Below, piece by piece: positions 1 to 52,039 of a stretch of 52,039 nucleotides of DNA. The stretch is from positions 1 through 52,039 of the IMG/VR virus record IMGVR_UViG_3300050821_011378, one strand, 5' to 3'. The stretch comes from a virus. A program made the translations under genes and the position numbers. The notes below the pieces were generated by a model. It was not told the origin of the DNA. It saw nothing but the letters and a program-made list of their open reading frames with translations, and made no database searches. The stretch's first letter is position 1, and the number at the start of each line of letters is the position of its first letter.

Positions 1-59
1 AGTTCGGAATTATTTCGAAAAACGAAACACGCATTTCGCAGCGGTTCGACAGTGGTTCT

Positions 60-140
<81 letters not shown>

Positions 141-219
141 AGTGAACGACAGCTCGGTAAATACGGGCTGAAAGTGGGTTTTGACTCAGCGGGCGTGGAG
201 GGAGTAGAAAGGGGTCAAA

Positions 220-239
220 CTAGCACAATCGCTAGCACA
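220..239. repeat. Direct repeat CTAGCACA, two copies
   Basis: Two identical octamers CTAGCACA are separated by ATCG. They lie in the gene-free stretch between the tRNA fragment and the first minus-strand gene. They could be further protein-binding sites of the attachment region; nothing else supports a role. Confidence 0.35.
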
Positions 240-263
240 GAAGACTTGGTCCAGCAACATCAC

Positions 264-776
264 TCAACCTGCTGGCGTTCTGTAGGTTTGCTTCCAACGC
301 ACTATCATGAATTTTCCATTAGTCTTCTTAAGCACCCCGAGAAATTGATAAGTGGTGTCGTAGGAGTTTCCACTTTGAGGGTCACCATCTGTTCCTCCGC
401 CTAAATGGACATAGCCATAGTTGGCTCGTCCTGGATTCCAGTCGATGCGCTTGACTTCCAGCTCTTCCAGCACGTGCAGTTGCTGCAGATAGGCGATTAC
501 CTCTTCCGTGCTCGAATTTTGCAAGATAACTGTGCTGCCCCCAAAATGGCGTGGCCCGCCTCCCACATCCCATGGGTAGCGACCGATGCGGGCAAACAAA
601 AGCTTTGTTGAAAGGCGCTTCCAAACTTTCGAGTTTGTTACGCCGGATGCTGCTCGTTCCATGGAGGAAGGACTATAACTTTGAAACCTGCGCATTGGTC
701 TCCCGCGCTCTCCAAACAACAGCCTTTCCCAAAAGCTCACGTTTGTCCTTTCGTAGGATGGGTTGGCAGGAAGCAT
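264..776 (-). CDS. Hypothetical protein, 170 aa
   Basis: I do not recognise this protein. It is moderately basic, with an amphipathic stretch around residues 88-108 (STEEVIAYLQQLHVLEELEV) followed by a Gly-rich Tyr-containing segment and a C-terminal KFMIVRWKQTYR strand. A start at residue 28 or 39 (internal Met) is also possible because the annotated Met has no clear ribosome site. It is the last minus-strand gene before the attachment region and is separated from its upstream neighbour by about 60 nt. It may be a lysogeny-associated cargo gene. Confidence 0.5.
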   Translation of the reverse strand: MLPANPSYERTNVSFWERLLFGERGRPMRRFQSYSPSSMERAASGVTNSKVWKRLSTKLLFARIGRYPWDVGGGPRHFGGSTVILQNSSTEEVIAYLQQLHVLEELEVKRIDWNPGRANYGYVHLGGGTDGDPQSGNSYDTTYQFLGVLKKTNGKFMIVRWKQTYRTPAG

Positions 777-835
777 GAGGGATGACCTGTTCTCGTCAAG
801 AGCTTTCGGTGCGAACCTCGGAAAGACCTAGCAGC

Positions 836-1432
836 TCAGACAACAGGCTTCAGAATTCCGTTGAGAATCTGCCCACCGGCCGCGACCGGCCCCGCCGTGG
901 GGGCCACCGGCTGAAGGTTCTTCAGGCGCATTTGGGCAGCCATCCGCTGGGCGTCCGCACTGAACGTAGAACGGGGCATGACAGGCACAGGAGCCTCGCT
1001 GGGAGCGTTTGGCGCGGGGTTGGCGTCGTTGGTCGTCGGAGTTCCTACGGCTGCCATGGGGGCGGTCTGCGCTTGCCCGGTAGCCGCTGCAGGGGCTGTA
1101 TGGTCAAAGTATTGGGTAATGGGCTTGAGAACCTTCTCCAGCTCGTCAGCCTTGTCGGCCTTCTGCAGCTGGGCCACTGAAATCTTCTTGGGGTTGAACA
1201 GCACAGCTGCGACCTCGGGGTCGTGCGGGCGGTAGATACCCAGGCCCAGGCTATCGACCACCTGGGGATTGGTCGCTTCAGCCATGGCCGGAGGCGGCTG
1301 GAAACCCTTAAGGGCATAGACACCGTCGACCTTGCCGGAGGTCAGGTCTTGAAGGACGGGGAACTTCTGCACGAGTTGCGCCAGAGGATTCTGGGCGTCG
1401 CCGCCACCAAGGTCATTCAAGATTTGTCCCAT
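836..1432 (-). CDS. Small virion-region protein, 198 aa, unknown function
   Basis: This Ala/Pro-rich protein starts MGQILNDLGGG and has a charged helical middle (KKISVAQLQKADKADELEKV) and a long disordered-looking Ala/Pro/Thr linker. It begins exactly at a copy of the GTTGAC...ACACATC element, so it forms its own transcription unit at the far end of the virion block. Its composition resembles that of the neighbouring ejection proteins. It may be a minor internal virion protein, but no family was recognised. Confidence 0.6.
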   Translation of the reverse strand: MGQILNDLGGGDAQNPLAQLVQKFPVLQDLTSGKVDGVYALKGFQPPPAMAEATNPQVVDSLGLGIYRPHDPEVAAVLFNPKKISVAQLQKADKADELEKVLKPITQYFDHTAPAAATGQAQTAPMAAVGTPTTNDANPAPNAPSEAPVPVMPRSTFSADAQRMAAQMRLKNLQPVAPTAGPVAAGGQILNGILKPVV

Positions 1433-1468
1433 GCTATAAGATGTGTTGCCGCAGGTGGCAAGGTCAAC
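1430..1468 (-). promoter_or_regulatory. Late bipartite promoter-like element, copy 1
   Basis: On the minus strand it reads GTTGAC, 16 nt, ACACATCTTATAGC, then ATG. The gap is 16 nt here against 17 in most other copies. The ATG of the 198-aa gene follows directly. Confidence 0.6.
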
Positions 1469-1524
1469 TATTCAGTCATTTCCACGTTGCCGAAACAATG
1501 CGGGTTTCGGATGCTCTGAGACCA

Positions 1525-2192
1525 TGTCCACAATCATCAGATGGGCAAGAGTCGCCGCAGAGGCTTGTGGGGGTTGGTTTTCAATCATGAGCGGGGCATT
1601 GTCCATACCGTTCGTGTTTTTAGCGCTGTTCTGGGCGTCTCCCCGCTTCTATTTTGCCGCTCTGGCTTATCTGGCGATGGGGGCCTCGGCCATTGGGGCA
1701 GTTAGGAGGATTCATCTGCTGGTCGATTCCCACAAAAAAGAACTGGCTGAACGGCGCACCGCCTACGATAGAGAAAAACAAACGATTGAAGCACAGGTTG
1801 AATCTCTGAAAGAGCAGCTTGACGATAGAGCCAGCCGCTTGTCAGTAATCACGCGCCTTGGCGAGTTCAGGCTCGCTCTAGAGATTCGCAGAAGAGAAAT
1901 CAACAAATTGGGGGCTGTTGAATGGGAAAAACAAAGAGAAGACGGGCATGACATACAATGGATGTGCCTAATCCACGAAATTCAAGCGTATTTTGATGAC
2001 CACCCAGCCGAATTGGGGACGAACGCTTGGGCGGATTTTCTCTGCCGAGACAACATTGATAGAACACCAATCATCGGGGCTTGCGGAATGACGATTTACC
2101 ATGACCAATGGGAAAACCTGCAGCACGGAATAGCCCACAGCGAAAAAAATCTAGCAAAGATAGTTGACCAACTTCGCCGAAATAAAACCTGA
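1525..2192 (+). CDS. Membrane-anchored coiled-coil protein, 222 aa
   Basis: Two hydrophobic segments near residues 22-60 (SIPFVFLALFWAS and a following FAALAYLAMGASAIGAV) are followed by a charged helical region rich in Glu/Arg/Lys that should form a coiled coil (about residues 68-125), then a globular C-terminus. It lies on the plus strand between minus-strand virion genes, the usual placing of a moron gene expressed on its own. A hairpin CCGAAAC/GTTTCGG lies just upstream. No family was recognised. Roles in superinfection exclusion or envelope modification would fit the layout but are not shown by sequence. Confidence 0.6.
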
Positions 2193-2210
2193 TTTGCGTA
2201 ACACTGCCAA

Positions 2211-5200
2211 CTATTCGGCCAAGGCTTTCTGCTTGTCGTCCCTGCGACCGATTTTGATTTGGGACCAGTCTGTGGCGCGCCTGGACGCCTTGATGTCGGC
2301 CGGAGAAAAAACCTCAGTGCCTCTCGCTGGCATGAACTGCTGAGCCGCCTTGTAGACGCCCTCATGAGTAGTCTCGCTGCCTTTGGCTTTGTCCCAGAGC
2401 CAATGATGCATAACGTGCAGGTAGGCTTCTTCGGGGATTGCCTTGGCCTCCGGCGACTTCTCGCGAACCTCCATCAGCCGTTTGACAATTCTGTCCTTCA
2501 GGATGTCCAGCGAACCGGGTTCGTGCTTAATAGCATCCACCAGAGCCTTCTTCGCTGGCGCGACATGCTTGATGTTGCCTTTGCCGGTGAGCCAGTAATT
2601 AATCTCGACTGCGTCAAGCGTCAGGTCGCCACCGAAACCCAGGATGTGCGAAATGAACGGCGCTTTAGCTGGACCAATGCCGCGCAGCTGCTGGACTGCT
2701 TCCATCAGCTTGGGACCGTCGCCCTTCGCAGCGTTGATGTTATTCAGCACTTCGCCAAGGTTCGCCATTGAAGCTTCGCCCTCCTTCATGGAGAGCCTGC
2801 GCACGCGGCCGGTCGCTGTCGGGTTACCCTGCTCATCTCTGAGCACAGCGCGGCTGCTCGGGTCAGTCTCATAGATAGGTCTCTCAGTAGACTCGCCCGG
2901 CTTCATCAGCATGCCAGAGTAAAAAATGCGGTCGTCTCCAAACGCTTTACGGACCTTTGCTAAACCTTCCCAATCCTTAGCGTCGTATTTTCCAGCGTCG
3001 ACGTTGTCGAGCGCCTTCTTACCCTCCGCAGTGCCCAACCACCAAGCTGCCGCTTCCTCCGGCCGGATTTTATCGCCGCTCAGGAACGACTTGTCAGGAT
3101 TAAAGCCGGGCACGCTCTCCTGCAGCTTTGAGAGCCTGATGGAGTCGCTGCCCTGGCTGGCAACCGTGATTGCATACGCCTTGGCGAGGTCCCGCGCAGA
3201 AACTTTCCCTTCCTTGAGCACCTCGCGCCGGTCGCCCAGGAAATTGACAACGCCGTTAAGGTATTTTGGATAGGCCCCTAACGCCTTTACGGCATCATCT
3301 GCGGTAATCATGCGAGCCCTGCGGACCTTTTGCCGGAGAGAATCTGCGAGAGAAACCTCCTCGGCCTTCGCTCCTTTGGCGGGCATGAACTGGAGGGACA
3401 GCTGCTCCATCTTGTCGAGCTTGGGCATCACCGTCATCAGCGGTTGCGCGCCCACCTGCCCAGGGGCTTGATAAATGCGTTGGTCGCTCGTCAGGTTCGA
3501 GATGTGGTGCTCGTCGTTCAGGAACCCAATCGCTTTGCCCTCGACCGTCCACGGGTATGAAAAATGGAAGTCAGTCTTCTCTGGCGTCTGGTCCTTCGGA
3601 ATTTCAATCAGGCCGACGATTGAACCGGTGGGTAAATCGTGCAGGCCTGGGTCACGGATGTCTCTCGCGATGCTCGGCACGTCAATGCCCAGCTTCTGAG
3701 CGTCCTTCCAGTTAATCGGAAGCGTGCGCTGGTTTGCTCTCTCCATCAAATGCTTTGCCGCCTCGAAGTTGAACTCCTTATTGCGAGTGGCGTCACCAAA
3801 CTGGCCCAGCGTTTTGATTTTTTGGAAGAGTGCGAGATTGTCATCAGTGACGAGCTTCGACTTGGTTTCGCCCAGGCGAGAAAAAATCTCCTTGATGTGA
3901 GCATCGGCCTTTCTCTTGCTGACAGCGCCAGCATCGACGGCAGCCTTGAGCGCTTGGTAGTAGGCTACAAGTCCGGTGGGAGAATTCATGTGGTTGTTCG
4001 CCCCGAGCACGGTCAATGCCGCAATGGCTGAGTCGCCATCACCGGCCACTTGGCGCACGCGAGTCAGGAAGCGCCTCGCAGCGCCCTGGTCAGCGAAGGC
4101 CCAGCCGCCATCCTTGTAGATGTGCATGAAGCCACGGCCGCCCTGCCCTGCAATCTCCATCGGCTCCTTAGCTCCTACGGGGCCGACTTCCATTTGACCA
4201 ACACCCATGCGGTCAGTCGTGAGCACGAAGAGCGGCTTGCCGATGTAGTCCTTCAGGTCCACGCCCTTGGCGGGCATGAACTGCGTCATTACCCGCTCGT
4301 CCAGGCGCAGCTTGCCTTCAGCGTCGGTCGTGCCGATTAGGTCGACCGGCGTCTTCTGATACATCATGACGATTTTGCGCGTGCCGTTCTCTGCGCTCAT
4401 CAGCACGCCATCGAACCCAGCCTTCTGAATCGCCTTGTCGTTCGCTTTCGCAGGCCAGTCTTTGAAGAAGCCCAGCGGGTCCTCGCCGGTCGCATCATAA
4501 ATTCGTTTACCATCGATGGTCGCCGAGTAGGCAGCTCGGTTGCCGAACTTCTTGACATCGTTGCCGACCTCAGAGCCCTCGACGTAGAAAAAGGAACGCT
4601 TCGGGTTGGGCTCCCAAGAGGCTCCGGTGCTGTTCAATTTCATGAACGCGGGGTCGACCTCTTTCAGACCTTCTCCTGCGCCGGAGAAGTGAACTGCTTT
4701 AATTGGCTCGCCTACGCTGTGTGCTTGGTTCGCTTTGCTGATTGCTCTCCTGCGAACCGGCACCTCACCAGCGGGCTTCTGCGGTTTCACCTCATACTTG
4801 CTCCAATCGGTATCCTTCCATGGGTCCTCTTTGTCCAGGTCGGGCATGCCACTATTCGCTGGCATGAACTGTTGCGCAGTGTCACCGGCTTTGCGCCTCA
4901 TCAGGCGCTCAACCGCTGAGAGCTGACCCCGGAGGCTTTCGACCCGAGACAAGTAGTTGCTCCGGTCAAATTCCGTCGACCCGGTATCCGCTGTCGCCTC
5001 TGCTCGGTCGATTTGCTCTTGGAGCCAAGCGTGTTTTTTAAGCAGCTCTTCCACAGTCCGAGGCTGCTCCAACTCACCTTGTAGCTCCTGGGCGTAACCG
5101 TCCGCGTGACTCGCCTCCAACAGGTCTCCACGATAAACCTGGGTGTCTTGTTGCCCGCTCTTTCGCCGAAGCTCGACTTGTTTGGAAAGCTTATCAGCGA

Positions 5201-8200
5201 GTCGAAACTTGCGAGAGACTGCGGAACGAATCTCCTCCGGGTTGATTTTATCAGTCTCGTCCTTTGCGAAGCCCATCTCCTTCTGCTCGGCGGGCATGAA
5301 CTGTTGCGCTTCACCCTGCTGCTTAGCAAACCGCTGGCTCTCCAGGCTGGCGTCCTCTTCAGGCCCAGCGTGGTATTGGCCCAGTTCCAGGGCTCTATCG
5401 AAAGCCTGCTCGCGGTTTAAAAACTCGCCGCTGTTGGTAGTGAAGCCCTCGGTCAAATTCGGGTGAGAGTTCCAAGCATCGAGCGCAATTTCCTGTGGGT
5501 AGTTTCCCATCTCGTCGGGCTTGAGGCCCTTCTTGTCAGCGAGCGCTTCGAGCGTCGCAAAGGCGTGCATCGAGCCTTCGTAAACTTTGCCGGTCTCCTC
5601 GTCGCGGATAGCTGCGGTCTTAACCGCACGCGGCTCTTTGCTCGGCATGAAGGCAATGCCGCTGAGTTCGTCCTGCGCCTGGGAGAGTCGAGCGTGCTCC
5701 GGGATTTTACTCTTCACTGGCTCGCCTGTGCCGCCGGTCGGAATCTCTTCACCTTTGCGAGCGTCCCAGATTGCTTTCTGGTTGTATCGCTGTCCCAACG
5801 CCTCGGCGAGTTTGCGGTCGGCCGTGCTGACGACGACGTCGACATAGGTCTTACCATCGTTGCGCCAAGTGCCGAGTGAGTTGCCCGGCTGCTTCAGCAA
5901 ATCGCTGTTGGCCTTTAAAAAGTCAGCCAGCTGCTCCTTTGTCGGGTCACCGTGGACAATCTTGGTGCGCTCCGGGTAAATCGAAACCACGTAGGAGTCC
6001 TCGTCGGCTCCGGCAAACTTGCCGGTGCGTGGGTCGAAAGTTGCACCACCATTTTCGAGCGTGGAGTGGACAATCCTACGAGCGTCTTCGTCACTCAGCC
6101 CCATGCGGGGGTTGTCTCGGGCCGAAGCGGGGGCTTCACCACGGCCCGGCATAAACGCGACCATTTTGACGTTATCGCCAAACTCATGTCGGATTGCGTT
6201 GTAGACTCCTGTGGGGATGTCATCTACGGTGGGCTCATGGTCAAGGCGGTCTCTTACCCTGGCCGGGAAGGCTACTGACACCTGATTTTTCTCGAAGTCG
6301 TATCGCCCTTTGAAGGTCTTGTCTGCAACTTCGTGACTGAAGGCCATGCCGTGAGTTTTGTCGGCTCCTACTGCCTCAATGCTGCGGGAATACTGGTTAT
6401 AAATCCAAGTGCGGTCATGCTTATTTACCTCGCCTTCCTCGCCATCCCGCACACCATGGCCGATTGCGAAATACTTCTCTGCCTCCTCATACGCAGCTTC
6501 CTGCTCAGAGTCGGTCATGTCCGAGAAAGCTTTGCGTTTTGGTTTCACCTCAGGCCCAGTGTCGAAGAGCCTCTCTTGGCGCTCCTCCCGCTTGGGCATG
6601 AACCCTGCGGCCGTGACGTCGGTAGCAGTGGGCGAAAGTTTGATGTCCGGCCGAGGCGTAGCTGATTTAATCTCCTTCGCGTTGACCCACTCGTGCGCCT
6701 CAGTCAGCTTCGAGGTGTCGACGCCTGCCTCCTGCATTTCAACGCGCAGCGGGTTGTAGTCACTAATGTTGACGTTCGGGTAATCCTTGTAAGTTTTCTT
6801 GGGCTTGACCTCGATGCCAGCCCGGTCGTTCATGCTGGCGATTTGCTTCGCACGCACTTGGATTGGCACCGTGCCTTTATTCGCTCGCGCAGTCTCCGGT
6901 GGGTCTTCACCCATCAGGAGGTTCAAAAAATTCGTCTTCTCTTTGCTGAGCTTTACTGGCGTGTAGTCGGGGTTCTCGTCGGGAATGAAGCCCTGAGGGT
7001 TAGCGGGCCGGTTGAGCTTCTCGCCGTCGCCCCGGTAACCGTTGTCCTGGTTCTCGGTGTATGCTTTCAGGTCAGCAGCCAGCTCGGCCGAGTTCTTGTA
7101 GGGGATTAAAGGCGCAGCCTTGGGGTCGTTCGCGAGCGTCTCATAATTGGAGAGCACCTTGTCGCCAGACCAAAACTGCAGCTGCACGTCGCCGTTCTTC
7201 AGCGTGCGGGCATCCAGAGGAATTGACGCAAGCTTGCTGGCCAAGTCGCGCAGCTCAGGATTATTCCTGGCAGCCTCGACGTCTGCTCGACGCGGGGCTC
7301 TGTCCATTGAACCGGCTTCGTTCTTCGCCGCGTTGTAGACAACGTCGTGCGGAGTGCGCAAATTCGAGAGCAACGTCTGCACTGCTTGCTTCTGTTCCGG
7401 CGCGAGAGTTTTGCTCGCTTCGACAGCAGCTTGAACTTCCCGCACACGAGCATTAGCCGGAGCACGAGACTCCCCTTGAAATTTCTTGTAATCGGCTTCA
7501 CCTTTGCCACGCAGGTTAGGCACTGAGGCGTTCGCCTCTGCTGCAGTGACTGTCGGAGCTGCTGGCGCGGCAGGAGTTTCTTCCTGAGGAGGAACACTCG
7601 CCGTGGCTTCTTCTGGCAGAGTAAAAGCTGGCTCTGCTTGCGGCCGGTTACCAAACATCGCCTTGTCTTGAACCTGCAGTTCGGCCGGAGGAACTGTCGC
7701 TAACCCAAGAGGCGCTCCAGGCTCTGCGCCACCGGGCTTAACGGTCGGCTCAAGCAACTCGGCCGGAGGTGCGGTGGCAAGTCCCGGAGCAGCGGGCTCC
7801 GCAGCCTGAGCAGTTGGTTGCTCAGGCGCAGCCATCGAGTCCAGCGCTTCAGGAGTAATCGAGCCTTGGAGACCGTTAAGCGCCTTGTTGACTTCCGGGT
7901 CACTCAGCCACCGGTCTATAACCTTCTGTCCGACGTGAGCAGCGAGCGGTGACTGCTTAGTCCCAAAGCGAGTAACATTGTTTGCAGCGCCGGGCTCTGC
8001 TACGCCACCTTTGTAAAGTCCGAGGCGTTCCGCAGTCCTCGCCAGCACACCAATGGCGGTTTTCTTCAGACCAGGGGGAACATTTTTGAAATCTGCTGTG
8101 TCGAGCAGCCCGCTGAAAACTTCGGCCCGAAGCTCGGCTTGAAGACTCTCGGGAGTCATCGCTGCGCGCTGCGCGTCTGTTAGGCCACCCTGACTGAGGT

Positions 8201-9989
8201 AATGCTGGTTGAACTGGTCCTGGAACCCTGCAGTGGTTTTGTCAATCGCTGCACGCTCCTCCGGTGTCGCGATGAATTTGTCGATGAAGTGTCCTGGCTC
8301 ATGGGTAAGAGATTTTACACTGTCGCCGTTCAGCACCCACACCAGCGTTGGCTGACCATCAATCTTTACCGGGAATGCACCCTCTTTGCCTTCAAGGCCA
8401 ATCGTCTTTGCAAAGTCAGGAGAAACTAGGTAGGCCTCCTGGCCATTGGCGGCCATTGCTGCACGCGCCCGGTTGAGCAGGTTTGCGTCGTAGGGGTCAG
8501 TCTGCTTCAGAGTGTCGAGAGACTGCTGGTGCTCCGCTTCGAGCGTAGGGTTTGTGTCGAGTTTGAAATCTGAAACAGGGGACAAGCTGCCGGGCTCGAA
8601 GTGCGCTGCGACCACATGCTGGGCTGCTCGAAAAGTTGCCTGCTTGCTCGCATTCCAGCCCTCACCAGCCAAAGCACCAGCGGCACCGAAGCCCATCGTG
8701 GAACCGAGGATGTCTGCGCGCTCCTGGGCAGTGTCGCCGCCCTGCGAGAGCACTGCACCAATCGGCGCTGCATGAAGAGCGCCTTTGCCAGCGGTCGACG
8801 CAGCGTCGAGTAGCGGCCCATAAAAATTCTCGTTGCCGATTGCACCGGCAACTTTGCTTACTGCTTTCGCAGCATTCTTCACTACTGCGGGAGCCGCGAG
8901 CGTCGCAGCGACTGCAGGAGCGGACTTAGAAAGCGCTCCCACGCCCATACCCAGCACGCCTGTCTTCAGCATGTCCACCTTCTCGGCAGCCTTCGCCGTC
9001 GAGTCCGCGACGGTCTTAACTACAGAAGTAGTTTTTGCAATGAAAGCGTCAGCGGCTTGGCGAGTGACCGACTTGGCGACCACTTGTCCAGCCTTGTTCA
9101 AAACATTGAACCCACCAGCGACCTTGGTTGCCGACAAGCCGGAGAGAGACCCGGCCCACATCATTGGGTCTTCAATGTTGGAAAGGCTCTGGACCAGCTC
9201 GGGGTCTATCTCGATGCCCTTCTTCGCCACCGAAGCGGCATCCGTCCCCATGAATTCCGCAACAGGTCCCTCGCCCTGGGCGATTTTATTTTGCTGGTCA
9301 ACGCGGGCAGCCGCGTCAAAAAATCGAGTCTTCGGGTCTTTCGCAGCCTCCGGGGGCTTGGCTCCGATTAGCTTGGAGAACCAAGCCTCAGCTTTGGTTT
9401 GGGCCTCATTGAGGCTGTCACCAATGCCAGTGACAAGGTTTGCTGTCTTGGTGGTCCCGTGCTCTAACCCGGAGACGAGTGCCGCCCTAGCCGCGTCGGC
9501 TTGATACTGTTCATTAGCGTCCGAAGCATCGGGTTTGAAAACCTTTGAGCCTGCCAGCAGCTCTTGGCGAGTCGGGAGTGCCAGAGAGACTTCGCCCGCG
9601 AGCTTGCCGACGTCTCCGGCCAGTGAAGGAATGCTGGTAATTGTGTTCCAAACCGCACCGGCCACTTGGCCCAGGGACATCGACTTGTTGTGCTGGATGT
9701 CGTGCACCTGGACGAGCTTGTCGACCTGCTCAGGCGACAAGACCTTGTTTGGGTTTTTGAGCCCTGCGTAGAGGGCCGGACCATTGAAAGAGTTGTCGTC
9801 CGCGAGCTGCTGGGCAGTCTTGGAGTCGATGTTAGAGAGGGCGTCGTCAGTCTGCTTAGCCTCTCCTGGGAGGACAAACGGCTGGGACTGAGCGTTTAAA
9901 CGCGCATCCTGGGGAAGCTGAAAGTCAGAGTCAGGTGCCGGGGCGGTCGCCCTAGCCTCGGCCGGAAGTTCAAATGCAGTGTTACCCAT
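2211..9989 (-). CDS. Giant polyvalent protein, 2,592 aa, with metallopeptidase, ART-like and HhH modules
   Basis: A single uninterrupted reading frame encodes a modular protein of the polyvalent-protein type (Iyer and colleagues' term for multi-enzyme phage proteins delivered with DNA). The N-terminus carries a repeated FxLPxxA motif (FELPAEA, FQLPQDA, FVLPGEA, and FTLPEEA near residue 788). A zincin signature HEPGH lies at residues 563-567. Nine F(M/I)P motifs at residues 1001, 1130, 1279, 1447, 1564, 1708, 1904, 2201 and 2552 separate globular segments. Residues about 1763-1865 (KAVHFSG ... GFDGVL) resemble polyvalent ADP-ribosyltransferase domains. Residues about 2430-2465 (LRGIGPAKAPF, then LTLDAVEINYW) resemble a HhH-GPD fold with the catalytic-Asp position kept. 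It sits with ejection-protein genes and starts at a late element. It is probably packaged and injected; individual activities are inferred. Confidence 0.8.
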   Translation of the reverse strand: MGNTAFELPAEARATAPAPDSDFQLPQDARLNAQSQPFVLPGEAKQTDDALSNIDSKTAQQLADDNSFNGPALYAGLKNPNKVLSPEQVDKLVQVHDIQHNKSMSLGQVAGAVWNTITSIPSLAGDVGKLAGEVSLALPTRQELLAGSKVFKPDASDANEQYQADAARAALVSGLEHGTTKTANLVTGIGDSLNEAQTKAEAWFSKLIGAKPPEAAKDPKTRFFDAAARVDQQNKIAQGEGPVAEFMGTDAASVAKKGIEIDPELVQSLSNIEDPMMWAGSLSGLSATKVAGGFNVLNKAGQVVAKSVTRQAADAFIAKTTSVVKTVADSTAKAAEKVDMLKTGVLGMGVGALSKSAPAVAATLAAPAVVKNAAKAVSKVAGAIGNENFYGPLLDAASTAGKGALHAAPIGAVLSQGGDTAQERADILGSTMGFGAAGALAGEGWNASKQATFRAAQHVVAAHFEPGSLSPVSDFKLDTNPTLEAEHQQSLDTLKQTDPYDANLLNRARAAMAANGQEAYLVSPDFAKTIGLEGKEGAFPVKIDGQPTLVWVLNGDSVKSLTHEPGHFIDKFIATPEERAAIDKTTAGFQDQFNQHYLSQGGLTDAQRAAMTPESLQAELRAEVFSGLLDTADFKNVPPGLKKTAIGVLARTAERLGLYKGGVAEPGAANNVTRFGTKQSPLAAHVGQKVIDRWLSDPEVNKALNGLQGSITPEALDSMAAPEQPTAQAAEPAAPGLATAPPAELLEPTVKPGGAEPGAPLGLATVPPAELQVQDKAMFGNRPQAEPAFTLPEEATASVPPQEETPAAPAAPTVTAAEANASVPNLRGKGEADYKKFQGESRAPANARVREVQAAVEASKTLAPEQKQAVQTLLSNLRTPHDVVYNAAKNEAGSMDRAPRRADVEAARNNPELRDLASKLASIPLDARTLKNGDVQLQFWSGDKVLSNYETLANDPKAAPLIPYKNSAELAADLKAYTENQDNGYRGDGEKLNRPANPQGFIPDENPDYTPVKLSKEKTNFLNLLMGEDPPETARANKGTVPIQVRAKQIASMNDRAGIEVKPKKTYKDYPNVNISDYNPLRVEMQEAGVDTSKLTEAHEWVNAKEIKSATPRPDIKLSPTATDVTAAGFMPKREERQERLFDTGPEVKPKRKAFSDMTDSEQEAAYEEAEKYFAIGHGVRDGEEGEVNKHDRTWIYNQYSRSIEAVGADKTHGMAFSHEVADKTFKGRYDFEKNQVSVAFPARVRDRLDHEPTVDDIPTGVYNAIRHEFGDNVKMVAFMPGRGEAPASARDNPRMGLSDEDARRIVHSTLENGGATFDPRTGKFAGADEDSYVVSIYPERTKIVHGDPTKEQLADFLKANSDLLKQPGNSLGTWRNDGKTYVDVVVSTADRKLAEALGQRYNQKAIWDARKGEEIPTGGTGEPVKSKIPEHARLSQAQDELSGIAFMPSKEPRAVKTAAIRDEETGKVYEGSMHAFATLEALADKKGLKPDEMGNYPQEIALDAWNSHPNLTEGFTTNSGEFLNREQAFDRALELGQYHAGPEEDASLESQRFAKQQGEAQQFMPAEQKEMGFAKDETDKINPEEIRSAVSRKFRLADKLSKQVELRRKSGQQDTQVYRGDLLEASHADGYAQELQGELEQPRTVEELLKKHAWLQEQIDRAEATADTGSTEFDRSNYLSRVESLRGQLSAVERLMRRKAGDTAQQFMPANSGMPDLDKEDPWKDTDWSKYEVKPQKPAGEVPVRRRAISKANQAHSVGEPIKAVHFSGAGEGLKEVDPAFMKLNSTGASWEPNPKRSFFYVEGSEVGNDVKKFGNRAAYSATIDGKRIYDATGEDPLGFFKDWPAKANDKAIQKAGFDGVLMSAENGTRKIVMMYQKTPVDLIGTTDAEGKLRLDERVMTQFMPAKGVDLKDYIGKPLFVLTTDRMGVGQMEVGPVGAKEPMEIAGQGGRGFMHIYKDGGWAFADQGAARRFLTRVRQVAGDGDSAIAALTVLGANNHMNSPTGLVAYYQALKAAVDAGAVSKRKADAHIKEIFSRLGETKSKLVTDDNLALFQKIKTLGQFGDATRNKEFNFEAAKHLMERANQRTLPINWKDAQKLGIDVPSIARDIRDPGLHDLPTGSIVGLIEIPKDQTPEKTDFHFSYPWTVEGKAIGFLNDEHHISNLTSDQRIYQAPGQVGAQPLMTVMPKLDKMEQLSLQFMPAKGAKAEEVSLADSLRQKVRRARMITADDAVKALGAYPKYLNGVVNFLGDRREVLKEGKVSARDLAKAYAITVASQGSDSIRLSKLQESVPGFNPDKSFLSGDKIRPEEAAAWWLGTAEGKKALDNVDAGKYDAKDWEGLAKVRKAFGDDRIFYSGMLMKPGESTERPIYETDPSSRAVLRDEQGNPTATGRVRRLSMKEGEASMANLGEVLNNINAAKGDGPKLMEAVQQLRGIGPAKAPFISHILGFGGDLTLDAVEINYWLTGKGNIKHVAPAKKALVDAIKHEPGSLDILKDRIVKRLMEVREKSPEAKAIPEEAYLHVMHHWLWDKAKGSETTHEGVYKAAQQFMPARGTEVFSPADIKASRRATDWSQIKIGRRDDKQKALAE
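9892..9903. repeat. Palindrome GCGTTTAAACGC, one of seven GTTTAAAC sites
   Basis: The eight-base palindrome GTTTAAAC occurs at 9894, 13291, 17935, 26371, 35744, 41565 and 49213. Three sites extend to the full 12-base palindrome GCGTTTAAACGC. Sites occur in both coding and junction positions; the one at 26371 contains the portal stop codon. Fewer than one site would be expected by chance at this GC content. Confidence 0.5.
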
Positions 9990-10028
9990 TCAATACTTGA
10001 GGTGTTGAATGGGGCGGCGATTGTCACC
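9987..10028 (-). promoter_or_regulatory. Late bipartite promoter-like element, copy 2
   Basis: The minus strand reads GGTGAC, 17 nt, ACACCTCAAG, and the start codon of the polyvalent protein lies 16 nt after the start of the second box. It faces away from the plus-strand promoter for the 75-aa gene next door. Confidence 0.6.
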
Positions 10029-10043
10029 TTAGCTTAAAAGAAT

Positions 10044-10071
10044 TTGACCTTGGCCCAGAACCTGCTAATAG
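10044..10071 (+). promoter_or_regulatory. Sigma-70-like promoter of the 75-aa plus-strand gene
   Basis: TTGACC is followed after 16 nt by TAATAG. The ATG of the next gene is 8 nt past the -10 box, so the predicted transcript starts at or within a base or two of the start codon. Confidence 0.55.
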
Positions 10072-10078
10072 TTCTGTC

Positions 10079-10306
10079 ATGACTGTTGACCTAAGCGAAT
10101 CCTCGGTTTCTCCTAAGGGCGGCTTTTACCACGGGCCAGTAACCAAGCCTACCTCCGTCACCAAATGCGTGGTCAAAAACGGAGAGGTGTCCAAGGTTCG
10201 CGTCCCTGCCTCAACACCTGCCGCGCCCGAGCCCAAAGGTCCTGGCTTCGTCAAAAAGAACGAAGGCATCCTTGGATTCATCCTCGGTTGGTTTCTCGTC
10301 CGTTAG
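10079..10306 (+). CDS. Small C-terminally anchored membrane protein, 75 aa
   Basis: The protein has a soluble basic and Pro-rich N-terminal part and ends in a hydrophobic segment (GILGFILGWFLVR), suggesting a tail-anchored membrane protein. It is the only plus-strand gene between two minus-strand virion genes, and it overlaps the stop codon of the convergent ejection-protein gene by a few bases. A sigma-70-like promoter places transcription at its ATG, so it may be made early or in the lysogen. Function unknown; the moron-like setting is the main clue. Confidence 0.5.
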   Translation: MTVDLSESSVSPKGGFYHGPVTKPTSVTKCVVKNGEVSKVRVPASTPAAPEPKGPGFVKKNEGILGFILGWFLVR

Positions 10307-11574
10307 GGCTTAGTGCCTGTATTACCAGCAGCGTCAATCACCGGGGTCCCGCTCGGCAGCGCATCATAATCTGCCTGCGATTTCACGAGCGTCCTCGGTT
10401 TCCCGCTGGCCGCCGGAGCAGCAGCCGGTGCAGTCCCAGGGGTAGCAGAAAAACCGGCTTCTTCAGACATCTTCTGGTTGATGATGATTGCTCGCTTGAG
10501 CAGGTTCTCTCGCTCGTCGAGCCAGTCATTCCAGACTTTCGGGCTGCGGTCGAGGGGCGGCATTGTGTCGCCCATCTTTTGAATTTCGGACTGCATCACC
10601 CGGCCAGCCCCAGAGCCAGCAAGCGAACGGATGGCAGATAAAATCCCTTGCGCGAGCGTCATCTGCAAAGTTGTCCTGGCGTCGTCCACACCCTTCGAGT
10701 AAGCACTACCGGCCGCAGCTTTGACGTGCGTCCCATACTGCGAAATTATGTTCGCCTCGCCCAAGCCCTCGCCAACAATTCCGGGAGTCTTGACAACCTC
10801 TCTGGCCTTTTGGATAAGCCCCAAGCCGCTCTGCAGGGCTGGTAGATTGTTGGCTCCTGCGAGCGCCTCCTCACGAGTCGGCCGCATGGGCTGAGTGCTG
10901 ATGTCATTCAAAACAGTAGCGGCGTCTTTACCTTCATGCATACCCTTAGCCAGGACATCATATCTTCCGGTCTTGTCCGCAGCCTCTTTAGCAGCCTGCC
11001 ACGCAGGAGTGCTGAACATCTTCGACTGAAAAAGCAGCTTCTGGTAGTCAGGGTCGGTATACAGCTTGGTCGTAAAATCAGACTCGGCCTTCGTCGCGGC
11101 TGCCTGGGATGGAGCGGTGGTCGCAGTCGCTTGGTTCTGAGCAATCGCCGCAGTAGTGGCGCTAGGCATTTCAGCGACTCCTGCGTTTGCCTTCGCGACC
11201 GTAAGGTCCGCAATCGGTTTCGCGGTCTGCACAACAGCATCGTTCTGCGCGATGCCTGCTGCAGTGCTGGAGGGTAAAACCTGTAGGTCAGCGCCAATCT
11301 TGGCCCTGGCAAGCCCTGCCCTCGGTTGGACTAACCCCTGGTCGGCGACAGCCTGCTGGCGAGCGAGGTCAGCCTCCGCACCCTTGGCAGCGTAAATCTT
11401 TGGCGCGATGCCTGCCTTCTGCATGTCATCAATTTTAATGATGCCCTGCCTCCAGGCGTCTTCGAGCGCGGCGAGAGCGGGAGTCAGTTGAGCCTGATAG
11501 ATAGCAGGCTGAGGTGACCCGGCCGCGAGAGCGTTCGGGCTGATTACCGGTGAGTTGTCAAAAGGTCCTGGCAT
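10303..11574 (-). CDS. Probable DNA-ejection (internal virion) protein, 423 aa
   Basis: This helical Ala/Gln/Lys-rich protein lacks a signal peptide and contains long heptad-like stretches (around residues 60-170) and a more ordered C-terminal half with a small glycine-flanked segment (LAGSGAGRVM). Composition, size and position after the 369-aa glycine-rich gene and before the polyvalent gene match the ejection-protein clusters of podoviruses. The assignment rests on context; no catalytic motif is seen. Confidence 0.55.
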   Translation of the reverse strand: MPGPFDNSPVISPNALAAGSPQPAIYQAQLTPALAALEDAWRQGIIKIDDMQKAGIAPKIYAAKGAEADLARQQAVADQGLVQPRAGLARAKIGADLQVLPSSTAAGIAQNDAVVQTAKPIADLTVAKANAGVAEMPSATTAAIAQNQATATTAPSQAAATKAESDFTTKLYTDPDYQKLLFQSKMFSTPAWQAAKEAADKTGRYDVLAKGMHEGKDAATVLNDISTQPMRPTREEALAGANNLPALQSGLGLIQKAREVVKTPGIVGEGLGEANIISQYGTHVKAAAGSAYSKGVDDARTTLQMTLAQGILSAIRSLAGSGAGRVMQSEIQKMGDTMPPLDRSPKVWNDWLDERENLLKRAIIINQKMSEEAGFSATPGTAPAAAPAASGKPRTLVKSQADYDALPSGTPVIDAAGNTGTKP

Positions 11575-11578
11575 AAAA

Positions 11579-12688
11579 TTATCTGGCTCCTAAACCGAAC
11601 AAGGCATTGTTCGAACGGTTTGCGTCGGCACTAAGGTTTGGATTGTAGGCGGGTGCTGAACTCCCACCTCCGAGAAGCCCCATCAGTGCTGACCCGGCAC
11701 CGCCATACATAGAGGACATGTTCCCACCACCAATCGAGCTGCCGCCACCACCGCCACCGCCCATCAGGCCGCCAATCCCACCACCGCCGCCACCCATGCC
11801 GCCTAGGACGCCAGAGACAGCGCTGCCAGAGCTGCTTAAAATCGAGGACCACATCTGGCCGTTGGCCAAAGCCTTCTGCGCATCGAGAGCACCTCTCGTT
11901 AAGGTGATGTTGTTAGCCTGATTAGTGTTCGCGATGTTCATGTTCACCGCGTCTGAACCGCTCAAGCCAATGCTGGGAATCGAGGAAGAACCAATCTGGG
12001 CTGCCGTGGCACCCCGCTGCATTTTAGCTCCGCGCAAGTTGTTGTCCAAAGTCGCAAGCTGTTCGAGCGCGCTCTGCCGCTGGCCCTGCAACGCAGCTGC
12101 AGTGCTCATGTTGCTCTTCGCTTCAGCGGTGCGCGCCTGCTGTAAAGCGATGCCCTGCGAACCCAGCAGCGTGCGAGTGCTTGCACCGGCCGCACCGGAG
12201 CCACTCAGGGCTTCACCACTCTGGCCAGCTTTTTCGAGACCGGAGCGGATGAGTTCCTGTTGAAACGCGGGGGAGAGGGTGGCACCGCTCGCTAAATCCG
12301 ATTTTGCTTGAGCGATTAGAGCATCAATGACCGGCTGGTTCGCCGCAGAGTCGCTGGCTGCGCTGGTGTTTGCAGTAGCCAGCGACTTGTCAGCAATCGT
12401 GTTGCCGGACGCATCCTGGTTGAGCCCTGCGATAATGTTTTGGCCGCCCTGCGTCCGCATCGTGCCAAACACGGGGTCATACTTCTGTTGAGTGTCGAGC
12501 TGCGTCTTATACTTGTTGATGTCTGCCTGGGTGGCAGTATCCATCAGCTTGTTGACGTCGAGTGACTGCAGATGAGTCAGAGCGTCCTTCTGCGCGCCAA
12601 TCGCCGAGTTTTCAGCTTGGTTCTGGATGACGGCACTGCCAATCGCCGTCCCGAGACCAACAACCGCTCCTGCAATCAAGAAACCCAT
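11579..12688 (-). CDS. Probable DNA-ejection protein with glycine-rich C-terminus, 369 aa
   Basis: The N-terminus is a hydrophobic glycine-zipper-like helix (MGFLIAGAVVGLGTAIGSAV), followed by a mostly helical Ala/Gln-rich body and a C-terminal region dominated by Gly and Ser (residues about 290-345). An N-terminal membrane-active helix plus helical body is typical of podoviral internal proteins that form the trans-envelope channel. The gene lies 4 nt from its downstream neighbour. No homolog could be named with certainty. Confidence 0.6.
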   Translation of the reverse strand: MGFLIAGAVVGLGTAIGSAVIQNQAENSAIGAQKDALTHLQSLDVNKLMDTATQADINKYKTQLDTQQKYDPVFGTMRTQGGQNIIAGLNQDASGNTIADKSLATANTSAASDSAANQPVIDALIAQAKSDLASGATLSPAFQQELIRSGLEKAGQSGEALSGSGAAGASTRTLLGSQGIALQQARTAEAKSNMSTAAALQGQRQSALEQLATLDNNLRGAKMQRGATAAQIGSSSIPSIGLSGSDAVNMNIANTNQANNITLTRGALDAQKALANGQMWSSILSSSGSAVSGVLGGMGGGGGGIGGLMGGGGGGGSSIGGGNMSSMYGGAGSALMGLLGGGSSAPAYNPNLSADANRSNNALFGLGAR

Positions 12689-12689
12689 A

Positions 12690-13256
12690 TTAGCTCATCC
12701 TCACTTTTTCAGAAGCTGGGTTAACCCGCAGCTTGTCCAAAATTTGCCACCGAGCCCAAGAGAAAGGTTCGTCCGGCACTAAAAAATTCCACATGCTCTC
12801 GACCGCGTCCGGGTCGTTCAGGTCCGCAAAGTCCACCACTTTGAGCAGCCCTGGCTTCACTGTGTCCATGAAGCTCGTCAGCTTCTCACGAGCGTTCTGA
12901 AAGATTGCCTGAATCGCCGGTCCTTCGACATCGGCGTTCACCATGCCCAGGTGCGTGTAGGGGTGTTGCGAGAAATACTTTCTGAAACTGACCATGCAGT
13001 CCATCCAGTTTCGCTGCACAACAACCACCTTGACGTCCTCCGGGGCCGCCTCAAACGCGAGCGGAATTCCAGAATCGGAATTGCCCATGTGCCTAATTCT
13101 CGGGTCTGACACACGCATCAGCTCCAGCCAATTAAAAAAGTCCTTACCGTGCGTAAGCCCATCATGCATGCAGAGGCTGCTACCGTAAGTGAACAGGTTC
13201 GCAAGCCAGCTCGTGCGGCTCCTGGGCAGACCGGTGATGATGAATCGGTCAACCAC
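12690..13256 (-). CDS. Sulfotransferase-family protein, 188 aa
   Basis: The N-terminus FIITGLPRSRTSWLANL matches the 5'-phosphosulfate-binding loop of PAPS-dependent sulfotransferases (usual form GxPRSGTTWL; here the Gly is replaced by Arg). A later strand VKVVVVQRNWMDCMVSFRKYF fits the 3'-phosphate-binding region (RxPxDxxxS). The length is short for the family but similar to compact phage versions. It overlaps the upstream citrate-synthase-like gene by 8 nt and lies inside the virion operon, so it may sulfate a tail or host-surface component. Substrate unknown. Confidence 0.75.
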   Translation of the reverse strand: MVDRFIITGLPRSRTSWLANLFTYGSSLCMHDGLTHGKDFFNWLELMRVSDPRIRHMGNSDSGIPLAFEAAPEDVKVVVVQRNWMDCMVSFRKYFSQHPYTHLGMVNADVEGPAIQAIFQNAREKLTSFMDTVKPGLLKVVDFADLNDPDAVESMWNFLVPDEPFSWARWQILDKLRVNPASEKVRMS

Positions 13257-13827
13257 GGCTGAAGCTCCTCCAGAATATTTCAGACCAAGCGTTTAAACGC
13301 ATAGTCACAAACAGGGACGGCGCAAGGTCGTCCGGCATGCCTAGGACAATCGCGAGCGCGGCCGTGTAGGTCGAGGGGTTGGGGTAAATCATCCGACCGT
13401 TGGCCCAGAGCACAGTTTCCACGGCTTGGATTTTTTCACTCAAGAATGGGAAATTCTTATGAATGAAGCTGGCCACTTCCCTCCACTCCGGGTCTGGCAC
13501 GCCCTTGTGAAAAGAGTTGCCCCAGCCGGGAACCGTGCCGCCGTTAGACAGGAGCACCCTGGCCTCTTCGGCCGGGTCGGGGGCGTTCAAAAGCGCCATA
13601 GTCTGCACGAGGGGCGCGTGCTTTTTGCCCAGGGTCGCCAGAGCGCCAGCAATCGCCTTGGTGTAGTCTCCAGCGGCCTGAGCGCAGGCTTCAACCATCA
13701 CCGAGCTGACGTTCCCCCGGTGCGCCGAGCGGTCATGCGCCTTGGCAACGAGGTCCCAAAGCTCCTTTTCGACTGGCCGAGGAGCCTCGTAGTTACGCCA
13801 AAACAGCTTTTCAGGGATATTGACCAT
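13249..13827 (-). CDS. Citrate-synthase-fold protein, 192 aa, catalytic residues replaced
   Basis: The segment from GNVSSVMVEACAQAAGDYTK through LGKKHAPLVQTMALL, VPGWGNSFHKGVPDP and YPNPSTYTAALAIVLG to a final LFVTMRLNAWSE follows the C-terminal half of citrate synthase and citryl-CoA lyase-like proteins. The family's G(F/Y)GH histidine is Asn here (GWGN), and the PNVD aspartate is Ser (PNPS). The large N-terminal domain is absent (family usually about 370-430 aa). It is therefore likely a non-catalytic, exapted fold. It begins at a late promoter element and is followed by the sulfotransferase gene with overlap. Confidence 0.7.
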   Translation of the reverse strand: MVNIPEKLFWRNYEAPRPVEKELWDLVAKAHDRSAHRGNVSSVMVEACAQAAGDYTKAIAGALATLGKKHAPLVQTMALLNAPDPAEEARVLLSNGGTVPGWGNSFHKGVPDPEWREVASFIHKNFPFLSEKIQAVETVLWANGRMIYPNPSTYTAALAIVLGMPDDLAPSLFVTMRLNAWSEIFWRSFSRG

Positions 13828-13866
13828 CCTTTATCTAAGGTGTGACCGGCGACGGCCGACGTCACC
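13825..13866 (-). promoter_or_regulatory. Late bipartite promoter-like element, copy 3
   Basis: The minus strand reads GGTGAC, 17 nt, ACACCTTAGATAAAGG, ATG. The stop codon of the fibre gene upstream ends two bases before the first box. Confidence 0.6.
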
Positions 13867-13867
13867 C

Positions 13868-14761
13868 TTACACGCCCGCATAAATCTTCATTTTCCAGTG
13901 GGCTGTGTCGTAGGTCCCTGTGGACACGACGCCGGAAGTGGGGTTTGTGTCGTAAGCCGGTGCCACGCTCAACCACAGGTAGACATTCGTTGCGTCCGCG
14001 CCGACGTTGAACACCACGCTGGTCCCAGAGCCCTGATACCGGGGCACTTCGTATTCTGCCCCCACGGCCCACCCGTTCACGGCCGTGGTGCACACCATCA
14101 CAACCCTGATTCGAGCGGGGACAACGCCTAGGGTGTGAGCCCAGGTGGTCCAGGCACCGATGGTCGGCGAGAGGTTCCCGGAATTGACATCGACCGGCCC
14201 GTAACTGAGAACGGTCCCGTCAGTGGACATTCGAATCACCTGATTGGCCTGCCCAAGAACAAACTTACTAAGCGGGAGATTGGCCTGCAGCTTGTCGATG
14301 GTGACTTCGCCGGGCGCAATGTTGTTCCGATACACGCAATTGTCCTGGAGCATCTCGTGAGTGATGACCCCGTTGGCCAACACAGAAGGAAAGCCCACCC
14401 AGCCGATAATGTCCCCAAAGTAAAAATTCCAAGAGACCAAAGTGCTGCCGCTGGTCTTCAGCCAGAGCTGGTAGACGGTCGGGTCTGGTGCATTATCACC
14501 AACAAAAACCTGTTGGTTCAAAAAGCTGAGCGACTGGGGCACGTAGGTCGGAGGCGTAGCTGTCTCGTCCCACACCCAGATTTCTTTGCCGCCCTTCAAC
14601 CATGGCCCCTGGTTGGACGTCGGCATCGTGCTGTCCGTGTTAAAGCCGGTCGGCAGCCCGAGCAGCTGCAAGCGGGCGATGATTGCCTCGAAGAAGTCCT
14701 GCGGCTTGCCGCGAAAGGTCGTCGGCAAGGGCGCGCTCATTACGATTTGTGGATTTGCCAT
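13868..14761 (-). CDS. Tail fibre or appendage protein, 297 aa
   Basis: The N-terminal 60 residues are helical and resemble attachment segments of podoviral fibres. The rest is beta-rich with repeated aromatic and Gly/Asn/Thr-rich strands (VFVGDNAPDPTVYQLWLK is typical of phage fibre shafts), ending in a compact C-terminal domain. A good ribosome site (AAGGAAAA) precedes the ATG. It lies immediately downstream of the tail nozzle gene. It is probably part of the receptor-binding apparatus; the exact role is unknown. Confidence 0.65.
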   Translation of the reverse strand: MANPQIVMSAPLPTTFRGKPQDFFEAIIARLQLLGLPTGFNTDSTMPTSNQGPWLKGGKEIWVWDETATPPTYVPQSLSFLNQQVFVGDNAPDPTVYQLWLKTSGSTLVSWNFYFGDIIGWVGFPSVLANGVITHEMLQDNCVYRNNIAPGEVTIDKLQANLPLSKFVLGQANQVIRMSTDGTVLSYGPVDVNSGNLSPTIGAWTTWAHTLGVVPARIRVVMVCTTAVNGWAVGAEYEVPRYQGSGTSVVFNVGADATNVYLWLSVAPAYDTNPTSGVVSTGTYDTAHWKMKIYAGV

Positions 14762-14771
14762 AAATTTTCCT

Positions 14772-14852
14772 TAAGGCAGTTCAATCACTGGAACTGCGTA
14801 GTCATAGTCTCCGATGTCCCGCGTCTCCAGGACTTGAGCAGGGTTATCCATT
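14772..14852 (-). CDS. Possible 26-aa peptide between nozzle and fibre genes
   Basis: An ATG overlaps the stop codon of the nozzle gene (ATGGATAA), and the frame runs for 26 acidic residues (MDNPAQVLETRDIGDYDYAV then six more) to a TAA just before the fibre gene ribosome site. Start-stop overlap of this kind is common in the window and supports translation. No function can be given. Confidence 0.4.
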
Positions 14853-16784
14853 GTAGACGTCCTCCAGCATCAGCTGCGCCTTGGCCTGCGCGATTTGCAA
14901 CGCACGCTTGTCGGCATCAGCCTGTGAAATTGGTGAATTGATTGTGGCAGTGCCGGTGCCTACCCAATTCTTGTAGGTGGCCTGCGCCGTCTGAATCGAA
15001 GTCCAGCCGTCTGGTGCCACCTGCAGCGCGAGCTCATTGTCGGCCGCAGCGCCGTCGAACCGGACGAAATGGTTATCATCCTCGGGCTTCGCCACCTGAC
15101 CGGTCGAAGGGTCTTGGACGGGGTCCGCAAAAAGTCTCAGCGCTCTGATAGCGCAGGGGCCGGAGCCCTCGATACAAATCTGAAAGGCCTTGTCAATCTG
15201 CTCGCGATTCATCTCGATTGAATAGATGGGTCCTTCGACGCCAGCAGAGGCCAGCGAGTCGGCCTTCGCAAAGGCCAAGTCTTCTGTGCGGGCATTCCGG
15301 GACTGCTTCTTTAATCCGTAGAGGTATGTGTCCGCTGTGAACTCGGTCTGCGCGTCGATGTTCCCCTCGCGAGCTTTGAACGAGACGGTAGCAAAAGGCT
15401 TCCACGGTCCACGGCTTACTCCAGCCCAGCTGAATTTTAAGTCGGCCTGCCCCGCGAGTTCCGACAGTGCGTATTCGAGGTAACGGAAATTCTTCAGGCT
15501 CACGTTGCCGAGCGAGTAGGCGCGAGACTCAAACCTCCAGGGGAAGTCGACACCGTTGTCCCGCTTATTCGGATTGAAGGCCTTGTAGACTCGGTTGTGC
15601 CCGTCCTGGTCGACTGAAGCACAATAGAGGGACTGCTTGCCGTTGATGACTACCTTAGTCCATTGCACCGGCTGCACTCCTGTCCAAATGGCCGCCCAGG
15701 AGATAGGAAACTCCGAGTTCGTAAGGTCCATCGCCGCCAAGTCGAGAACCCAGGTGTGCCGGTTGAGTGTGCTCGCGTTCGGCACCGACACCAAGAGCAG
15801 GTTATCGAATGAAGTAGAAGCAATCTTCGACAGGTTCGCGCCGAGCTGGCTTTTGCTGCGAAGCATCTCGTTGTCTGCGTAACGAATCTTCGTGCTGACC
15901 ATCGTCGCCGCTGCAGTGTCGAGTGAAGTCCAACCGTAGTTGGAATACCACCAGAGCATGCCCGCGCCGACAGTTAACGAGCGCTCAGAAACGCAACCAA
16001 GTCCGGGAAAAATTAGCCGTTGAAAATTCTCCATCTGGGGCCAGATAGACCGGTCGCGAATGTCGCAACGGAAGGTGCTGGTCGTCTGCTGCGTGAAGCA
16101 GAGGAGCTGCGGAATCTGAGTGCCGGGCGTAAGGGCAAAGCCTGTTACCTGCTCAGGCATGATGTAATACGTGAGACCCCCGAGCTGGTTGTATTGCATC
16201 TCGAAGAAGCAAGTCGGGTCAGCGATGTCGCCAGGGAAGACAATGTTCCGGCGAGCCACCCAGAGACGACCGCCTGCCCACTTCATGTGAGTCCCCATCG
16301 GAGTCCCCCATGGGCCAGTGACAATCTGCACCTGATGCCCATCGTAGTATGAGCAAGGGCTCAACCCATCCTGCAGCATCAGCAAAGAAATCGGGTCGAT
16401 GAAGCTGAGAGAGCTGTCCGCGTTGCGCTGCACGGTCTTTGTAGCCTGCTCCATGAAGACCTGTTCCGCATTCGCGGACATCTTTACTCCAGGGACCGCC
16501 ACGTATTCCTTATAGGGGTAATCAGAAACATAAATCTGACCGTCGACCGCAGCGACCGTTTGAGGCAGCCCGCTCTGGGGGTAAAAAGTCGTTAGCCCCT
16601 GCAGCTTTCCGTCCGGCAGTTTCGCTTCGCAGTCAAACCCAGGGCGCGCCTGGAAGACGCCACCACGGGCAAGGGCATTCAAACCGAAGACGAAAGACTC
16701 CGGCGCAAGTGCGATGGGGTCCGTGTAGGAATTCCCACCTTGCGAGAACCTGAGGTCTCCGTCGATGAGGGGAGGAACGTCCAT
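14844..16784 (-). CDS. Tail nozzle (tail tubular protein B or gp10-like), 646 aa
   Basis: The N-terminus has the pattern NALARGGVFQARPGF, as in podoviral tail nozzle proteins where an early strand ends in RPG(F/Y). The body is beta-rich with many Trp/Tyr residues and repeated GxLWVARRN- and DLAAMDL-type strands. Its position directly after the adaptor gene (1-nt gap) matches the adaptor-nozzle order of short-tailed phages. It would form the distal tail tube through which DNA passes. Confidence 0.7.
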   Translation of the reverse strand: MDVPPLIDGDLRFSQGGNSYTDPIALAPESFVFGLNALARGGVFQARPGFDCEAKLPDGKLQGLTTFYPQSGLPQTVAAVDGQIYVSDYPYKEYVAVPGVKMSANAEQVFMEQATKTVQRNADSSLSFIDPISLLMLQDGLSPCSYYDGHQVQIVTGPWGTPMGTHMKWAGGRLWVARRNIVFPGDIADPTCFFEMQYNQLGGLTYYIMPEQVTGFALTPGTQIPQLLCFTQQTTSTFRCDIRDRSIWPQMENFQRLIFPGLGCVSERSLTVGAGMLWWYSNYGWTSLDTAAATMVSTKIRYADNEMLRSKSQLGANLSKIASTSFDNLLLVSVPNASTLNRHTWVLDLAAMDLTNSEFPISWAAIWTGVQPVQWTKVVINGKQSLYCASVDQDGHNRVYKAFNPNKRDNGVDFPWRFESRAYSLGNVSLKNFRYLEYALSELAGQADLKFSWAGVSRGPWKPFATVSFKAREGNIDAQTEFTADTYLYGLKKQSRNARTEDLAFAKADSLASAGVEGPIYSIEMNREQIDKAFQICIEGSGPCAIRALRLFADPVQDPSTGQVAKPEDDNHFVRFDGAAADNELALQVAPDGWTSIQTAQATYKNWVGTGTATINSPISQADADKRALQIAQAKAQLMLEDVYNG

Positions 16785-17714
16785 TTAGTCAACGTAGTCG
16801 TCCTGGTCAACCAAACCGTTGATGCCTTGAACCTCGAACGGCTGAGCGACTGGTGCGTTGCTGGTGCGTTGCTCTTCAGTGGCCCAGCGAACCGCAGTGG
16901 CTTCGAGAGCTTCGGCAGTGCCGGGGTCCTTCGGGTAAAGCTGAATCGCCCGCAGCATCATGAGCACCGCCTGCGAGTTGTTCACCGGCAGGAGGTCATA
17001 CTGCGACTGCACCTTAAAAACCTTGCGACGAAAAGAGATTCGCACCCAGTCGACTTTTTGGGACAACCGGATTCTCCGCAGCCGTGGCTCAGTCTCGTTC
17101 GGCTGATAGACGCCGAGCTTCACCCCGTCCAGGGTTTGCAGCTCGACCGGCCCGTTGGTCTTAGCCTTGCGCACGCGAGTAATTCGACCAAAGGTCGGAG
17201 CGTTCGGGGGCAAAGCTTGCTGGGTGGTGAACACAGGAATCTTGTAACCGTCGACCCAGTTCCCAGGAGTCGTTTCGGTGCGGATGACATTCCGTTTATC
17301 ATCAAAACCGTAGACCCAAAAATCGCAGTTGGTGTCCCGAGAGTCCTGGCAGGTGGCGATGAGTTGCTTCGGCACCTGGATGTCCCAATAGGTCGGGTAG
17401 ACGCCCAGGTCGACCCACTCCCATTCGAGCGTCGGGCCGAACTGGCCTGGGCCGTTAAGGTGGAACTTAAAAAGCCCATCGCGAGCGACTGCAGGATTGC
17501 CCGCCATGTTCAAGGCGCGGATGGTTTCAACCTCGGGAGGGAGCGTGACAATCATGTCCTGGACGCAGATGTCCAGGTATCCGTCGAGCGGGTCGAAATC
17601 GCCTTTGTTCGCCAGCAGCTCCACCGAGTCGGTCAGACGACGGTAGTTGAAATCGTCCCGGCTGTTGCCGGTGATTTGCTGAACCTCCTCCCAAATTTCC
17701 GTAACGGGGACCAT
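16785..17714 (-). CDS. Head-to-tail adaptor (tail tubular protein A-like), 309 aa
   Basis: The helical N-terminus (VTEIWEEVQQITGNSRDDFNYRRL) and the central beta segment with PNAPTFGRITRVRKAKTNGP resemble podoviral adaptor or tail tubular A proteins that ring the portal. The C-terminal region (residues about 240-285) is helical (AVLMMLRAIQLYPKDPGTAEAL). It overlaps the upstream 126-aa gene by one base and is followed by the nozzle gene, so the pair is probably translated together. Confidence 0.65.
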   Translation of the reverse strand: MVPVTEIWEEVQQITGNSRDDFNYRRLTDSVELLANKGDFDPLDGYLDICVQDMIVTLPPEVETIRALNMAGNPAVARDGLFKFHLNGPGQFGPTLEWEWVDLGVYPTYWDIQVPKQLIATCQDSRDTNCDFWVYGFDDKRNVIRTETTPGNWVDGYKIPVFTTQQALPPNAPTFGRITRVRKAKTNGPVELQTLDGVKLGVYQPNETEPRLRRIRLSQKVDWVRISFRRKVFKVQSQYDLLPVNNSQAVLMMLRAIQLYPKDPGTAEALEATAVRWATEEQRTSNAPVAQPFEVQGINGLVDQDDYVD

Positions 17715-18094
17715 TAGTCGTTCACGTTGTCGTTGCTCGAACCGGCACCGGCCGCTTTGCCCTTCACTTCGTCGGCGGCATACTTGTCGAGCTGGGCATC
17801 ACGGTCTTCATCATTGGCTTCCTGGTCGCCCTCTTCCGCCTCGCCGCCCTCGACGTCCAGAATCTGAGTGACTTCAATCACCACGGAGTGGCGCTGCTCG
17901 CCCTCAGCGCTCTCATTCATGCTCCGGCTACCACGTTTAAACGCTATGGTCATGGTGCCCGTCTCCGGGAGCTGCGGCAGCGGTGAGTCGCTGTCGATAT
18001 ACAGCGAGGGATAATGAACAGAGTCCTCCGGCTTCCCAGCAGGGCTGGCAACTTCCGGCGAAGGTGACTTAATTCCGAGGTCGATGGCTTCCAT
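17714..18094 (-). CDS. Small acidic virion-region protein, 126 aa
   Basis: The N-terminal half contains a strand-rich segment (GTMTIAFKRGSRS, then RHSVVIEVTQILDVE). The C-terminal half is a low-complexity Glu/Asp/Ala tail. A strong ribosome site (GGGGAGGAAG) lies upstream, between the start codon and a late promoter element. It is the first gene of the tail-tube unit. It may be a head-completion or tail-assembly factor, but no family was recognised. Confidence 0.6.
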   Translation of the reverse strand: MEAIDLGIKSPSPEVASPAGKPEDSVHYPSLYIDSDSPLPQLPETGTMTIAFKRGSRSMNESAEGEQRHSVVIEVTQILDVEGGEAEEGDQEANDEDRDAQLDKYAADEVKGKAAGAGSSNDNVND

Positions 18095-18109
18095 AAATAG
18101 TAATTTCTT

Positions 18110-18148
18110 CCTCCCCTAAGATGATTCGGCCGGAGGCCTGATGTCACC
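18110..18148 (-). promoter_or_regulatory. Late bipartite promoter-like element, copy 4
   Basis: The minus strand reads GGTGAC, 17 nt, ATCATCTTAGG. Unlike most copies it is followed by a 5' leader with a good Shine-Dalgarno (GGAGGAAG) before the ATG at 18094, so this unit is not leaderless. Confidence 0.55.
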
Positions 18149-19120
18149 TCACGCCCGGCCCCAGGACTGGGCAAAGGTCAAAATGAGGCTGTTGCTGCTA
18201 GTCATGGTCACAGAGGAGTCCAAAACAGCCACATAGCCGCTGAAAAGTCCGGGGAAGTTGGGTGAAGTCAGCCCGATAGCTGCGACCACCTGCCCGGTGC
18301 ACTCGCCTGACCCGATAACGACCGTCTTTTCCAGTTTTACTGAGCCATCCTCCTGCAGCGTAGCCAACCCCGAGGTGACTGGCTTAAAATAGCTGGTGGT
18401 TCTGCGGTCGACATCGGAGGCGAAGGCGGCTAATGCAGTAGATGAAGAGAGGAAGGCCTTCGAGGCCACGGAGGGCTCCATGCAGGAGTCTACGCCCCCG
18501 AGGGCCAAGTTAGGAGCCGTGCCGCCCGTGCCGCTGACTCCATCCAGGCAAGCTGACTGCCAGTTGTGGGTTGCGGTGTTGGGCGAAAGGTTAGTAATGC
18601 CCAGTGTCGTGGAAGAACCACTCGCCCCCGCTGGCGAGAGAGTAAGCACAAGGGTGTATTTAATCTGGACCCGCTCACCCTCAGAAATTTGGACCGTGGC
18701 CCCGTCAAAAAGCTCTGTGGTAGAAAGTCGGCTAAACAGGTTTGCTGCATTCGGCTGCGAGCTCCACGAGAGCCCCACTTCGCCCAGTGTGACCGGTGCG
18801 CCCGTGTGAGTTGAGAACAGAAAGGTTCTCCACATAGTCACCTGATTGCTGGAGGTGGAGGAACCGCAGGCACCCGTTGAAGTCACATAGGCCGAGGTTC
18901 TGTCAAACTCTGCCCCGAGCATCACTTGTGAAATAGTGCTCGAAGAGTTCGAGCTTCCAATGGCGCAATGTTCAAACGATTTCGCCCAGCTGCGAATTCC
19001 GATGCCGACAAGACCCTGTGCCAGAATCAAGTTCTTCTGGGTTCTTGATTGGACTCGAACGCTGCCATCCCTCCCAAACACCGTGGCTTCGACCAAACCT
19101 TTTGCACTAATGTGGGTCAT
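18149..19120 (-). CDS. Tail appendage or structural protein, 323 aa
   Basis: The N-terminus (FGRDGSVRVQSRTQKNLILAQGL) is the pattern found at the start of many phage tail or baseplate-like proteins. The remainder is beta-rich and Ser/Thr/Gly-rich, with no transmembrane segment. It lies 5 nt downstream of another beta-rich virion gene and is the last gene before the tail-tube unit. Role inferred only from composition and position. Confidence 0.55.
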   Translation of the reverse strand: MTHISAKGLVEATVFGRDGSVRVQSRTQKNLILAQGLVGIGIRSWAKSFEHCAIGSSNSSSTISQVMLGAEFDRTSAYVTSTGACGSSTSSNQVTMWRTFLFSTHTGAPVTLGEVGLSWSSQPNAANLFSRLSTTELFDGATVQISEGERVQIKYTLVLTLSPAGASGSSTTLGITNLSPNTATHNWQSACLDGVSGTGGTAPNLALGGVDSCMEPSVASKAFLSSSTALAAFASDVDRRTTSYFKPVTSGLATLQEDGSVKLEKTVVIGSGECTGQVVAAIGLTSPNFPGLFSGYVAVLDSSVTMTSSNSLILTFAQSWGRA

Positions 19121-19125
19121 AAGCT

Positions 19126-19815
19126 TTACCAGACATTGTCGAACGTCCCTACCATGCGAATGCTTCCGACAGGACCACTGGCAGCGTTCTGCAAAACAAC
19201 TTGAATCACTGAGTTCACCCCTGCGGCCAGACTAAAGTTATAAACGGTGGTGCCTGGAGTGATGTGGTCAAGGGCTGCACCTCCTACCTGCACCTTCGCA
19301 ACTCCATCCTGGTTTAGAGCTACTTCGTTATAAACCCCATTCCCCTGTGATGGGTCAGTAACGGATGTCCCTGTCACATAGACCGTCAAGGTGAGCCTGC
19401 AGTTAACGGCCGGGCCAGTGTAAAGAAACCGCACGTCGCCACCTATGTTGCATGTGAACTCCCAAGAGTTAGCCGCTATTATGCCTGCCGTCAGGTCGAA
19501 GTTTACACCATCACTACCGATAAATCCTCCTGCATCGGTGACGCTGTGACCCGGAAGCAACGCCCCCAAGTCATGCAAAATCACAGGCTGATAAAAACTC
19601 CTAGCGGTATGTGACCAGTCGGGTCCGGGTGCCGAGCCACGGTCAAACACTCCAGTCAGCACGACACCAGCAACACCCGACTCAGAGGGTGTGGAACTGG
19701 TCGTTGAAAAAGTCGGCTGAGGGACTTTGACAATGGGACCTAAATCGGGAGGGCCGCACCAGAGACCATTCTCTGTGCTTCCGCTGTCTCCCTGTGATAG
19801 GGGGGTGTCACTCAC
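19126..19815 (-). CDS. Virion appendage protein, 229 aa
   Basis: The first 60 residues are low-complexity Pro/Ser/Thr and could attach it to the particle. The rest is beta-rich, with alternating hydrophobic strands and a C-terminal jelly-roll-like segment (VYNFSLAAGVNSVIQVVLQNA). Its start overlaps the stop of the glycine-rich fibre gene by 4 nt. It is probably a decoration or fibre-associated protein; no specific family was recognised. Confidence 0.5.
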   Translation of the reverse strand: MSDTPLSQGDSGSTENGLWCGPPDLGPIVKVPQPTFSTTSSTPSESGVAGVVLTGVFDRGSAPGPDWSHTARSFYQPVILHDLGALLPGHSVTDAGGFIGSDGVNFDLTAGIIAANSWEFTCNIGGDVRFLYTGPAVNCRLTLTVYVTGTSVTDPSQGNGVYNEVALNQDGVAKVQVGGAALDHITPGTTVYNFSLAAGVNSVIQVVLQNAASGPVGSIRMVGTFDNVW

Positions 19816-21224
19816 GCGATGACTTCAATCTGAATTGCACCATCCGCGCCAACGCCACCTGCAGCTCCGGGGCCGCCAGCGTCTCCCAGACCAGCACCAC
19901 CGCCACCGCCAGGGCTCTCTCCCCCTGCGCCCCCAAGGCCGCCAGCCCCCATGCGACCGCTATGGCCGCCCAGCGTGACATCAGAGGTTCCGCAGCCACC
20001 GGAAGTGCCGGGCTGGTTCGGAACCTCGGGAACCACTGAACCGCTGCCACCTGTGCCTCCAACTCCAACGGCAGGGCTCGAAGCAACAGCTGCAGTTCCT
20101 CCCTTGCCGCCCCTCGCGATGAGAAATGTCGTGACGCTGCTATAAATCTTGGAATCCGCGCCGTCTCCTCCATTCGCGGTTGAGTCGCCACCAGTGCCGC
20201 CAGCGCCACCCGCGCCGACTAAGATGCTGTAGGTAGTGCCCGCTGAGACGGGAACAACACCTTGAGAATATTCTCCACCACCACCGCCATACCCGTTGCC
20301 GCTTCCGTGCGCTGTCGAGGCACCACCACCTCCACCGCCACCCGCTCCATAGACTCTGGTGCGCAGTTGAGTGACTCCGGTAGGGCATACCCACTTATGA
20401 GTGCCGGGCTTCAAAAATTCCCAGGTCTGAGGAATCGCTGCTCCGGCCGGGCCTGTTGCTCCGTCAGCACCCTGGTATCGAGTCCACAAACCTGTGAAGT
20501 CTGTAGAGGCCGGACTCGAAATGGCTACAGTCGTCAGCTTGAGCGCGAAATACTTGCTGGTCGACACAGGCGAATTCAGATGGAAATTCGTGCCCGCGTT
20601 GTCATCTGCATAGGCGATGTAAGCAAACGCATTTACTGCAGGTGTGCCAGCATCACCCTTGTCGCCTTTCGGGCCAGGAACTGCAGCGGGGCCAGACGGA
20701 AAAATCCTGACGTTTCCTGGTATGGAGCCGCCTGCGCCGAGGTTAGCCGGGGGACCAATCAAGTTGAGCAGGGTCGCTGTATTTCCAGTGATAGACTGGA
20801 CCGTGTAGAAACCTCCGACTTCGAGCCAGACATACTGGTTGACTGCAAAGGGGGCTACATCGGAGACAAGCACGTCTACCGTGGCACCGACCGCAGGCTG
20901 CGTAACGCCGAACAGAGTGCTCGCGAAAGCGTTCTGGCCGTTTTTACCAACGACTCCCTCTTCGAGTAGTCGCTTGAAGTAGCATGCTAGACCCTCGCCA
21001 GTGATGCGCGGGTTGCCCGCGATGCCGGTCGTAAGGTCGCAGGGGAGAGCCCAGATAATGTTGCCGGTCGAGTCGACGGTCTTTGTTAGGCTGCCGAAAA
21101 AATGATAGATGAAGTTTCCAACAGCGCTCGCGAGTGACTCGGAGTCCGGCGTGTTAGGCGTGCACTGAGTGCACGGACTCACCGGATTGTTGTTGCCTAG
21201 AATGTATCCTACTCCTGCTCCCAT
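19812..21224 (-). CDS. Glycine-rich tail fibre or tip adhesin, 470 aa
   Basis: A short N-terminal domain with a CxxC pair is followed by a beta-rich shaft, a collagen-like stretch (PGPKGDKGDAG near residue 185, then GADGATGPAG) and a C-terminal region of about 170 residues dominated by Gly-rich repeats (GGGGG, GAGGAGGTGG). Polyglycine C-termini of this kind form receptor-binding tips in several phage adhesins. It is probably the main host-specificity protein. Confidence 0.65.
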   Translation of the reverse strand: MGAGVGYILGNNNPVSPCTQCTPNTPDSESLASAVGNFIYHFFGSLTKTVDSTGNIIWALPCDLTTGIAGNPRITGEGLACYFKRLLEEGVVGKNGQNAFASTLFGVTQPAVGATVDVLVSDVAPFAVNQYVWLEVGGFYTVQSITGNTATLLNLIGPPANLGAGGSIPGNVRIFPSGPAAVPGPKGDKGDAGTPAVNAFAYIAYADDNAGTNFHLNSPVSTSKYFALKLTTVAISSPASTDFTGLWTRYQGADGATGPAGAAIPQTWEFLKPGTHKWVCPTGVTQLRTRVYGAGGGGGGGASTAHGSGNGYGGGGGEYSQGVVPVSAGTTYSILVGAGGAGGTGGDSTANGGDGADSKIYSSVTTFLIARGGKGGTAAVASSPAVGVGGTGGSGSVVPEVPNQPGTSGGCGTSDVTLGGHSGRMGAGGLGGAGGESPGGGGGAGLGDAGGPGAAGGVGADGAIQIEVIA

Positions 21225-21228
21225 AAAT

Positions 21229-22203
21229 TTACTTGATGGCAGTGAGTGTCTTCACTGCAGTCTGGATGTTATCGTCCTGTGAGGAGGTGTGCGCCTGCGC
21301 GAATAGGTGCTCCACAGCAGTCTTCACCTCAGTGGTGAGCTGGCTCTTTGACAGCAAGTCCTTGAAGACCTCGCCACCCTTAACCAGCTGAGCAAACCCC
21401 TTAGTCACTTCCTTAGTCGCGAGCCCTCCGACGACGTTCATACCAAGGGCGACCGGCGGGCAGTAGACTGCAGCGGCCAGCTTTCCGCCCTTCCAAATTC
21501 CAAGCCCGATTAACGACAGGACACCTACAAGAACGAGCAGCTTCCAGGCGTTGCGAACAAAAAGCTTAGCGCTGCCTACTAGACTGTTCGCTTCGTCAAA
21601 CTGGTTGGCCTTTACTGCAGCGGCATCGGAGCGCGCCCTCTCCTTATCCAGGGCGGCATCTCGTTCCTTCTCCGTCTTAGCAATCCTGGCCTCGAACTGT
21701 GCGTTGAGTTTCGTCAACGCCTGCTCCGTCCCGGACAGCCGGTCCCGAAGCGCATCCAGCTCCTTACCTCCGGTGGCCTGAGTGACCTTGTTGGTGCTCA
21801 GGCTGTCATCAACAACCCTGTCGAGCTTCTGTGTGTCAGCCGTGGTAGGCTTTGGGAGCGCCTGGGCAGCTACGTCATTAAGGTCCTTAGCAAGAGAGAC
21901 CGCCGGTTCCTTAGACGAAACACGGTCCAGCGCTTTGCCGGTGCCGTAGACAAACGCTGAGCCCTGCAAAACTTTGTTCGACTCAAGCGAAGAGACGCGG
22001 GTGGACAGCTCTTTTTGATAGGCTTCCAGTTGCGCCTGCTTCTGGTCGGTCTTCGCCTGCGCCTTGTCGACCACCTTCGTGTTCTTCGTGGTCGGGCCGG
22101 AGTAAATGAGGTTCAGCCCCGGAACATGGCTCATAACGGCGCAGCCGGTTGAAAGTGAGACCGCAAGCGCTGCGGTCGTGAGTAGGGATAGGGACTTCTT
22201 CAT
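21229..22203 (-). CDS. Lipoprotein with coiled coil and TM segment, spanin candidate, 324 aa
   Basis: The start MKKSLSLLTTAALAVSLSTGCA gives a lipoprotein signal peptide with lipobox LSTGC. Next comes a long Gln/Lys/Glu-rich helical region, a coiled-coil stretch (FEARIAKTEKERDAALDKERA), and then a hydrophobic segment around residues 215-250 (KLLVLVGVLSLIGLGIWK), with a cytoplasmic tail. An outer-membrane lipoprotein end joined through a coiled coil to an inner-membrane segment is the plan of a unimolecular spanin, though it is longer than known examples. It overlaps the holin-like gene by 4 nt, which supports a lysis role. Confidence 0.5.
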   Translation of the reverse strand: MKKSLSLLTTAALAVSLSTGCAVMSHVPGLNLIYSGPTTKNTKVVDKAQAKTDQKQAQLEAYQKELSTRVSSLESNKVLQGSAFVYGTGKALDRVSSKEPAVSLAKDLNDVAAQALPKPTTADTQKLDRVVDDSLSTNKVTQATGGKELDALRDRLSGTEQALTKLNAQFEARIAKTEKERDAALDKERARSDAAAVKANQFDEANSLVGSAKLFVRNAWKLLVLVGVLSLIGLGIWKGGKLAAAVYCPPVALGMNVVGGLATKEVTKGFAQLVKGGEVFKDLLSKSQLTTEVKTAVEHLFAQAHTSSQDDNIQTAVKTLTAIK

Positions 22204-22400
22204 GATTTGTTTTCCTGGGAAATCTCGAACCTGAGCTTTTTGGCCTTGAGAAGGCCGACGTAGATAGAGACGATTGACGCCACGAGCGCGCCCAACCCGC
22301 AGGCGACGCTCAGGACCATATTGTAGTGGGCTGCTAAGAACTGGAGCAGCCCCGCTATCCAGGCCACCATGGCAAACAGCCCATGTGAACGAGTTTCCAT
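22200..22400 (-). CDS. Holin-like membrane protein, 66 aa
   Basis: Two hydrophobic segments (about residues 7-24 and 28-50) are followed by a short charged basic tail (KAKKLRFEISQENKS), the plan of a small class II holin. The start codon lies directly after a late promoter element, so the mRNA is probably leaderless. It overlaps the lipoprotein gene. No separate endolysin was recognised next to it. Confidence 0.5.
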   Translation of the reverse strand: METRSHGLFAMVAWIAGLLQFLAAHYNMVLSVACGLGALVASIVSIYVGLLKAKKLRFEISQENKS

Positions 22401-22437
22401 ACAATTAGAGGTGTGAATTTTAAGAGCTAATGTCACC
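22398..22437 (-). promoter_or_regulatory. Late bipartite promoter-like element, copy 5
   Basis: The minus strand reads GGTGAC, 17 nt, ACACCTCTAATTGT, ATG. The TGA stop of the upstream 196-aa gene lies inside the first box (GGTGAC). Confidence 0.65.
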
Positions 22438-23023
22438 CGGCGAGAGTTTGTCCTACCGACCATGGCCCCCAAGCGCCAGCGGCCTGGGCAGCTGCAACAG
22501 CGGCATTGACGCTTGCATAATGTGACCCAGTGATGCGAGGACCCCCGTCACCAAGAGAACTGACATAAGAAACCTCGCCTGCCTGTAGCATAATCTCAAA
22601 GTATGGAGCGTTAGTGTCACTGTTCCCGTTTGTCCGAGAAAGAGCGCCTGCGAGTGAGCCGAATAACACGTCCCAGAGGCCGCTAAAACCAGAGGAGACT
22701 TCGCTTGCAGCCGAGGCTACCGAGAAACTGGAGTAGGACCCTAGCGGCCAAGAGTAGCCATCCCACCAAACGACCACCTTCTTCAGCATATCGTTGATTG
22801 TGTCGCCGGGGAGAAAAAGTGAACCGGTCTTTCGCCGGACGAGGTCCCAGTCAGAGTCCGTGGACTTGGCTGAAGGGCCGACCCACTTTTTGAGCAGGTC
22901 GGTGAAGCTGCCGGTGCTCCCTACGATGCGCGCCACCAAGTCGTGGTCGGTGTCCCCTGGCTTAGCGGAGAAGCCTGCGAACTTACGCCAGAGGTCATTG
23001 TTTGAGTAGTTTGAGAGGTCCAT
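22433..23023 (-). CDS. Virion-region protein with tandem N-terminal repeats, 196 aa
   Basis: The N-terminal 90 residues contain an imperfect tandem repeat with the pattern DLL.K..G.SAK..D.D.DLV.R..G (copies near residues 10-37 and 42-69, a partial third after). This is followed by a Gly/Ser/Ala-rich C-terminal part. A good ribosome site AAGGAAAC precedes the ATG. It sits between the capsid gene and the lysis genes. Repeats of this type occur in phage proteins of uncertain function; no role is assigned. Confidence 0.6.
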   Translation of the reverse strand: MDLSNYSNNDLWRKFAGFSAKPGDTDHDLVARIVGSTGSFTDLLKKWVGPSAKSTDSDWDLVRRKTGSLFLPGDTINDMLKKVVVWWDGYSWPLGSYSSFSVASAASEVSSGFSGLWDVLFGSLAGALSRTNGNSDTNAPYFEIMLQAGEVSYVSSLGDGGPRITGSHYASVNAAVAAAQAAGAWGPWSVGQTLAG

Positions 23024-23036
23024 TTGTTTCCTTAGT

Positions 23037-23070
23037 GAAAACGGGGCCGGTCTTTTTATCGACCGGCCCC
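23037..23070 (-). terminator. Strong stem-loop after the capsid gene, probable terminator
   Basis: GGGGCCGGTC pairs perfectly with GACCGGCCCC around an 8-nt A-rich loop and is followed by GTTTTC on the minus strand. A second hairpin (TTTGACGGG/CCCGTCAAA) lies between it and the capsid stop codon. The T run is short, so termination may be partial. Confidence 0.6.
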
Positions 23071-23111
23071 GGCGCTACCCCCACTTTGACGGGTCGCCCC
23101 CGTCAAATCGC

Positions 23112-24368
23112 TTAGATGGCTGTCAGGCCGAGGTCAGTCACAGCGCGCTTATACATGATAGGCACGACGAACTGAGGCCGCAGCGGGCGGTAAGCCCGGC
23201 TGATTTGGTATTTGTGCCACCCGAAATCACCATACATGTTGGTGTCGTTGTCCTTCAGGTAATGCCATTCCAGCTCACCCATGTGAAGCTGAGGCGCGAA
23301 CTTGAAGCTGCCTTCGCCGACATACTCTTCAGGCACTTGCCTTTCAAAACTTCCTTCGGCAATGAGCACGCCCACTTCGTAGGTCGAACCGAGCCAGTTA
23401 GGCTCTGCAACCGCGTAGGCCTGATTGGTGCCATCGCCAGCGGCGATGACTTTAACCGGGTTGATGAACTGAGGCTGGCTGGTGGCTACATTGTCAGGAG
23501 CCGCGCCAGTGCCCATTGCAGTGAACCGCAACGGACGATGAGTCACGCCGAAGGCCAAACCACGGTAGGCCGGGCTGGTCTCGAAGCTGTAACCACTGAT
23601 GCCTTGCTCGCCGAGCTTGTAACCGCCGGTCGTCAACGCAACCAAACTGGCATTCACGCCGGTCTCGTTACGGAACGCTTCGACGATGTCGCTGGAGCCG
23701 ATGAAGCGGAAATGCGCTTGGCCTTTGTCTCCGGCCGGGAACATTTCGGCAAAAAGGGCTTCCTTCAGGTAGCGAGCAATCGCATGCAGCGCCTTAAAGG
23801 TCAGCGGAGCGTCGGGCAGAGCCCAACCGGTCCAGTTCCAGGGCAGTTTCCGGTTGGCTTCCGTGCCGCCACCGAAGTTCTGCTGGAGGGTCTGGCCCGC
23901 TTTGCAGCTGAATTTGGAACCCGCCTGATACACCAGATTATACTGGATGTCGGCGTTCATATACTGGGTGATGAGCTTCCGCAGCGCATCCTCAGCCGAC
24001 AGGTAGGAGCTTTTGAAGGCACCGTATCCCTGTTTGACGTTGACTTTGGGACCCAGGCCGCGCTTCGACTCAAGCACGTAATCCATGGTCACCTTGCCAG
24101 TGGACTCACTGGTGCCGGTCGTGCCAGCAATCAGGGTGTTCGCGGTGAAGCCGGGCTGGGCGAGAGAATCGCCAGGAGCAGCCTGCATTTCGACCGAGCC
24201 CAGGACGGTATCGCCCGTGCCGGACTTGAAAATTCCGCCTCGCAGGACGTTAATCCAGGGCGAGTTCGCGGCTAAAGCTTTTGCAACCGAGCCAACCAAG
24301 CGGTTGGTATCACGCACTGCGATGTTGCTAATCGCTGTGGTGTCAATCGTGGGTCCAGGTGCGGACAT
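23112..24368 (-). CDS. Major capsid protein, 418 aa
   Basis: Length, lack of signal or membrane segments, and position directly after the portal, a small gene and the scaffold identify this as the capsid subunit. The N-terminus (NTLIAGTTGTSESTGKVTMDYVLE) and the Gly/Pro-rich middle with aromatic beta strands resemble HK97-fold capsid proteins of the N4-gp56-like group, though the exact family is uncertain. A good ribosome site (AAGGAG) and a 258-bp hairpin-rich leader precede it, suggesting extra control of capsid yield. Confidence 0.75.
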   Translation of the reverse strand: MSAPGPTIDTTAISNIAVRDTNRLVGSVAKALAANSPWINVLRGGIFKSGTGDTVLGSVEMQAAPGDSLAQPGFTANTLIAGTTGTSESTGKVTMDYVLESKRGLGPKVNVKQGYGAFKSSYLSAEDALRKLITQYMNADIQYNLVYQAGSKFSCKAGQTLQQNFGGGTEANRKLPWNWTGWALPDAPLTFKALHAIARYLKEALFAEMFPAGDKGQAHFRFIGSSDIVEAFRNETGVNASLVALTTGGYKLGEQGISGYSFETSPAYRGLAFGVTHRPLRFTAMGTGAAPDNVATSQPQFINPVKVIAAGDGTNQAYAVAEPNWLGSTYEVGVLIAEGSFERQVPEEYVGEGSFKFAPQLHMGELEWHYLKDNDTNMYGDFGWHKYQISRAYRPLRPQFVVPIMYKRAVTDLGLTAI

Positions 24369-24626
24369 ATTCTTCTAACTCCTTGTGAACTACCGGCAAG
24401 AGCCGGAATGGTTAACTACTACTCGCTTTGCGGCACCGTGCCGCACAGCAACTGTCTTCAACCCTTCCCGGCCACAGAAGAGACCTATAAGGCCCGTCTC
24501 ACAGCGAGCGACTGTAAGAAAAAGTTAAGCTCTATAACTTAATATGAGGACTTCGACCCCCTAATGAGAACTGCCCCGGCCAGATTTCTCTAACCGGGGC
24601 AGTATTTTTCCAGGGGAGAAGGGTTC
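24369..24626 (-). promoter_or_regulatory. Structured leader between scaffold and capsid genes
   Basis: Three hairpins stand in this gap: ACTGCCCCGG/CCGGGGCAGT (24570-24603), TGCGGC/GCCGCA (about 24429-24446) and CCGGC/GCCGG just before the ribosome site. Read on the plus strand, the first is followed by ATTTTT and could also stop antisense transcription. No late bipartite element is present. RNA processing or partial termination to raise capsid output is a reasonable guess. Confidence 0.5.
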
Positions 24627-26042
24627 TCAGGCGCTAGCCTTCATCTCCTTCTCATATTGCTCGAAAGCGTCTTCGCCAGAGCGAGTGTCGACTTCGCCGG
24701 GCTTCGGCGCGGCAGTGACGGGCTTGAAGCTCCCAGGGGTAGTGCCCGGCAACGACCGAGGAACCTCGGCGGTCTTCAGAGCACTGAGCTGGGTCTTGAG
24801 CGTGTCACGCTCCTTGGTAATTTTCGCAATCTCCGCGTCCTTCGCTTTTGTCACGGAGTCGAGCTGCGCACTGGTCGCTTCGAGAGCAGCCTTGTTGCGG
24901 TAGGCGATGACAGTGCCGAGCGCCATCTCCGCAAACCGGGCCGGAGAGCGGTTCTTCAAGAACTCCTGCAGCATCGCCATCGAATCGCGGGTGCTCTTGT
25001 TCTGCGCTTCGAGCTCGGCTCTCTGCTCGGGAGTCGCATTCGCCGGGATTTGCTTTTCAGCAGTCCAGGGCAGCTGCTTGGTGAAACCGTTCACAGCTTC
25101 GACGACTTCGTTCGTCTCGCGGCTGGCGCGCTCGGTCATGAACGCAGAAGCATTCTCTCGCGCAGACACCAGGGCAGCGTCCTTCTTATCCACGAGGTTC
25201 ACGTTCTCCACCAGCTTGGCTTCAATATAGGTGCGGATGGGAAACGGGAGCGCCTTGAAAATAGGTTCCCACTCGACGGCTTCAACGCCGATGGCTTTGA
25301 TTTCGTCCACGGTCTTTTGGCTCAGTCCCGCGACCAGGAGCTTCTTAAAAATCCCGTCGACGTTGTCCTTGATTTGAGTGTCGAACTGCCGGAACGTCGG
25401 GTCACTCTCAACGTCGTGCGCGAGCTTGAATCTGCGCAAGTCTTCGAGTTCCTTCGTGACTTCCTCCGGCACCGCAGTGCTCTTGCTGCGCAGTTGATTG
25501 AGTTCCTGCTCGGCCTTTTCAGCGCGAGTGGATAGCTCAGTCACCTGGGTGGTCAGCTTGGTGGCCTGCTCACGGGCCATCTTCTTGATGAGGTTGAAGC
25601 TGTCCTTCGCCCGGTCGCTTGTGTGCGGCGGGAGTTGAACGCCATCAAAATCGTCCTTCTTGGCTTCTGAGGCCTTTGCAGCTTCCGCAGTTTTCGCTGC
25701 CTCTGCGGCTTTGGCTTCCTCAGCAGCCTTCGCAGCCTCGGCTGCAGGGTCAGCGGCCGGGGTAGCATCCGCCTTCGGCTTGACCTCGGGCTCGCCAGCT
25801 GCAGCAGCCTCGGCAGCTTTCGCGGCTTCAGCAGCTTTCGCCGCCTCTGCAGCTTCAGCGGCTTTCGCGGCTTCGGCGGCAGCGTCCGGCGCAGCAGCCG
25901 GAGTCGTGCCGGTCACTTCAGCCATGAGTGCGTCAAGTGAGTTAATCGCATCAGCGCTGTCTTGAGCGCTGAATTCCATCTTGTCGTCCGGCTGTGCAAA
26001 AGCGCGGTCGGTCGCAAGTTCGGTCGGAGGGGTGGTAGCCAT
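24627..26042 (-). CDS. Head scaffolding protein, 471 aa
   Basis: The protein begins with an acidic segment, then a long low-complexity Ala/Glu/Lys run (about residues 50-130, repeated AAEAAKAAE), then a helical coiled-coil region (residues 145-210) and a mixed C-terminal part. High helix and charge content directly upstream of the capsid gene is the hallmark of phage scaffolds, which form the prohead core and are removed before packaging. No protease domain was seen in it. Confidence 0.7.
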   Translation of the reverse strand: MATTPPTELATDRAFAQPDDKMEFSAQDSADAINSLDALMAEVTGTTPAAAPDAAAEAAKAAEAAEAAKAAEAAKAAEAAAAGEPEVKPKADATPAADPAAEAAKAAEEAKAAEAAKTAEAAKASEAKKDDFDGVQLPPHTSDRAKDSFNLIKKMAREQATKLTTQVTELSTRAEKAEQELNQLRSKSTAVPEEVTKELEDLRRFKLAHDVESDPTFRQFDTQIKDNVDGIFKKLLVAGLSQKTVDEIKAIGVEAVEWEPIFKALPFPIRTYIEAKLVENVNLVDKKDAALVSARENASAFMTERASRETNEVVEAVNGFTKQLPWTAEKQIPANATPEQRAELEAQNKSTRDSMAMLQEFLKNRSPARFAEMALGTVIAYRNKAALEATSAQLDSVTKAKDAEIAKITKERDTLKTQLSALKTAEVPRSLPGTTPGSFKPVTAAPKPGEVDTRSGEDAFEQYEKEMKASA

Positions 26043-26045
26043 AGG

Positions 26046-26366
26046 TTACTTCTTCTGAGGTTGCGGTTTTTTGTCTTCCGGCCATTTCGAGTTGTCGTCA
26101 ATGTCCGGGTAATTGTCGTCAGCGGGCTTCGCATCGCCTTCGGCGGCCGGGATGTCAGCCAGCGATAAAAAATTGTCGATGCACCGTTCGTAGCCTGCAG
26201 CGGCCGAGCCAGCCAGGGCGGCAGCGTTTACGTCCGTCCCAACAGTGAGTTTCGGTCGCCGGGCGGCGATGTGCGCGAGCGCAGCGGTTCCGACTGGAGA
26301 GCGCAGAAAACTCTGCACAATCTCAGCGGCGTCTTTAGTCCAAGCGGGGGGTTGTCCGATTATCAT
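26046..26366 (-). CDS. Small protein between portal and scaffold, 106 aa
   Basis: The N-terminal two-thirds is helical (WTKDAAEIVQSFLRSPVGTAALAHIAARRPK), and the C-terminus is a disordered Asp/Lys/Pro-rich tail. It is separated from the portal stop codon by only 6 nt and from the scaffold by 3 nt, and the junction with the portal contains one of the GTTTAAAC palindromes. Phages with this gene order often have a small hypothetical protein here. Function unknown. Confidence 0.6.
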   Translation of the reverse strand: MIIGQPPAWTKDAAEIVQSFLRSPVGTAALAHIAARRPKLTVGTDVNAAALAGSAAAGYERCIDNFLSLADIPAAEGDAKPADDNYPDIDDNSKWPEDKKPQPQKK

Positions 26367-26372
26367 GTGCGT

Positions 26373-28451
26373 TTAAACAGTGGGAGCAGCGTTAGGGTCT
26401 TGTTGAGCGCCAGCGGCAGCCTGTTGGTTGGCTAATTCTTCCTGGGCTTTCTGTTCTACTGCCTGAAGCTGTTCAATCGTGTTCTGCAGCTGGCCTAGCC
26501 ACTGCTTATCATCGGCAATCTGTTGCCCGAGGCCTTGCTGCTCGGCAGCCTGGATGTGCACCTGCGCATGCTGGGCGATAGCCATCAGCAGAGGCTCGAT
26601 ATTCTGGTGCGCCCCCGCCTGAATCAGGCTGGTAGTCACTTTTCGCAGCACATCGACGTGCACTTGGTGATTATCGCGAGGCGAAACCGGCACCGGCTGG
26701 CCCTGGCCAATCAACATCATCTCCAACTGCTGCTGCCGTTGGTTTTCCGCCATCTCGGTCGGGTCCGCATCCGGCAAAAGCACTGACTCGGCGAACTCGG
26801 CGTCGAAAAGAGCGCACAGTTTGCGCTTTTGCAGCTCGCGCTGGTTGTAAAGGACGTTCCCCTTCTCTTCTTGGGCCAACAGCACCAGCATTTGCTGCTC
26901 CTGGTTGCTGTAATCGCTCACCGCTTCGACAGCGGGCTCATTCGCGAGGTAAGCAAGCTCTTCAGGGCTCAAAACCTTGAGCAAACGCGCCTGCATTTCG
27001 ATGGCGTCCTGTTCCACCGTGTTCGGGTCGCACAGGCGCTTCTGCACTGTGGTCATCATGCGCGCAAACTGAATCAAAAATCGCTCAATGATTGCATCGC
27101 GCTTCTCTTCCTCACGGCTGGCGAGCAAGTCGACGGCCGCTTTCGTTACGCGGTCGCCGTCCACCGCTCTCGGCGACGTGCTACCGGCGATTTCATCCAG
27201 CAGGCTGGTCAAAAACTCGTCGAGCTTGAGAAATCCTTCGACGTTGCCGTCGATTTTTTGCTGTTGGACGTTAAATCCGTTGGTGATGAGAATCGCGGAG
27301 CCCACCACGCTCATGCGAAAGCGCTTGATGTCCTTCTCGTCGCACTGCAGGAGCACTTTTCCGCTCAGTTCGAGCCGGTCGACCACCTCGTTGCGCGCTC
27401 GGTCGAGCACTCCGGCCATGGCGTAAATCTCGCGGCCGATACCCTTGCTCCCGTGCAGCTTTCCGTCGCCATGCTGGAACGAAAAGAACGCCGCGACGTC
27501 GGCCATCTTCTGAAATTGCTTTTCCTTGTAGAAGAGTTGCTTCTCGCTTGTGGCGTCGAAGGCCAGATGCGAGACGAACCCGTCGACTTCCGTCACGAAG
27601 ACGTGCCAAATCTCCACGGCCTTGCTGCCGGTGAACGAAGTGAGCACCGAAGACTCGCGGGCCAGCTCTGCATAGATGCGCCAGGGCTCTGAGAAACCGC
27701 TGCGCATGTTCGAGGGCACAGCGTTGTTAATGGAGTTGATTACTTCATCGACATTCCACCCCATCGTCGCAGCCGCTTCAGGGTTTTTGATGTGTTCAAA
27801 TAACTCATGAAGGAGATTATTAACCTTGAAGGCTGCCATCGGAGCCGACTTAGCGGTGTGCTTCGTGCCTTCGGGAGTGAGAAAGCGGTCCTGTTGAAAA
27901 TGAGTCGGGAACCAAGAGAAGCGGTCGAGCCAACCTACCGAGGTGTAGCCGAAGAGCAGGTTCTCCATCGAGATTTCGTTGACCAGCTCGTCCCAGCCCT
28001 CGCGAGCCCGGCAGACTTTGGTAATCTCCTTGCGGAATTCCTCGGTTTTCTCGGCCGCATTCGGGAACCGGTCAGGCAGTGCGGAGGCAGTTAGGTAGCG
28101 AACGCTGCGGACTGCCGTGGTGAGACGGGGGACGGCCTTATCGATGAGATTCGCTAGGGGCTTCGTCGAGAAATTCTTCTTCCACTGCAGCCCATCAGCC
28201 GCTAGTTCCTGCTGCCGGAAGGGTTTCTCGGCGTTATACTTGCTCAGGATGCGGGCGTTTTTGATTTCGCGGTCGCGATTCTCGTATTTGAGGCTGCGGA
28301 CCAGGGAGACCACCTGCCCCAGCGAGGTGAACGCGGGCACATGCTGGCGAGCCTTGGCGTCCAGCTCGGGGCTGTTTGCGCCAACGTATGATTCACGAGC
28401 GCTTAGGGTAGGGTCCCTGGGCGCGACTGTCTCTGCTTGTGCTACCGCCAT
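26373..28451 (-). CDS. Portal protein, 692 aa
   Basis: Size, position after terminase and before scaffold and capsid, and the charged helical stem and crown regions identify the portal. A conserved-looking wing segment (NLLFGYTSVGWLDRFSWFPTHF) follows the clip-stem part. The C-terminal 150 residues are Gln/Ala-rich and helical (barrel-like). The start codon lies at a late promoter element, making this the head of the portal-to-capsid unit. It forms the dodecameric DNA channel. Confidence 0.8.
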   Translation of the reverse strand: MAVAQAETVAPRDPTLSARESYVGANSPELDAKARQHVPAFTSLGQVVSLVRSLKYENRDREIKNARILSKYNAEKPFRQQELAADGLQWKKNFSTKPLANLIDKAVPRLTTAVRSVRYLTASALPDRFPNAAEKTEEFRKEITKVCRAREGWDELVNEISMENLLFGYTSVGWLDRFSWFPTHFQQDRFLTPEGTKHTAKSAPMAAFKVNNLLHELFEHIKNPEAAATMGWNVDEVINSINNAVPSNMRSGFSEPWRIYAELARESSVLTSFTGSKAVEIWHVFVTEVDGFVSHLAFDATSEKQLFYKEKQFQKMADVAAFFSFQHGDGKLHGSKGIGREIYAMAGVLDRARNEVVDRLELSGKVLLQCDEKDIKRFRMSVVGSAILITNGFNVQQQKIDGNVEGFLKLDEFLTSLLDEIAGSTSPRAVDGDRVTKAAVDLLASREEEKRDAIIERFLIQFARMMTTVQKRLCDPNTVEQDAIEMQARLLKVLSPEELAYLANEPAVEAVSDYSNQEQQMLVLLAQEEKGNVLYNQRELQKRKLCALFDAEFAESVLLPDADPTEMAENQRQQQLEMMLIGQGQPVPVSPRDNHQVHVDVLRKVTTSLIQAGAHQNIEPLLMAIAQHAQVHIQAAEQQGLGQQIADDKQWLGQLQNTIEQLQAVEQKAQEELANQQAAAGAQQDPNAAPTV

Positions 28452-28486
28452 AACCTGAGGTGTGAATCTGGGAGGCTCTCGTCAAC
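28449..28486 (-). promoter_or_regulatory. Late bipartite promoter-like element, copy 6
   Basis: The minus strand reads GTTGAC, 17 nt, ACACCTCAGGTT, ATG. The stop codon of the 87-aa gene upstream is the TGA within GTTGAC, so promoter and coding end are interlocked. Confidence 0.7.
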
Positions 28487-28745
28487 TTTGGGTCCAGAAA
28501 AAGACCCTGCGCCAGAAGCCCGCCGGGCACTTTTCAGTGGCTAGGCGCGCCTTTGGGTGGATAAAGCAGGTGCAGAGCCTGCACTGGCCGCAGGAAGCGT
28601 CATAACAGCTGCCGGAGCGAGCGACGCATTCGTCTATCCGCGCTCGGTAGTGGTCCTGGTCGACGAACAGAGGTCGCCGCGTAATGGCGGCCCACAGGAA
28701 CCGCCCAAGGGCACCGGCAAACTCTCTGGGGCTCGGGATAATCAT
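28482..28745 (-). CDS. Cysteine-rich protein, 87 aa
   Basis: A basic N-terminal helix is followed by a cluster of cysteines (CVARSGSCYDASCGQCRLC, then TC...KC), likely binding one or two zinc ions. It overlaps the HAD-like gene by 4 nt. Similar Cys-rich phage proteins are common near terminase genes. Function unknown. Confidence 0.65.
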   Translation of the reverse strand: MIIPSPREFAGALGRFLWAAITRRPLFVDQDHYRARIDECVARSGSCYDASCGQCRLCTCFIHPKARLATEKCPAGFWRRVFFWTQS

Positions 28746-29128
28746 TGTCTGTTCCAGGGGATGAAGTCCTCTATGTAGCTGACGTGCGGGAAAATTCCCC
28801 GAAAGTGGTAGCCACGGTCGTCGATGTAGAGCACCGCACCGGGCTTGTGCGTCGGGAATTCCAAGTGGTCCAGCACCTCCGGCTTGAGCCCGTGCTTGTT
28901 GAACCAGTCGAACATTGCCTTGACGCCTTCCATCTCGTGCGAGCGCGCCGAAAAAATTGCGACCCGATAACCGGCGCGGAGGTAGTCCTCAATCGCCTGG
29001 AACGCGCCCTCAACCGGCGGGTCCTCAATGGTCTCGGGATTTGTCCAGGGTGACTTGTAAGAGTGCACCACTCCGTCGAAGTCCAGACAGATGCGTTTCG
29101 GGAATTTAACGGGGGCTTGTTCGTTCAT
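28742..29128 (-). CDS. HAD-superfamily phosphatase-like protein, 128 aa
   Basis: Motif I is RICLDFDGVVHSY (DxD), followed by VAIFSARSHE (motif II Ser) and a C-terminal LYIDDRGYHF (motif IV Asp pair), the core of small HAD hydrolases such as polynucleotide phosphatases. The start chosen is the internal MNEQAPVKFP because it overlaps the upstream gene by 4 nt. Possible roles are end-processing of nucleic acid or removal of a phosphate from a nucleotide. Confidence 0.75.
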   Translation of the reverse strand: MNEQAPVKFPKRICLDFDGVVHSYKSPWTNPETIEDPPVEGAFQAIEDYLRAGYRVAIFSARSHEMEGVKAMFDWFNKHGLKPEVLDHLEFPTHKPGAVLYIDDRGYHFRGIFPHVSYIEDFIPWNRQ

Positions 29129-29703
29129 GGTTGCGGCTTTCTCCAACAGGTGTTCGGCGCTTCCTCCAAAAGCTTGTGCTCCTTGGTCCAAACCTCGGCC
29201 GACAAATCCTCGCCGCCTAGACGGCAGGCCTTGCCGAGCATGCCTTCGTGCAGCGCCTCGGGCTTGACTGCAACTGTAAGAATTTCGAGTATGTTTTTCT
29301 TACAAGGCGGGCAGCTGTCTCCGCTGTTCCAGTCGACGCAAAACTTGCAGCCCTTGCATATCCTGGCACGAGCGTCAGCCTCCGGCCGGTCAACAAAGCG
29401 ATAGGCCTTGCTCATCCGACCATCGAGAAGAGAAGCAGCCCGAACCGCGACTCTGCCCTGAAGGACTTTGTCGGGTTCGGGGCGCTTTAACTCTCCCACC
29501 TCCTGGCAGATTCCCGGTGAACGGGTGCAAAGCTGTGCGTGCACGTCACGCTGTGCAGCGGTTGCGTCAAGACCGGCCCGGCGACGGTATCCCCAGACTT
29601 TATTCACCAGGGAGGTCACGTCGCTCGCCTCGAACGGAGTGCCATCCGTTTCGGTGAAACGGTAACCGCCGGGAGGATAAAAGCCGTCCTTGAGCGCTTG
29701 CAT
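29125..29703 (-). CDS. Zinc-binding phage protein, 192 aa
   Basis: The N-terminal part begins GGYRFTETDGTPFEASDVTSLVNKVWGYRRRAG (a helical motif common in small phage proteins). A central region has CKGCKFCVDWNSGDSCPPCKK, six cysteines that probably coordinate zinc. It overlaps both neighbours by a few bases, indicating a tightly coupled cassette. No specific family was recognised. Confidence 0.65.
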   Translation of the reverse strand: MQALKDGFYPPGGYRFTETDGTPFEASDVTSLVNKVWGYRRRAGLDATAAQRDVHAQLCTRSPGICQEVGELKRPEPDKVLQGRVAVRAASLLDGRMSKAYRFVDRPEADARARICKGCKFCVDWNSGDSCPPCKKNILEILTVAVKPEALHEGMLGKACRLGGEDLSAEVWTKEHKLLEEAPNTCWRKPQP

Positions 29704-29900
29704 TAGAAAAGAAAAATGTCCAGGCCTTCACTGCGGAGCCACCTCAAGGCTTGACCCTTGTTAGCGAACGTGCGACTGACGAGAACGGCTTTGGTGTTCG
29801 GGTCGGTGAGCGTCTTCAGCGTGCCGTCCCATCGAACGCGGTTGTAGTGTCGGAGGCTGGCGACGTCGTTGTTGGTTTTTATGTTCTCAAGCGAGTCCAT
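29703..29900 (-). CDS. Small basic protein, 65 aa
   Basis: The sequence is mixed and short (VRWDGTLKTLTDPNTKAVLVSRTF, then a C-terminal helix). It starts exactly at a late promoter element, so it heads the unit of accessory genes that runs to the 87-aa protein. Unknown function; a small regulator or inhibitor is possible. Confidence 0.6.
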   Translation of the reverse strand: MDSLENIKTNNDVASLRHYNRVRWDGTLKTLTDPNTKAVLVSRTFANKGQALRWLRSEGLDIFLF

Positions 29901-29935
29901 ACCCCGAGATGTGAATCTGGAGAGCCCGCGTCAAC
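29898..29935 (-). promoter_or_regulatory. Late bipartite promoter-like element, copy 7
   Basis: The minus strand reads GTTGAC, 17 nt, ACATCTCGGGGT, ATG. It lies in the short gap after the large terminase stop codon. Confidence 0.65.
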
Positions 29936-29948
29936 TTGCCGGAGTGCG

Positions 29949-31904
29949 TCAGCTATAGGGGTCAAACCCTGCAGGAACGTCCCCCGAGTCCGTGTCCAGG
30001 TCCTCGAAGCGTGCAGTGCAGTCCACCCGCTGCGGGACAGCGCCACGGCCGTCACTGCCGCCTATAGAGGTGCCCGCGCAGTCATCAAGCGCTGACGGCT
30101 TCATGCCGGAGGACTTCCTGGCAGCCCGTAGCATCAGCGTCACCGAGTCGGCCTTATTGGGGGAGTTGTTGCCGCGAGACTTATACTCCTCCTTCATCTC
30201 GACTTTGTTCTGCTTCCCTGGGGCATAGCGACGGCCGGTCAGCTCGCGCACCAACTCCTCGCCCAGCACTTTTTCGAGGGCACGGAAAAACCCAAACTCG
30301 ATGAACTTCTTCAGAGCAAACCACAGCGAACCACACTCGTGGGTGTATTCCTCTTTCGCGGTCTTGGTGTCGCCCTCCAAAATCTTTTCTTCATCCGCTG
30401 CCTCGGAGTAGTTCACTGCCTGAACCTCCGGTGACCACAGCTCCTTGAGCAGGTCATGCACCCCTGCCCCGTTGCCGGTTCTGTCCAGGCACAAATCCTT
30501 TGGTGCGATGTGCAGCAGAATCGCTTGGCGCTTCACCTCCATCGCCATCTTCACTGTGTCTCCCGGCGGCAGCGGAATAATCTGGTCGAGCTGCACCGCG
30601 TGCCTAAGGACTCGGCGTCCTTCCTTGTTGAAAAACATCACAGGCTCGCCGGTAGGGTTGGCAAGAGACGGTGGGCTCCGGTATCCGCTCGCCCTGCCGT
30701 AGCGGCCGACAGCAAACTCACAGGCGTCACCACCTTCGAGCGCCATGTCCACCCCGCCACAGGGTGTAGGCTCCTCCGCAAAGATGAACTCCCCCTTTGC
30801 ACGGTTCAGAGATAGCGACGAGATGACCGAGTAGACTGCGCCGGAGCGCGGGAAGCAGGCCCGACACATCGTCCAGTAGCCAGGTGTATCCAGGCCACCA
30901 GCGTTCTTAATGATTAAGTTGTAGCCTGCAATCGTCTGCAGACCTGGGTAAATCGTTTTGCCCGAGACAATATTTTCGGAGAACTTTGCATCGAGCCGGA
31001 CCACGCGCCAACCACGCTTGCTGTCCCAGACGAAATCGCGGTCAGGGTTGAACGACTCTTCGCCCCAGCCGTTTGGTGGCTCCGCTCGAATTGCCACTTG
31101 GCCGTTCGGGTCCTCAGGATTGTAGGCCCCGGTAATTTTGAACCCCTCGACGTCGCCATCGAAATTCGACAGCACGTTGTCGATGTCCTTCTGGATACCT
31201 ACCGGGATTTTCTCAAACTCATCCAAAAATATCCTAACCCGTGATAGCAGCCCAAACTGCGAGTGCGCTTTCCTGCGCGGGTATCGTTTCGTTCCCTGTA
31301 ACCGGCCAGCCTTCTGCTTGCCAATCGGGACGACAACACCCCGGATTGCCCCCTTGCGGTTGCGGGTGTCCAGGCCAATAAAAAGGTCCCCGACTATGCC
31401 GGGCATCGGCAGGCTCGCATCTCTGTGCAGGTTGACTAAGTGAGAGAATAAGTTGGCTTTGAGATGCTCCTCCGAGGGGCCGACCAGCAGCACGTTGGTG
31501 TATTGCGGGTCACGAATCCAATCCAGGAAATGCCAGACACCACCGCCGTAAGACTTGGACATCGAAGCTGCGCCCTGCAACAGAATAGCGTGATACCCTT
31601 TGAGGTTTTCCCAGACCAACTTCGTGCATGCTGGCTCATAGCTAAATTGGATTTTGGTCCATAGCATGTTGGCTGCCCAGTCGTAGTGGTCGTTGTCCAG
31701 GCACCACTGCAACAGAGAGAAGCACCACTCCAGTGCGATTGCCTCTGAGATGACTTTCTTCGGGTCGCTGTCAGAGAACGCAGCAATCTCCTTAGCCGCG
31801 TCGAAGCGATTGCTATTGTGCAGATACGCAGCGACGCGGACAACGAGGTCAGCGCGGTTTCGCGCTGCTGTGATTGGGAAAGCGTCAACCATTGAGGTAG
31901 TCAC
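29949..31904 (-). CDS. Terminase large subunit, 651 aa (or 647 aa from the ATG at 31892)
   Basis: The ATPase half has a Walker A-like loop GAASMSKS (residues 111-118) and a Walker B strand IFLDEFE (224-230). The nuclease half carries metal-binding candidates GVDMALEGGD (Asp385) and LCLDRTGNGAG (Asp473), plus a late Asp in NKADSVTL. This is the order of phage DNA-packaging motors. The given start is GTG; the ATG at 31892 overlaps the upstream stop as ATGGTTGA and may be the real one. It converts ATP into DNA translocation and cuts concatemers at the portal. Confidence 0.85.
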   Translation of the reverse strand: MTTSMVDAFPITAARNRADLVVRVAAYLHNSNRFDAAKEIAAFSDSDPKKVISEAIALEWCFSLLQWCLDNDHYDWAANMLWTKIQFSYEPACTKLVWENLKGYHAILLQGAASMSKSYGGGVWHFLDWIRDPQYTNVLLVGPSEEHLKANLFSHLVNLHRDASLPMPGIVGDLFIGLDTRNRKGAIRGVVVPIGKQKAGRLQGTKRYPRRKAHSQFGLLSRVRIFLDEFEKIPVGIQKDIDNVLSNFDGDVEGFKITGAYNPEDPNGQVAIRAEPPNGWGEESFNPDRDFVWDSKRGWRVVRLDAKFSENIVSGKTIYPGLQTIAGYNLIIKNAGGLDTPGYWTMCRACFPRSGAVYSVISSLSLNRAKGEFIFAEEPTPCGGVDMALEGGDACEFAVGRYGRASGYRSPPSLANPTGEPVMFFNKEGRRVLRHAVQLDQIIPLPPGDTVKMAMEVKRQAILLHIAPKDLCLDRTGNGAGVHDLLKELWSPEVQAVNYSEAADEEKILEGDTKTAKEEYTHECGSLWFALKKFIEFGFFRALEKVLGEELVRELTGRRYAPGKQNKVEMKEEYKSRGNNSPNKADSVTLMLRAARKSSGMKPSALDDCAGTSIGGSDGRGAVPQRVDCTARFEDLDTDSGDVPAGFDPYS

Positions 31905-32064
31905 TAATCTCCCAATACAGTTGATTCTTCCCCCTAGTCTGCCTAATCCAGCCCACTATAAACCACAGATACTCACGAGGGATGTCTTCAAAGGGCAGCC
32001 CTCTGTATTGCCCAAAGGGCATTCTCCCCACCCTGCCTGCGGTGCTTGTAGCTGGCGGTCTCAT
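31885..32064 (-). CDS. DUF3820-like small protein, 59 aa
   Basis: The motif MPFGQYRGLPFEDIPREYLWFI matches small DUF3820 family proteins (MPFGKYKGxPLxxIPxxYL), whose function is not settled. The frame continues upstream to an ATG giving 14 extra residues; the internal MPFG Met is an alternative start. The stop overlaps the terminase start region, so the two are translationally linked. Confidence 0.65.
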   Translation of the reverse strand: MRPPATSTAGRVGRMPFGQYRGLPFEDIPREYLWFIVGWIRQTRGKNQLYWEISDYLNG

Positions 32065-32234
32065 TCGACTTCCTCGACAGTGGCTACGCCAGTGAGGTCA
32101 ACGCAGCCGCAGGCGAGCATTATCCCGCCCCGGTAGCTCGGGCCGCAGACATGCTTACCTTCTTCATCGATGCTGAGCGCACGGCGACCGTGCACGTTGC
32201 ACCACCAGAGTTCTTCTTTCGGGCAGGGTTCCAT
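32061..32234 (-). CDS. Small zinc-binding-type protein, 57 aa
   Basis: Residues CPKEELWWCNVHGR, HVCGPSYRGG and LACGCVDL supply Cys/His groups in a spacing that suggests one zinc site. The start is set at MEPCPKEE because upstream in-frame sequence is not protein-like. It overlaps the DUF3820 gene by 4 nt. Unknown role in the terminase unit. Confidence 0.55.
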   Translation of the reverse strand: MEPCPKEELWWCNVHGRRALSIDEEGKHVCGPSYRGGIMLACGCVDLTGVATVEEVE

Positions 32235-32238
32235 AAAA

Positions 32239-32478
32239 TCAGAGTTTGAATTCGGACAGCGCGTCCCGAACGCCTCGGACAAAAAGCTGGTAGTTGTGGC
32301 CGAGATAGGAATCGTCCCAGATTGGTTTCGGATAGCTCCCAACGAGCGCGCTCAGGTCGCGGATGAATTTCTGTTTCACCTCTTCCAGCTTCGCGTTCGC
32401 TCCCGCCAGTTTCTCCTCAGCCAGCTCCTTAGCGTGGATTAAGGATTCGTATTCTTCTTTTGAGAGGAGGTATTGCAT
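32239..32478 (-). CDS. Coiled-coil small protein, 79 aa
   Basis: The N-terminal 45 residues are a continuous charged helix (SKEEYESLIHAKELAEEKLA, then GANAKLEEVKQKF). The C-terminus (DSYLGHNYQLFVRGVRDALSEFKL) is more ordered. It lies 4 nt from the next gene. No homolog was recognised; a small assembly or regulatory factor is possible. Confidence 0.6.
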   Translation of the reverse strand: MQYLLSKEEYESLIHAKELAEEKLAGANAKLEEVKQKFIRDLSALVGSYPKPIWDDSYLGHNYQLFVRGVRDALSEFKL

Positions 32479-32482
32479 GGGA

Positions 32483-32644
32483 TTAGTGTTTATAGAGGAA
32501 CGTGACAGTTGCGGTAATGGCGAATGCCGAGAGCCAATAACAGCAGTCCGCCCACTTCTGAGAACAACCCCACCTGATGGCGCTCAGCATGTAGAGCGAC
32601 AGAATCACATAGTTGAACAGCTTTGGGTCTGTCAGGAATTTCAT
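32483..32644 (-). CDS. Small membrane protein, 53 aa
   Basis: The reading frame is ATG to TAA on the minus strand and encodes MKFLTDPKLFNYVILSLYML, then further hydrophobic and aromatic residues ending in FLYKH. It has probably two short transmembrane helices. It lies 4 nt before the coiled-coil gene start. A role in the envelope is plausible but unproven. Confidence 0.55.
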   Translation of the reverse strand: MKFLTDPKLFNYVILSLYMLSAIRWGCSQKWADCCYWLSAFAITATVTFLYKH

Positions 32645-32685
32645 GGGGAAAGGGTATGGTGCCCCGCTGAGGGCACCATTGTGAA

Positions 32686-32829
32686 TCAGAGCTTTTTGAC
32701 TTCTGCGGCAACGGTGTTGGCGGCCTGAGCGACAACAGCGGCTTGCTTCGGGTTATTGCGAAGCACGAAGTAGGAAGTGACCGAACCAGCGATGGCACCG
32801 ACCACGACTCCAGCGATGAATGTAATCAT
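32686..32829 (-). CDS. Small membrane protein, 47 aa, leaderless
   Basis: A glycine-zipper-like hydrophobic helix (MITFIAGVVVGAIAGSVTSY) is followed by a short basic and Ala-rich tail. The ATG lies 12 nt after the second box of a late promoter element, the typical geometry of this set. It is the first gene of the terminase unit; a hairpin (ATGGTGCC/GGCACCAT) follows it. Confidence 0.6.
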   Translation of the reverse strand: MITFIAGVVVGAIAGSVTSYFVLRNNPKQAAVVAQAANTVAAEVKKL

Positions 32830-32864
32830 ACTCTGAGGTGTGAACTGGAAGGCCGGATGTCACC
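32827..32864 (-). promoter_or_regulatory. Late bipartite promoter-like element, copy 8
   Basis: The minus strand reads GGTGAC, 17 nt, ACACCTCAGAGT, ATG. It faces the GIY-YIG gene on the other strand. Confidence 0.65.
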
Positions 32865-32940
32865 TCAGGCTCAACACTTTACTTTAGTTGACGTTGATGA
32901 TAGCGTTTGCTGCAGTAGAGACTGCGAATTACCATAGACC

Positions 32941-33615
32941 ATGCCAATTCCCTTTGAGCCGACACGTTCCTACGTTTATCGAGCCGCGCGTTATGAGCTA
33001 CTGCCGCAGATAGCGCAGATTGCGCGCAGTTACGGAGACGAGCCATTTCTTCTTCGAGAGATTTCCAAGCGCGTGCTTGCCGAGACCTATACAGCCGAAC
33101 AACTGGAGATTCGCGTCAAGAAGGCGAAGTCCGACAAGTTGGATACCATAAGCCATATTTTCGGATTCTATATTCCGTTCCTCGCAGAGAATCTGCAGGT
33201 GTTCGAGAACCTTGGCGGAGGGAAGTTTAAGAACATTTCTATCGAGGACGAGCTTGCCGAGGCGGACGCCGTCGCCACCGACATTGACTCGCACGATTCG
33301 GGCATCATCTATGCCTATTCCTTCCCATCAATCCAACGGGACGACAGCAAATACCCCATCAAGGTCGGATTGACCACAACAGGCGACAGTCAAGCGAGGG
33401 TTAATCAGCAGTGCAAGCAGACCTGTTGCTTCGAGTATCCCATCGTGCTCAGGACGTGGGACGTTCAGCGGGTCGCCGCCGTCGAGGACGCAATCCATTC
33501 GACACTTGAAGCGCGTGGTTCCAAGCGCGATTCGCCCGGAACCGAATGGTTCGACACGACGCTTGAGGAGCTCGACAGCATCATCAAGTTCGTTCAGGGC
33601 GCGCCACCCGTATGA
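32941..33615 (+). CDS. GIY-YIG-type nuclease-like protein, 224 aa
   Basis: The C-terminal half has GIIYAYSFPS and YPIKVGLTTT, then RVNQQCKQTCCFEYPIVLRTW with a final EDAIHSTLEARGSKRDSPGTEWF. This is the pattern of T5orf172/MUG113-type GIY-YIG domains (tyrosines, Arg, Glu in order; EWF near the end). The N-terminal half is helical and unassigned. It lies on the plus strand in a minus-strand block, as a homing endonuclease or other mobile nuclease gene would. Catalysis is inferred from motif only. Confidence 0.7.
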   Translation: MPIPFEPTRSYVYRAARYELLPQIAQIARSYGDEPFLLREISKRVLAETYTAEQLEIRVKKAKSDKLDTISHIFGFYIPFLAENLQVFENLGGGKFKNISIEDELAEADAVATDIDSHDSGIIYAYSFPSIQRDDSKYPIKVGLTTTGDSQARVNQQCKQTCCFEYPIVLRTWDVQRVAAVEDAIHSTLEARGSKRDSPGTEWFDTTLEELDSIIKFVQGAPPV

Positions 33616-33708
33616 GCAATCGAACCATGTCACCTAACAAATCGCTACAGGCAGCGCGGGATGAGGCTCTCAGTTCCGCTTCGCGGTTCCCTGAGCTCAG
33701 GACGTTCA

Positions 33709-33822
33709 CTACTTGAAGAACCTGTCGAGGAGTGCAGACACAAAAGCGGCAAGCAGCAATGAAAGCCCAGCAACGTTAAGCACTGCCAGGACGACCGCCT
33801 GCTGGTGGAAATACCAGCCCAT
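33709..33822 (-). CDS. Small membrane protein, 37 aa
   Basis: One hydrophobic helix (VVLAVLNVAGLSLLLAAFV) ends in DRFFK. The start overlaps the stop of the preceding 48-aa gene (TGATG), so the two are translationally coupled. Together they form the end of the short unit that also carries a tRNA-like RNA. Confidence 0.55.
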   Translation of the reverse strand: MGWYFHQQAVVLAVLNVAGLSLLLAAFVSALLDRFFK

Positions 33823-33968
33823 CAGTAGTCGTAGTTGCCGTTGCTCTTGCAGACGATTGGCTTCTTCCAGGCACGCACAACTGCAATTATGGCGCGAGAA
33901 ATGATTTCAGCCTTCACCCAGAAAATGACTAGGCCGAAGACGAACGCGAACAGTATTTCGTTTGGCAT
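33822..33968 (-). CDS. Small membrane protein, 48 aa
   Basis: The N-terminal hydrophobic helix (EILFAFVFGLVIFWV) is followed by a basic segment and a C-terminal SNGNYDY. It begins 5 nt after the CCA end of the tRNA-like RNA. Membrane insertion is predicted; partner or role unknown. Confidence 0.55.
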   Translation of the reverse strand: MPNEILFAFVFGLVIFWVKAEIISRAIIAVVRAWKKPIVCKSNGNYDY

Positions 33969-33972
33969 AAAT

Positions 33973-34112
33973 TGGCGGCCGTGAATGGAGTCGAACCACT
34001 ACCGGCGCGCATTCGGATTTCACCAAACTGTTCCCGTCCACCGGAACCGGCACTCCGGTGGGTTGTGGTCTATACCCTGCGCGCCTGAACTATCCCATTA
34101 TTCGACACGGCC
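33973..34112 (-). ncRNA. tRNA-like RNA with a remodelled anticodon arm, 140 nt
   Basis: The acceptor stem is perfect (GGCCGTG/CACGGCC) with discriminator G and an encoded CCA. The D arm is GAAT/GTTC around AATGGGATA. The T arm is AGTGG/CCATT around the canonical loop TTCGACT. The anticodon arm is replaced: an 8-bp helix GGCGCGCA/TGCGCGCC encloses 66 nt that can form further hairpins (for example CCACCGGA/TCCGGTGG). No standard anticodon loop with T33 is present, so it is not an ordinary tRNA. Decoy, primer or aminoacylation-mimic roles are possible. A pseudogene with an insertion is the plain alternative. Confidence 0.65.
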
Positions 34113-34113
34113 T

Positions 34114-34151
34114 AAAAAATTGGTGGAGCGTATCGTGCCCCTGACGCCACT
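34114..34151 (-). terminator. Possible rho-independent terminator or processing hairpin
   Basis: GTGG-CGT pairs with ACG-CT-CCAC and is followed by CAATTTTTT on the minus strand. It ends two bases before the tRNA-like RNA, so it may separate the 109-aa gene from that RNA or serve as a processing site. The stem is short with a bulge; strength is uncertain. Confidence 0.35.
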
Positions 34152-34240
34152 CGTTTGGGTTCTTCCTCTACCGGACATTCTGGTTGCACCCCGCCCTTGC
34201 AAAGGCCGCCGGATACCGAGTGGTGTTGGAAGACGTTGAA

Positions 34241-34570
34241 TCATTTCTGCTCCGCTGCCTGTCGCTGTGCGTTCGCCGCCTCATTCAGCATGCTTAGAGC
34301 AAGGCTGACGTGGTGGGCGGCCAGAAAAACGTAAGGGTTCGGCGAGTTCGCATTCATGAACTCCAGCCGGTGCCCACAGGCAACCAGGGCTTCCTCGGTC
34401 GAGCAGCCGTCGTTCACAGTGACGACCTTGGGCTGCGCCAAGGGCTGGCCGCTGCGCGACTTGATGGAGCCGACTTCGAGTTTCTGCTCGTGGAACTGGA
34501 TAGTCTGACCCACCAGTGGGCTCTCAACATTTTGCAAAACGTATTTGTGTCCGGGGGTCAGTATTTTCAT
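34241..34570 (-). CDS. Acb2/Tad1-like domain protein, 109 aa
   Basis: The N-terminus (PGHKYVLQNVES, then TIQFHEQK) and the middle (VTVNDGCSTEEALVACGHRL) match the plan of small phage proteins with an Acb2/Tad1-type hairpin domain, whose usual form is NDGTTNEEVLxxLIxRLxxLN. Some family members bind cyclic nucleotides and block CBASS or Thoeris signalling. The C-terminal helix (HHVSLALSMLNEAANAQRQ) fits the second hairpin helix. Direct evidence for sponge activity is absent. It lies between two RNA elements downstream of a late promoter. Confidence 0.6.
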   Translation of the reverse strand: MKILTPGHKYVLQNVESPLVGQTIQFHEQKLEVGSIKSRSGQPLAQPKVVTVNDGCSTEEALVACGHRLEFMNANSPNPYVFLAAHHVSLALSMLNEAANAQRQAAEQK

Positions 34571-34598
34571 AAGTGTGGGTAGAGAGCGCGATTGCCGC

Positions 34599-34666
34599 TG
34601 TGGGGCGTCACCGCTTGCAACGGTGCATTCTAGGCCTACCCGACTCCATGAGCCGGAGCCCGCACA
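34599..34666 (-). ncRNA. Structured RNA element, three-way junction candidate
   Basis: The minus-strand RNA can fold with a closing stem TGTG-GGGC/GCCC-CACA (one bulged C). Inside are hairpin CCGGCTC/GAGTCGG with an ATG loop and hairpin CACCG/CGGTG with loop TTGCAAG, joined by a linker containing TAGGCCTA. It is not a canonical tRNA. Upstream is a further small hairpin TTGCC/GGCAA. It could be a leader control element for the 109-aa gene or an independent RNA. Confidence 0.4.
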
Positions 34667-34703
34667 GGACTTTGTTTATCGTTGCCTCAGGCAATCGCAT
34701 CAT
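34608..34703 (-). CDS. Possible 31-aa leaderless peptide
   Basis: The ATG lies exactly where other late elements put the start codon (12 nt after the second box) and opens 31 basic residues (MMRLPEATINKVLCGLRLME, then a Cys/Arg-rich end) to TGA. The frame overlaps the structured RNA above, so either RNA or peptide may be the functional product. Confidence 0.35.
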   Translation of the reverse strand: MMRLPEATINKVLCGLRLMESGRPRMHRCKR

Positions 34704-34738
34704 AACCTGAGGTGTGAATCCGCCGTGGCGATGTCAAC
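34701..34738 (-). promoter_or_regulatory. Late bipartite promoter-like element, copy 9
   Basis: The minus strand reads GTTGAC, 17 nt, ACACCTCAGGTT, ATG. It matches the portal copy except in the spacer. Confidence 0.65.
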
Positions 34739-34864
34739 TTGGGTGGCCTGCGACCGGTCGTGGATTTTGCTGGCAAACACTCTCCAAATATTGTTGGATG
34801 TCTCGCGAACCCAATGAACACCAAACTCCTCAAAACCTTTGCCGAAGTTGGTGCCATCCTAAAT

Positions 34865-35473
34865 ATGAAATCTATACAAAAAGCGGTCGGGCGAAGTGCG
34901 TCACTGTGGCCAATAGGGCTCTGTCTCATCTTATGCGGTTGCAAGCCATCAGAGAAAGAGGGGGAGCAGGCGGTTCAGCAGCAAATCGACCGCGATTCTG
35001 GAAATCACATGAGCCTTAATTGGTTTAAGAAAACCAATGGGCAAGAAGGGGAAGTGAATGGCACCCAGGAGTATGCCATGTCATTCGAGGCAGGGGTCGG
35101 CTTCGTGAACAACTGCAAATGGGTAACTGGCATCATGGGCTCACTACCAACCTTCCGCGTTATAGACCCGCCATCTGGTGCGTTTTCTGAAGCCGCACTC
35201 ACTCCGGGGACGGTCGTGGCTGCAGGGGAGCAGTGGAAGTTAGTGGGCACTATCAGTTTTTTCAAAACCGAGAACGGATGGGCAGTTAATGGAGTTACTA
35301 TAGGTCAGGCAACAAAACAGGACCTGATGGACATGCTGCGTGCGCCACAGAAGCAGCAAATAGAAATAAGCCCGGTTCAAATAGCGGGGATTGTAGGCAT
35401 GATAGGCTTGTTGATTCTCGCTGCTATAGTCGCTGTGAGGCGGATGAAAGCCAAGCCGTCTCCTCCAACCTAA
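34865..35473 (+). CDS. Lipoprotein with C-terminal membrane segment, 202 aa
   Basis: The N-terminus MKSIQKAVGRSASLWPIGLC ends in a lipobox-like LILCGC, so the protein is probably lipidated at Cys. A beta-rich body follows and then a hydrophobic helix near the C-terminus (AGIVGMIGLLILAAIVAV) with a basic tail. An upstream in-frame ATG at 34814 is possible, but the signal peptide fits better from this start. It is a lone plus-strand gene in the virion block, likely a moron that alters the cell envelope, for example by superinfection exclusion. Confidence 0.6.
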   Translation: MKSIQKAVGRSASLWPIGLCLILCGCKPSEKEGEQAVQQQIDRDSGNHMSLNWFKKTNGQEGEVNGTQEYAMSFEAGVGFVNNCKWVTGIMGSLPTFRVIDPPSGAFSEAALTPGTVVAAGEQWKLVGTISFFKTENGWAVNGVTIGQATKQDLMDMLRAPQKQQIEISPVQIAGIVGMIGLLILAAIVAVRRMKAKPSPPT

Positions 35474-35523
35474 TGGTTGGCGCGACCCTCCCTTAAGTTC
35501 CTCACGAGCGTCCTTTTTTGGCG

Positions 35524-35602
35524 CGCTCGAAGGCCTGAGCGAAAGTGGTGGCCCCTCTTGGGTCCCCGTGGGGTGGGGGCGGGGGTGGGGGGCCTTCGAG
35601 CG
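35524..35602. repeat. 12-bp inverted repeat enclosing a G-quadruplex motif
   Basis: CGCTCGAAGGCC (35524-35535) is perfectly inverted as GGCCTTCGAGCG (35591-35602). Between them the plus strand has four G runs (G4-T-G5-C-G5-T-G6, 35570-35592) that satisfy a one-base-loop G-quadruplex. The element lies in the gap between two convergent genes, where a termination or pausing role would fit. Confidence 0.55.
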
Positions 35603-35745
35603 TCGAGGACTTCAGGTCCTTGCAGCTGCCGCCAGAATGCCCAGGAAACCGCAGGGATTAGGCCAGGACGAAGCGATAACCTGCCCAGGTTGTGCTGAGT
35701 AGGTCAGCACAGCGCGCAGCGACCAGGGCCGACGCGCCGGAGCGT

Positions 35746-36048
35746 TTAAACGCCCTGCTCTCTCGACTCGCTTTCGCTCACAGGTAAGACGGTAGGAGTC
35801 GGAGGAGGACGCATTAAGCTCACCGGCCCGGCAGGGTTCCAACCGAGTCTAAGCGCCACCTCTTCAAGCTTTACAAGTGTAGAGAACCTGCCAGCCTGCT
35901 TCGTGGTGTAGCGGAAAACGTCCTTGTGACCTTTGAAGCCAAGGGCGAGGGCAACCCGGCGTTGCCAATGAAAGCCGAGGCGCTGCTTGAAAAAATACTT
36001 GAGAGCAGCAACTCGCCACGCAGTGAAATCGAGCGTGGTCACCAGCAC
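35746..36048 (-). CDS. Hypothetical protein, 100 aa, GTG start
   Basis: The N-terminal half is basic and aromatic (DFTAWRVAALKYFFKQRLGFHWQRRVALALGF), then a helical segment (VKLEEVALRLGWN) and a disordered Pro/Ser/Glu tail. It overlaps the preceding 34-aa frame by about 10 nt and is the last gene of the small-terminase unit. A nucleic-acid-binding role fits the charge, but no fold was recognised. Confidence 0.5.
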   Translation of the reverse strand: MLVTTLDFTAWRVAALKYFFKQRLGFHWQRRVALALGFKGHKDVFRYTTKQAGRFSTLVKLEEVALRLGWNPAGPVSLMRPPPTPTVLPVSESESREQGV

Positions 36049-36143
36049 TGGCCCCAGGGCTTGCCGATGTAATTGCCTCGGCTGTCGTAGCCATAAGTCC
36101 AGGCGAGGTCAGGTCGAACAGTGACCTTAGGGTAGCTTTTCAT
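36039..36143 (-). CDS. Small protein, 34 aa
   Basis: The frame begins with ATG inside the end of the terminase small-subunit gene and encodes MKSYPKVTVRPDLAWTYGYD and a short Gly/Trp-rich end. It overlaps both neighbours, as many genes here do. Too short to assign. Confidence 0.4.
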   Translation of the reverse strand: MKSYPKVTVRPDLAWTYGYDSRGNYIGKPWGQCW

Positions 36144-36741
36144 TTGGATTAGTTGGAGGTGTCGCCTCGATGGCGAGTTGTTTGCGGATAACTTCGGCCG
36201 AGTCGAGACCGATGGAGTCAGCGGCTTGCATCGCTTTCGCAACGCTCAGCATAATCTCTGAGCCCTTCGTTTTGCCTTCGTCGCCGGGGCGCTCGCCCAC
36301 AGTGTCGCCGAGGGCTCTGCAAGACATCAGCTGCACAGTCTCAGCGGCCTTGACCAAGTCTGTGAGGGCGCGGGTCTTCACCTCGCTCCCGTATTTAGTA
36401 GGAACTGTCAGTGCCTCGATAAGCTGGTCTGGTGTCATCGCGTGCAGCTTGCCCGTCACCTTGTCGAGCACAGTTCGGAGCCGGTGAGCCTGGACGAAAT
36501 TGATGGCGCGATTGATTTGCACCTGGACTTCACGCGGGTCGCCCGTTGAGATGTCATTCCACGCCTTAAGCTTCGCCTGCCAGTTCTCAATCGTCGCCAG
36601 ATTTTTAATGAACACCGGGTCGAGGTCGAGCGCCACGGCTGTCTTATCCGCATCGCCCATGAATGCAACCCAGGTGGTAAAAACCTGGATGACATCAATG
36701 CCGTTCTTATCGATGGGGACGATGTTTGCGGGAGCGCTCAT
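36127..36741 (-). CDS. Probable terminase small subunit, 204 aa
   Basis: The N-terminal region holds a helix-turn-helix-like stretch (FMGDADKTAVALDLDPVFIK, then NLATIENW). It is followed by a helical middle (VQVQINRAINFVQAHRLRTV) and an acidic C-terminal tail, the plan of small terminases that recognise DNA and load the large subunit. The start at MSAPANIVPI overlaps the 47-aa gene (ATGA). It lies at the head of the virion block, upstream of the large terminase but separated by several genes. Confidence 0.6.
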   Translation of the reverse strand: MSAPANIVPIDKNGIDVIQVFTTWVAFMGDADKTAVALDLDPVFIKNLATIENWQAKLKAWNDISTGDPREVQVQINRAINFVQAHRLRTVLDKVTGKLHAMTPDQLIEALTVPTKYGSEVKTRALTDLVKAAETVQLMSCRALGDTVGERPGDEGKTKGSEIMLSVAKAMQAADSIGLDSAEVIRKQLAIEATPPTNPNEKLP

Positions 36742-36881
36742 TTCAGGGGGAGCATCTTTTGCCAGAAAGCCTTGCGGCCAGCCTCGCGCTGGGCTTTGGC
36801 GGCTAACTGCCGGATGGCCTGGACATGCTTTGGCATGCGCTTGAAAAGGTCTTCGGTTGGTTTCTTCACCTTCCCTAACAT
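36738..36881 (-). CDS. Small basic protein, 47 aa
   Basis: MLGKVKKPTEDLFKRMPKHV and an Ala/Gln/Arg-rich helix precede a final KMLPLK. The charge suggests nucleic-acid binding. The stop overlaps the start of the next gene (ATGA). The ATG is embedded in the second box of the late element (ACATGTT), so start and promoter overlap. First gene of the minus-strand block. Confidence 0.5.
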   Translation of the reverse strand: MLGKVKKPTEDLFKRMPKHVQAIRQLAAKAQREAGRKAFWQKMLPLK

Positions 36882-36907
36882 GTGAACGGCGACCTGGGCC
36901 GGTCAAC
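36879..36907 (-). promoter_or_regulatory. Late bipartite promoter-like element, copy 10
   Basis: The minus strand reads GTTGAC, 18 nt, ACATGTTAGGG, a diverged copy. It is the leftward promoter of the divergent control region. Confidence 0.5.
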
Positions 36908-36945
36908 TCGGCAAAAAAGGCACTGCTGAGGGCTATACTCTGATT

Positions 36946-37073
36946 TAGTCCCGTTATGCCCTCTCATTTCAAGCGCTTAAGGGGACTAGTATATTAGTAT
37001 AAGTATAGATACATACAGAGATTGAAATACCAGACCACAGTAAAGCTTCTGAGCGTGGGGACTGACGGGACTA
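36946..37073. other. AT-rich divergent control region
   Basis: Between divergent units lies a stretch with TAGTCCCGT (36946-36954) inverted as ACGGGACTA (37065-37073), another GGGACTAG at 36982, and an AT-rich core (TATATTAGTATAAGTATAG, about 36990-37010). TTGAAATACC at about 37023 recalls the early-promoter family. No gene is present. It could be a regulatory switch or a replication start; neither is proved. Confidence 0.45.
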
Positions 37074-37109
37074 GCGCCGGGGCTTGTTTCCAGCTTTTTC
37101 GTCGCCCTG

Positions 37110-37147
37110 GTTGACATCGGCTTTTGAGATTCACACCTCAGGGTATG
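37110..37147 (+). promoter_or_regulatory. Late bipartite promoter-like element, copy 11, plus strand
   Basis: The plus strand reads GTTGAC, 17 nt, ACACCTCAGGGT, ATG. It drives the AP2-domain gene and is one of three plus-strand copies. Confidence 0.65.
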
Positions 37148-37705
37148 AATCGAGAAGATTGCAAGCAGGCATACCGAGGGATTACCCAGGTCCCCAAGGG
37201 CTACAAAATCCTGTGGAAGGCCCAAATAAGCTGCCGGGGCATTCCCTACTTCCTGGGCTACTTCAACAGCGCTGAAGAGGCTGCCAGGGCCTGGGACAAT
37301 GCTGTCTATTACCTTGCTGCCCGTGGCTACCGTGCCAAGGACCAGCTGAACTTCCCTGCCGAGTGGGTCGACTCCTGTGTTCCGATGACGGATAAGACCG
37401 CAGAAATCATCGCCGAGTGTGAGGCGCGCAAGCTGACAGCTCTCGCCCCCAAACGCGACCTGAAGGGCGGCGAGGTGCTTTTAAGCGCCTTGGATGGGCT
37501 GGTTATCTCGACTCGCTCCATCATTGGACAATGCCAAGCCCAACTCTCCCAGTTTGAGTCGCTGCGAAAATCACTCACTGGCGAGGAAGGCGAAAAAGAG
37601 AAGCAGCGACGCTACCTTATCGAATACCTCGGTAAACTCCCAGCCGACTCACCGCTGCGAGCGGACACCCAAAAGATGCTTGATGGCCTCGACAAGCAGA
37701 ACTGA
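37145..37705 (+). CDS. AP2-domain DNA-binding protein, 186 aa
   Basis: Residues about 15-70 (KGYKILWKAQISCRGIPYFL, then GYFNSAEEAARAWDNAVYYL and NFP) match the AP2/ERF-type DNA-binding fold, seen in phage and homing-endonuclease-linked proteins (strand WxAxI, then YLGxFxxxEEAAxAxD helix). The C-terminal 100 residues are helical and may dimerise. It starts leaderless at a late element in the control region, which makes autoregulation or control of the same element family a natural hypothesis. Target sequence unknown. Confidence 0.75.
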   Translation: MNREDCKQAYRGITQVPKGYKILWKAQISCRGIPYFLGYFNSAEEAARAWDNAVYYLAARGYRAKDQLNFPAEWVDSCVPMTDKTAEIIAECEARKLTALAPKRDLKGGEVLLSALDGLVISTRSIIGQCQAQLSQFESLRKSLTGEEGEKEKQRRYLIEYLGKLPADSPLRADTQKMLDGLDKQN

Positions 37706-37727
37706 TTACCAGCCCCTTATACACTCT

Positions 37728-38126
37728 ATGAACGAAACATTCGACCCCACCAAACCAGTGCAGACTCGCGACGGCCGTGCCGCAAGAGTTATCTGCACTG
37801 ACAAAAAATCAAACCAAGGCTTCACAATCATTGCCCTGGTCGAGGACAGCTGCGACAAACGGAAGGAGCAAGTCCTCTCCTACCAGACGTGCGGCAGCAT
37901 TCGCCGCGATGGCACTCACACTGAGAGCGACCTCGTCAATGTGCCCGAGCGTATCCAGCGTGAGTATTGGCTGAATCTCTATGAGGCCTTCACCCACTGC
38001 ACGGTCCACCTGAGCAAGGCGAACGCTGACTCTGCGCGTTCCCCGAAAAGAATCGCCTGCATCCCAGTCAATATTGATGTGGAGGTCGGCACTGGGCTGG
38101 TGCCCTCTGACGACTGCCCCTTTTGA
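37728..38126 (+). CDS. Hypothetical phage protein, 132 aa
   Basis: The N-terminus DPTKPVQTRDGRAARVICTD has the pattern of small phage accessory proteins (KPVQTRDGxxARIxCTD) of unknown function. Beta strands follow and then a more helical C-terminal half ending in an Asp/Cys motif. No catalytic motif was seen. It lies 22 nt after the AP2 gene. Confidence 0.6.
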   Translation: MNETFDPTKPVQTRDGRAARVICTDKKSNQGFTIIALVEDSCDKRKEQVLSYQTCGSIRRDGTHTESDLVNVPERIQREYWLNLYEAFTHCTVHLSKANADSARSPKRIACIPVNIDVEVGTGLVPSDDCPF

Positions 38127-38147
38127 TGGGCAGGTAATCACTTCCTA

Positions 38148-38768
38148 ATGTCACAACTCAGTAACGCTACTCATATGAACAACTCAACAGACGGATTAGA
38201 TGCCTTGGCAGCTTATGAGCTGGCCAAGGGACGCCGCAGCATTCTTCCTACCGACAACAACTGCACCAGCCCCCCGTGGGACAAGTGCGGCTGTGGCAGC
38301 GCTACCTGCCCTGTAAATCTGGAACACGCTAAGCAGCTCTCTGCTGAGCAGGCAATCATCGAACGCCGTGATGCGCGACAACCAGCCCAACGCAAGCTGC
38401 GCTGCTACTACGCGCACTGCCTCGCTATCTACAACACCCGAATGGAAGAGCGCGACGTGCGGCTGATTGAGCGGCTGGGCTTCGAGGTGCTCAACCCGAA
38501 CTGCCAGCGCATCAAGGACGAGTTCGCTGCCTATAAGACGCGCAACCCCGATGACTACATGCAGTATTTCGAGGGCGTTGTGATGGGCTGCGATGTGCTC
38601 GCTTTCCGAGCACTGCCCGATGGCGCAATCCCGGCAGGCGTTGAGAAGGAAGTCCGCTGGGCTCTGGGCATGGGCAAGCCAGTCATCGAGCTGCCCGGTG
38701 CGCTCACACGTAGGACGCTCAGTGTCCACGCCACACGCGATTACCTCTACGAGATTGGGCAGCGATGA
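38148..38768 (+). CDS. Nucleoside 2-deoxyribosyltransferase-like protein, 206 aa
   Basis: After a Cys-rich N-terminal segment (CGCGSATC), the core reads LRCYYAHCLAIYNTRMEERDV, then LNPNC, EGVVMGCDVLAFRALPDG and EKEVRWALGMGKPVIEL. This is the Rossmann-like fold of nucleoside deoxyribosyltransferase or DUF4406 proteins, where a late Glu acts in glycosidic bond exchange. Substrate unknown. It may modify nucleotides for phage DNA, or belong to a nucleotide-sensing (TIR-like) fold. An internal Met at residue 10 is an alternative start. Confidence 0.65.
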   Translation: MSQLSNATHMNNSTDGLDALAAYELAKGRRSILPTDNNCTSPPWDKCGCGSATCPVNLEHAKQLSAEQAIIERRDARQPAQRKLRCYYAHCLAIYNTRMEERDVRLIERLGFEVLNPNCQRIKDEFAAYKTRNPDDYMQYFEGVVMGCDVLAFRALPDGAIPAGVEKEVRWALGMGKPVIELPGALTRRTLSVHATRDYLYEIGQR

Positions 38769-38983
38769 AAAACCGATTGATACTCGAATGGGAGATGCCC
38801 CAGGGCGACGAGGCAGAAGCAGTGCGCGATGCCCTGCAAAGGGCAGTGACACAATGTGTGCGCGCTAACGTCGCCAACTTCGAGTCTGACCGCTACCGGC
38901 CCAGCAGCATTTTTATCCACTGCGAGCACGAGGAGCTGACAACTATCAGCAGCCTGACAGAGCCTGCTTACATCGCGCCGTGA
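38765..38983 (+). CDS. Small protein, 72 aa
   Basis: The frame overlaps the preceding stop by ATGA and encodes a mixed protein (ILEWEMPQGDEAEAVRDALQ, then SIFIHCEHEELTTISS). No family was recognised; the overlap shows that it is coupled to the deoxyribosyltransferase-like gene. Confidence 0.55.
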   Translation: MKNRLILEWEMPQGDEAEAVRDALQRAVTQCVRANVANFESDRYRPSSIFIHCEHEELTTISSLTEPAYIAP

Positions 38984-39029
38984 AACGGCCATTTTTCCTG
39001 CTGAGCTACTGGCCCAAGCAGCCTGAACC

Positions 39030-39344
39030 ATGCATCTACGACAAACTCATTCCTTATCTCGTCAGGCATTTCATCACTCACCCGCCGGTTTCGACACGTT
39101 CACGTCGATTGAAACGGTCACCATCCGCCAGGGTGAATGTCTGCCGAAGACCTGGGCGTGGCTGGAGGCGCGCTGCCCTGGCTGTGGCTCGTCAATCCGC
39201 ATAATCGTGGACAGCAAGCTGAATGTGGAGTTCAGCAGGCGCTTCAATGCCGAGCTGTGCGAGCGCAAGAAGGCGTTCGAAAAGCTTAACGGGCCGATAA
39301 CCTGGGTCACTACCTACGCGCTTCTGAAAGCGGGCAAGCTGTGA
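39030..39344 (+). CDS. CxxC-containing small protein, 104 aa
   Basis: The protein carries one CPGC pair and a basic helix (RRFNAELCERKKAFEKLNG). The frame upstream is closed by a TGA at about 39024, so this Met is the first possible. A different frame upstream, with a GTG at 38980 and an aromatic start MKRPFFLLSYWPKQPEPC, also looks protein-like, so a frameshift or two overlapping genes are possible. Function unknown. Confidence 0.45.
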   Translation: MHLRQTHSLSRQAFHHSPAGFDTFTSIETVTIRQGECLPKTWAWLEARCPGCGSSIRIIVDSKLNVEFSRRFNAELCERKKAFEKLNGPITWVTTYALLKAGKL

Positions 39345-39583
39345 GTGGCGGGACCTTCACCACCATCCTGGACTTCGACCGCGAGGTGGAGGTGGACTAC
39401 GCACACCACCGAGCAACACACGAGCGCTGCGGCCGGTGTGGCGAGCCCAGCTCAGCGCCGGAGCCCGCCGAGGTTGAGCTGGTTGAAGTCAGAGATGCCT
39501 CGACCGGCAAGGCGTTTGAGCCATCACCTGCAGAAGCCGCACGGTTGGAAGAGTTGGCCTGGGACGAAGTCGCAGTGGTCTAA
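39341..39583 (+). CDS. Small acidic protein with CxxC, 80 aa
   Basis: A GTG start overlaps the preceding TGA (GTGA). The N-terminal half has an ERCGRCGEP segment, and the rest is acidic, rich in Glu/Ala (PAEVELVEVRDASTG). No family was recognised. Confidence 0.5.
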   Translation: MSGGTFTTILDFDREVEVDYAHHRATHERCGRCGEPSSAPEPAEVELVEVRDASTGKAFEPSPAEAARLEELAWDEVAVV

Positions 39584-39602
39584 AATGCAGTGAAGCGTTC
39601 TG

Positions 39603-40685
39603 CTATTGGCCGATAACATAAAATCGTTGCCCCATTCCCGGAGCTATGGGGAAGTCGAAAAAAAAGATTCCAGCTGCGCTCAAAGCATTGGTTGCGTCCA
39701 AAACATTGGTCGCAACCCGCGTCCATTGGCTGAAAGGAATCATGAGGTTTGTGCTCATGAGTGCATAATAAGTCGTTCCTGGAGTGCCATTCCACCCTTC
39801 TAGCACCACATTCGCGCTGGACCCTTTGATGATGGCTAAACTAGTCGGAATCGAGGGGGGCGTGAAAATGGCGAGGGAGAGGGTGGAGCCTAATGCGTAA
39901 TTGTCGCCAATTGCAAAAGTGCTTACCACCCCGGCTGGTGTGACTCTTGAAACAGTGTTTGTGCCAACGCCCCCGGTTGGGCTTCCTATATGATGAGTTG
40001 CCACATACAGGTTCCCATCTACGTCGAAACCCAATCCCTCAGGGCTTTCCAGGGTGACGAACCGGCTCACCACTCCAGAGGACGAGACTTTGTTGACCCA
40101 GCCGTCTCCGATATCCGACACATACAAGTTTCCGTTTCGGTCAAAGGCCATACCACTCGGGTTGCCGGTCGGGAAGGCAAACGTGCTCACCACCCCGGCG
40201 GGCGTGACCTTTGAGACATTTTCGTCATCGTAACTAGCCACATAGAGATTTCCGTTTCGGTCAAAGGCCAAGGCTGATACGCCGTTAAAGCCGCTGACGA
40301 ACGGGGTCACCACACCGGCGGAAGACACCCTGTAAACTGTGGAAACATTGGCGTCGTCTGCTGCGTACAGGTTTCCCTGTGGGTCAAGGGCAACATAATC
40401 CAAAGCATCAAAATTGGTCAAGCCGGTAATATTTAGATTTACACTCACCGCCCCATCAGGCGTGACCTTGTAATAACCAGCTACATAGAGGTTTCCCATT
40501 CCATCCACTGCTAAACCCTTGATGCCATCGAACTCCGTGGCAAACGTGCTCACCACCCCATCAGACGTGATTTTTGAGACTGATTTGTTTCGGGTGAAGT
40601 CTGTAACATATATGATAAACTGGGCGTGCACCGCCGGAGCGGCCAGCAGCAGCAAGGCAAAAAGGGAGGGGCGGATTCTTTTCAT
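39603..40685 (-). CDS. Secreted NHL-type beta-propeller protein, 360 aa
   Basis: A signal peptide (MKRIRPSLFALLLLAAPAVHA in form, cleaved after AHA-like Ala) precedes six beta-propeller repeats with the pattern GLAFDxxGNLYVA, then VSKVTPAGVVSTF (NHL/SMP-30-like). The C-terminus (ALMSTNLMIPFSQWTRVATN, then a FDF-rich end) matches the terminal domain recalled from many Verrucomicrobiota secreted proteins. It lies on the minus strand inside the plus-strand block. It is likely host-derived cargo; possible role in adhesion or surface modification. Confidence 0.75.
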   Translation of the reverse strand: MKRIRPSLFALLLLAAPAVHAQFIIYVTDFTRNKSVSKITSDGVVSTFATEFDGIKGLAVDGMGNLYVAGYYKVTPDGAVSVNLNITGLTNFDALDYVALDPQGNLYAADDANVSTVYRVSSAGVVTPFVSGFNGVSALAFDRNGNLYVASYDDENVSKVTPAGVVSTFAFPTGNPSGMAFDRNGNLYVSDIGDGWVNKVSSSGVVSRFVTLESPEGLGFDVDGNLYVATHHIGSPTGGVGTNTVSRVTPAGVVSTFAIGDNYALGSTLSLAIFTPPSIPTSLAIIKGSSANVVLEGWNGTPGTTYYALMSTNLMIPFSQWTRVATNVLDATNALSAAGIFFFDFPIAPGMGQRFYVIGQ

Positions 40686-40819
40686 ATTTACCAACGAGTC
40701 AGAAATCGCTGGGCATGGCAGCATTCAAGCGGAAGCACGAGTTTAGGTCAAGCACTTAACGGTGAGCTAATTCCACGAATAAGCCCGACTTCAAACTTTG
40801 CTTTCTCTTGATATACATA

Positions 40820-40848
40820 TTGCCGTATTTCAAGTGCTCGTGTAGGGT
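40820..40848 (+). promoter_or_regulatory. Early promoter family, copy A
   Basis: TTGCCG is followed after 17 nt by TAGGGT. The spacer TATTTCAAGTGCTCGTG is shared with the copy at 48418 in its first ten bases (TATTTC(A/G)AG(T/C)). The ATG at 40858 is 10 nt beyond the -10-like box. Confidence 0.5.
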
Positions 40849-40857
40849 CCTCCCACG

Positions 40858-41052
40858 ATGAAGAAATACATTGTCTGGGTTAAGGAACGGGGCGGCGAGT
40901 GGGAACCGAACGGCGACGGCCCGGTGACCGCCAAGACAGCCGACCGTATCGTCCGCGAGCTGCGCGGGATGTGCCGAGCGTGCTACCTGCCTGAGGGCAT
41001 CGACAAGGTCAAATCCGAAGACTCCTCAATCCCTCTTTGCGACCGCGTATGA
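40858..41052 (+). CDS. Small protein, 64 aa
   Basis: This basic protein with a central helix (TAKTADRIVRELRGMCRACY) heads a run of short overlapping genes. The start lies 10 nt downstream of an early-type promoter and lacks a Shine-Dalgarno, so the transcript is probably near-leaderless. The stop overlaps the next start by ATGA. Function unknown. Confidence 0.6.
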   Translation: MKKYIVWVKERGGEWEPNGDGPVTAKTADRIVRELRGMCRACYLPEGIDKVKSEDSSIPLCDRV

Positions 41053-41321
41053 AATACAAATTCTTCTACGTCCCGAACACGCACGCAACTCTGCTCCGGC
41101 TGGTCGATGAGTCCATCCCGGTTGATGAAGCGCGCAGAATGCTCGGCAAAGTGTTTGGCATTCAGTTCGTCAATCCAATTGCTGAGCCCGCCGTCTACGG
41201 CAACGTGAGGTGGGACGACTACGCGCACGACGGCGCGATGATTGAGAACTACGCCGAGCACGGTGTGCAGTGCTGGACTGTGCCGATGTGCGCGGTCGAG
41301 TTGCGCGAAACCAGGAACTGA
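41049..41321 (+). CDS. Small phage protein, 90 aa
   Basis: It starts MKYKFFYVPNTHATLLRLVD, with an aromatic and basic N-terminus and a helix-strand body. No motif was recognised. It overlaps the preceding stop. Confidence 0.6.
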   Translation: MKYKFFYVPNTHATLLRLVDESIPVDEARRMLGKVFGIQFVNPIAEPAVYGNVRWDDYAHDGAMIENYAEHGVQCWTVPMCAVELRETRN

Positions 41322-41326
41322 TTTTT

Positions 41327-41665
41327 ATGAGCAAAGCAATCATTGACTCCCTCGACATCGAGAACCGCAAGCTGCTCTGCGTTGGCAGTGCGCTGAGCAC
41401 TGAAGACCAGATGCATGTCCTAGCCTCATATGTCCACCGCTTCACCCGCGACCACAAGCCAGCCTGGGCCTCGGGTATTTGGAGGGGCGGGCCTTACCCT
41501 TTGCAGTTCGACTCTGACCAGGACTGGCTGGCGCACACCTATTTTGCGGTGCGCAAGGATGGCCGTTTAAACATGCGCCATCACATCTGCTTCAGCCACC
41601 CGACTTGGCCTGACAATCCTGAGCTACGCGGCGACCTGAAGATGCAGACAATCCTGGGGAACTGA
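41327..41665 (+). CDS. Small protein, 112 aa
   Basis: MSKAIIDSLDIENRKLLCVG begins a mixed alpha/beta protein with many His and Trp residues (YVHRFTRDHKPAWASGIW), a composition seen in phage accessory proteins. It lies 5 nt after its neighbour. A GTTTAAAC palindrome lies within it at 41565. Function unknown. Confidence 0.6.
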   Translation: MSKAIIDSLDIENRKLLCVGSALSTEDQMHVLASYVHRFTRDHKPAWASGIWRGGPYPLQFDSDQDWLAHTYFAVRKDGRLNMRHHICFSHPTWPDNPELRGDLKMQTILGN

Positions 41666-41666
41666 T

Positions 41667-41849
41667 ATGGAAGAACACAACTGTCCAATCTGTGGCGGCG
41701 AGCCGGTCGTTATGGGCCAGCTCGGTAACCGAGTGCACTGCCGGTGCCGGAACTGTGGCGCAGATTTTTCCTGGGTGGACCTGCCCTTTCTGTCGGACCA
41801 CACAGAGGTCGAAGCTTGCGACCCTGACGTGGTGCGCGAGGAACTATGA
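41667..41849 (+). CDS. Zinc-ribbon protein, 60 aa
   Basis: CPICGGEPVVMG and CRCRNCGADF give two CxxC knuckles about 18 residues apart, a typical single zinc ribbon. The rest is acidic. It ends by overlapping the next gene by 4 nt. Such ribbons often mediate nucleic-acid or protein contacts. Confidence 0.65.
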   Translation: MEEHNCPICGGEPVVMGQLGNRVHCRCRNCGADFSWVDLPFLSDHTEVEACDPDVVREEL

Positions 41850-42049
41850 ACCACCGCGTCGCCAACCTACGCACCTGGGCTGGTCGTCGCGCTGTTCGCG
41901 CCCTTCGCACTGTCGGCGACGCCATCACTGCTTTGGGCCACAAGATTTACTTCTGGAGCCTGGACGGGGTCACCCGCTGTCCACGGTGCAACGAAGTCAT
42001 TCACCTGGAGAACTGGGGAATGCACAAGCAATTCGGGTGTGACCACTGA
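41846..42049 (+). CDS. Zinc-finger-like small protein, 67 aa
   Basis: The N-terminal half is basic and helical (VANLRTWAGRRAVRALRTVG), and the C-terminal half has CPRCNEVIHLENWGMHKQFGC, a probable CxxC...HxxxxC zinc site. Overlaps its neighbour. Function unknown. Confidence 0.6.
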   Translation: MNHRVANLRTWAGRRAVRALRTVGDAITALGHKIYFWSLDGVTRCPRCNEVIHLENWGMHKQFGCDH

Positions 42050-42052
42050 TTT

Positions 42053-42352
42053 ATGCCAAAGAAAACTCAGACAAAAATCGAACCCCTAAAAACTTACATC
42101 CGCTACGAGCTACACTCGCAGATGGAGAACGGGAATTGGTGCCGGGTCACTGCAGTGCGCGGCGATGACCAGACCGCAGCCTGCGCCGAGTTGCTGCGCC
42201 GGTATCGAGAGATTCACAAATACGATGACAGCCTGCGCTGGCTTATCCCTGCTGAACTGTTGCGCCGGGGCAAACTGCGCTTCGCCAAGTGCACCGTAGA
42301 AGTGCTGGGCGAACTGCCGGAGCGCTTGGTGAAGGAGGACCCTGAGGCATGA
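42053..42352 (+). CDS. Small protein, 99 aa
   Basis: A basic N-terminus (MPKKTQTKIEPLKTYIRYEL) is followed by a helical body (AACAELLRRYREIHKYDDSL) and a C-terminal strand. No family was recognised. It is 4 nt from the previous gene and overlaps the next by 4 nt. Confidence 0.55.
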   Translation: MPKKTQTKIEPLKTYIRYELHSQMENGNWCRVTAVRGDDQTAACAELLRRYREIHKYDDSLRWLIPAELLRRGKLRFAKCTVEVLGELPERLVKEDPEA

Positions 42353-42570
42353 GCTACCCCTGCCCTGTCTGCCAAGTGCCGCTCACAGTTCAGCCCGGCA
42401 CTAAGATGAACCCTCGCGACGGCGTCACGCTGTGGTGTCTCAACCGTGACTGCGCAGCGCAAGAGGTCATGGGCCACGGCCGCACCGACAAGGAAGCTTT
42501 TTCAATCGTGCGCGACCGGCTCAGCAAATCTGAGGTGCCCCAAAATGAACCCGACGTTGCAACAGCTTAA
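42349..42570 (+). CDS. Zinc-ribbon protein, 73 aa
   Basis: CPVCQVPL and CLNRDCAAQ form a zinc-ribbon pair (first knuckle CxxC, second CxxxxC), typical of phage restriction-alleviation-like or DksA-like short ribbons. The remainder is helical and acidic. Function unknown. Confidence 0.6.
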   Translation: MSYPCPVCQVPLTVQPGTKMNPRDGVTLWCLNRDCAAQEVMGHGRTDKEAFSIVRDRLSKSEVPQNEPDVATA

Positions 42571-42703
42571 TGGCTTCGCCAAGTGGCTGCGCCGGTTCGG
42601 CCGCAAGCACACCGTGCGCAGGACGTGGGGCACACTCCGGCCGACAACCCGCGTTAAGCCATCAGCCAAAATTTACAGAAGGAACAAACATTATGAGAAT
42701 TAG
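42545..42703 (+). CDS. Small highly basic peptide, 52 aa
   Basis: The frame overlaps the end of the previous gene and the start of the next and encodes MNPTLQQLNGFAKWLRRFGR and a further Arg/Lys-rich tail. Such basic peptides are frequent in phages, but this one could be spurious because both neighbours overlap it. Confidence 0.35.
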   Translation: MNPTLQQLNGFAKWLRRFGRKHTVRRTWGTLRPTTRVKPSAKIYRRNKHYEN

Positions 42704-42968
42704 ATTCAGCGACCCTGACGAAAGGAACAGCACACCAACCATGTTTGTGCAGCACTTGGTGCGACAGCAGATAGAGCGCGCCTCGCGAGACGTGCATGGC
42801 CATACCGAGAGCCAGGACGCAGAGCACCGCGAGCTGGTTCAGGCTTTTGCCCGGCTCGTGGACATCCTGGCTGAGAAGCGAGTGCTGACCAGCGCGGAGG
42901 TGCTCAGAGTCGCTTACGCCGCCTACATACCAGACCCCGCGAAGAGCGTGCTTATTGAAGAGGGCTAA
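42693..42968 (+). CDS. Small helical protein, 91 aa
   Basis: A ribosome site (AGAAGGAAC) precedes this ATG, which decides the start over the longer frame. The protein is helical (VQHLVRQQIERASRDV, then ELVQAFARLVDILAEKR). No family was recognised. Confidence 0.6.
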   Translation: MRIRFSDPDERNSTPTMFVQHLVRQQIERASRDVHGHTESQDAEHRELVQAFARLVDILAEKRVLTSAEVLRVAYAAYIPDPAKSVLIEEG

Positions 42969-42972
42969 AACT

Positions 42973-43371
42973 ATGAAAGAAGCGAAGATGAAAGTCCTGG
43001 GCAAGTGCGTGCACTGCGGTGGCGAGGCCACAATCAAAACGCAGGCGATGCTTGGCCCCAATAAATTCACAGACCCTGTGCTGGTCTGCCAGGGTTGCCT
43101 CAGCAAAGAGCTGCCGCCGGGTCCTGCGAAGCGGGAAGACCGCAAGCACCTCGTGCAATCAGCCGCGTATTGGTATAAGTCCGCTCACCTGAGCTTCCGT
43201 AGCCACGGCGGTGCGGTCTTCGCAATGGAGAACGCCTACAACCACGTGGAGAACGCCCTGGCAGCAGCGCTGCGGCAGCTGCACAGCCTCTCAGCCGCTT
43301 ATGAGCTGGACGGCGGCAACATGGAGGAGGTCCAGAAGTTTCTAGAAGAGTTCCCCGAATTCAAACCATGA
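42973..43371 (+). CDS. Zinc-binding helical protein, 132 aa
   Basis: The N-terminus has CVHCGGEATI and LVCQGCLSK, a zinc ribbon. A C-terminal helical half with repeated Ala/His pairs follows (NHVENALAAALRQLHSLSAA). A longer start upstream is a TTG and less likely. Function unknown. Confidence 0.6.
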   Translation: MKEAKMKVLGKCVHCGGEATIKTQAMLGPNKFTDPVLVCQGCLSKELPPGPAKREDRKHLVQSAAYWYKSAHLSFRSHGGAVFAMENAYNHVENALAAALRQLHSLSAAYELDGGNMEEVQKFLEEFPEFKP

Positions 43372-43682
43372 GAACGCATCAATACCGCTACGTCGGCACA
43401 GCTGTTCCCAAGTTCACCGGCCGCACAGCCCTGGGCATGTGGTCACGCGGTCATTTCAAAGTTCAACTGGACGACTGCCGCTACTCCTGGGCGCAGGGCT
43501 GGCACCGCACACCACGCAAGGATTGGCAGCTAGACACCTGGGCTGCTATGGTAGCCAGGGTGAACGGCATGATGGGGAAGGCGCTGATGGAATCCAACCC
43601 CTACATTACCCTCCTGGCCGGTGGAGTTTTTCCTCGTGGCGCTGGTGATACAATTCACTCTGTGGTAAAAGGAGGGCGATGA
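43368..43682 (+). CDS. Small basic protein, 104 aa
   Basis: A basic aromatic N-terminus (RTHQYRYVGTAVPKFTGRTA) leads to Trp-rich strands (YSWAQGWHRTPRKDW). Overlaps its neighbours by 4 nt each. No family was recognised. Confidence 0.55.
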   Translation: MRTHQYRYVGTAVPKFTGRTALGMWSRGHFKVQLDDCRYSWAQGWHRTPRKDWQLDTWAAMVARVNGMMGKALMESNPYITLLAGGVFPRGAGDTIHSVVKGGR

Positions 43683-43873
43683 AGACCTGCCCCATTTGCG
43701 GCAAGCCTGCGCCGAAGGGTTACGACACTTGCGGCAACTCCTACTGCCAGGAAGCCAAGTTCTATCGTATGATGGCATCGAACCACCGCCGAAAGCGAGC
43801 CTACTACACCGAGCTGGCTGAGCGTGCTATTGCCCTGGGGGCAATGGAGCAGCTCCAGGGCAAGAAGGATTAG
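43679..43873 (+). CDS. Zinc-ribbon protein, 64 aa
   Basis: CPICGKPAPKGYDTCGNSYC gives a zinc ribbon; the basic helix that follows (RMMASNHRRKRAYYTELAE) suggests nucleic-acid contact. It is the last of the plus-strand run before a minus-strand gene. Confidence 0.6.
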   Translation: MKTCPICGKPAPKGYDTCGNSYCQEAKFYRMMASNHRRKRAYYTELAERAIALGAMEQLQGKKD

Positions 43874-43913
43874 TCGGCAGGCCTGTCATTTATCTCTTAC
43901 GCCTGGTTGCTGG

Positions 43914-44687
43914 TCATTCGCCCGAGGGATAAAAACTCTGCACTACGCCGTCGAAGAAAACCTGGTCTCCCCTCGCAACAACAGTGTGTGAGTTGGTCGT
44001 CGCGGTGTCTCTGACATAGGACAGGTAAAACTCCGTCCCTGAAACGGCCGAGGCGTCTTTAAAGTAAGCCCACACAATGTCATCCCTGCCCCCATTTATC
44101 ACCAACGCCGTTTGCATTGCGCCCTCCTGGAAAAGACCTTGCACGCTTCCGCCGACGGCCGGGTATTTGAGTTTGAAGAACACCTGCCCTACCCCGTCCT
44201 TAAACTTGCAAACGATTACACGGTTGGTATCCGAACCCTTGAATTTCTCGAACCTCATTCTGGAGTATAGTCCACCTACCAGTTTTTCGACGCTCTCAAT
44301 CTGTTTCTGCTGGGAAAGGAGGTTCGATTGAGCAGACGAAAGTTCACCTTCCATAGAGGACACCTGGTAAACTTGATTGCTCGCCGTCACCTGCTGCTTT
44401 CCGATGTCTGTTTGTGTTTTTCGGATTGTCCCTTGCTGGTCGGAGAGTTCGCCCTTCATGTCGCTAACCGTCTGCTGAAACGCATCAAGCTTTTTATCGT
44501 AATCAAATAGCTTTCTGATGAACTGAGTTTCAAAAAAGCCTTGAAACATGCAGGCAAGAAAGACGGTCACCGCGAGGGAGGCGGCGAGCATAGCCTTGGT
44601 TTCCTCCTTCCTGTCGAACAGTTTGTAAGCAAAACGCAGGAGGTAGATTGCGAACACTACCCCAACAAGTTGAAAGAATACTCTCAT
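43914..44687 (-). CDS. Membrane protein with coiled coil, 257 aa
   Basis: Two N-terminal hydrophobic helices (VVFAIYLLRF and LAASLAVTVFLACMFQGFF) precede a long coiled coil (about residues 63-140, Gln/Ser/Lys-rich) and a C-terminal beta-rich domain. It is minus-strand cargo inside the plus-strand block. No family was recognised. An envelope-directed immunity role is only a guess. Confidence 0.55.
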   Translation of the reverse strand: MRVFFQLVGVVFAIYLLRFAYKLFDRKEETKAMLAASLAVTVFLACMFQGFFETQFIRKLFDYDKKLDAFQQTVSDMKGELSDQQGTIRKTQTDIGKQQVTASNQVYQVSSMEGELSSAQSNLLSQQKQIESVEKLVGGLYSRMRFEKFKGSDTNRVIVCKFKDGVGQVFFKLKYPAVGGSVQGLFQEGAMQTALVINGGRDDIVWAYFKDASAVSGTEFYLSYVRDTATTNSHTVVARGDQVFFDGVVQSFYPSGE

Positions 44688-44741
44688 TCAGATTCCCTTG
44701 TTCAAATCACGTAAAGCTTCTCAAACCCACCCCGAATTTAC

Positions 44742-44770
44742 GAGTATAATCTCCAGCTCGGTTTATACTC
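44742..44770. promoter_or_regulatory. Inverted-repeat operator candidate
   Basis: GAGTATAA (44742-44749) is perfectly inverted as TTATACTC (44763-44770) across a 13-nt spacer. It lies between two divergent genes and overlaps AT-rich -10-like sequences, a plausible repressor site. Confidence 0.45.
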
Positions 44771-44798
44771 CACCGGCTGGAACTTCGCCACGTCCGGC

Positions 44799-44827
44799 TT
44801 GACGACGGCTTAAACTCAGCCTAGCGT
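44799..44827 (+). promoter_or_regulatory. Sigma-70-like promoter for a GTG-start gene
   Basis: TTGACG is followed after 17 nt by TAGCGT, and the GTG start lies 7 nt beyond it. This would again give a leaderless or near-leaderless transcript. Confidence 0.4.
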
Positions 44828-44833
44828 TCGGGT

Positions 44834-45262
44834 GTGAGCAGGAAGCATCGAAGCAAACGCGTCGAGCCAGCCAAGCCAGCCAAGCCAGCCGAGGCCCAGG
44901 GGGTGCGTGCCTTGCGGCTGGGGGTCGAAGGAGCCCCGATAACCGAGTCACAGGCTGCCGAGCTTAACGCCTTAATAGAGAAAACCATGGCCAGGCTTGG
45001 AGCTCACGTGGCTGGCCATACCCGGCAGGAAGCCACCGCCAAACTTGAATCAGCCCGTGGGCAATTAGAGGGGCTTAGGCGCCATGTCGCAGAGGGTCTT
45101 GTCATTTCCACGCGTCAGATTGAAGAGTCGATGCAGAGCGCCCAGGGGAGTTATCTTGATAAGAAGTGGCTAGCAGGTGCTGCGATAGTCATTTATTTGC
45201 TGGTCATGCTCTCAATGGCATGGGTCGATAAGCCGACGTTTTTGAAGTTAATCGGAAAGTAA
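44834..45262 (+). CDS. Membrane-anchored helical protein, 142 aa
   Basis: A basic N-terminus with Lys-Pro-Ala repeats (VEPAKPAKPAEAQG) is followed by a helical region (QEATAKLESARGQLEGLRRH) and one C-terminal transmembrane helix (GAAIVIYLLVMLSMAWV). The start is GTG. No family was recognised; it belongs to a cluster of membrane genes. Confidence 0.55.
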   Translation: MSRKHRSKRVEPAKPAKPAEAQGVRALRLGVEGAPITESQAAELNALIEKTMARLGAHVAGHTRQEATAKLESARGQLEGLRRHVAEGLVISTRQIEESMQSAQGSYLDKKWLAGAAIVIYLLVMLSMAWVDKPTFLKLIGK

Positions 45263-45275
45263 AGTCTCCCCTTGG

Positions 45276-45566
45276 ATGGCTAACCCGCTCTCACCTTGGC
45301 AGAGGTTTGGGTGGGGCTTTCTAGGTGGTCTCATCATCGTCGTGTTTCGTTTGTTGGCTTACGCACATGGGTTGCCTGAGGATGTGCGTTGGGGTTTGTT
45401 ATTGGCGCCAAAGCATCTCCTCGTTGCAGGCTGCTGGTGTGCGTTTCCTTTCTTTTCGGGCTGGTTAAGCTTTGCGTGTGAGGCACACCACCGCTTCATT
45501 GCCCTGTATGAAGGAGCCTCTCTTCCTGCTCTATTTCTGGTAATCGCGAAGGGGCTTGTTGTCTAA
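45276..45566 (+). CDS. Multi-pass membrane protein, 96 aa, paralogue of the next gene
   Basis: The protein has about three hydrophobic helices (WGFLGGLIIVVFRLLAY, a central VAGCWCAFPFFSGWLSF, and a C-terminal ASLPALFLVIAKGL). It aligns over most of its length with the convergent 110-aa product: SPxxxFxWGFLGG at the start and GASxPALF at the end. Function unknown. Confidence 0.6.
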   Translation: MANPLSPWQRFGWGFLGGLIIVVFRLLAYAHGLPEDVRWGLLLAPKHLLVAGCWCAFPFFSGWLSFACEAHHRFIALYEGASLPALFLVIAKGLVV

Positions 45567-45583
45567 ACGCTTAGAGCGCCCGG

Positions 45584-45916
45584 CTAACCGGGGAAATGCT
45601 CGGCCGCCCAAAAGAAGAGCGCAGGGACGGACGCTCCTTCAAAGACGGCAGCCAATCGGTAATGGGGGCCAAGGGCGAGGCTTAGAAACCCAGATGCAAT
45701 AGGGAATGCCAACGATAGAACGCAGAGGAGAACCGTCCTGAAGCCCACGCTGGGCCAAGGTGTGGCGTCAGTCAACGTGCTCGTAAAGATATAGAGTCGA
45801 AACCCGAGGACCAAGCACCCGCCCAAGAAGCCCCACCAAAACTGTTCCTTTGGGGATAACTGCTCCAACCCCGCGCGAGCTGGAATTGAATCACCGGCAT
45901 GTAATTGTTCAGCCAT
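45584..45916 (-). CDS. Multi-pass membrane protein, 110 aa, paralogue of its neighbour
   Basis: WWGFLGGCLVLGFRLYIF, LSLAFPIASGFLSLALG and FEGASVPALFFW correspond in order to the neighbouring gene's segments. The two genes are convergent, so the second copy arose by inverted duplication or separate capture. A short hairpin (CCCGG/CCGGG) lies between them. Confidence 0.6.
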   Translation of the reverse strand: MAEQLHAGDSIPARAGLEQLSPKEQFWWGFLGGCLVLGFRLYIFTSTLTDATPWPSVGFRTVLLCVLSLAFPIASGFLSLALGPHYRLAAVFEGASVPALFFWAAEHFPG

Positions 45917-46314
45917 TTTGTCACTGCTTTCTAATTTGGGAAACCTGAGCGGCGGGGCTCGCTCACTCTTCCCAAAGCAGTCAAAAAAATGTCCGAACTA
46001 AATTCTACTTCCCCGCACCGACGAACCCCCGAGGGGTTTTCATCGGGCAGCTAATCCCCATCTGTTCGTGAAACGTGGCCGTCTTGCGGTCACGCTGTTA
46101 AACCTAACGCGTCCATGCAACTTTACAAGTGGATTTCCTGTGGTTACTTGCGCGTCAGGTTTCCAGCTTAAGCCGGTTTCGTAATTCTTTGGGGTTGTCG
46201 GCTCTGAAAACTTAGTAAGCAAGGAGTGTTCCACGCCAGGGCGCGAAAAACTCGCACAAAAATAGTTTGAAATAGGTATTGCCTTTTTTCTAGAATCCGT
46301 CCACAGTTGCGCTC
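45917..46314. other. 398-bp gene-free stretch
   Basis: This region carries a short hairpin with a T run (CCCC-GA-GGGG-TTTT, near 46027-46040), a promoter-like TTGAAA-18-TAGAAT (46267-46296) facing the next gene, and an internal TTGAAATAGGTATTGCC that on its other strand resembles the early promoter family. No convincing gene over 25 codons was found on either strand. Confidence 0.5.
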
Positions 46315-46698
46315 ATGGTGAACGCAATCAAGAACGTAACCCAAGCAGGCGCAAGCCTGGACACCTTCACACGCGCCTACATCGAGGCCGCTCTCTGGTC
46401 CAGCCTGGATGACAAAGACCGGCCGATGGACGCCAACTACAGTGCGTCTGACCTCGCTGACGAGACCCTGGCGCAATTCAAAACCGACTGCGCCAAGTTC
46501 CAGGCTGAGCAGGCTGGGCTGATTGTGGCCCGTGAGGAACGAGCGGGCCACGACTTTTGGCTTACCCGCAACGGCCACGGCGCGGGCTTCTGGGACGGTG
46601 ACTGGCCGGAGTCTGAGGACAAAATTCTAACAGACGCCGCGCACGCATTTGGCAGCTGTGAGCTGTATGTGGGCGACGACGGAAAAATCTACTGCTGA
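46315..46698 (+). CDS. Hypothetical phage protein, 127 aa
   Basis: The C-terminal half (HDFWLTRNGHGAGFWDGDWP, then YVGDDGKIYC) is a pattern shared by many phage proteins of unknown function, seen in genomes of widely different hosts. The N-terminal half is helical and acidic. The start follows a TAGAAT box by 19 nt. Confidence 0.65.
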   Translation: MVNAIKNVTQAGASLDTFTRAYIEAALWSSLDDKDRPMDANYSASDLADETLAQFKTDCAKFQAEQAGLIVAREERAGHDFWLTRNGHGAGFWDGDWPESEDKILTDAAHAFGSCELYVGDDGKIYC

Positions 46699-46699
46699 C

Positions 46700-47041
46700 C
46701 TAGTTCCTGCTCACGCTCGGAGGTTCGGATTCGACGACATGAAGAACCAGTCCCGCATCCGCGATGACGGACAAGCTCTTAATAATCTCCTCGTAGGTGT
46801 CACCGATTATCCATGGCCACCTCACCACAATGCCCTGAATCCCCTGGCCCTTCGCTTCTGTGCATGCCTTCACTAAATTTGAGAACTTTTGTTCATAGGC
46901 CAAATCTTGGCCGCGTGTCTCGGGTCCCCTTGTGTAGGCTGCCTTCTTAGAATCCATAGAGCCACAACCTCCACCGCCCCCGACAAGAGTCAAGAGCATA
47001 GTGGCCGCCAGAGGTGACATCAGCCTTCGCGAATCACACAT
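46700..47041 (-). CDS. Small lipoprotein, 113 aa
   Basis: The start MCDSRRLMSPLAATMLLTLV and the following Gly-rich GGGGGCGS give a short signal peptide with a lipobox-like Cys; an internal Met at residue 8 is also possible. The mature part is helical and acidic. It is minus-strand cargo inside the plus-strand block and overlaps a plus-strand promoter element at its 5' end. Role unknown. Confidence 0.5.
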   Translation of the reverse strand: MCDSRRLMSPLAATMLLTLVGGGGGCGSMDSKKAAYTRGPETRGQDLAYEQKFSNLVKACTEAKGQGIQGIVVRWPWIIGDTYEEIIKSLSVIADAGLVLHVVESEPPSVSRN

Positions 47042-47052
47042 CAAGATAAATG
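47013..47052 (+). promoter_or_regulatory. Late bipartite promoter-like element, copy 12, plus strand
   Basis: GGTGAC, 17 nt, ACACATCAAGATAA, ATG. The start codon lies 14 nt after the start of the second box. The element lies inside the 5' end of the lipoprotein gene on the other strand. Confidence 0.6.
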
Positions 47053-47145
47053 AACGAGGCCGCTGAAAAATATAGAGCACTGGTCTCAGCCTACAAGGAC
47101 TGGTGGAAACACGTTCAAAAGGCAATTAATGAAAATCGGAACTAA
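47050..47145 (+). CDS. Small protein, 31 aa, leaderless
   Basis: MNEAAEKYRALVSAYKDWWK and eleven further residues end in a stop that overlaps the HD-like gene. The start codon position relative to the promoter box matches other members of the set, which supports the gene despite its length. Confidence 0.45.
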   Translation: MNEAAEKYRALVSAYKDWWKHVQKAINENRN

Positions 47146-47665
47146 AACCCTACTGTTCGGAGTGCACTGCATTCCTCTCCACGCTGCCTTCCTCTTCCGC
47201 GCATGGTGGAAGCTCTACGGCTTCCCCTTCGACCCGCGCCTGTGGCTCGCCTTCCTGGTGCACGACATCGGCTACTGGGGGCGCACTGACCTGGATGGCA
47301 AAGACGGCAAGCGGCACCCTGTTCTCGGTGCAAAGATAATGGGCCGGTTATTCGGCGAGAGGTGGGCTGACTTCTGCCTGTTACACTCTCGCTCCATGGC
47401 GCGAAGATTGGGTTGCAACCCCTCTCGCCTCTGCTACGCGGACAAATACGCGCAGGCGTTGATACCGACGTGGCTGTTCCTTTTCCTGGCCGGGCTCACT
47501 GGCGAATTGGATGAACACATGCATGCCCCGTGGGCGATGACACCGGCCGGTGACCAGACGCCGGAGCAGTGGTGGAAGCGTGCGCGCCAGGGCTCACTCG
47601 CTGTCGTTCGCGCTCACGTCGTCGCGCTGCAAATCGACCGGCTGAAGCTGGGTGTGGATATATGA
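47129..47665 (+). CDS. HD-domain-like protein, 178 aa
   Basis: The sequence FLVHDIGYWGRTDLDG, then KRHPVLGAKIMGRLFG, LLHSRSMARR and a late YADKYAQAL supply a His-Asp pair and further His/Asp ligands in the order of an HD phosphohydrolase fold. A hydrophobic segment (PTWLFLFLAGLTG) lies near the C-terminus. A role in nucleotide or dNTP turnover is inferred. Confidence 0.6.
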   Translation: MKIGTKTLLFGVHCIPLHAAFLFRAWWKLYGFPFDPRLWLAFLVHDIGYWGRTDLDGKDGKRHPVLGAKIMGRLFGERWADFCLLHSRSMARRLGCNPSRLCYADKYAQALIPTWLFLFLAGLTGELDEHMHAPWAMTPAGDQTPEQWWKRARQGSLAVVRAHVVALQIDRLKLGVDI

Positions 47666-48261
47666 ACGAAGACTTTGCAAAACAAATCCAAGCCGGCGTC
47701 GAGGCCGGTAAACAATGCTTCGGCACGCCGGAGCCAAAGCTGGGCATGCTACCAACCAAAGCAGGGAAACCTTTCAACTGGAACGTCTCCGACTGCATCG
47801 ATTTTAAACTAAAGCTGGAGTTCACCAAGAGCTTCAACTCAGCGCTCGAAGAAATTCGGCGCGACAAAACCGAACTGGCCAAGTGGCGTCTTGTGGCAAC
47901 GCAGGTGGCCGCTAAAGGTGGCGACGTATCAACACCTGAAAGGTTCCTGGCAAACCAGCGCGGCCTGCTTACGGAACTGTTGGACACGAGGGACAAGCAG
48001 AGCGACAGGATTGGCCAGCTGGAGAAGTTGCTCAGCGAGGTTGACATCAGCACCGAGGCCGCGTGGCACAGCTGGCTCTACCGGCGGGACCAAGCGCTTG
48101 CGACGGCTGCCCCGGTGCAGCAGGTTAAGGCCGATGACACTCTATCGGAACGACTACAGGAGCCGGGGACACAAAAATCAGGGGTTCAGCTTCCACACCA
48201 CGATGGCCGGGGCCAAGGCGGAAGCTCTGTCGCGACAGGAGCAGTCCAAAAGAAAACCTGA
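47662..48261 (+). CDS. Coiled-coil phage protein, 199 aa
   Basis: The start MNEDFAKQIQAGVEAGKQCF overlaps the HD gene stop (ATGA). The N-terminal 60 residues include a KLGMLPTKAGKPFNWN segment. The middle is a charged coiled coil (EIRRDKTELAKWRLV, then LLDTRDKQSDRIGQLEKLLS). The C-terminus is a disordered tail that overlaps the next gene by 128 nt. Function unknown. Confidence 0.55.
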   Translation: MNEDFAKQIQAGVEAGKQCFGTPEPKLGMLPTKAGKPFNWNVSDCIDFKLKLEFTKSFNSALEEIRRDKTELAKWRLVATQVAAKGGDVSTPERFLANQRGLLTELLDTRDKQSDRIGQLEKLLSEVDISTEAAWHSWLYRRDQALATAAPVQQVKADDTLSERLQEPGTQKSGVQLPHHDGRGQGGSSVATGAVQKKT

Positions 48262-48364
48262 GCCGGTTGAGAATGTGCTGACAGAGCCTGTGGACATCGA
48301 GCTAACAAAGCGTGGCGTTCTGGAACTCCTCGACCGTTACGCCACTCACGCGGCTAGGTCCTAA
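48134..48364 (+). CDS. Small phage protein overlapping its neighbour, 76 aa
   Basis: In a second frame an ATG opens MTLYRNDYRSRGHKNQGFSF, then HTTMAGAKAEALS and a helical end. The pattern YRSRGxxxGxSFHTxxAxAK is common in small phage proteins. The long overlap with the previous gene is unusual but both frames look protein-coding. Confidence 0.55.
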   Translation: MTLYRNDYRSRGHKNQGFSFHTTMAGAKAEALSRQEQSKRKPEPVENVLTEPVDIELTKRGVLELLDRYATHAARS

Positions 48365-48417
48365 ACCTGGCTCTCCTAATCTCCAGTATTAACTCGTCTG
48401 CAATCTTGATTTACATA

Positions 48418-48446
48418 TTGACCTATTTCGAGCGCTTCTGTAATGT
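48418..48446 (+). promoter_or_regulatory. Early promoter family, copy B
   Basis: TTGACC is followed after 17 nt by TAATGT; upstream it shares TTACATATTG with copy A. It has the best match to sigma-70 of the family and points into the 150-nt hairpin element about 18 nt downstream. Confidence 0.6.
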
Positions 48447-48463
48447 CTTCCCTAGTTCTTTGA

Positions 48464-48613
48464 GTGTTGGTTGAAGGCCGTGCCCGTGGTGAAACTCGTC
48501 GGAGTGGCCACAATGCCGAGGAGTAATCGGGGCCGAAAGGAAACGGAACGCCCCTCCTACCCTGGAGGGAGTTTGCAAACCTAGGTGGAGCGGGTGCCGC
48601 CTTCAACCAACAC
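48464..48613 (+). ncRNA. 150-nt RNA or mobile element closed by a perfect 15-bp inverted repeat
   Basis: GTGTTGGTTGAAGGC at the left end is exactly complementary to GCCTTCAACCAACAC at the right end. Inside are hairpins CCGA/TCGG, GGGGC-CG/CG-GCCCC and CTCC/GGAG. An early promoter starts about 10 nt upstream, favouring a non-coding RNA. A MITE-like transposable element with terminal repeats is the alternative. No reverse transcriptase lies nearby, so a retron is unlikely. Confidence 0.55.
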
Positions 48614-48631
48614 GAGGAGACAAATCAGAAC

Positions 48632-48835
48632 ATGAACGCAATTTGCAAAAAACTAGACTCGGCCAAGCTGCTCCTGCACGAAGCGCTGGCGCACAGCGAA
48701 CACGCGCCAGAGTGCAGCTTCCGAAAATTCCGGGGGCACAACTCCTATCTGCCGGACAACCACCCTTCGTGGAAATCTGCACCGGCTTGCAACTGCTGGC
48801 GCGCCAACGTGGTCAACTTTTTGGAGGGCCACTGA
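48632..48835 (+). CDS. Small Cys/His-rich protein, 67 aa
   Basis: MNAICKKLDSAKLLLHEALA, then a HAPECSF and PACNCWR pair, suggests a zinc-binding mini-domain. A GAGGAG site lies in the leader after the hairpin element. No family was recognised. Confidence 0.55.
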   Translation: MNAICKKLDSAKLLLHEALAHSEHAPECSFRKFRGHNSYLPDNHPSWKSAPACNCWRANVVNFLEGH

Positions 48836-48836
48836 T

Positions 48837-49082
48837 ATGCCTCGCGTCATTGGCTACACCTTCGAGGCCGACGTGCATTGTGTCCAGTGCACGCTTGAGC
48901 GCCACCGCACGCACCCGTTCGCCCTGGAGTATCCCGAGGGGATGGACAAGCGGCCGGATGAAAACGGCCTACCCTACGCAGCCGTCGACACCGAGGGCAA
49001 CTCCGTGCACCCGACTTTTTCCACCGACGAAAACGCGACCGAGGAACATTGCGGCGACTGCGGAGAGGCGCTCTGGCAATGA
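48837..49082 (+). CDS. Zinc-ribbon protein, 81 aa
   Basis: One CVQC knuckle near the N-terminus and one CGDCGE near the C-terminus, separated by acidic sequence (EYPEGMDKRPDENG), suggest a zinc ribbon formed across the protein. Overlaps the next gene by 4 nt. Confidence 0.6.
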   Translation: MPRVIGYTFEADVHCVQCTLERHRTHPFALEYPEGMDKRPDENGLPYAAVDTEGNSVHPTFSTDENATEEHCGDCGEALWQ

Positions 49083-49249
49083 GCAAGTCTACCCAGGCAC
49101 AACTGGAACAGGTGCGCAAGCTGGTCGCAGAGCTCTGGCCGAGGCGACAGCGACATGCCGAATACTGCCGCCCAGACAGCCGCGAGGGCTGCAGCTGCTG
49201 GCGCGCCACACAGCGTTTAAACGCTCACAGTTTAAAAACTCTCGGTTAA
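49079..49249 (+). CDS. Small helical basic protein, 56 aa
   Basis: MSKSTQAQLEQVRKLVAELW, then Arg/Cys-rich sequence (RQRHAEYCRPDSREGCSCW), ends near a GTTTAAAC palindrome. Probable nucleic-acid contact from charge. No family was recognised. Confidence 0.5.
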   Translation: MSKSTQAQLEQVRKLVAELWPRRQRHAEYCRPDSREGCSCWRATQRLNAHSLKTLG

Positions 49250-49256
49250 ACCCTTT

Positions 49257-49826
49257 ATGCAAAAAACTAAACAAATCAGAAAGTCAATCGCCCGCGCTCC
49301 GCGCTGTGGCGTGAAACGAAACCACAACCGCTGCGACCGGGCTGCAATCCAGACGCTGCCGAGGCTCACGCCAGAACAAATCGCTACAGCACTGGGCGAC
49401 GTCAAGGAAACGCCGCGTTGCCTCCAGGCCAACCCTGGCGAGGGCTACCGGTTGCTGCAGCCGGGTGAAATCATCCAGGAGGGGGACGACATCTGTATGG
49501 GCTCTTTGCGCTGGGAGCGTCGGGTGGTAAATATCGGCGAGGCTCAAAAGCCGAACTGGGCGGCAACCCGCCGCAAGGAGGCCAAACCGTTTTTCGGCCA
49601 GTTCCTCATCGTCAGCCGCGAGGGCGTCAAGACCTCTGTAAACACCCACCAGGAGCTGCAATCAGCGCTCTGGGGTAAGGATATGGCCCAGCACGACGTC
49701 TGGGTGCGGATGGACAGCCTTCCTTTGGACGTCGGCTCAGCCGCGCTCCGCGCAGCAGTTGTTCAAGCCGTATCAGAGCAGATGGCAGACCCCCGAAACC
49801 AGGGAGTCATCCTCATCGAAAATTAG
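49257..49826 (+). CDS. Hypothetical phage protein, 189 aa
   Basis: A strand pattern GEGYRLLQPGEIIQEGDDIC (in shorter form YRLLxxGEIIQxGDE) is common in uncharacterised phage proteins. The N-terminus is basic and may bind nucleic acid; the C-terminal half is mixed. The stop is followed within 15 nt by an early promoter. Confidence 0.6.
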   Translation: MQKTKQIRKSIARAPRCGVKRNHNRCDRAAIQTLPRLTPEQIATALGDVKETPRCLQANPGEGYRLLQPGEIIQEGDDICMGSLRWERRVVNIGEAQKPNWAATRRKEAKPFFGQFLIVSREGVKTSVNTHQELQSALWGKDMAQHDVWVRMDSLPLDVGSAALRAAVVQAVSEQMADPRNQGVILIEN

Positions 49827-49838
49827 TTGAAAATGATA

Positions 49839-49867
49839 TTGACGTATATCAACTCTTCTGCCATAGT
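49839..49867 (+). promoter_or_regulatory. Early promoter family, copy C
   Basis: TTGACG, then 17 nt including TATATCAAC, then CATAGT. The next ATG is 10 nt beyond, the same spacing as copy A. Confidence 0.5.
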
Positions 49868-49876
49868 TTTACCGCA

Positions 49877-50296
49877 ATGAACGAACAGCAGCAAACCAGG
49901 ACCTCTAACTCTCAGTCCCTTGACGGCACCTACAACGTCGCCCTGGGCCTTCCTGCTGGCGCTGCTGCTCCCTGGGTCGGCGTGCTGAGACTCCAATACT
50001 CTCAGCATGCTGCCCAGGAGGCTCGCAGCGACCGTTACGGCAAGCTTGAGCTGTTCCCCGAAGTCGAGTTCGAAGCCGGTGACGTCGTCGAAGTGCTCGT
50101 AGAGCAAGGGCGAGCGGTCAAGGCTGTTGTCCGGTTTCCCATGGAAGACGGCCGGGACCTCGTGTTTGTGCTCAACCGTCCCGAGGCCGGGCAAGCAGTC
50201 GTCCGCACTGTCTGGGCCAACCAGGGCAGCGACAAGCATCGCTCTCTGAATCGCGCAGCCTACCGGCTGCCTCAAAAAAATTTTGCCGTATCTTGA
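49877..50296 (+). CDS. DUF4258-like protein, 139 aa
   Basis: The segment LQYSQHAAQEARSDRYGKLE, then VVEVLVEQGRAVKAVVRF, VFVLN and a late HRSLNRAAY matches the plan of small toxin-like DUF4258 or phage proteins (strand, helix, DRYG turn, two strands). No toxin activity can be claimed. The start is near-leaderless. Confidence 0.55.
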   Translation: MNEQQQTRTSNSQSLDGTYNVALGLPAGAAAPWVGVLRLQYSQHAAQEARSDRYGKLELFPEVEFEAGDVVEVLVEQGRAVKAVVRFPMEDGRDLVFVLNRPEAGQAVVRTVWANQGSDKHRSLNRAAYRLPQKNFAVS

Positions 50297-50311
50297 AATA
50301 CATAAATACCT
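50283..50311 (+). promoter_or_regulatory. Early promoter family, copy D (weaker)
   Basis: TTGCCG and the adjoining TATCTTGAAATAC recall the family, but the -10-like box (ATACCT) is poor. The ATG of a 7-codon frame lies 37 nt from the first base, close to the 38 nt of copies A and C. Confidence 0.35.
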
Positions 50312-50319
50312 CTAACAAC

Positions 50320-50343
50320 ATGAACAAATTCGCCACCCTCTGA
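50320..50343 (+). CDS. Possible 7-codon leader peptide (MNKFATL)
   Basis: The ATG is set at the position where related promoters start genes, and the frame stops 3 nt before the ATG of the phosphoribosyltransferase gene. It might couple translation to that gene. Too short for independent evidence. Confidence 0.25.
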   Translation: MNKFATL

Positions 50344-50346
50344 GTT

Positions 50347-51120
50347 ATGGCCGTCACCGCTTACCTAGCCACATTTTTTGCAGACCCGGCCGCTGTCATT
50401 GACTATCTGGCCGGAGAACTGGAGCCACACAAGGACCGCTTCGACGCCATCGCGTTTCGCGGCATGTCTGGTGCCATGGTGGCACCGGCTGTCGCAATCA
50501 AGCTTGGGAAGCCCTTCATCCTGGTGCGCAAACGGGGCGATGGTTCGCACTCTGAGCACCAAGTTGAGGGCGCTGTTGGCTGTTCTCGCTACATCATCGT
50601 CGACGACTTGATTGCAAGCGGGGAAACCGTCAGGGCAATTCAGGACGACGTATCGCGACACAGCAAGGCAACCTGCGTCGGCATAGCGTTGTGGTTCAAC
50701 CAGTGCGTCTACTGGCGCGAAAAGGTCGAGCGGGAGCGAAGCTGGGAGGCCCGTTACTTTAAAGACTTCTCCTACCCGGCTCCTCCTGCGGAGCTTTTGA
50801 ACGGGCAATGCAAGGCGCTGCAGAAGACCGCGACGCAGGTGCGCGAAGAGCAGGACAGATTCACCGCGAAACAATGCGGCGAAGCGGTCGAGTGGTTCGA
50901 GTCGCGCATCGGCTCAGGCTTCGATGAGACAATTTGGAGGAGTCAGTATCCGCCCGGCCAAATCAACATGGCCACCGCGCAGACCCTGCCAACTTCAACG
51001 CTGACGCTTGCCGAGCTGCAGAAAGTTTACAACGAAATCAGAGGCATGGGCATCGTGAAGGATTTAACGGCCGAAGCAAACACCGCAGTCGGCCCAGGTG
51101 GTGGACCGGAAAAACAGTAA
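50347..51120 (+). CDS. Phosphoribosyltransferase-family protein, 257 aa
   Basis: Residues about 82-94 (YIIVDDLIASGET) are the PRPP-binding loop of type I phosphoribosyltransferases. The N-terminal hood segment (FDAIAFRGMSGAMVAPAVAI) also fits. The C-terminal third is helical and disordered and does not belong to the core. It could act in purine or pyrimidine salvage or in modification of a phage factor; substrate unknown. A strong terminator follows. Confidence 0.75.
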   Translation: MAVTAYLATFFADPAAVIDYLAGELEPHKDRFDAIAFRGMSGAMVAPAVAIKLGKPFILVRKRGDGSHSEHQVEGAVGCSRYIIVDDLIASGETVRAIQDDVSRHSKATCVGIALWFNQCVYWREKVERERSWEARYFKDFSYPAPPAELLNGQCKALQKTATQVREEQDRFTAKQCGEAVEWFESRIGSGFDETIWRSQYPPGQINMATAQTLPTSTLTLAELQKVYNEIRGMGIVKDLTAEANTAVGPGGGPEKQ

Positions 51121-51126
51121 ACCAAA

Positions 51127-51163
51127 GGCTGGCCGACTCCACCCGTAGGCCAGCGTTTTTTTT
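51127..51163 (+). terminator. Rho-independent terminator
   Basis: GCTGGCC pairs perfectly with GGCCAGC around a 13-nt loop and is followed by GTTTTTTTT. It ends the phosphoribosyltransferase transcript. Confidence 0.75.
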
Positions 51164-51167
51164 CAGA

Positions 51168-51374
51168 ATGCAAACTCAAACGAAACAAGCAGACGTCACT
51201 ATCACTCAGTCGGTCGACCAGTGGCTGTTCCGGCCGAACAATGAACACGCCGAAGGCTGGCTGAAGGCCAACTCCATCAGTGGTCACTGGATTGGCGGCA
51301 CACTCGTGGTGCCAACCCGGCTCGTTAAGCCTGCCCTCGCGGTAATGAACGCCTGTGGTTTAACGACCGACTAA
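51168..51374 (+). CDS. Small protein, 68 aa
   Basis: MQTQTKQADVTITQSVDQWL, then SISGHWIGGTLVVPTRLVKP, gives a compact alpha/beta protein of unknown function. The chosen ATG follows the terminator T run, so this gene probably relies on read-through or a separate start. Confidence 0.5.
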   Translation: MQTQTKQADVTITQSVDQWLFRPNNEHAEGWLKANSISGHWIGGTLVVPTRLVKPALAVMNACGLTTD

Positions 51375-51375
51375 A

Positions 51376-51414
51376 GGTGACAACTGCCCTTCAGGCGAAC
51401 ACATCAAAATTATG
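51376..51414 (+). promoter_or_regulatory. Late bipartite promoter-like element, copy 13, plus strand
   Basis: GGTGAC, 17 nt, ACACATCAAAATT, ATG. It lies just after the preceding stop codon. Confidence 0.6.
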
Positions 51415-51588
51415 AGTGCAACAAATTGCAACCGCCGACGCCCGATACACTGCTCATCCACCGTGAAGCCTCCGCGCCGACGCTGTCAAGAGGAAGACCA
51501 TGTGCCGGACTGCGTCGACCGGCTTAACGCCCCCGTAGGGAGGCGCATTGCCGAGGGCTTCGAGCTGCTTGGTCAGAATGGTGACTGA
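51412..51588 (+). CDS. Small basic Cys-containing protein, 58 aa
   Basis: The N-terminal half is strongly basic with Cys (MSATNCNRRRPIHCSSTVKP, then PRRRCQEED); the C-terminal half is neutral and helical. The leaderless start matches the other plus-strand copies. The stop overlaps the next ATG (TGATG). Function unknown. Confidence 0.5.
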   Translation: MSATNCNRRRPIHCSSTVKPPRRRCQEEDHVPDCVDRLNAPVGRRIAEGFELLGQNGD

Positions 51589-51665
51589 TGAGACAACGAG
51601 TCAAAGACCTGGGGACCCTGCGCAACATCATCTGGTGTGCGCTGTTGGTCGCTCTTTTCATGTGA
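51588..51665 (+). CDS. Very small membrane peptide, 25 aa
   Basis: MRQRVKDLGTLRNIIWCALL and five further hydrophobic residues form one short membrane helix after a basic start. Coupled to the previous gene by stop-start overlap. Confidence 0.4.
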   Translation: MRQRVKDLGTLRNIIWCALLVALFM

Positions 51666-51725
51666 GGTATTCCTTGCGGTAATCAACAAGCCATACGTAA
51701 TTCAAGCGTAAAATGAAATCGAGTG

Positions 51726-51753
51726 TTGACACGCGGCAACCCTCTCGTAAAAG
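51726..51753 (+). promoter_or_regulatory. Sigma-70-like promoter
   Basis: TTGACA, 16 nt, TAAAAG, in front of the gene that runs off the window. The -35 box is perfect and resembles the first box of the late elements, while the -10 is AT-rich. Confidence 0.45.
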
Positions 51754-51763
51754 TAAGCGCCAC

Positions 51764-52039
51764 ATGAGCAGCATCACTGGACATGGTGGGGCGCGTCCTG
51801 GTTCAGGGAGGAAATCCCTCCCTGAAGAGGAGCGCAGGGCTAACATCACAGTAAAGCTGTTGCCGGGTGCGGACGTCGCGCTGGAGGGACTAGCGCACAA
51901 ATCCGCTTCCTCCAAGGGCGCGGTCGTGGAGTGGCTCACTCTGTCTCCGGAAGCAGATGAGGCGCGAAAGAAGTGCATCGCGGGCGCTGCCAGATTCACT
52001 CGACGGCAGCCAATGCAGGTCGAGAGCCACGCCGCAACG
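51764..52039 (+). CDS. GGxRxGxGRK-type DNA-binding protein, N-terminal part, cut by window end
   Basis: The start GHGGARPGSGRKSLPEEERR has the Gly/Arg-rich motif of small phage DNA-binding proteins. It is followed by a ribbon-helix-helix-like stretch (NITVKLLPGADVALEGLAHK, then SSKGAVVEWL). The reading frame is open at the right edge. A regulator or replication accessory is possible. Confidence 0.6.
   Translation, partial: MSSITGHGGARPGSGRKSLPEEERRANITVKLLPGADVALEGLAHKSASSKGAVVEWLTLSPEADEARKKCIAGAARFTRRQPMQVESHAAT

Follow-up and report, generated by a model that had tools for sequence, protein, structure and literature searches.

The tRNA-like RNA gene and its parts

The window analyzed here is the complete IMG/VR record IMGVR_UViG_3300050821_011378 (52,039 bases), and its minus strand carries a 140-nt tRNA-like RNA gene. 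The parts of this gene and its neighbors are the following.

33973..34112, minus strand: tRNA-like RNA gene, 140 nt including the encoded CCA (sequence and ARAGORN call with introns allowed)
34106..34112, minus strand: acceptor stem, 5' strand GGCCGTG, pairing with 33977-33983 (7/7 Watson-Crick; pair probability 0.82-1.0)
34105 and 34086, minus strand: U8 before the D arm (U8-C9 linker) and A26 after it
34087..34103, minus strand: D arm GAAT-AATGGGATA-GTTC, with G18G19 and one G-U pair (sequence)
34078..34085, minus strand: anticodon-arm stem, 5' strand GGCGCGCA, 8 bp versus the usual 5, pairing with 34004-34011 (shuffle frequency 0.0005)
34012..34077, minus strand: 66-nt rod in place of the anticodon loop, with short helices GGGU/AUCC and ACCA/UGGU (MFE structure)
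34038..34061, minus strand: apical hairpin CCACCGGA-N8-TCCGGTGG (pair probability about 0.95)
34004..34011, minus strand: anticodon-arm stem, 3' strand TGCGCGCC (sequence and pairing)
34001..34003, minus strand: variable region GGT, 3 nt (GCCGGT, 6 nt, in the 5-bp register; sequence)
33984..34000, minus strand: T arm AGTGG-TTCGACT-CCATT (sequence)
33973..33983, minus strand: acceptor 3' strand CACGGCC, G73 (33976) and encoded CCA (33975-33973; sequence)
33822..33968, minus strand: ORF48, 48 aa, with a hydrophobic N-terminal half (MPNEILFAFVFGLVIFWVK...; translation)
34241..34570, minus strand: ORF109, upstream of the RNA gene (profile searches)
32941..33615, plus strand (opposite to the RNA): T5orf172 protein (Pfam PF10544, E = 6e-14), which we take to belong to the GIY-YIG superfamily

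The element lengths sum to 140 nt, and inspection finds the bases of the L-shape in place (U8-A14, A15-U48, G18G19 with U55C56, the TTCGA T-loop). The perfect acceptor stem, encoded CCA, TTCGACT T loop and GG-containing D loop of the original prediction were all found on the minus strand, and the 8-bp anticodon stem, predicted to enclose 66 nt without a normal loop, was confirmed by the sequence and by its shuffle frequency. The upper half of the molecule is that of a canonical tRNA (7-bp acceptor, D arm with GG, TTCRANY T arm, CCA).

The tRNA-like RNA gene at 34112-33973 is real and above chance, because the call made there by ARAGORN with introns allowed is the only one in the window (and survives a threshold raised to 108%), because 100 dinucleotide-shuffled windows (5.2 Mb) gave no call at all with inserts of up to 200 nt in the same mode, and because only 0.05% of shuffled D-arm-to-T-arm regions gave an 8-bp anticodon stem. 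With inserts of up to 3000 nt allowed, the same 100 shuffles gave 11 calls. ARAGORN in its normal mode (no introns) found no tRNA in the window, and the Rfam tRNA model (RF00005) did not match the window RNA even at E<=5. In the thermodynamic ensemble both the acceptor stem and the anticodon stem are firm (pair probability 0.8-1.0), while the D and T arms are weak (about 0.1-0.2) and alternatives compete with them; the full cloverleaf, when enforced, lies only 0.8 kcal/mol above the minimum, and the overall folding z-score, -1.8, is modest. Just before the RNA, CCACCAATTTTTT (34126-34113, minus strand) echoes CGCCAATTTATG (33977-33966, minus strand), located just after it; this echo is possibly a leftover of an upstream tRNA-like 3' end.

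Neighboring genes, host and related phages

The ATG of ORF48 sits 4 nt after the CCA of the RNA, and the two may be located on one transcript. The profile search with ORF48 gave only a sub-threshold match to an Rz-like spanin (E = 0.24). ORF109, taken at the outset for an Acb2/Tad1-like protein, did not bear out this identity: it has no match in Pfam or NCBIfam and none to a PHROG of named function at E<=10, its single PHROG match being an unnamed one (E = 0.29). No sigma-70-like promoter was found near the RNA gene; sigma-70 may not be the promoter type of the host.

At positions 60-98 (plus strand) of the window a tRNA-Phe(GAA) gene is represented by its 5' half; the sequence departs from the gene at the anticodon loop, and this is a probable prophage attachment junction. 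This half gene at the start of the contig points to a bacterium of the Verrucomicrobiota as the probable host; the exact 39-mer of this half is present in many Verrucomicrobiota, in some Collinsella/Atopobium and in two alphaproteobacterial genomes. Another Verrucomicrobia tRNA-Phe 5' half, near 5915 of the locus L292, is followed by AAAAGGCCACTTTTC, which resembles the junction of the window, ATAAGGAGACTTTTC, and probably marks another integrated element.

The terminase and portal proteins of the window, searched alone, had no matches in the phage and viral collections, so these proteins are too distant from deposited phages to match. Two relatives were reached via a search of the host class and a two-sequence alignment. 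The first is a syntenic prophage in contig C96 of genome G384 (about 53.9-124.8 kb, loci L376-L379; terminase identity 58%), whose left end is the 5' half of a tRNA with the anticodon CAT, an intact tRNA-Met(CAT) being located about 71 kb further on, at the other end. The second is the viral contig L383 (terminase identity 54%), found by the two-sequence alignment. Judging by these ends, these are temperate-looking phages seated in tRNA anticodon loops.

The RNA, the T5orf172 gene, ORF109 and ORF48 are absent from both relatives, while the flanking genes are shared. Since the RNA, the GIY-YIG gene and ORF109 are missing from the two related phages, the RNA belongs to an accessory cassette located at about 32.9-34.6 kb. 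A search for homologues in 313 genomes of Limisphaerales (the order name was read from locus titles) gave only short chance-level matches, and an exact search of IMG/VR for the 3' half of the RNA found none.

Elsewhere in the window, a 2592-aa protein (2211-9989, minus strand) is weakly similar to a phage protein annotated as 'type I restriction enzyme' and is possibly a DarB-like antirestriction protein, and a HAD-family protein (28742-29191, minus strand) has weak matches to polynucleotide kinase and to RNA-repair HAD domains.

Long anticodon arms in other viral contigs

IMG/VR was scanned with a pattern consisting of a D arm, 65-95 nt, a T arm and CCA (with a looser tRNA pattern most matches were normal tRNAs preceded by a D-arm pattern that arose by chance). 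Among the 119 matches listed, 49 had an acceptor with 6-7 pairs; a 78-96 nt version of the pattern gave 92 stretches in all, and 18 distinct long-insert cloverleafs were counted over all collected loci; the true numbers are higher, as the scans were limited to the D-arm and T-arm sequences that are most common.

The window RNA falls into a class with an extended anticodon arm, in which a stem of at least 6 bp runs into a long hairpin and no loop is restored. The original prediction had proposed a search for the same architecture in other phages; it is carried by L207, where a continuous extended anticodon stem reaches 10 bp (shuffle frequency 0.001), and by L038/L107 (one virus, 99.97% identical), where 6 bp are followed by a long hairpin (shuffle frequency 0.016), and thus is not unique to the window RNA. 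No genes common to the window phage and these contigs were found. The extended-arm architecture therefore recurs, though rarely and with arms unrelated in sequence.

A family of phage tRNAs with a conserved insert

A restored anticodon arm was defined as a 5-bp stem with U33 and a purine at 37; 20 of 45 distinct sequences, the window RNA included, regain a perfect or near-perfect arm when the insert is removed. In 17 of these 20 the junction follows position 27-29, and 12 of the 17 (counted by hand) contain a hairpin and, after it, CAGCAA or a near match. A second scan, which required the CAGCAA motif and CG at 27-28 (the first required neither), enlarged the family to approximately two dozen distinct sequences, KVP40 among them. 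The members are L154, L157, L170, L195 (KVP40), L199, L203, L211, L227, L236, L239 and most of L242-L265. Their insert is 39-57 nt long, mostly follows position 28, and is built in the order TAxAA, hairpin, CAGCAA, T-rich end; taking it out gives back perfect anticodon arms. The tRNA halves covary across it: among 25 sequences (including L138, with another insert type, and some that share one insert), pair 29:41 occurs in four Watson-Crick types, and 30:40 and 31:39 in three each.

The KVP40 member (179301-179416, 116 nt) is annotated as tRNA-Pseudo-3, and its spliced form would have the arm CGTGC/GCACG with the anticodon GUU; Pseudo-4 and Pseudo-5 are insert-bearing as well. Vibrio phage 6E35.1a, which is more distant, has the acceptor GACCGAT/ATCGGTC where KVP40 Pseudo-3 has AGTCGGG/CCCGACT; the stem still pairs, and the insert with its hairpin sits at an unchanged position. 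Since the acceptor changes are compensatory and both insert and hairpin are kept, RNAs of the Pseudo-3 type do not behave as pseudogenes.

A second insert type (L133, L175, L182) is 53-64 nt long, ends with TTACT or ACTTC and occupies the same tRNA position; L138 and L163 perhaps belong to it too, in which case its length is 50-64 nt and its ends are mostly TTACT, ACTTC or TTAT. Viral tRNAs in L010/L210, L181 and L215 carry an insert inside the anticodon loop, after position 33-37. In L054, L066, L073 and L096 we observed phage tRNA-Ser(UGA)-like sequences with a long D stem resembling that of selenocysteine tRNA, which gave no ARAGORN call in the fragments tested.

We found no description of the insert-bearing phage tRNA family in the literature, although our search was partial and an earlier description is possible. 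According to a 2014 review, all phage introns observed to date reside in protein-coding genes, despite the many phage tRNAs (PMC3984707), while a survey of T4-like phages lists tRNA pseudogenes called by tRNAscan-SE (PMC1524935). The family is potentially more novel than the window RNA itself.

The anticodon arm: rebuilt or interrupted

The window RNA could be an interrupted decoding tRNA-Arg(CCG), with an anticodon-arm insert of about 61 nt, either removed by splicing or tolerated; it would then resemble the inserted phage tRNAs, many of which recover a canonical arm. ARAGORN with introns allowed indeed labels it so (61-nt insert, loop CTCCGAA), and at relaxed spacing (2-nt spacer, 6-nt variable loop) the arm GCGCA-ATCCGAA-TGCGC, with the anticodon CCG, is regained. 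However, this spacing is off-canonical, and the relaxed restoration is mostly a by-product of the 8-bp stem, which supplies its pairs. A canonical 5-bp anticodon stem with a 7-nt U33 loop at standard spacing is absent, and the frequency at which removal of an insert strictly restores such an arm in shuffles, 0.23, is at the level of chance. The best split of the insert follows position 30, again with off-canonical spacing; removing an insert at position 27-29 does not restore a perfect arm, and the 66-nt insert has neither the CAGCAA motif of the conserved family nor its junction at position 28. We consider the interrupted tRNA unlikely. As strict restoration is at chance and the relaxed one comes mostly from the 8-bp stem, we conclude with modest confidence that the anticodon arm has been rebuilt rather than simply interrupted, and the RNA probably cannot decode.

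Several known elements were rejected as identities of the RNA or its insert. A group I intron core needs about 200 nt or more, while the insert has 66 nt and no Rfam intron match. The archaeal bulge-helix-bulge intron has two 3-nt bulges 4 bp apart, to which the 3-nt bulge, 4 bp and 4x3 internal loop of the window bear a mere resemblance, and it requires a host with splicing endonuclease, which a bacterium is not. There is no Rfam or ARAGORN match to tmRNA and no Rfam match to bacterial Y RNA (YrlA). The likeness to the tRNA-Tyr of T5-like phages covers no more than the T arm with a few adjoining bases and does not extend to the whole RNA.

Possible functions of the window RNA

We regard it as quite possible, if somewhat short of probable, that an accessory phage gene encodes here a tRNA mimic which is functional but does not decode. 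Cleavage by RNase P and by the enzymes of tRNA 3' processing would release a stable RNA of about 140 nt from the leftward transcript; this RNA would act via its tRNA-like upper half, through stability or by occupying an enzyme that reads the elbow or the CCA end, while the long anticodon arm would serve as a scaffold or effector part. In favor of this are the intact acceptor, D and T arms, the encoded CCA, the single ARAGORN call against none with such short inserts in the shuffles, the continuous 8-bp stem, the lack of a canonical arm in the usual register and the occurrence of the architecture in L038/L107 and L207; besides, the Rfam tRNA model matches insert-bearing tRNAs of decoding type at about 42-56 bits and matches neither the window RNA nor L038. 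Against it are the modest z-score, the weak D and T arms, the missing sigma-70-like promoter and the lack of a homologue in the two related phages and the 313 Limisphaerales genomes.

As to the specific role, the original prediction saw in the RNA a decoy for tRNA-cutting defence nucleases. For anticodon nucleases such a decoy is disfavored, because the RNA is without an anticodon loop: PrrC reads the anticodon stem-loop, a 17-nt stem-loop being sufficient (PMC3014915), and a target of this type is missing here. A decoy for enzymes acting at the elbow or the CCA end is possible, a tail-cutting defence being known in Cas12a3 (PMC12851939); still, a sequestering role in particular, by which the RNA would occupy an elbow- or CCA-reading enzyme, seems to us quite doubtful. 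Aminoacylation, also envisaged initially, looks unlikely for an RNA with no anticodon, judging from general knowledge of identity elements: the only synthetase-relevant features are G73 and G1-C72, and there are no anticodon determinants.

Rather unlikely, in our opinion, is a tRNA gene put out of function by a recent disruption, within a variable cassette that carries an endonuclease gene. In its favor, the RNA is accessory (both relatives lack it, along with ORF109 and the GIY-YIG gene) and its insert has no homologue; however, the acceptor, D and T arms are undamaged, and a continuous 8-bp stem is not what one would expect when a 5-bp stem with its 7-nt loop receives an insertion. A tRNA-like fold serving as processing punctuation, excised from a polycistronic leftward transcript to free ORF48, agrees with the position of the RNA between ORF109 and ORF48, the closeness of the ATG to the CCA and the absence of a visible Shine-Dalgarno sequence, but leaves the long anticodon arm unexplained and relies on a putative gene, and we hold it to be very unlikely.

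A tRNA mimic working outside decoding would have known precedents in the T4 species 1 RNA and in tRNA-Other of Bacillus cereus. The stable RNAs of T4 known as species 1 and 2 (rnaC, 139 nt, and rnaD, 119 nt) are similar in length to the window RNA; like it, rnaC carries a perfect T arm close to the 3' end, and the two T4 RNAs lie beside phage tRNAs and the GIY-YIG gene segB, the window RNA also being close to a GIY-YIG gene. Unlike it, they have no clean 7-bp acceptor with an encoded CCA, and their fold is different. The B. cereus tRNA-Other is a non-decoding tRNA-like RNA of a genomic island, with a role outside translation (PMC3399842), and thus resembles the window RNA in function proposed and in location on mobile DNA; in contrast to it, tRNA-Other has a Trp anticodon, resides on a chromosomal island and is no phage RNA with a rod-like arm. 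In tmRNA, too, a tRNA-like end domain is combined with another structure replacing the anticodon arm, but the window RNA has a D stem and is shorter. Closest in general build are the phage-borne tRNA-Pseudo-3, -4 and -5 of KVP40, with full acceptor, D and T arms and about 40-50 extra nt in the anticodon arm; unlike the window RNA, they match the Rfam tRNA model, and in Pseudo-3 removal of the insert restores a decoding anticodon arm in the normal register.

Taken more broadly, phage genomes may hold unrecognized tRNA genes whose anticodon arm is interrupted or rebuilt, the 39-57 nt insert of one family (hairpin and CAGCAA, mostly after position 28) being under selection, which would imply an unknown, probably protein-dependent splicing or decoding with an extra arm, and the window RNA being an extreme relative without a decoding loop; we put this forward tentatively, as a possibility that is on balance unlikely. 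If the window RNA is made and is stable, it would be a naturally occurring tRNA scaffold whose decoding arm a phage has exchanged for a rod, and could help to find out what role tRNA-like ends play in phages once decoding is excluded. The wider insert pattern matters more than the window RNA alone: the inserted phage tRNAs, some of which are filed as pseudogenes, make splicing or extra-arm decoding in infected bacteria directly testable.
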